64,000 nt of DNA from Bugulina stolonifera. Lineage: Eukaryota; Bryozoa; Gymnolaemata; Cheilostomatida; Bugulidae. The position numbers and the translations under genes are program-made. The stretch lies in NCBI GenBank assembly GCA_935421135.1, contig OW285187.1:6634001-6698000 (forward strand). Reading direction: 5' to 3'. Shown piece after piece: positions 1-64,000 of the stretch. The notes below the pieces were generated by a model. That model ran no database searches. It had not been told where the DNA came from and saw nothing but the letters and a program-made list of their open reading frames with translations. Numbering within the stretch: the stretch's first letter is position 1; each line of letters opens with the position of its first letter.

Positions 1-205
1 CCACACTGATGACTAGCACTTGTTCAGTATGCCTTGTCTATGTCAGCCTAGCCGCCTAGATGCTATAATTTTATAGCAGTTGTGAACAGGTAATACTATG
101 GCGAAATGTACACCCTGTATTTGACTAAGTAGAGTTAGATACATGTCTATTAATTGTGTGAAATTCCTCCTAGCAATATAATAGCGTTTATTTACATTAC
201 TCCAG

Positions 206-30949
<30,744 letters not shown>

Positions 30950-31694
30950 AGGCTCTCAAATTTTACAACACTGCATCAACGCAAAATATAATATATTTTA
31001 GTATTTCAATTTTTTAGACATGCTTTACTTCAAAATATTATTCTATGTAGTTATATATACAGTGTACTACAAATGTAATATTATATCCTATTGTACTTTT
31101 CTCGAACCATTCATATGTACATATGGGAAAACTGCTAGGATCATTGCATAGCTAGTTTAATTTCAATAGGAATTTTGAAAATTACAAATTTTATAAGATG
31201 GTTCTTAGATTAGAGTAGCAAGTGCCTAAGCACCAACATAACATTTACTTTTTACACTGCAAATTTGTATCATACCTTTTATATGCATTATTATTACTAT
31301 TCAAGTATTATTATTATTTATAATTTACATAAATTTAATTTATGTTACATTGTATGTGTATACATCCATCTTAAACATTTTACAATAATATTATAACAAC
31401 GGTGCCTCTTTTAGAACTGTAAATTTTTCTTTAATACAAAGAAACTTGTAACACTATATACCCCTAAGTTCACTTGTATTTATGCCATCATAAATCTGAT
31501 ACCAACAAAATTTTCAACAAAAATATATCAAAATATATAAATAAAAAAAATTCAAATTGACAATTTTAAAATTTGAAACCAAGTATATATTACATGTATT
31601 TGATAAGATTAATAAAGCATGTGCATGCAGTTGTGGTTACCTGAACTAAAAATATAAAATTGCACCTACAAATAATTTTTCAAATCGTGCTATT
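30950..31694. other. Shared 3' region of convergent MAGI and MCUR1-like genes
   Basis: 745 bp between the two stop codons, very AT-rich, with no further coding signal. On the plus strand AATAAA occurs at 31539-31544 and 31611-31616. If used for MAGI, its 3' UTR would nearly reach or overlap the end of the minus-strand gene. TTTAAT on the plus strand (ATTAAA on minus) occurs near 31156 and 31331 and could serve the opposing gene. Confidence 0.5.
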
Positions 31695-33845
31695 TTATGT
31701 CTTTAAAACTCTATACAATCCTAAACCAATAGTCAAACCTGACACTATCGACCCTCCAATGAATTTGTATATGTCATTTTTGTATCGTTCAAAAGTTGTT
31801 TCTAAAGTACCAACCTCTGCTGTCATCTTGGTAGTAAGACTAGCTATACTTTTCTCTACTAGAGCATGCTCATCCTTCGAACGACTTCTCTCCATATTCA
31901 TGTCTAGAGTCAGCTGATTCTTAACCTGGCTCACGTCTTCTGTCATCTACAAATCCAGTCATTCGAATATATGGCAGCACTCAAAACAATATTAAATGAA
32001 CTATTGTCTTCTCATAAAATATATCATTCACAGAAAATTAACAAAAAGGTGTTGCGTTACCCACAGACCTGTGATCTATGCTGAGCTAGCAAAAGTTTTA
32101 ACTTCTCATTTTCATTACGCAAATCCGAAAGCTCACTTTTCTCCAGTATCGTCATGTCTTTACGTAATGCTCCAATATGAGCCATCACCTGCTCCCTCAT
32201 GACATCCTACCAAATTCCATGATACTTATTATGTTCATGCAGAAAATTTAATAATAATAATCTTGTAAAATGATACATGGATACTTCGCAGTTGCATCAA
32301 AATATCATATTGTCAAGTTGTCCTCTCTCTTTCAAAGAGAGAAGATAATTTTAAAAATTGCACGAACTTCATATGAGTATATTCTGTAGGAATACATTTG
32401 TATCAACCATATATTGTACATATACCATATTTGCTATATTTGCCATATTGACAATACGTACCAAATGAATGTTTAACCAACACCCAATTTTCAAACATTT
32501 AGCAAAGAAAATAGAAATATTCAAGAAGAAACTCACAAGGCCAGATTTTTCCACGCAATGTTTCCTCTGCTCTTTCAGGGCGTCATTCATCAACTGAGCA
32601 AATGTATATGTAATGCATTCTGCTTGTTCCAACGTAAACCCTAAAATGTAAACTTGCATATTTTACCAATTAAGTGCCCTGTAAAATTACAATAAATTCT
32701 TGCTATATTGTAGTGCATATAACAGCAATGCTACCTGTATAATAAGTCATTTTTGGGCTAAAATGTTGCAACATTACATACATTTCTATATACGGTGTGG
32801 TCTAGGATAAAACAACATTTATGAAAAACTCTAAACTGCAAACATTATTACCACTTATGATTACTAAATTTAAAGTACAGAAATAAGACTAACCTTTTTT
32901 AGTAAACAGCTTCACCAGAGCATAAGTATCAACTAAAATATTGTCCTGAGAAAGTTGAGCGGAGCCATACTCAGTGGAGCTGTAACTAGCGGCCTCCTTA
33001 CTTAAATCTGGATTGTCCTCTACTGTTTGACGAACTAAAAGTTTGAATCAGTACATTATACATGCAAGACAGAGACACAGAAACATCTTGTAAATTCATG
33101 TGAGCAAGGTGGGCATAGAGGAGTGTCTCTTGTGCAGTTGGTTCAGCCCACATATACTACTCATCAGCTCAGCTTCTTTTTCAAGGAAGCTGAAGCTGAG
33201 CTGGTATCATGGTTATTACGCCGAACCTCTGTGACATTACGTACTGCAGAGCCTAGAGTTCAAACCCCAGTTAGGAGTGGGCAATTCCTACAAATGTGGA
33301 ATGAAGTCCATACAAGAGAAGTATACAGCATAGTGTACGCATATAATTATGGAACAAAACAAATCTTTGAAAAAATAGTCGCCTATCACTTGCATACTAT
33401 TTCACCAGAACTAATCTACAGTCCTATTTACCTACTCTTAAGATTCTATGTTGACTAGTTACTAGTTTCAGTAACATCTGAAGCAGTTTATTCATCTTCT
33501 ACCTGCTGAACTATTTCGCCCTCAGTCATATGTAATGGCAGTGATAGAGGGCATCACGACAAATCATTATAACATTAACAAAACAAACCAAAAGTTGAAA
33601 TGTTATCATCAGATATGCTTACTTGACTCTTTTAAAATTTCCTCTTCATTCACCTTGCGTGAATCCTCTTTCAGTACATTGGAAGTGGTGGATAATTTTC
33701 TACCATGTAGCAGTTGTCTGTTTGTCAAACTTGGATTCACACTCCAACTAATCAACCTTACAGCTGCATTGACTAATGTTGTGCTTCCTCTCTTTCCAAA
33801 ACTCACTGACGCTATGGAAATCTTTGAAACCAGCAAAGCGCTCAT
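31695..33845 (-). CDS. MCUR1/CCDC90B-family mitochondrial coiled-coil membrane protein
   Basis: Five exons in transcription order: 33845-33623, 33034-32894, 32640-32537, 32206-32069, 31946-31695; phases agree and give 285 residues. The first exon (about 74 aa) is basic, Ser/Thr-rich and nearly free of acid near its start, as in a mitochondrial presequence. Residues about 110-150 hold the conserved head (VDTYALVKLFTKKGFTLEQA). A coiled coil follows (DMTILEKSELSDLRNENEKL, then DMNMERSRS). One membrane segment lies close to the C-terminus (about 262-283, ending GLGLYRVLKT). This order is diagnostic of the DUF1640 family, which contains CCDC90B and MCUR1, the latter reported to regulate the mitochondrial calcium uniporter. 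I cannot tell which paralogue, and it may be the single ancestral type. It converges on MAGI. A SINE lies in intron 1, and an LTR element is inserted upstream in the same orientation. Confidence 0.9.
33194..33318 (+). repeat. tRNA-derived SINE, copy 6, in MCUR1-like intron 1
   Basis: GAGCTGGTATCATGGTTATT (A-box region), later GAGTTCAAACCCC (B-box), then AGTGGGCAATTCCTACAAAT and GTGGAATGAAGTCC. It has the same layout as copies 1 and 3 but is more diverged. It is preceded by a palindrome around 33166-33200 (CAGCTCAGCTTC and its complement). Confidence 0.65.
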
Positions 33846-34301
33846 TTCTGTTTGAAACTTATGCAGCAGTTGCTGGATTTTAAAAAACTAGAATCCGAAC
33901 TACAACCAAATATAAAAAGGTTTGATATCCAACTGATATCTGTCATACCAATACGACAATACCCACGCCTATCACTAATAAGACCAACCAACATGTACAC
34001 TTACTGCTGTAATACTAAAGTCATCAAGTTAGATTTAGTAACTGTTTTTATCAGTTCAGGCATAACCGCATAACTGCAGACGGAATTCACTGGATATTAT
34101 AATTGACCACAAGTCCACAAGGAAGTCATGCATGTATGACAAACATTATTGTCCTCAAAAATAACTGAACAGAAATATTCAATATAGTAGCACTATAAGG
34201 TGTTACATTATGATTATTTGGTGCTTGCACAAGTGAACATTACTGTATGGTTATAGAGTTGCCATTTAGTTTTTAGTTGCGAGTGAACCAACCAACCCTG
34301 A
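33846..34301. other. Upstream region of the MCUR1-like gene up to the LTR insertion
   Basis: 456 bp between the start codon and the 3' LTR of the retrotransposon. It should contain the 5' UTR and core promoter. I see no clear TATA box or other recognisable motif. The last five bases before the LTR (CCTGA, 34297-34301) are the left target-site duplicate. Confidence 0.4.
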
Positions 34302-34610
34302 TGTAGATTAACTTTAAAAGAGTTTATAGGTTTACTAGTTGCTGTATTACACTACTAACATGTTGACAGAACAACACTCAAGACTCAACTGACTCATCAA
34401 TATAACCACATAAAAGCATTACAGCAATTATGATGAAACAATGATGCAATGCAAACAGCCAGGCAAATCAATGACATTGGCAAAGAACACATTAATATGA
34501 AACGTTGTGATACTATAAACAAATGATGTGTTAATTAGAGCAAAAACATAACCAGAAGTTAAAACTGAACTATGATAAGATATATGTATAATATATAATG
34601 CAACTTTACA
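34302..34610 (-). repeat. 3' LTR
   Basis: 309 bp, TG...CA ends, essentially identical to 38314-38622. It is the copy nearest the MCUR1-like gene and is oriented so that transcription started in it would run toward that gene. Confidence 0.95.
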
Positions 34611-34624
34611 CCTCCCCCTGATCT
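34611..34624 (-). other. Polypurine tract
   Basis: The minus-strand sequence AGATCAGGGGGAGG directly precedes the 3' LTR and starts 10 bp after the pol stop codon. Position and composition fit the plus-strand DNA primer site. Confidence 0.8.
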
Positions 34625-34634
34625 CTATGATCAA

Positions 34635-37600
34635 TCAATAGTCTAAGCAAAAGTCAGCCAACCAGGCAGGGGGTTTACGATTTCTGGCAGGACGAACTGA
34701 TTCTTCCGACTCAGCTTCGCTACCTGCATCACTGACAATGTCATTAGCATCTACAGCAATGTTATCGTGATCGTGTTCGATACCTACATGTATGTTGTCA
34801 ACAGGCTCTGGAGTATTGTGAATTTCTAGCTCGCATTGCTGCAATTCTAACTGATTAGCGCTAGGTCTCCAGCAAAATCTAATATCACCTATGTGTCTAG
34901 TCATTCCGTCTACTTTAGCAGCAGTGTTAGAAACCAATGCAGTTATTATACCAGTTTTCCATACTGACGTACACTTGTTGACTCCTGGTTTTACATAGAC
35001 TTGGTCGCCCACCTTATAGGGGTTTAAGCTAACATCCCTGCTACTATTAGCTACAGCTTCTGGCAACTTTTGCAACTTATATTGAAATAGTCTTTCAGCA
35101 GGTACAACGCCCTCAGCGTTTGGAGAATTATTATACCAAAACACCATTTCATTAACTGTGCCACCAGACCGCTCTAGCATTCGCTTAATGGTGCGATGGT
35201 TTCGCTCAATTATGCCGTTCCCAGAAGCTCTGTAAGCACAACTGAATATTTGGTTAACATTCCATTTCTGAAGCATAGGCTTAAGTGCTTTGAAACAAGG
35301 TCCGTTATCTGATAAGAGCTCTACTGGAGGGCCACGTTCACAGAATATGTGCTCTAACTGCTCTTTGACTACAACAGATGTTTCATTTCTTAACTTCCTC
35401 CAAATCACATATCTGCTTGGCCCACAATCTATTACAGTTAGGTATGGTGTGCCCTTGTAATGAGTTATATCAGTAGCCAGTCTTTGCCAGTCATCGTCAA
35501 CATCTACATGACCAGCTTCCCATCGAACTGGTGCGGGATCTATTCTACGACAGATGTGACATTGCCTAACTACCTCCTCTACATCATTTCTCTTCACTCT
35601 TGAGCCCCATTTGGCTACAGCTAAGTGCAAGGTGCGATCAACACCCAGATGGTTCATGTCATGAAGGTTACGCAACTTGTCTATGATGTCATCTGCTATG
35701 ACATTTACACCACAAGTTCGCTTATCAAGCCATTTGCGCGGAACTCTAGTAAGTTCATCAGCTTTGTTTTCCTCTGATTTTACTAGCACGATTTGCATGG
35801 TCAATTCATACTCATCAATCAAGTCACTTAACAATCTAAGACGCCGCTTTACTATCATTTCACTTAAACCGCTAACTTTAGGCCTTTTACTGTCATTGAG
35901 CACTGACTTTACCCACCCATGTACTGTTGCAGAGTCCGTAAGGATGGTGACATCTTTCAAGTCCCATTTTAAGGCTATGTTTACAGCTTTTAATACTGCC
36001 TCAAGCTCTGCAACGTTAATGTGTGCTCCATCATCGATACTTCTCAACCAAGTAGCGTCCTCTACAATCTCATTGCCAACTTCAACACATACACCTACCG
36101 CCAAACTGCTGGCGTCACACCACACTTTACCTATTTGTGATGCTTCTACACTCCATTGACCGCCAACTGGGTCGTGCTGCTTTAACTTTTCTGACACCTC
36201 ATCCAACATTTTCTTGACATTACTTGGTATATCACTGTCCCATTCGCTGGAATGAACCTCTCGTTTCATAAAGCTGCACGCCACCCTTAACCATCTAGCC
36301 ACAGGGTAATGACCAATGTATTTGCCACATATTGAGTACAATTCTCTTTTACTAACTTGTGATGGTACTTCAGGTATATCACTGTCTCTTCGCCACTCGA
36401 GGGTTCCACATTCAGAAGAATTGACTCGCAACCCTAATACTCGTGCACAAGAAAGTTTTTCAGGTTCCTTTGAGATTAAACCATACTTTTTTAAGTGTTC
36501 CTTTACTGTTGACACTGCAACAATCTCCTCATTTACTAATATATCATCTATGTAATGATCAGTACCATTGCATACATTTTCATCAAGCGACAAAACTTTG
36601 GCGAGTATTTGAGACATGACTTTTGGTGCTATGTTCAGACCAAATCCCAATCTGGTTAACACATATAGTTTGCCCTTGATTCTTACAGCCTGAAATCGTT
36701 GCAAGGACTTATCTACATGCAATTGCAAGTATGCTTTTTGCAGGTCTAGCATACAGGCCTTATTACCAATTTTCCGCCATTCTCTCAACTTTTCTTGACA
36801 AACTGCTACATTACTGCCTGGATTACTATGAACATACTTGTTCAACTCCCTACTGTAATCCATTACAGGTCTCACTTTCCTAGCTTTATTAGGCTGGAAA
36901 ACTGCCATTAGTGGAATTACACCACTTACCTTTCCATGTTCACATTCATCATATGGCTCCAACCATCCATTGCTTATCCATTGCTCTATCTCACTGTCAT
37001 ACTTTTGCCTACAGTTCTCTTTTACTGCATATTCAGAGCATTGATTTTTAAGCACTGGTTCTTCTTCCTTCCATTTCCATTTAACTGTCCATTTAGTGCC
37101 GTTGAAATTGGCACTAAAATCTGAATCTTCAATATGCAACACTTTCACTTCCGTTTCGTTCTCACATGCTGCAACCACATGATGTTCAAATTTCCCAAAC
37201 TGCACACCTTTGCTTGTGCTTATTGCAACACCACCAAGCCTGTTAATTCCATCCATGCCAAGGATTAAACTACATCCACACACAAGTTCAGGTGCTACCA
37301 AACAACGTAACTGTATACTGTCACAATGATCAACATCTACTGTTATAACGACCTCACCATAGCATTGAGTAGTGTTTCCGTTTAGCATTTTAACTATTCT
37401 CCCTGGACCTATAACTCTCAACTTCAACTTGTCAACAATTCCTTTCGCAATAACAGTCTGTTCACATCCACTATCGATCAAAGTTTTTGTTGTAATTCCA
37501 CAAACCTTAGTTGTTATAAATGGAAGCGTCGACCTTATTGAGTATTGTTGGGGCGAGCAACCGACGCATACGCTCCCCCGCTCCCGTTTCCCGACCTCTT

Positions 37601-37646
37601 TGGACACTGTTTTGACACGTGACCAAAGTCCTGGCAGCTGTAGCAT
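34635..37646 (-). CDS. pol: Retrotransposon pol: protease, reverse transcriptase, RNase H, integrase
   Basis: An uninterrupted frame of 1003 codons from its first Met; it is probably expressed as a gag-pol fusion by -1 frameshifting, so that Met need not be a real start. In this numbering the protease active site is LIDSG (58-60; Ser replaces the usual Thr). Reverse transcriptase has RPVMDYSRELN (259-269), catalytic Asp301 in DLQKAY and YIDD (365-368). RNase H acids are Asp511, Glu548, Asp571 and Asp630. Integrase has an HHCC zinc site (His662, His666, Cys696, Cys699) and the D, D, E residues Asp726, Asp780 and Glu814. All expected catalytic residues are present. The stop is followed within 10 bp by the polypurine tract. 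The exact superfamily is not settled by eye. Confidence 0.93.
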   Translation of the reverse strand: MLQLPGLWSRVKTVSKEVGKRERGSVCVGCSPQQYSIRSTLPFITTKVCGITTKTLIDSGCEQTVIAKGIVDKLKLRVIGPGRIVKMLNGNTTQCYGEVVITVDVDHCDSIQLRCLVAPELVCGCSLILGMDGINRLGGVAISTSKGVQFGKFEHHVVAACENETEVKVLHIEDSDFSANFNGTKWTVKWKWKEEEPVLKNQCSEYAVKENCRQKYDSEIEQWISNGWLEPYDECEHGKVSGVIPLMAVFQPNKARKVRPVMDYSRELNKYVHSNPGSNVAVCQEKLREWRKIGNKACMLDLQKAYLQLHVDKSLQRFQAVRIKGKLYVLTRLGFGLNIAPKVMSQILAKVLSLDENVCNGTDHYIDDILVNEEIVAVSTVKEHLKKYGLISKEPEKLSCARVLGLRVNSSECGTLEWRRDSDIPEVPSQVSKRELYSICGKYIGHYPVARWLRVACSFMKREVHSSEWDSDIPSNVKKMLDEVSEKLKQHDPVGGQWSVEASQIGKVWCDASSLAVGVCVEVGNEIVEDATWLRSIDDGAHINVAELEAVLKAVNIALKWDLKDVTILTDSATVHGWVKSVLNDSKRPKVSGLSEMIVKRRLRLLSDLIDEYELTMQIVLVKSEENKADELTRVPRKWLDKRTCGVNVIADDIIDKLRNLHDMNHLGVDRTLHLAVAKWGSRVKRNDVEEVVRQCHICRRIDPAPVRWEAGHVDVDDDWQRLATDITHYKGTPYLTVIDCGPSRYVIWRKLRNETSVVVKEQLEHIFCERGPPVELLSDNGPCFKALKPMLQKWNVNQIFSCAYRASGNGIIERNHRTIKRMLERSGGTVNEMVFWYNNSPNAEGVVPAERLFQYKLQKLPEAVANSSRDVSLNPYKVGDQVYVKPGVNKCTSVWKTGIITALVSNTAAKVDGMTRHIGDIRFCWRPSANQLELQQCELEIHNTPEPVDNIHVGIEHDHDNIAVDANDIVSDAGSEAESEESVRPARNRKPPAWLADFCLDY

Positions 37647-38281
37647 TGAATTTGTTTATTTGCGTCCCTTTGTTTTCTTCCTGTAGGACATTCTCTTGCA
37701 ATGTGACCCTGACCTGAACATGTGTAGCATTTGATACTTGTATTTGCTAGTTTTTGTGTGACAGTACTGCATACATATGCTGCATCGGATTTCGACGCTA
37801 ACACAGTCCTGGCGCGGGTTACAATTTCATTCAATCCCATCTCTTCTACAGCAGCTGTTGCCTTCAGTTGATCTGAGACACCTGTCGGCAAACCAGACAC
37901 AAAAGCACATTTAAGCAGCGGATCAGATTGCTTTTGACCGATTGAATCTATCAACCGTCTCAGATCTGCAAGAAACACATCTACTGTTTCACCCTCTTGT
38001 AACACTCGTACACGCAACTTGTCATAAGCGCTATAACAGTTTATGCTGAATGCTGTCATTAGCTCCTTCTTTAACTTGTCATAATCATTCTTTGTAGTAT
38101 CTGGTAGCTGCTGATATAATGAGAAGGCTGGTCCGTTTAAAAACAATGGCACAAACGACTTTAAGTCATCTACTTTCTGCAGCTTTGCAACCAGTTCTAA
38201 CTTATCAATCCATGTACTGAATTCTCCACTACTGTTACTGTCCTCATAGCTCTTAATCAGATCTGATAGCTTTACTGCCAT
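37535..38281 (-). CDS. gag: Retrotransposon gag with two CCHC zinc knuckles
   Basis: 248 codons, beginning 32 nt inside the 5' LTR boundary. The N-terminal two thirds resemble a retrotransposon capsid region (FLNGPAFSLYQQLP, then EGETVDVFLADLRRLI). Two zinc knuckles lie near the C-terminus (CYTCSGQGHIAREC and CYSCQDFGHVSKQC, pattern C-x2-C-x4-H-x4-C) followed by a short Gly/Ser tail. It overlaps pol by 112 nt in the -1 frame. It packages element RNA in cytoplasmic particles (family knowledge). Confidence 0.92.
   Translation of the reverse strand: MAVKLSDLIKSYEDSNSSGEFSTWIDKLELVAKLQKVDDLKSFVPLFLNGPAFSLYQQLPDTTKNDYDKLKKELMTAFSINCYSAYDKLRVRVLQEGETVDVFLADLRRLIDSIGQKQSDPLLKCAFVSGLPTGVSDQLKATAAVEEMGLNEIVTRARTVLASKSDAAYVCSTVTQKLANTSIKCYTCSGQGHIARECPTGRKQRDANKQIQCYSCQDFGHVSKQCPKRSGNGSGGAYASVARPNNTQ
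37550..37592 (-). promoter_or_regulatory. Putative -1 ribosomal frameshift signal between gag and pol
   Basis: In the gag frame the minus strand reads G GGA AAC at 37592-37586, a textbook X XXY YYZ slippery heptamer. After a 6-nt spacer a GC-rich hairpin can form: 37579-37576 pairs with 37553-37550, and 37575-37572 with 37558-37555, with one bulged base and a 13-nt loop. The pol frame is -1 relative to gag, as required. Confidence 0.75.
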
Positions 38282-38301
38282 TTTCTTGTTGTACTAATAT
38301 T

Positions 38302-38313
38302 GCCGAAATAGCT
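38302..38313 (-). other. Putative primer-binding site complementary to the 5' end of tRNA-Phe
   Basis: Directly adjacent to the 5' LTR. The plus strand here reads GCCGAAATAGCT, identical to nucleotides 1-12 of animal tRNA-Phe (from memory), so the element RNA would pair with the tRNA's 5' end. The usual TGG that pairs with the tRNA CCA tail is absent. This suggests priming by a tRNA fragment, but it is unproven. Confidence 0.55.
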
Positions 38314-38622
38314 TGTAGATTAACTTTAAAAGAGTTTATAGGTTTACTAGTTGCTGTATTACACTACTAACATGTTGACAGAACAACACTCAAGACTCAA
38401 CTGACTCATCAATATAACCACATAAAAGCATTACAGCAATTATGATGAAACAATGATGCAATGCAAACAGCCAGGCAAACCAATGACATTGGCAAAGAAC
38501 ACATTAATATGAAACGTTGTGATACTATAAACAAATGATGTGTTAATTAGAGCAAAAACATAACCAGAAGTTAAAACTGAACTATGATAAGATATATGTA
38601 TAATATATAATGCAACTTTACA
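38314..38622 (-). repeat. 5' LTR
   Basis: 309 bp, TG...CA ends, one base different from 34302-34610; followed on the plus strand by the right CCTGA target duplicate (38623-38627). It carries the element promoter by position. Confidence 0.95.
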
Positions 38623-39311
38623 CCTGATAGTAACGTAGTATTATAAGTACAAGCAATCAAATTAAATTATAGGTATTTAGCAGAACTAAGATATTTTTAT
38701 TTTATTACAATCAACTTGAGTTGTCGGTAGCGGCGCATCACATACACACTGCATACCTATAGCAATATTATGACGTAAGAATAGAATCAGATAAAAAAAT
38801 ATCAATATGAATCGAATATCAATTCAATATGAATATCAATATCAATATGAATATTAATATGTCATTCAGATTCTGGGAGATCAGAATGATAGGCCTATTA
38901 TTTTTGGGGATGCAAACTGAAAGTGAACTGGACAGTTACACCACCATCGTCAAGAAAACTAAAGTAAATCAAGGGCTCAACTATAATAATATAAACCGTC
39001 ATTGATCGCTATTTAATCAGGAAGAGTGGGATGACTGATTAATAATTCAAACAAAAGGTATCATTTTACCAAAATAGCGCTGTTACATGTTACCACAGGT
39101 TAAAAACGTTCTGTATATCTTCCAATAATTTTATGGCAGGTAATGGTCTTTACGAGATTTAAAGGTTTTCTAAAATAGATAACATAACACCGGGGAAACA
39201 AATCCTAACCGTATGAACTTTCGGCTGCAGTAGTTGCAAAGTGGTACAATATTGTATGTATCACTTTGAGTGGTTGGGCTGGTGTGGACTGTGGAGTCAT
39301 AGATCTATCTC
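38623..39311. other. Intergenic stretch without recognised gene
   Basis: AT-rich DNA between the LTR element and the AAGTC element. At about 38800-38862 there is a simple repeat of AATATGAATATC and AATATCAATATG. Nothing else was recognised. Confidence 0.5.
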
Positions 39312-40402
39312 CAGAGTTGGGTCCAAGTCGACTTGCAAGTCAACAAGTCAAGTCATTTCTAAAATTTTGGAGGCAAGTCAAGTCGAAGTCAAGTCAGTGC
39401 TGCCTCAAGTCAAGTCAAGTCAAGTCAAGTCAAGTAACTTCTAAAATTTTGAAGGCAAGTCAAGTCGAAGTCAAGTCAGTGATGCCTCAAGTCAAGTCAA
39501 GTCAAGTCAGCTGTCATGCAAGTCACAAGTCAAGTCAAGTCAAAGTCAAGTCAAGTCGAAATGCAAGTCAAGTGGAAGACAACTTCAAAAAATTTTACAT
39601 TTCTCAAACCATCATTTTTTTCCTTTAGTAGGCATTCCAATCCATGAAAAACCTATGCCAATGTGTAGCAGGGCATGTACATGTATGTTATGCAATCATG
39701 GTAAAGAACTAGTCTATATAAGTAGTATTATTGGCACTACAGTCGAGACTGGTCATATAGTATTATATACTGTATATTGTAATGGTGATGCAGTGTTACA
39801 TACATGTAAACAGCACATGGTACAGCACAGAGTGTCCACTGGCCAGTCCTGCAATTTAACTCTAGTAATGCTTGCACTGTACATTATATTCACTACTTAC
39901 ACCACACCTAGGCTACACTTACACTACTTGCACTGTGTGTACTTGTGACTATGCATTGCCGTTGTGTAGTCTCACGTACACACAACCTAGATATTGCCTG
40001 AATTGTGTATCCTCATAGCTAACCTTGATATACTCTGAGTGCTGCTAGTAGCACTGACCCAGTACAAATGATAAATAGGTAGACAATTGAGACCTTTTTT
40101 CCATGTTGGCTAAACACTATACAAAATTTTTATTTGCCAGATTGACTTGGCAGAACCCAAGTCAAAATCACAAGTCATTCATGTGTCCAAGTCAAGTCAA
40201 GTCAAGTCACATTGATGTGCAAGTCAAAGTCAAGTCGAAATCACAAGTCATTCATGTGTCCAAGTCAAGTCAAGTCAAGTCACATTGATGCGCAAGTCAA
40301 AGTCAAGTCAAGTCAGCAAGTTGGCAAGTCCAAGTCAAGTCGACTTGTGACTTGACTTGACTTGGCAAGTCAAGTCAAATCTATGACTTGGACCCAGCTC
40401 TG
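39312..40402. mobile_element. AAGTC-rich foldback element
   Basis: The ends are inverted copies of CAGAG(T/C)TGGGTCCAAGTC (39312-39329 and 40385-40402). Two blocks of tandem AAGTC units (39330-39575 and about 40155-40375) flank some 500 bp of ordinary sequence. The right block contains a duplicated subunit of about 73 bp (CAAGTCATTCATGTGTCC...) and ends with inverted GACTTGACTTG. The Lys/Ser/Gln/Val-rich open frames here are products of the repeat. It looks like a non-autonomous DNA element with satellite-like arms. Confidence 0.7.
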
Positions 40403-41250
40403 TCTATCTCTATCTCTAATCTATGGCTGGTGTTAAGGTTATGTAACTGGGGTTCTCAAAAATAAAATGTGATTCCATGCGATGAGCAAAAAATAATGAC
40501 TGACTGCTTCATGCTGTTCTGCATTGTCCAATATTTCATTGCACGGTTCATCTCAAGTGTACAAGACTAGTAGATTCCAGATTGTTAACTTGGGGTGCAA
40601 GTTATTGTCAACAATAACTAATGGCCCATATTCCCATTGGTATCAAATGCGTGGACAACATTCTGTTGGCTAATAGGTGTTTGTTTTATGGAAATTTTTA
40701 TATCATAAGTAGTGAAAATATGCAACTAAACAAAAATTAGAAAATGATTTTGTCTTTTCTGGTGGACATCAAATCGTGATTATACATTCTACTTGGGTTT
40801 AGTATACCTCCATGCAAACAATATTGGTATTGAACTAGTGCCAATGTGACTAAACATATTTTATTTGACTGTTATATTCAGCATGAACAGAATACATCAT
40901 ATTACATATATTTGCGAGAATAAAAAGTATTTCCAACATTTTGACTTCTGAGAATAATATTCTGTGAAAGATAAATACATATAATAGTTTATATACTATC
41001 ATGAGACCAAGGCATTATCAGCATGTTATTCTGGTTTGTAAGTGTCAACTAGAAGATTGCGTGGGAGCAATTTTAAGAGTTGCTCTCTCATTTTGAAGTG
41101 GAGATAACTCCATATGACAATTTTGAAATCCCGGAATAACACGTAACCTGACTTGAAGCAGGCATTCATTATATGTTAATAGTTATGAGATATGTACAAA
41201 ATATGGTCTGTAAAGGAGATGGCTGCAGGATCCAGGTGGTGACGTACAAG
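40403..41250. other. 3' flank of the endosulfine gene
   Basis: No coding signal. AATAAA on the minus strand at 40860-40865 lies about 390 bp downstream of the ENSA stop codon and could be its polyadenylation signal. The rest is AT-rich without recognised repeats. Confidence 0.45.
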
Positions 41251-43331
41251 TTACTTGTCCACATGGTGAGGTGAGACGGGCTCATCTACTACCAAACTGC
41301 TGGTACGGTGCGTAACTCTCTTGTGTACTTCCTCAGCAGTGGGGATGGCATTACCTGTCGACTCAGTAAGCAATGTCTTTTCCACTGGAGTCAACTTAGA
41401 CTTGTGCCCAATCTTGCTTTTAGTCATATTATAATCTCCGGAATCGAAAAATTTTTGCTGAAATAGTAAATAAATAGTTGCAGTTATATAGAAGAACAGT
41501 TTTTAGCCTAAAATAACACTTTACTAGAAACCGGCAGTTCAGTGTAAGTTCTGTTCCACTTCAACATAGCACACATCTACAGAACCATGCAGAATCAATG
41601 AGAAGGGAGCTGGGGTTTTGTTATTAGACAGACAGCTATTTCTTGTAATCAATTGAATAATATTGTCATGGTAGCATACAATGTGGTAAGGACTGCTTTT
41701 TGGGGCAGATGAACATGATACTCATTTCTAAAGCTAGTTCCATTCAAACGGTTAATCTCATTTCCTTTGCAGATTTATATGATGAAGTAAATGTATATTC
41801 AAACCTTTCTCGCAACATCTCATGTTAATAACAGCCAATAAATCAATCAATCAATTCATAACCATGAAATGGTCGAACAATAATACGATAAAGTTACTTA
41901 CTCCTTTGTGGAGTCGTTTGTGAAGTAAGGCGGATCCACCTCCAGGAGCTCTGTTTAATTGCGGATATTTTGACTTTAGCTTCTCCATTTCTTCTGCATT
42001 GGCCTGTTCAAGAGAATTAAAACATTACAAGAATATTTTACACAAGAAGATGAGTATTTTACAATACATTTTCTGCATATTGACACAGATTGTATCTAAT
42101 TGTAATGTTTAGATTCAATACCACACATCTATTTTACACAAGGGTTCTTGATTGCATCATAATTATACGAACTTGAACAATTCACAGGGTCACCCAAAAA
42201 ATGTTTCAACCAATCACTACATCAGAACTGAACAATTTCTAATCGATGCAAGTTGATTTCAACGTAGGGTTATAACAATGAGTTACAACACCGACTGGTT
42301 TTACGCAATAAGACCCCACCATAGCAAGGCCTACAGTATTATTTTAGACCTAATTCGATACAATATTTTTGGCCCAATAGGCTACCAGTTTAAATAAGAA
42401 CTCAACGTACAGGACACAGATAGCAAAACCTTTCACCAGCATTACATCCGGAAAATATACCAGCTCTTGAACTCCACACTTTTATAGTAACTTCTTGGGG
42501 CAAACAAAAACGAAAACATTTGTAGAAATTCGATGACTAAAGACATCTCAAAATCGATTCCTTCTGGACCAATTTCAAAGAATTTCTTTGGCCAAACAAC
42601 TCTTCTACCTAAAGACCAGAACTGGATGTCAAGGAAGCACAACAGATCAAGTAGCCAAACCCAGTGGTTGGAAAATTACCCAAAAAAGTAATCTCAAGAC
42701 ATCAGTACAATGATGAAACTTCAGAACATGATAACATATACATGTACAATGACATTCAAGACATTCAATTCCTTTAACATACACTGTATATCATTATATG
42801 TAGGTCTACGTGTATGTCTATAATCTAGAGAAATAGGCCTACGAGGTGGCACCAAGCTCATGCAGAACAATCTTGAAATGCGCAGATATCACCCATGTAT
42901 TTAGACAATATTTCACATAAATACTTTTTTAAAAATTACACAGGACACACCAAGAGCATCTTCTATGAACTAGGAGTAACATTTAATTTCACTAGCACAC
43001 ATGAGAATCATCAACATCAAATATGTTGCCTATTGGAAAATACTTGAATGTTATAGTTATAGTCCATTGAGCATCATGATAAATAAATAATATTAACCAT
43101 AATGATAATGATAGATAAGAATAGAATTGACTGGCATTATTATTATCTAGTCTACTAGCAAAACCACGAGATCGAAATGGCTTAACCCACAACTGTATAA
43201 CTATAACCACGGTATTAAATTATTCTGCCTTTACAACCAACCTGATCAGGCTGCTTAAACACTTCCTCTTCCATTTGTTGTTCTTGGGCAGCTCCCACCC
43301 CTTGATCAGAATTCACGTTTTCATCTGACAT
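41251..43331 (-). CDS. ENSA: Alpha-endosulfine / ARPP19-family PP2A-B55 inhibitor
   Basis: Three exons, all phase 0: 43331-43242, 42003-41902, 41457-41251, giving 132 residues, near the usual 110-120. The core is unmistakable: EEMEKLKSKYPQLNRAPGGG, then LLHKRLHKG and QKFFDSGDYNMTKSKIG. FDSGDYNM contains the Ser that Greatwall kinase phosphorylates in animal ENSA/ARPP19; the phosphoprotein then inhibits PP2A-B55 and lets cells stay in mitosis (family knowledge). The N-terminus is acidic and Gln-rich. Near the C-terminus HRTSSLVV stands where vertebrate ENSA has the PKA site RKSSLV, so the basic recognition is weaker. Vertebrates have two paralogues; this is probably the single pro-orthologue. 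Introns are 444 and 1238 bp. It is divergent from PIGO. Confidence 0.95.
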
Positions 43332-43668
43332 GGTATGGTCAGTTTGAGTTTGGTTTTAGTCGCTGGGTAGTGGGTTAGGGTAGTACTACAGTTACAGTAG
43401 AGTACAGTAGCACAATCAGAAAATAAGTTATCCTAAAACCTTAGACCAGTATTACTCTTGTAATAACCAACTTTGAACTTGAGGGTGGAGAGGTATAAAA
43501 CAAATTTGATTTCAACAGGACATTCAAATGAGCGATCAAACCACTCATTTGACTAGGCTCATTTGACCAGTCTTGGGCACTATACAAAATTGTAGCAGAT
43601 CAATTGACCAATCGCATCAGTTTGCTAGAAGTCTAAGCCAATAGAACAGCCGAGAATTATTTGCATCA

Positions 43669-43792
43669 CCCCAGTTAAATATGTCAGCTCCTTGTTTACT
43701 TCCGGCAATGTTTTTTCCATTGTTTCTAGGCCCGGTGAATCCTCTAGTTTATGTTTATTTATGATTTTCCCTCTCTTTGGCAAACTACTATT
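43669..43792 (-). repeat. Duplicated coding-like fragment, copy 1
   Basis: About 124 bp, roughly 90% identical to 44377-44500. On the minus strand it stays open and reads KLEDSPGLETMEKTLPEVNK then ELTYLTGV. The open frame continues outside the similarity on both sides to 84 codons. The product is not recognised. Confidence 0.6.
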
Positions 43793-44376
43793 ACTTGAGG
43801 CATTGAAGAAAATATTTGCACAATAAAAGATTTTTGTTTGATATGTTGCAATGCTATACATTGTGATCATAATGGTCAAATAAAATAATAATTGATAATA
43901 TAATTCATTTTTTTAATGAAAAAATTAAATTTAAAATTAAAAGTTAATACAAATAATGATTATTATAATATTATATTATATTTGTTGATTATCTTTTTCT
44001 AGATAAATATTAATATATGGTAGTGACCTGAACTGCAATGCAACATGCATTCTACAACTAATCAATTCCTACCTACTGCTACCACGCTCCTGGGTCATAA
44101 AACTGCATACAATAATTAACAATGATACATGAGTACTTATTTTACCTGTCGGTTTACCTGTTGATGTTATTATCACACTAGACCGCCCTAGAAAGAGGAA
44201 GGGGTGTGCCACATATGGTTCATGGGTTAGTCAGTTAGTAGACAGTATTCATACTGTCTATTAGGGTATGTGTTTCACTGTTTGTCAGTATTGACTGAAC
44301 AGAACTATCTAGCTTGACTGCGTGTAGGTTGCGGTTGTAAGCCGCTCAGCTAGAACTCTTAGGTTGGTTCCAATCA

Positions 44377-44500
44377 CTCCAGTTAAATATGTCAGCTCTT
44401 TGTTTACCTCTGGCAATGTTTTTTCCATTGTTTCTATGCCCGGTGAATTCTTTAGTTTATGTTTATTTATGAATTTTCCCTCTCTTTGGCAAGCCACTAT
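44377..44500 (-). repeat. Duplicated coding-like fragment, copy 2
   Basis: Same sequence as copy 1 with about ten substitutions, reading KLKNSPGIETMEKTLPEVNK then ELTYLTGV and continuing IGTNLRVLAERL. The frame survives in both copies. The motif ELTYLTG is faintly like the start of the CENP-P domain (ELSFLSTLTG), far too little for a call. It could be an exon and its duplicate, or a dispersed repeat. Confidence 0.5.
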
Positions 44501-44970
44501 TGCTTATATAAGAAGTCCGGCTTCCATTACATGAACATTGTGACTGAATGCATAATTAGTTACATTGGATGCTTATATATCTGTAGGCCTATATAGTTGT
44601 ATTTGTTTGCATGTTATCGGTAGAAAGTACACAAGAAGCCCATCTTTGCAACAAAAAAACTCTAAAATTAAAACGTAGTTTGAACTTTTTTCGATAAAAT
44701 TGCTCACAAGCTCAGCAAATTAACTGGAATACCACCTTAATAATAGTTGGTGGGTGAACTAATGGCAGTTGTTTTTGTGTCTTATGTCTAGTTTATACAA
44801 GCCATATCATTAGTGGCGAGACACCAATTTTATTGTTTACCCGAATGATAGTGCTGCTTACGAGCCGGCTGGGTGTTTACACAATGGAATAGAAATACAT
44901 GTAATTTATTAATGGCCAATGAATGTCTTGTATTACAGATGATGGTTGTATCTCTCTGACAATTTATAAG

Positions 44971-47900
44971 ATGGCTTGTTGGATGGCATTGACTAGTTTA
45001 GTGGTGTTCATGGTTTCTTCCATCATTGGAATATTGCTCTTTACCAGAGGGTTTCTTCTCAGTAGAATCGCAATAGCCAACTCAACACAGTCTACTGACA
45101 CACCAACATCACAGCAATACGGAAAAGTTATAGTAATAGTCATAGATGCTCTACGTTTTGACTTTGTTGAAGAACAGCCATCCTCTCATGCTTATTACCA
45201 TAATAAATTGACATTTGTGCACAAGTTGCTGTCAGAGGATAAAGATAGAACTCATCTGTATAAATTTATCGCTGATCCTCCGACTACGACCATGCAAAGA
45301 CTAAAAGGGCTTACGACTGGCGGGCTACCAACATTTGTTGATGCAGGTATCTTGCTTTCCATGTGCTATCCAGCTTGTATTTTCATCATTGTTTTACTAC
45401 CTACTACCTAGTACAGTGAACATCGAGGAATACCTAGGAATGATATTGTACAAAAATTCGAGTTTCCAATTTTTTATGTTTTAGGATCAAACTTTGCTAG
45501 TTCAGAAGTAAATGAAGATAATATTATCCAACAGCTGATGAATGCTAACAAGACGACTGTTTTCATGGGAGATGATACTTGGGAATCACTTTTCACTGGA
45601 AGGTGGTTAGCTACACTGCATGAATTGGTTTTAGTGAAATAATCAAATTTGTGTCGACGATGAAAACCATCTGTTGCCATGATGGCAAACTACCGCCATA
45701 TGTTGCTTATGTTATTGCCTAATTTTCTCTATTTTTAAGAATATTAGTTTACTATACTCTACCTGTGAATCTGTCATGACTCTCTTGTGTATTTCGTTTA
45801 TTTAGATTCAGCAGAAGCTACCCATTCCCATCCTTCAATGTACATGATCTACACACAGTAGACCAGGGCGTCAAAAAACATTTGTTGCCAGAAATACAAA
45901 GAGATGACTATACAGTGCTAATCGCTCACTTTCTAGGAGTTGATCACTGCGGTCACAGATATAGTCCAGATCATCCTGCAATGGCTGAGAAACTGTCCGA
46001 GATGAATGAAGTACTTCGGTCCGTACCATTAGCCTGTTATCTATTTCTATAATGATCCATTTGATTCAAATAGTGTGTCAAATTGCCTGCCTCTACTCAA
46101 ATGATGTCTACATGTATATAAAATAGCCCCAAGCAATCATGGCATTTAGTAGTGCATACGATATAATATACAGGTCTGTTGTGGAAGCAATGAATGAAGA
46201 TACTTTGCTGGTGGTGCTGGGAGATCATGGGATGACTAGAACAGGTGACCATGGAGGGGATAGTGATGCAGAAATTGAAGCTGCTTTGCTCCTACATACA
46301 AAGAGTAAAGTTAAATGGCCAGTACACCAGGTGTGTTGTATGTTGTAGTTATAATACCTTAGCTATAGCTGTGTATTTAGACCAACCGTTAGATCTATTT
46401 TACTTTTAGTTTTTAAAAGTTGGAGAAGATAAATCTGATTAAATTTTTACTTTTGGCTATTGACTACATGACACAACTACACATTCCTCTATAGCATCGG
46501 ATCTTAATGAAATATTTATATATTCTAGGAGTTGGAGGTATCACAGATAGACCTGGTGCCTACACTATCTGTGCTGCTAGGTCTCCCTATTCCTTACTCT
46601 AACCTTGGCTCCGTTATCCCTGAGCTGATAGAGAATAAGAAAACAGCTAATTCCAATGAGCGACTTATACATGCTCTAAAGACAAACCAGCAGCAGATCA
46701 CTAATTATCTGCAGCACTATAATCAGGTTGGCTGTATCTTATATTATTGTTCTTTAAACAACAATGTGATCATAATTGTTGGTTTGTCTTTTTGGGACGG
46801 CGTAATCTCACAATAATTAAACCATTTTGCAGTTGTCAAATGATTTACCAAAGCCTCAGATGTCAGTCTTGAAGGAAATGGAAGCCAATCTGGTCTCCAT
46901 GTCAACTGAAAGTAAACCTGATATGGAGAAACTCAAGTCTAAATACTTAGCATACATGAAGAAGGTGAAAGACATGTGTAGAGAAGTGTGGGCAAAGTTT
47001 GATGATGGCCTCATGATTATTGGGTGCTTACAGGTGCTCTTCTGCATTATCATACAAACCTGTAGTGTGTGTGGACTTATAGGAAGTACTGACAGCTGCC
47101 TAGTCATTTATTCACACTGTGCTCTGACTGCTCTCTCATTGACACTTAGCTACTTGGCTATAATTGCAGTCTATAGTATTGTTATACTGTCAACCCTGTT
47201 CATTATTGTAATGGCAGTGTGTAGATCTAAGGGAGAAGTAACGGAAAATCGTCTTCTCGCTACAGACATTATTTCCGCCCTGTGTTTGGTGCTATATTCC
47301 CTCTCTTCACTCTCCAACAGTCTCCTTATAAATGAAGATAAAGTCCTTCATTTTCTACTTCAGTCCGTAATCACATTCATATCTATAATGAGTATTGTGC
47401 AGCGAATCAGCTCTGAACACGTCAAGCCTAAAGAAAAGATAACTCCTACCACATATTTATTCAAAATATTCAAATATCCAATTACTTACATATTGGTAGT
47501 ATTTAGTGTAGTCCTGCAATTGTCTCAAACTTTTCACGCTTGTCGGGAGGAGCTAGCTGAGTGCGAAACCTCGTTATACTTTACACCATTAGCCAGTTTG
47601 AGGCAGGACCTAAATTCGTATAGAAACTGGCGTTTCTGGTTTCTAACTGTACCTAGTGTAGTTATACCTGTAAGTGTTGTACAGCGGATACTCAAAGTGC
47701 GGGGTAATCTCAATGGACATTCTCCAGTGACTACGTTTGTTAGTTATGCTCTCACTCTTATGGCAATACTATGCATTATGGACTGGGTGTCAGCGGCTGC
47801 TACATCGCTACTCTTAGAATGGCAGCGTATTATATTTGCAAGAGTAGTGTACACTATGCAGATGGTGTGTATTGTGATAGTGTTTGTTAAACCACTAGCT

Positions 47901-49676
47901 GTCTACTTATCAGTTCCCAAGAAGAGGAATGTTACGTATAATGGCTCCATACCTTCTCTATACAAGTATATCAAACAGACTTTATATACAAGAGATGCTG
48001 ACACAGATATGCCTTTAGTGTTTGGACTTAGTACAGTTTATAGTGCTGCCTACCTCACATTACTCACAGCTACAGCCCTCTACCTCATGCTCATATCTGG
48101 TGACGGCATGAGTGCATCTTTATCACTTGCTCTCCTGGCTCTCTGCTTATTCCTCGATATACATACTATCGTCAGCAGACAGCACAGTGAGTAATCCATC
48201 TTTATTTGTGTGTTTGTTTCATTTTTTGTGTGCTATGTTTTTACTGGTTGCCTTTGTTCCATTTGGAATCTTTTTTTCATAATGTGCATGTATAAGTGTA
48301 TATTTCCCCAACACATACTCTTCATGGTTTTTGCCTTTTATAGAATCAACTAGTCTCTCCCATATTATATGCTGGTTTCTATTGGCCAAGTACTACTTTT
48401 ACTGTACTGGACACCAGCCAACTATTACCAACATCAGATGGGATTCAGCCTTTCACGGATTTGCTCAGGACCACGAAAGCCATATTATACCTGGTGTGAG
48501 TAACATATTATACCTGGTGTGAGTAACATATTATACCTGGTGTGAGTAACATATTATACCTGGTGTGAGTAACATATTATACCTGGTGTGAGTAACATAT
48601 TATACCTGGTGTGAGTAACATATTATACCTGGTGTGAGTGACATATTATACCTGGTGTGAGTAACGTATTATACCTGGTGTGAGTAACGTATTATACCTG
48701 GTGTGAGTAACGTATTATACCTGGTGTGAGTAACGTATTATACCTGGTGTGAGTAACATATTATACCTGGTGTGAGTAACGTATTATACCTGGTGTGAGT
48801 AACGTATTATACCTGGTGTGAGTAACGTATTATACCTGGTGTGAGTAACGTATTATACCTGGTGTGAGTAACATATTATACCTGGTGTGAGTAACATGTT
48901 ATACCTGGTGTGGTGTCTATCTGTTATAATGTCAGTGACTGTGTGTTGTGTAACAAACAATGTGATTCTTATTTGACTGTAGATTCTCCTATTCACCAGC
49001 ACCTTCTCTGCTCAAGCTTTATTCACCTTGTCCTTGCCTTTGCTGCTCATTGTCACAGAGAGTGGACTGACATTCTACCAGAGTCTCCGCCTTCCGGAGT
49101 CAAGGTCACTCACAGGTCTGGGAGAAGTGGCCTTAACCAGACAGGAGGAGACAACTTACAGTAGTTTACATCAATTAGTATCTGTCTACATGCTAGCCAA
49201 TCTGATTAAGGTAAGGAGTAACAATACTTCTACTAGTGATGTGCTATAATAATGCAATACAGGAGATTGACCTTGACCTTAGCCTAAATCCTGAAACATG
49301 TTTCTCAATCAATCAATGTGACTAGGGATCAAAATCATGTTATTGGAACCCTCTAGTCAAGGTTCTTCTCATCAGTATTGAATGATCATCATGGAACTAT
49401 AGATCTGGCACCATTGGGACATACTTTTTATATGCATATTGTCTATTATTCTAGCCCTATTTTTCTTCACTGTAGAGTTTTGGGGCACTAGTATCCGCAG
49501 CCCTTCTTAGGAGACATCTAATGGTGTGGAAGATATTTGCTCCTGCTTTCATCTACGAGGGAGCTTCCTTTATACTGACTAGTCTTGTGTCTCTGATTGC
49601 ATACTTGCTGTTTATTAGAATTACCAGGGCAGTGAAATACTTCACCAAAGACTTTGAACTGGAACATGTAGACTAG
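44971..49676 (+). CDS. PIGO: GPI ethanolamine phosphate transferase 3 (PIG-O)
   Basis: Transfers ethanolamine phosphate to the third mannose of the GPI anchor precursor in the ER membrane, the step that forms the bridge to protein. Exons: 44971-45346, 45485-45602, 45806-46018, 46174-46330, 46529-46726, 46833-48186, 48344-48495, 48983-49210, 49476-49676; 998 residues (human about 1089). An N-terminal anchor (about residues 8-25) precedes a lumenal catalytic domain with VIVIDALRFDF (Asp59), the nucleophile region PPTTTMQRLKG (about 103-113), AHFLGVDHCGH and GDHGMTRTGDHGGDSD, all metal or catalytic motifs of this phosphatase-like fold. VSQIDLVPTLSVLLGLPIPY matches PIGO closely. The large sixth exon and the rest encode many membrane helices, with the PIGO signature TGHQPTITNIRWDSAF and the ending RRHLMVWKIFAPAFI. 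ATG 44971 is chosen because it places the anchor at the N-terminus; ATG 44923 is in frame upstream. Exon 7 ends in a minisatellite. Confidence 0.95.
48481..48911 (+). repeat. 23-bp minisatellite carrying repeated 5' splice sites of PIGO exon 7
   Basis: Nearly 19 tandem copies of a 23-bp unit with only A/G changes at one position, plus a single GTGAGTG variant. The first unit contains the last 15 coding bases of exon 7 (codons H-I-I-P-G) and its donor GGT/GTGAGT at 48495/48496. Each later unit repeats CCTGGTGTGAGT, giving 18 donor matches in all. The last copy lacks GAGT. Confidence 0.97.
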
Positions 49677-50685
49677 AATGCACAAGGTCATTATATACAG
49701 TGTGTAGATAGAATATTGTTGCTTTTATGCTATGCCCGTACACAAAAATGTATACTATATACTAAAAGTTAAAATTTTGTGAAACAATTAGACTTTATGT
49801 TTACTGCTACTGTTCAGTTTCATAGCTGCAAGGCAATATTAAAACTGCCTGAACATCTTCTTGCAGATATAAACTGTACAGTAGAAGTGAACATTTAGTC
49901 TAGTGGCTGTTATGCGTTTTGACTTGTATTTTAATATGCACTAGTTATACTATTGAGAATTATTCTATATTTGTACAGCCTACTGATGCATGTCATATAC
50001 TATATAAATTTTGTTGTTAATATAGTCCTGTTACATGCCTTATGTGTATAAACTATATATTATACAATCATATAGTTAACATTGCAGCTTATAGTTTATT
50101 GTTGTAAGTAGTACATGAAAGTTGTCATTTATTTTTATTTTGCAGTTGTCTTCCATCTGCCTCACAGTATTGTGTAAAATGTAAAACTATATAATAGATT
50201 TGACTAATATAAATTATATTGTTATAAAATTATAGGAGTATTTTGTTATACCAAAATAACAGCAATAGCTTTATTTAGCAGTTTGATATAACTTATGCAA
50301 GAGGAAATATAATGATAGCCAGATATATATCACAGATGTGTTACATTGTAAAAATAATAATTTATGCTAAATAAAAAATGCATTGCACTAAATACATACA
50401 GTAGAAGTGGTGTGTAGCATAGCAGTGGGAATACATGCCTTGATTCTACTACAGCTAGTCTCAAGTGGGATAAGTGTGTTTGATAATACATATACATGTA
50501 GATGTTATCACTTAGAGGTCATTGAGGTCTATGAATCTCTAGGGATCTTGTCTACTCGCCACAAGTACTTATATATTTATGATACGCAATTATACAATAT
50601 CCATACGCGATGAGCAATACTCTGTAGAGTGACATCTCGGGGTTTCTGGTGGTTGGTGATGTACTATATAATGCCAATACTGCCT
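49677..50685. other. Convergent 3' region of PIGO and the first CUB-like gene
   Basis: Non-coding, AT-rich. A plus-strand AATAAA at 50370-50375 suits PIGO. A minus-strand AATAAA (plus TTTATT, 50270-50275) suits the opposing gene. If both are used, the two transcripts overlap by about 100 bp. Confidence 0.5.
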
Positions 50686-53600
50686 TTACTCTTGTATATA
50701 TACAGGTCGTCCATATCCTGCCTGCTGATGTGGAGAGGCTGAAATGAGTGTATTTAATATTTGTGTTATATTATTAGGCTAGTTTTTCTTATATTAATCA
50801 GTGTTAGAGTTGAGGATGGACTCCTTGGGAACCCATAAGCTATTGATCATAATTATTCCGAAGTTGTCCTCTCTCAATTTCTGTCCTTTTTTATAAGATG
50901 GGGGGCAGCAATTGAGTGAAGACAAATTCTACTGTAATTATGGAAATCTGCTTATGAGTGCCCTTGGTACACGCTACACGGGTACATTGTGTAAATCTAA
51001 CCTACACACTGTATGAAGCACTACTTGTTCCACTTTTAACAATGGTCAATGCTAACAGATAATAAAGATGTGCCATTGCATAGTTACACCTCTTTCCAAA
51101 AATACAAATGTATAGCATGACTTTACAGTCTAGGTCTATTTTGTACATTCTGTATTGGTATTCAATATGATAACAGTGCTGTTGTCTTTATAATTGCATG
51201 TACTGAAACTGGTTAAGTTATGTTGCACCACTTTTATACATACACTTGTAAGCACGTGCAATGTATATATGCGAATTGGCAACCATAATAATATACAGCA
51301 CAAATGTGGATTGACAGCGTACATACGTTGTAGAAGTGGCATATAACCTTTGCCAATGAACTGCTATTTTACATATCACGATTATACATGTAGTTGAGTA
51401 ATTAATTCTTACCTGCATATACAACTGGAACTTCCCTTTGGGATCGTCTTCTCTTCTTGAGACAGCAATATATCCCAACAGGCACCAGAATACAGCAGAG
51501 CAAGCTAATCACTGCTGACACCACAATGGCTACTATTATTCCTGTTGATAGGTCGCCATAGATACCATAGAAATAACCACCACTGCTACCACTACCTCCT
51601 CGCCCTTCGTAATATAATCAAATATGTAATAAAACCTCACGTTTTGAATACATAGGAGCTGTAATTCAACTAATTGTCAGGTACTTTATGAGAACCAATG
51701 GGTCATCTTACTCTTTTGGTCAGCCCTGGTCATCTGTATCTACTTATATAAGTAATGGACAATGGCGGGGACTGTTCTACCAGCGATGTACGTACCTTCA
51801 ATTTCAAGTTCAAACTTATAATCTTTAGAGTAATTGAGGCGTGTTAGTTTCACTGTTAGATATTCTCCATAAATTCTCTCATCTGCTTTCTTGAACCACG
51901 AGTTGCAGGTGTAGCTTCTCTACAATATAATTTAGTAATGCAGGAATGTGCTAGGTCAAAATGTAAGTCCAACTAACACGTAGGCCTACAGCGCGTAATT
52001 ATATTATGGGTTTACAGCAGAGAAGCACAGAGGCTGCACTAAATACATAACAAGAACCGTCATATATGTTATAATTACATATTCAACTCATACTACAAGG
52101 GAGTTGTCTTCTCTTTATTTTGTAAGTTGCCTGCTTTTATCCCAAACCTCAACCACAACATATCATAGCACTTGCTTAGTGACAGTTAATTCCTGCAGCA
52201 CAGTCATAGTCATACTCATACTCATAGTCATACTCATACTCATAGTCATAGTCATACTCATACCACAGTCACAGTCATAGCACAAGCATTGTACAGTGTT
52301 ATAGTCATAATATATATACATGGGCCTATATGGTTTGTAGTTGTGGTAAACTAGTACGGTGAAAAGAATAGGAACGATGTTATAGTTTCCATAGTTTAGT
52401 TTCTGCAATACAAGTTTAGTCTCTGTAGTCAGTGTAGTGGGCAGAGTAAAAAGATGATTTGTAGTAAAGACTAAAAGCACAATAATGCTCCATATTCACT
52501 ATTTACTGCAATACGGAAGTAGAGAGAGGAGATCTACATGTACGTTTGTCGTTACATTAAAGTAGTAATATAGTCATCAACGATGGACATGCTACATGTT
52601 ACAAAATGGGGAGCTGGGGCAGCCTGTTGGTCAGCCAGCCTTCGATTGATGGAGATTGTGGATAGTCAAGATGGGCATCTCAGCTTATATACATGCACAT
52701 GTACAAATAGATATCGTAGGTCTACATAGTAAGGATGTTTACTGTTTGGGCTAGTCTGAGTATCAGGCCTTCTAGTATATTATACCAATCAGTAGGTACA
52801 GTTTAGTTCAGTCTCAACACTAAACTAAACTGTACTCTTATTGATACTAGCAGGCTCGATGTCTAGGCTATGTTTGGATGCGCCTCCATCCAGGTAATGC
52901 TCGTCAATATGCCCTAGGAAAGGCCTTAGCCTCAGGTACTTTGTCTTAGTGGAAACCGGCTAGCAGTGGAACTCTAGCTTTACAGCTTTTTCATTATTTG
53001 AATGGCTGAGTCAGTTTTTGACATTAGTCTTTATTTTTTTATTACCCACTAGAGGTGTCTTCGCGACCTCAACTTCAGACCCAGGCCGATTTACAAAAAT
53101 ATTTTCCGGCACACATCCGTCACAGGGTCGCGAACACACCGGCCTGGGTCAAAAGCAAAATCCTCATTTTCGCGCGTAGAAATCAGGTGCGCCGATGAGC
53201 TGGGGATGGTTTCGTCCGGCCAAGCAAAATCCCAGGCCAATAGCCCTTTTGACCTGGGTCGGACGGCCATCTTGTAATTTTTATTTGCGGCCCGGGTCCG
53301 TCCAAGAGGTCGCGAAGACACCTTAGGATGTAGGCTTGATAGTCTTGTTATATTTTTGGTGAGTGCTTACATAGATAGGAGAATTTCCAGAGCTACCCGA
53401 GTGTAGTGATAACGTCACTCCACAATCCTCTATCTCTCCTTCATCAAAGTTGATGGTAAAACCGTTACGTGATCTAAAGGTCATTGTACACGTTCCCGTT
53501 GAAACAGAACTTAGGAGAAAGGAGCTCCTGCCTTTAACTGTCACTTCTCTGCCATTATTTAAGTTGATAATACCTCGAGAGCAGTCAGTTTGGCTATCCA

Positions 53601-54179
53601 TGTAATATTTTGTGTCTAAAAAAATGGTCAATACACGTAACGTAACGTAACGTAAGCTTATATTATCACAATATAGGCTACAATAACTACATACACATAT
53701 AAAGCTTATGGCCTATTTTAGTGAGTTTTGCAAGGCTATCAATAACAAAGTTACCGGTATTATAGAGCAAATATTTTGACTATTGGTGTAAACAAACACA
53801 AACTAGTTTCAGCCACGATGTTTCATGTTTCTTTCTGACTGGTAGCCTCCCTAATATACATGGGAAGGGAAGATTGCGAGTAAAACTATTTGGAAATATC
53901 TGCTTAGGTTTGTGTTTTCGCTATTAAATGTCTGTTATCATCATAAACATGTTGGTAGGTAGCAGTCAGGTCTCATTCTCTTGCACTAAATTATATGAAC
54001 TTACTGAGACCAAAGCGTTTGGCGCTACAGTGCTACAGGATATTATTTCAATGTTATGTTAGCTTAAAACTGACTAAACTCCTCACATACTACCCATTTA
54101 TAAAAGACGTTTACTTACCACATGCCACCATCTGCAGGGTCCCTGCTGCCACAGTCAGCAATATCACAGAATATTCCAT
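50686..54179 (-). CDS. Small CUB-like type I membrane protein A
   Basis: Not a named gene I recognise. Five exons: 54179-54119, 53615-53371, 51919-51796, 51604-51413, 50738-50686; phases 1, 0, 1, 1; 224 residues. A hydrophobic signal peptide starts MEYSVILLTVAAGTLQMVAC. One extracellular domain (about 28-143) has four main cysteines in CUB-like spacing (TDCSRG, TGTCTM, EDCGVT, SYTCNS). A Gly/Ser-rich stalk follows, then one membrane helix (about 165-191), a basic KKRRRSQ stop-transfer and a short tail ending GYGRPVYIQE. The tail exon was found from its matching phase and its resemblance to the tail of the paralogue at 55216-57682. Exon count and phases are identical to that neighbour, so the two arose by tandem duplication. 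A surface adhesion or receptor role is only a guess. Intron 2 holds a GC-rich inverted-repeat element and a microsatellite. Confidence 0.8.
50862..50935. repeat. TTGTCCTCTCTC hairpin element, copy
   Basis: GAAGTTGTCCTCTCTCAATTT at the left and a degenerate complement (AATTGAGTGAAGACAAATTC) at the right, flanked by TAATTATT and TAATTAT-like bases. It lies in the last intron of CUB-like gene A. Related half-copies occur at 4262-4292, 32313-32346, 52090-52116 and 58323-58390. Confidence 0.55.
52195..52290. repeat. CATACTCATAGTCATA microsatellite
   Basis: Imperfect hexamer repeat (CATACT/CATAGT/CACAGT) in intron 2 of CUB-like gene A. It produces a Met/Thr/Ser repeat frame that is not a gene. Confidence 0.9.
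53054..53322. mobile_element. GC-rich MITE with 17-bp terminal inverted repeats
   Basis: The left end GGTGTCTTCGCGACCTC is repeated exactly inverted at 53306-53322. Inside, GACCCAGGCC and GACCTGGGTCGGACGG form further inverted copies. The element is about 269 bp, CpG-rich and far more GC-rich than its surroundings, and it sits in the intron of CUB-like gene A between 51919 and 53371. No transposase frame is present, so it is non-autonomous. Confidence 0.75.
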
Positions 54180-55215
54180 CTCCTTGTAGTCTGTATTCTT
54201 TTCTTTTTTCCTTGCTAGATTTATTTTATCCCACGCAGGATAATAATATGTGCACAATTTCCTATCCTAATATACAATGTATATAGTATAATGCGACAGC
54301 AGTGAATATTTTAGTATACACTGAGATATAGTCTTGACAACACAGTTTCGATGAAATTGATGTCCTTGTATTGACAACTTATCTAAAATTAAATTATGTA
54401 CAACTATATTTGTAACTGTAGTCACTGACTTGATCAGAGGCTACCTCGGTGATGAATAATCACACTCTGGAATCCCATTGGTGTATTACTTATTACTAGT
54501 GTAGATAAGCATATACATTATTCACTGCTTGTTGCTAAACACTTACGTGCTCACTTGCAGGATGTGCATGTATTAACAATGTAAGCTTATAGAAACAATC
54601 AGAATCATGTGAGCTGTAGTGAGGAAATGTTATACTACCATAATTGTGTATAATGCTATTCCATGTACACTGTATATGACGTAATTATGATAATTTTATT
54701 AGAGCTGCAGGAAATGCAACACTAATGAGTTTTGTTGTGAATGAGCTTATATATTGATTTATTGTATGTACTTCAGCATAACAAGGATACTCCCAAGTTC
54801 CATCTGAACTTTTACTCTGCATATATACATGTACATCTAATGTTTAACATGCGGGAACATAGACATACATGTACTATACTATGCTAAGAAGTGGTACATG
54901 TCCATAAAATACATGTATATAGGCCTACTCCTGCCATTTCAGTGTTACATGCATGTAAAATAAAGCGGTTACTGGTTTCAGTCCTGCATATACATGTACA
55001 TGTATGTATATCTGTATTTTATTTGAGATGCATTTGATTAAAAAAGTATAATTAGCAAATATTACAATAAAATATCATGTAGATATTCATCCAATGTTAA
55101 TGTTAACAACAAAATGTTTTGCTTACAAAAATCGATGTAAAATTGTTAGTAAATAGCTTAGTGCATGTCTTATCACACACATCTAATAAATAAGTATGAC
55201 TACTAGTATATACAT
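54180..55215. other. Intergenic region between the two CUB-like paralogues
   Basis: 1 kb, AT-rich. It should contain the promoter of gene A (upstream of 54179) and the 3' UTR of gene B. A minus-strand AATAAA (plus TTTATT, 55018-55023) lies about 195 bp after the gene B stop. TACATGTACATGTA palindromes recur around 54825-55005. Confidence 0.45.
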
Positions 55216-57682
55216 TTAGTAACCTCTCTGCTGGATGACCGGATACACAGGATACATGGGTTGGGCACTACCAGGGTTCACGTATCTAACTTGATCTCTA
55301 TCTGTAACAGCACATTAATTATGTACATTCTGATTGAGGTACTGTATCTACTAAATCCACAATGAGTGGACGAACTATCTTCACTAATTATGATAGTAAT
55401 ATTATCCCAAAAACAGAACACTTGAATGTAAAATTGAGTAGGAACGTAATTCTTTCAAGATGCTTGGAAAATACCAGCAATGATTAATAGGAGCAGCCAT
55501 ATTAGTGTTTGCTGTGCCAGGTACAACAGCCAACAACATAGCTGTATCTGTGGCAGTAGTAAATAGGGTCTACGCTAAACTGTTTCAGTGGTGATTTTTG
55601 TGATGCTGCAATCATGTATATTTGTACATGTACTTGTGGTTGAGCCAGTCTACATTTCTATAAAACTGTATACCTGAAGATGATCCGCCTTTTTTACAGA
55701 AACAGCAGACTAGAGCTGGTACACCGACAGCGCATAGTAATACTAGTACAACTACAACTACTATCACTATAACCACTCCTTTAGCTAACTTCTTCACTAT
55801 GCCCCTCTCAGTCCTAGCTGTAAACAATAACAACATCCAGCATCATCTACTAATAATAATTATATTCTCTGCTCTCCATCAAGGATTTGATAATTTTGAA
55901 ACAAAAACTCTGCTTTTTTTCCAACTCTTTAAATAGGTACATCCTGATCCAATGTACACAGATCGTGCTTGCCATTTGGTTCGAATAGACTAAAGATATG
56001 AAATGCCTACATATACATGTATAATAACACAAAAGACCAATTTTATGTAAAATTGGAGAAATTTTTAACTTTTCTTCTTAAAATCATATCATGTTTATTA
56101 TATTATGCTATATTATTTTATGTTATTACATTACATAATAATTACAATTATTTTGACTTACAGACAGGATAAACTGGGGAAATGTAAACTTTCAAGTCAT
56201 CTGTTGTACTTGTGTTAGTAACTTTGTATGTGAGAGAGACAACTTCCACTTTCTCCCAGGAGTTATATTGTGGTGAAGTTGAGGAGCAGGTGAAGGTAGT
56301 CTGTAATGATATAGCACACAAAGCATGTCACCAAAACATCAATTCAGGTCTATATTATACATTGTACATTTATATTGCTGTATGTTATACTGGTATGCTG
56401 CAGAATTTACACATAATATATAATATAGTCTACACTTAGGCTCATTAGCTACACACCCTCTCACAATGTCCAAGGAGAAATTAAAGGATTATTATTTGTG
56501 CTATGCTAGTGATAGCAATTTGTTATGGAACATAACAGCATCTAACAAAATTTCTATGTTTCCTAATTATAAAAACAGTTATGTAATTATAAAAATTTTA
56601 TTATGCATAATATAAATAACACTACTACACGTACATGTATGTGTATTATAGGTAGAACTATGAATTTTCTTAATAATAGGTGAATTAGCAATAGTTTTTG
56701 CTGAAAATACCTACATATCAGTATTATTTTACTATTATCTCAAGCAGACCTGGTGAAGAGCAGTGCAGAGACTTTTTACAATTCACCAAATACAATGAGA
56801 AGGTCTTGCCAAGCACTAGGTTTTACCTCTTTGCAATGTTTTCCAGCACATTTGCCAGTGATATGAATGGTGTTGCCACATGATATATTTCCAGTTATTT
56901 CGATGTATGCTTCTATGCTCCTCTTATCTGTCAACTTCACTGTGAGATCGCACTCTTTGGGCTTGGAGGTAGGAGATGTAACTCCTTTCTGCACCAGTAA
57001 CATATTATCACCCAGGGAGACATCAGTGTCTGGGTTGCATGTGGCATTACTAGAGAAGAACTGCCAGCTAGCTGGTGTGTACATCACTTGAGTGACAGCA
57101 CTGTTTATATCTGAAACTACAGGCAGGAATCAAACAATTATTTGTACGTATATTTGTATTCTGTGCATGTACATGTGTAATTCATATGTATGTGTAATTC
57201 GTAGCTGTATACCCATGCTGCCACGCACATACACTATATATGCCAATGCTGCCATATGTACACTATACCAATACTGTCATGCACACACACACTACATATG
57301 TATACCATGCTGCCACACACATACACATACAATAATGTTACATCCATGCTGCAATGAACATTTATAAGAAAACAATAATTGGTAAAAACAGCAAACCAGT
57401 AGTTGGATGTAAAAGGAACACCACTAAAAACAACTCAGCTATTTTCCAGAAATTCATCACTTTCTGGTGTAAAACATGCAAAAGAGAATCAGGTACAACA
57501 AATACAGTTACACACCTACCATCCCACTTCTATACCATGTAACTCATGTTTCACACCACAGACATTACATTTATATGTACTCAACCAATGCCTTCTATTG
57601 CACATGTACCAATGTACTACATTTCACATCAAAGTTACTTACCCAGACTGAACACTAGAAGTAACCAAACTGTTCCGACCAT
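55216..57682 (-). CDS. Small CUB-like type I membrane protein B
   Basis: Paralogue of the gene at 50686-54179, not otherwise recognised. Exons: 57682-57643, 57116-56827, 56300-56162, 55817-55674, 55301-55216; phases 1, 0, 1, 1 exactly as in the neighbour; 232 residues. A signal peptide begins MVGTVWLLLVFSLG. The extracellular domain has cysteines in NATCNP, KECDLT, NISCGN, GKCAGKHCKE and FTCSS, so it is CUB-like with an extra pair. A strongly hydrophobic Val/Leu-rich helix (about 171-196) ends PALVCCFCKK. The tail (QVRYVNPGSAQPMYPVYPVI) has PVYP and MYP motifs that could bind SH2 or WW-type partners (inference). Extracellular identity to gene A is low, suggesting old or fast divergence. The exon 2 donor (gag/gtaaaa) is weaker than the others. 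Confidence 0.8.
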
Positions 57683-59543
57683 ATTATGTCTTCCTGACTC
57701 TTTCTAGTTATGTTTTCTTGTATAGCTTATAGAACTAATGCACAGGTAGGCTGGTATATAGTTTAGCCAATATACTTATCAACAACTACCTGCCCTACCT
57801 GCCTAGTGGTAAATTAGTTTAGATGTTACTTGCAACACAATGCAGTAACTAATTACTAATATGGTGTAACAACAATTATACATGTATGTGTAATAAACAG
57901 CTACCAGCTAAAATGGCTATAAACAGTGTAATATAATACTAACTGTAGGTACATAACCAATGATATGAGTCAGTGATTTGGGGAATGCATTCTCATTAGA
58001 CACCAGATCTATCCCTAGGCAACAGATAACACACATCTTTCATTTTATAACAAAAGTAATGATAAAAATAAAATAACGAAAAGTGACAGAGAGGTATGAA
58101 TGATTATACACATACAATGTATGTACATGAATATACAGTATACAGTTTTTGGCTAATCAGAAAAATTGTTCTCAAAATACCATACTAGGGAAGTGATAGC
58201 TGGGCAGCCCTACAGTATTAGATGCTGGCTACTCAAATAGCAGGTGATACGTGTATACTGGACCAGTCTCCTGGTATGTACAGGAACCCTGGCCACTCAT
58301 AAGCTGTGTAAATACTAGACAAAAGTTGTCCTCTCTCGATTTATCTTCCTCTCCTTTGATTTCAAGAGAAATTGAGAGAGGACATCTTCTAATTATGATA
58401 AACAGCCAAGGCTTACATGTATATGACAGGTCTAATATGCCTCTAAAAATTCCAATACACTATGCTACAATGTAGGGTTACTCTTCCACATTGCAAGTAC
58501 TGCATATGTATGCTTTGCACTCACTCGTATGTACACTATATAGATGTACATGTACATAATATATGATGTTATACTAGTTATATGCTTTATTATGTCAGCT
58601 AGTGATAGCTACAAGTATACTAAAACCAACCTACTAGTCTAAACAAATCCATCTTTTCAAATAGAATCATAGCAGCAAGAAAATCTACCTGAAATTATCA
58701 ATAGACTGAATGTACTCCTCAAAAATCTAATGAAAAACTGAATTCTTTTACATCAACTGGGTACTTGCCATTCCTATATTGCAATGTCAATAGCATTGCA
58801 GTAAACTGAGGATGTGCATAGCCAATTGAAAATATACATTCACAACCTAATGGAGCTATTAAATACTGTTAACTAATAGGTGCTTGAGTAGCTAGACATG
58901 GACTCATCTGTTATGGAACAGGAGTTATTCTCTCTTATTTGTAGATAGCCAATTGCAATACAGTGAAACTTGCATAATTCAAACTCCAAGGGACCACCAT
59001 AATTGGTTTGAATTAGGCCTGAGTTTGAATTGTAAGATCACTTCACTTTATTAAAGTCATTATATAGTGCTCAGTAGGGACCAAGGCTAATAGTTTGAAC
59101 TAACCAAGTTTTTGAATTATCCGAGGTTGAATTAAGCAAGTTCCACTGTATATAATTATAACAGTACATTATACATTGTATAATTATGGTCCTCACTCTT
59201 TTCCATGTTTGGAAGTTTACTTTCATTGCTTTCAGATTCACGCATGTGATATACAAATAGATGATATGGTTGGGATGAACTACACAATTTTATTTAAATA
59301 TAAATTACGTAGGCCTACATGAAATACTCAATTAGAAAATTGCATACAACTACAGCTAGTCCGAGCTGAGTTAATCATTTTTAAACACCATACTGCTAAC
59401 ACTTTTACATTCAGTAACGTTACTAAAAATGAAATCATAAAAAAGTCTTGGTCATTGAAGACAAAGGTTAGAAGTAAGCTAATGCCAGTTGCTATTGACT
59501 TCTCTACTGTCAACATATACTTCCTGCTCTAACTCTACTTTGG
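57683..59543. other. Intergenic region between CUB-like gene B and RAB5IF
   Basis: Nearly 1.9 kb with no gene recognised. It holds the presumptive promoter of gene B, a hairpin element at 58323-58390 and, at 59289-59294, a minus-strand AATAAA (plus TTTATT) about 250 bp after the RAB5IF stop. A repeated motif of TTTGAATT with TGAATTA occurs near 59010-59140. Confidence 0.45.
58323..58390. repeat. TTGTCCTCTCTC hairpin element, best-preserved copy
   Basis: TTGTCCTCTCTCGATTT and AAATTGAGAGAGGACA are inverted arms with one mismatch around a loop of about 30 nt. This is the clearest member of a short dispersed foldback family in this window. Confidence 0.65.
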
Positions 59544-61112
59544 TCACAGTGGCAGGTCCATATTCTCTAGCTTAGCAGAGTAGACTATAATCCATGATAC
59601 CTTAAAATGAACATATGCAACTGTACATATAAATTTCCTTGCAAAATGCAGAAAAAGTATGACCAAACCCCATGTCACCCCATAACCAGTTAGTTCAGCA
59701 TGCAAATGCTGTCTGCCGGTGAGAGCCAAGCTGGTGCAGCGGTTAACACGCACTAAACCACTGGGCGAGGCGGCTAGGTGCTATAGAGCCTATGGGACAA
59801 AGTCCTTGATTGTTCATAAATAAACGTCCCTGCAAGAACATCAACTTTTGCCTGATAACGTGTGATTTTACTTTAGAATGGTTCGGGGGACAATACTAAA
59901 CCTGTAACCGAAGAGAAGACAATTCACACCAACAACTAATACAGTAGTCACTACTACTTCATTAGTCACTACTACTCACCAGAAACGTGGCAAATGAACT
60001 CATCATGCCTTCTTTTAATATTTCGGTCATACCTCCATATTCCTCATCATCTACATTTTGGTAAGATGTTGCATACAGGTACACGATGAAACAATTTGTA
60101 AGTAAAAATCTAAAATAATAAACAAAACAATTCAAAATATGCAAATGCTGTTTTTGCTGCCTTATCCTACGCAGCACATTTTGCATCCTAGACATACCCT
60201 GAAACACATCAACCCACAACCCATATGTAATTTGCAACATGAAAAGGATGATTTTTGATTATTTACTCACAACATAGGCTACTGATGTACAATTGACATC
60301 TAGTACTTAGCATAAAATACATTAGTCTTGCGCATCTAAGTCCACCATTAGAAATTGCATATTATAATATATTCAATAATATTGAACTTACGTGGAAAGA
60401 CCAACAAATCCTTGCAGTAGGAAGTATCCCCATAATATACCAAAGATTAGACTAATGATTTGTCTTAACCAATAGATTGCGTCAAAGAATTCATCCTAGA
60501 ATAAACAGAGGGCAAAAATGATTATCAAAATTGAAGCAGAACGTTTTGGAGTAGCAAGTCAGTGATTTTTGATGAAATCTCCAACCTCTTGGAAAAAAAA
60601 ATCAGATGACTTGACTCTAAACAATAATACTATATTATAGTCTTTACATTCAAAGAATACCTAATTATTCCTGTCAAATTTCCATAGGGCTATTTGGTAA
60701 TGATACTTCAGACTTTATAACTCTACTTTCCATGTATCTGTTGTAACCATAGGACAGTCACAGTGACAGTCACGAGTCAGGGTTCAGATTGAATGGAGAT
60801 TGATTATTGATTGTAATTGTGATATATTGTATATTCTATTGAATAGTATTAGTCAATAGTCAGTGTAATAGCCAGAAAAACTTGAATTTCAACTAGTGAT
60901 AAGTATATCTATTACAACAGCATTTACTGAAAATAAATAATCTAATGAATTGAATAGCCTAATAAATAGGCCTAATAATAATAGAAAACCTATTTACAAT
61001 TTAATTTACTTACCTTATCCTTCCAGGCATATTCTGAAGTTAACATTCTCTTTAGAAATGGTGGGCTGCTTTCTTTATCTTCCGTGTTACTATTTGATTT
61101 TTTATTTGACAT
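59544..61112 (-). CDS. RAB5IF: RAB5IF (C20orf24 / RCAF1) homologue
   Basis: Four exons: 61112-61014, 60495-60392, 60109-59980, 59600-59544; phases 0, 2, 0; 129 residues, the same length I recall for human RAB5IF. Conserved landmarks are EYAWKDKDEFFDAIYWLRQI, GILWGYFLLQGFVGLST and NVDDEEYGGMTEILKEGMM, then SSFATFLVSWIIVYSA. Two or three hydrophobic segments mark an EMC6/Rab5ip-type membrane protein. The human protein has been linked to mitochondrial respirasome assembly and to an ER insertase-associated complex (family knowledge). The last exon, 18 codons, follows the acceptor ttttaag and is supported by WIIVYSA aligning with the human WIIFYTA. ATG 61112 is chosen; an upstream in-frame ATG at 61175 would add an unlikely hydrophobic leader. 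Confidence 0.92.
59722..59810 (+). repeat. tRNA-like SINE head
   Basis: GAGCCAAGCTGGTGCAGCGG then TTAACACGC resembles the A-box part of the window's SINE family, and ACAAAGTCCTTGATTG resembles its tail. No good B-box is seen. It starts about 120 bp into the last RAB5IF intron. Confidence 0.45.
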
Positions 61113-62943
61113 TTTGTTTACTATAATAAACACAATCAGAATGAATTGACCTAAAGTCACAAAAATTGGATTCAATCTAATGATTTAGAAATTTTTCTTC
61201 TACCGGAAACACTACTAGTGCTCAAATGGCCCGAGAACACTCTGCACAGTTACACATCATGTAGTAGTTGATTAGCCGCACTCGTCTACTGGTTCCAAAA
61301 GGTATACCCCTTTGACTGGTTCGAGCCTGATTATCCTTGGGCGTATTAAATTTGTGATCAATTTCGAATATATAGGCAAAGTTTATAGAACTAATAAGTT
61401 GTTCCACGGCTTTATACACCAATAGGATCGCAAGAAATCTGACCTAATAAGCGGCCTAGTTCAAAGTAGTTGAGCGTCAGCGAAAAATTACCGATGAAAC
61501 AATGGAGTCTTCTCAAGATTAGCGAAAAAATTGCCCTGAGATTGGCTAAAAGTACTTGTAATGCTAGCCTATTATTTTCAGAATACATAATGTTTATACC
61601 GATAGCATCAATAGAAGATGCAAGCATTTAGAAAAGCAGAAATATAGGAAAAAGGCCCAAAAAGTTCGAGCCATCCTACTGATCACGTGGTCTGGACCAT
61701 TTATGTCTCCTGTAAACCAAAGAGGGTAAAAGTACGCTCTTTGCGCAGACTGTCAACTACTACTGCCGACCTATATTTCTATAGCCTAAGTGTCTGGCCA
61801 CGGGATGGGCGATCGTTAAAGTGCAACGGGTTGATAATTTTGGCGAGAGAACCACGGCAAATGACTATGCGCATTGTTTGCTGGATAAACTTGGTATATA
61901 AAAACTTTGCTTTTAGGGTATTTATGTCTCGTGTAGACCAAAGATGGTAAAAGTACGCTCTTTGTGCAGACTGTCAACCACTATTGTCGACCTATATTTC
62001 TATAGCCTAAGCGTTTGACCACAGGCTGGGCGCTCGTTAAAGAGCAACGGTTTGCCCATTTTGGCGAGAGAACTACGACAAATGAGTATGCGCATGGTTT
62101 ACTGGATAAACTTGGTATATAGAAACTTTGATATAGGTAAGACAACTCCGCCAGACAGGAGAATGCTACAAACTGCAATGCGAACAAAACAATATGGTCT
62201 AGTCACTCTGGCCTGGTCGCTGGTGTATATTGCAGAGCTAAAAACGTAAAAAATATTTCTTCATTTAAATCTGACAGCCAAAGTGAAAGTCTATAATAAT
62301 AAATGAATTCCGGTCATCAATATTTTATCAAGGAGTCATCATTGATTTTATCAATGATTGCATATTACAAAAATAAAATATACAATACAATAACAAACAT
62401 TAATTCAGCTATTGTATTCAGTGTATTTAGAGATAAAATAGTGATAAATCTTATCAGTTTTCACCATAGTGAATATTGACATAACCCGAGATAAAACATC
62501 ACTCCACAATCTGTGAAGGATTGAAAGACAATGTAGATTTAGCTCATACAATACAACATATAAAATTGACACAGATCCAATATCTTGGTTGTATAAGTCT
62601 ATAATGACAATCTGTACTTGGAATACCACATATGTATGTGGATATATTTTGATAGGAAGCCTAATAATTTTTAATTTAGTTCTGTAAACTTGATTACAAA
62701 ATACATTGGAGACATAGTTCCAAGCACATTTTAACTCTTCTATGTGGAGTTGCCATCCCCTGCATGTGGGGGATGCAACTCAAACAGAGCTTTTTTGACT
62801 TGAAATGATATGCCTTCCTGCTGACCTCATTGAAAAGAATGTATCCAACAAGAATCAGTTCAACTGTAAATATAATAAAAGTGCCAAGAGAGCCACATCT
62901 ATCATTCTAATGGTACAGTATATAACAAACAGCACAGCCATTC
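61113..62943. other. Region between RAB5IF and FDPS
   Basis: No gene recognised. It includes the RAB5IF upstream sequence, the 221-bp tandem duplication listed separately, and the 3' flank of FDPS with a minus-strand ATTAAA (plus TTTAAT, 62670-62675) about 270 bp after its stop. Confidence 0.45.
61700..62141. repeat. Two-copy tandem duplication, 221-bp unit
   Basis: 61700-61920 and 61921-62141 share long runs such as AAAGTACGCTCTTTG, CAGACTGTCAAC, GACCTATATTTCTATAGCC and CTGGATAAACTTGGTATA, with roughly 85% identity by eye. Open frames run through both but with no recognised product. The unit is less AT-rich than its surroundings. Confidence 0.85.
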
Positions 62944-64000
62944 CTATTTATTACGCTTAAATATTTTTTGAGCAAAAGAAATAAACATTTGCTTGGGGAG
63001 ATTAGGTGAGGAGAGAGAATCTATTTTAGTCATAAGCTGCTGATAACTCTCCTCCTCGTAGTCAGCATACACCTTCTTCAGATCCAAGTCGTTAAACAGC
63101 TGCTTCACCTTTTCAACCTTGATGTGGGAAAAAGATATTTTATTAGCTTTTGAAAGCATACATTGTAACATATACTATAACATATACACATAAACTGCAA
63201 AATATCCACAAATCCACAATATCCACGTTTTCCTCAGATTACACAATAATACAGTAGGCTGAAAGAGCAGGAACCAATATTTATCCAGCATTGATTAAAA
63301 TAGGGGTTGGCGTATAATAGTAGTAAATATATGCATGCATGTCAAAGAATAAAAAAATGTAACTGAACAGCAGTTTTAATCAGATGGAAGATCTATTTTG
63401 CCACTCACCGATGCTGCATCTTTCTGAGCATAATGTGTCTCCAGTATCTGTCTTTGCTTGTCGGAGCACATGAGTAGAGCCTTATTGATCAGCCAACCAC
63501 ACTTGTTATCCTCGATATCCGTCCCTATCTTACCAGTGACAGCTGGATCACCAAAGCAGTCCAGATAGTCATCTTGTACTTGAAAGAAGTGACCCATTTC
63601 CAGAAGTATCTCTTTAGACTTGGTGTATGCCGATTCCTGAACCAGACAGTGCAATCAATATAACGTGTCGCACAGAACAAGAACCACCGAACCAATAAAT
63701 ATAATATACTTGATTAAATTAGGATGACTTAGAACATGGATGGCCTACAGTGTGCTGCACAGCATAATATAGCCTATCGATACAACATCTTCAATGAGGT
63801 GCAATAACAGTAAATAGTATGGCAATCACAAAATATGGGCCAATGTAATTGCTATGGATGAGTGTTATGCAGTCTACTTACTTCCTTGACACCAGCCATG
63901 TGTAATGCCAGAGCTACTGGAAGGTAGAAAGAGTAAAAGGCAGTCTTCCACTTGACAATGGCATCATATCTGTTCATACTGAATTTAGAAAAGTCTACAA
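62944..64000 (-). CDS. FDPS: Farnesyl pyrophosphate synthase, 3' exons (5' end beyond the window)
   Basis: Condenses IPP with DMAPP and GPP to make farnesyl pyrophosphate for sterols, prenylation and other isoprenoids. Three exons are visible: 64000 (continuing) to 63882, 63636-63409 and 63117-62944, all joined in phase 0. The first reads [20 protein letters not shown], typical of the substrate-pocket helices. The second holds the second aspartate-rich motif [10 protein letters not shown] and [15 protein letters not shown]. The last ends with YEEESYQQL and [10 protein letters not shown], the conserved basic C-terminus. The first aspartate-rich motif must lie outside the window. No breaks were seen. 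Confidence 0.96.

Follow-up and report, generated by a model that had tools for sequence, protein, structure and literature searches.

What primes minus-strand DNA synthesis in an LTR retrotransposon whose 5' LTR is not followed by TGG? This question is raised by an element lying on the minus strand of the window, by which we mean the whole 64,000-nt stretch of DNA that was analyzed from the bryozoan Bugulina stolonifera (assembly GCA_935421135.1). Its paired TG...CA LTRs, its short target duplication, its polypurine tract and the position of its predicted primer-binding site (PBS) identify it as an LTR retrotransposon (Table 1). In element orientation, the order of the features is 5' LTR, 12-nt PBS, 20 nt, gag, pol, inverted repeat, polypurine tract and 3' LTR. 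Both gag and pol are open, and pol ends only 25 nt from the LTR, which therefore leaves no space for an envelope gene. On the plus strand, the letters at 38302-38313 read GCCGAAATAGCT and the adjoining LTR opens with TGTAGATTAA at 38314, its partner starting at 34302. Because the element is on the minus strand, the junction of 5' LTR and PBS is given in reverse orientation: TCTACA / AGCTATTTCGGC / AATATTAG. The 5-bp target duplication is exact (TCAGG in element orientation). Two CAAGTC-rich tandem arrays with units of 82 and 73 nt are also present in the window, at 39344-39507 and 40158-40303.

Table 1. Coordinates of the element and its parts, as positions in the window.
Feature	Position	Strand	Remark
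Whole element	34302-38622	minus	LTR retrotransposon
Primer-binding site (PBS, predicted), AGCTATTTCGGC in element orientation	38302..38313	-	complement of tRNA-Phe nt 1-12
5' LTR, 309 nt, TG...CA	38314..38622	-	
3' LTR, TG...CA	34302..34610	-	
Target site duplication CCTGA, left copy	34297..34301	.	
Target site duplication CCTGA, right copy	38623..38627	.	
gag ORF, 248 aa, two CCHC knuckles; ATG 20 nt past PBS	37535..38281	-	
pol ORF, 1003 aa: aspartic protease, RT, DUF7047, RNase H, integrase; -1 frame relative to gag	34635..37646	-	
GGGAAAC in X XXY YYZ phase, within gag/pol overlap; possible -1 frameshift site	37586..37592	-	
Polypurine tract AGGGGGAGG, adjoining 3' LTR	34611..34619	-	
Inverted repeat TGATC-ATAGA-GATCA, immediately ahead of polypurine tract	34619..34633	-	by eye

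The Pfam matches of pol follow the order protease, RT, RNase H, integrase, which is that of Ty3/Gypsy-like elements (Metaviridae) and not that of Ty1/copia elements, where the integrase precedes the RT. In PDB, the integrase and RT match retroviral and Ty3 chains, although such sequence matches do not place the clade. No chromodomain was matched in Pfam, and Pao-type families were absent from the Pfam matches at E up to 10, a threshold that distant members could escape. Protein databases contain numerous relatives of pol (477 at E ≤ 1e-10), some of which come from another bryozoan, Watersipora subatra. Many of the 120 listed relatives (P0001-P0120) derive from contigs of about 3.5-4.8 kb, and most present PF23088 (DUF7047) between RT and RNase H, a domain that may serve as a marker of the clade.

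The 12 bases adjoining the 5' LTR are exactly complementary to nt 1-12 of the tRNA-Phe of the host; an initial sequence-only reading of this locus had noticed that they match the 5' end of animal tRNA-Phe. That reading depended on the tRNA-Phe genes of the host beginning in the expected way, and they do: GCCGAAATAGCT is the start of six tRNA-Phe loci in the genome (three on C3 and three on C9), five of which are called tRNA-Phe(GAA) by ARAGORN. These six loci were located via the 12-mer itself; a genome search with the tRNA-Phe core returned the same six, whose 5' ends were read, and four more-diverged places. The match is bounded on both sides. It ends at nt 12, since pairing with nt 13 would take a G and the last base of the LTR is an A, and it ends at nt 1, the mature 5' end of the tRNA. 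The bases past the PBS diverge from the leaders of the tRNA-Phe genes, and an unprocessed pre-tRNA was rejected as the primer on this ground. Assuming 45 tRNAs, the probability of matching a tRNA 5' end by chance is 45/4^12 = 2.7e-6 for one element, and 3.3e-4 when any 12-mer of any tRNA on either strand is allowed. Some tRNA-like matches were also seen on small contigs (G000:C26:14224-14295 and 32043-32113; G000:C12:10511-10581); one of them has a tRNA-Phe-like core and they are perhaps of symbiont or organelle origin.

We found 91 exact matches to the 12-mer across the genome and a single match to the reversed control pattern. All 91 contexts were classified: 78 are LTR junctions, six are the tRNA-Phe loci and seven are neither (L012, L022, L023, L034, L063, L086 and L095). 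Based on their flanks, the 78 junctions form seven groups: F1 (10 junctions, the window element among them), F2 (36), F3 (19), F6 (5), F7 (5), F5 (2) and F4 (1), with F4 and F5 known only from loci of 3 kb or less. These groups are not independent, since the similarity between F2 and F7 is 93-95% inside and 86% in the LTR, and that between F2 and F6 is 70% inside. When the LTRs of F1, F2, F3, F6 and F7 were compared by blastn, F2/F7 was the only one of the ten pairs to match. Identity to the window pol is 51% for F3, 41% for F2, 38% for F6 and 37-42% for F7; identity to the window gag is 46% for F3 and 23-24% for the other families compared. The leaders differ between families, yet AATAT opens both F1 and F3. 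The site is thus common to families with widely diverged LTRs and pol, where related copies with other sequences at this position would have counted against the sequence-only reading. This refines the initial observation: the tRNA-Phe site is a property of a clade rather than of one copy.

The structure of the copies is consistent with this assignment. Paired LTRs with ends falling exactly at the 12-mer were recovered in 16 of 17 element loci (7.5 kb each), and 12 of the 18 elements inspected, window copy included, have exact 5-bp duplications; the scripted search found no exact duplication for L043, L049, L050, L051, L053 and L057. In the families inspected, the polypurine tract is immediately preceded by a perfect inverted repeat, which was observed at the same place in L042, L044, L054 and L055. 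Its stems differ (TGATC/GATCA in F1 and F3, AGCTTC/GAAGCT in F2, F6 and F7), with loops of TTGA, GTGA or ATAGA. One of the seven unclassified places, L023, was considered as an eighth family and rejected, its flanks being common to another repeat whose usual form is GCCTAAATAGCTTG. This repeat (L101, L102 and L103) is one base off the junction word and occupies at least 11 places among the 21 listed of 41 one-mismatch places; three were read, and no LTR was recognized within the 142 nt read.

A search for an exact pattern recovers exact sites alone, and we therefore built an independent test on the RT. We retained 89 RT rows of at least 48 bits, merged into 82 clade members, while weaker rows (44 bits or less, 25-34% identity) represent other elements; 150 of 348 candidates were scored, so that 82 is a lower bound. 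The exact 12-mer was found upstream, on the expected strand and within 3.5 kb, for 72 of these 82 members. Among the ten others, five were inspected: two have the site with one mismatch each, both transitions, and three have no site at the expected place. As a control, we used one Gypsy-type family of the same genome with a distant RT (30% identity, 33.8 bits). It presents an ordinary TGG site, with the junction TACAACA / GATT / TGGCGACGAGGATT, where TGGCGACGAGGATT lies 4 nt past the LTR (boundaries drawn by eye), and a target duplication GTTGG.

The sequences thereby establish a putative primer-binding site defined by its complementarity, its position and its conservation across a diverged clade, in the absence of the usual alternatives. 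We consider it likely that this Ty3/Gypsy-like clade primes its minus-strand DNA with the ~12 nt at the 5' end of the host tRNA-Phe. Such a primer is supported because diverged families share the site, because it matches the host tRNA, because the match is bounded by the tRNA 5' end and the LTR end, and because no self-primer was found in five families. The element RNA would pair with the 5' strand of tRNA-Phe, and the tRNA would be cut after about nt 12. The cut could precede annealing, yielding a 5' tRNA fragment, or follow it, in which case the RNase H of the element would make it, much as Tf1 cleaves its own RNA (between bases 11 and 12). Extension into U5 would then start from the new 3'-OH. 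The match would stop at the end of the LTR because the first base copied becomes the LTR end. On the other hand, a tRNA fragment of 12 nt is shorter than those commonly reported, which counts against the proposal.

The sequence-only reading had suggested a short 5' fragment of tRNA-Phe ending at nt 12. The fragment itself stands as the probable primer, while its exact end does not: the integrase may trim bases past the LTR-end CA, so that, judged from sequence alone, the primer could end at nt 10, 11 or 12. An end at nt 10 or 11 implies that the integrase removes the AG (or A) past CA as part of U5, as in retroviruses. Two or three bases (GA, AA or GG) do lie between the G-run and the TG of the LTR start, making trimming at both ends conceivable, but AG follows the LTR-end CA in 78 of 78 junctions and is the complement of tRNA nt 11-12, and the bases that flank the LTRs at these two ends do not form inverted repeats with one another. 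We view this shorter primer as unlikely.

It is also conceivable, if quite improbable, that the 12 nt anchor an intact tRNA-Phe or other RNA while the priming 3'-OH comes from elsewhere, such as a small RNA with the same 12 bases. Bipartite primer contacts in Ty1 and Ty3, described in the consulted part of PMC5371799, lend this idea some plausibility. However, no further 8-nt complementarity to tRNA-Phe was found in the LTR plus 400 nt of F1, F2, F3, F6 and F7; complementarity in these five families is confined to nt 1-12 and a complement to a copia-like anticodon region is missing. In addition, the seven unclassified places are the only ones in the assembly where the 12-mer occurs outside LTR junctions and tRNA-Phe loci. 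A third explanation is that the 12-mer resembles tRNA-Phe by chance and is a conserved end signal of the element, such as an integrase or packaging site. The LTRs end in ACA throughout the junctions, and this trinucleotide is as constant as the 12-mer, indicating that constraint extends beyond the 12 nt. Yet an end signal would leave the junction with no alternative PBS and would have to match the host tRNA 5' end exactly over 12 nt at the PBS position, a coincidence expected at the per-site frequency given above, and we find it very improbable. Finally, priming of the Tf1 type from the 5' end of the element's own RNA can practically be dismissed, since we found nothing to support it and the best matches to the primer-sense sequence in the LTRs of the same five families have 4-6 mismatches, as do those in shuffled LTRs.

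We then consider the base that follows the PBS (position 38301 in the window), which was also inspected in L004, L009, L025 and L026. Among the ten copies of F1 it is A in six, T in two and G in two, and no other column between -283 and +311 has three states when the copies are compared without gaps. A deviating base was seen in 4/10 copies of F1, 1/2 of F5 and 1/5 of F7, and in 0/36, 0/19 and 0/5 copies of F2, F3 and F6, respectively; variation at this position was therefore rejected as a general feature of the clade. It might reflect an untemplated base added in some families where copying runs off the 5' end of the tRNA, which we regard as a lead and not a result.

We extended the search beyond this genome. 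In viral contigs, an alignment of 21 pol proteins yielded 37 pattern stretches, none of which was confirmed, and the junction used as a DNA pattern yielded two matches with no LTR in ~200 nt of context. In bacterial and archaeal contigs, the pol alignment gave eight stretches and none was confirmed. B. stolonifera is thus the only species in which DNA of the clade was seen, and a peptide test was therefore used instead. Because gag starts near the PBS, open frames extend through the PBS. Using the F3 gag lengthened to its open upstream end as a query, we retrieved 112 relatives from protein databases, and the site is visible in 13 of them as TSYFG (5), QAISA (7) or KLFR (1). These peptides are one DNA word read in three frames, and the preceding residue is as the LTR-end CA predicts. 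TSYFG is present in the query, so that matches in this frame may be favored, which does not apply to the other two frames.

A second gag search, with P0209, returned five proteins, the query among them, and added four to a pooled set of 116. An anchor was found for 106 proteins and not for ten (P0232 is one without an anchor); 85 have fewer than eight residues upstream and 21 have at least eight and were usable. Scored against the codons of ACA plus the 12-mer, which measures compatible codons and not DNA as read, 11 of these 21 fit without mismatch, 15 with at most one and 17 with at most two. Across 300 shuffled targets, the maximum was zero fits without mismatch and one with at most one mismatch. 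The remaining four did not fit; for one of them (P0161) the sole reason is mis-anchoring, even though QAISA is present. Variant site peptides were also found in the databases: QAIPA, QTISA, KLSR (two), SYRG and SYHG. These may be mutations or may correspond to other versions of tRNA-Phe. For QAIPA, SYRG, SYHG and KLSR, the changes could lie within tRNA nt 4-7, and both SYRG and KLSR are compatible with GCCTCGATAGCT, which we take to be a nematode-type start of tRNA-Phe.

Most LTR retrotransposons are primed by the 3' end of a tRNA. In copia, the anticodon region of initiator tRNA-Met primes DNA synthesis. Our comparison with other published systems draws on the consulted parts of the papers cited. 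A cut tRNA serves as primer in copia and Ty5 (PMC5371799), as proposed here, and the title of a paper cited there names the anticodon region of initiator tRNA-Met for Ty5. Unlike these Ty1/copia elements, the present clade would use the 5' terminus of the tRNA, and that of tRNA-Phe, and has the pol order PR-RT-RH-IN. In Tf1, the first 11 bases of the element's own RNA pair with the PBS and an RNase H cut between bases 11 and 12 generates the primer (PMC7175516). The likeness to Tf1/sushi is that ~12 nt of an RNA 5' end would pair with the PBS; the differences are that this RNA would be the host tRNA-Phe and not the element transcript, that no self-complementary LTR sequence exists in the five families and that no chromodomain was matched in Pfam. 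Mouse IAP and similar elements also employ tRNA-Phe, through its 3' end and a conventional 18-nt PBS (PMC7472051), whereas the opposite end of the tRNA would pair here. The nearest mechanism is that of Tf1 and the nearest primer source is the half-tRNA of copia. A precedent may exist in Tcn2-5 of Cryptococcus, retrotransposons whose priming was proposed to be potentially novel (cited in PMC7175516). The survey of plant LTR elements in PMC6317226 distinguishes complete tRNAs, half-molecules cut in the anticodon stem and self-primers, and Helenus elements use tRNA 3' ends, with anticodon loops taking their place in most fungal families (PMC10886601). Among the titles and abstract openings listed by searches of an open-access library, we found no description of priming by a tRNA 5' end. 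The 5'-terminal tRNA-Phe primer proposed here would differ from the three types of that survey.

The PBS could stay conserved by being recopied from the primer in each cycle; however, the PBS is strictly inherited in Ty1 and Ty3 (PMC7472051), and selection for pairing is therefore the safer wording. A broader scenario is possible rather than probable, and we offer it tentatively: an old and successful Gypsy-like clade with a fourth kind of primer, ~12 nt of tRNA-Phe cut by its own RNase H after annealing, whose PBS would track changes of the host tRNA-Phe between species and which in some families would incorporate an untemplated base at run-off.

The relatives of pol are common in protein databases, and the idea is therefore testable in existing genomes. 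If true, a 5'-terminal tRNA fragment would constitute a fourth type of primer. This would link 5' tRNA fragments with the replication of mobile DNA, and one would then have to ask what cleaves the tRNA around nt 12. It would also mean that PBS searches based on tRNA 3' ends overlook such elements.
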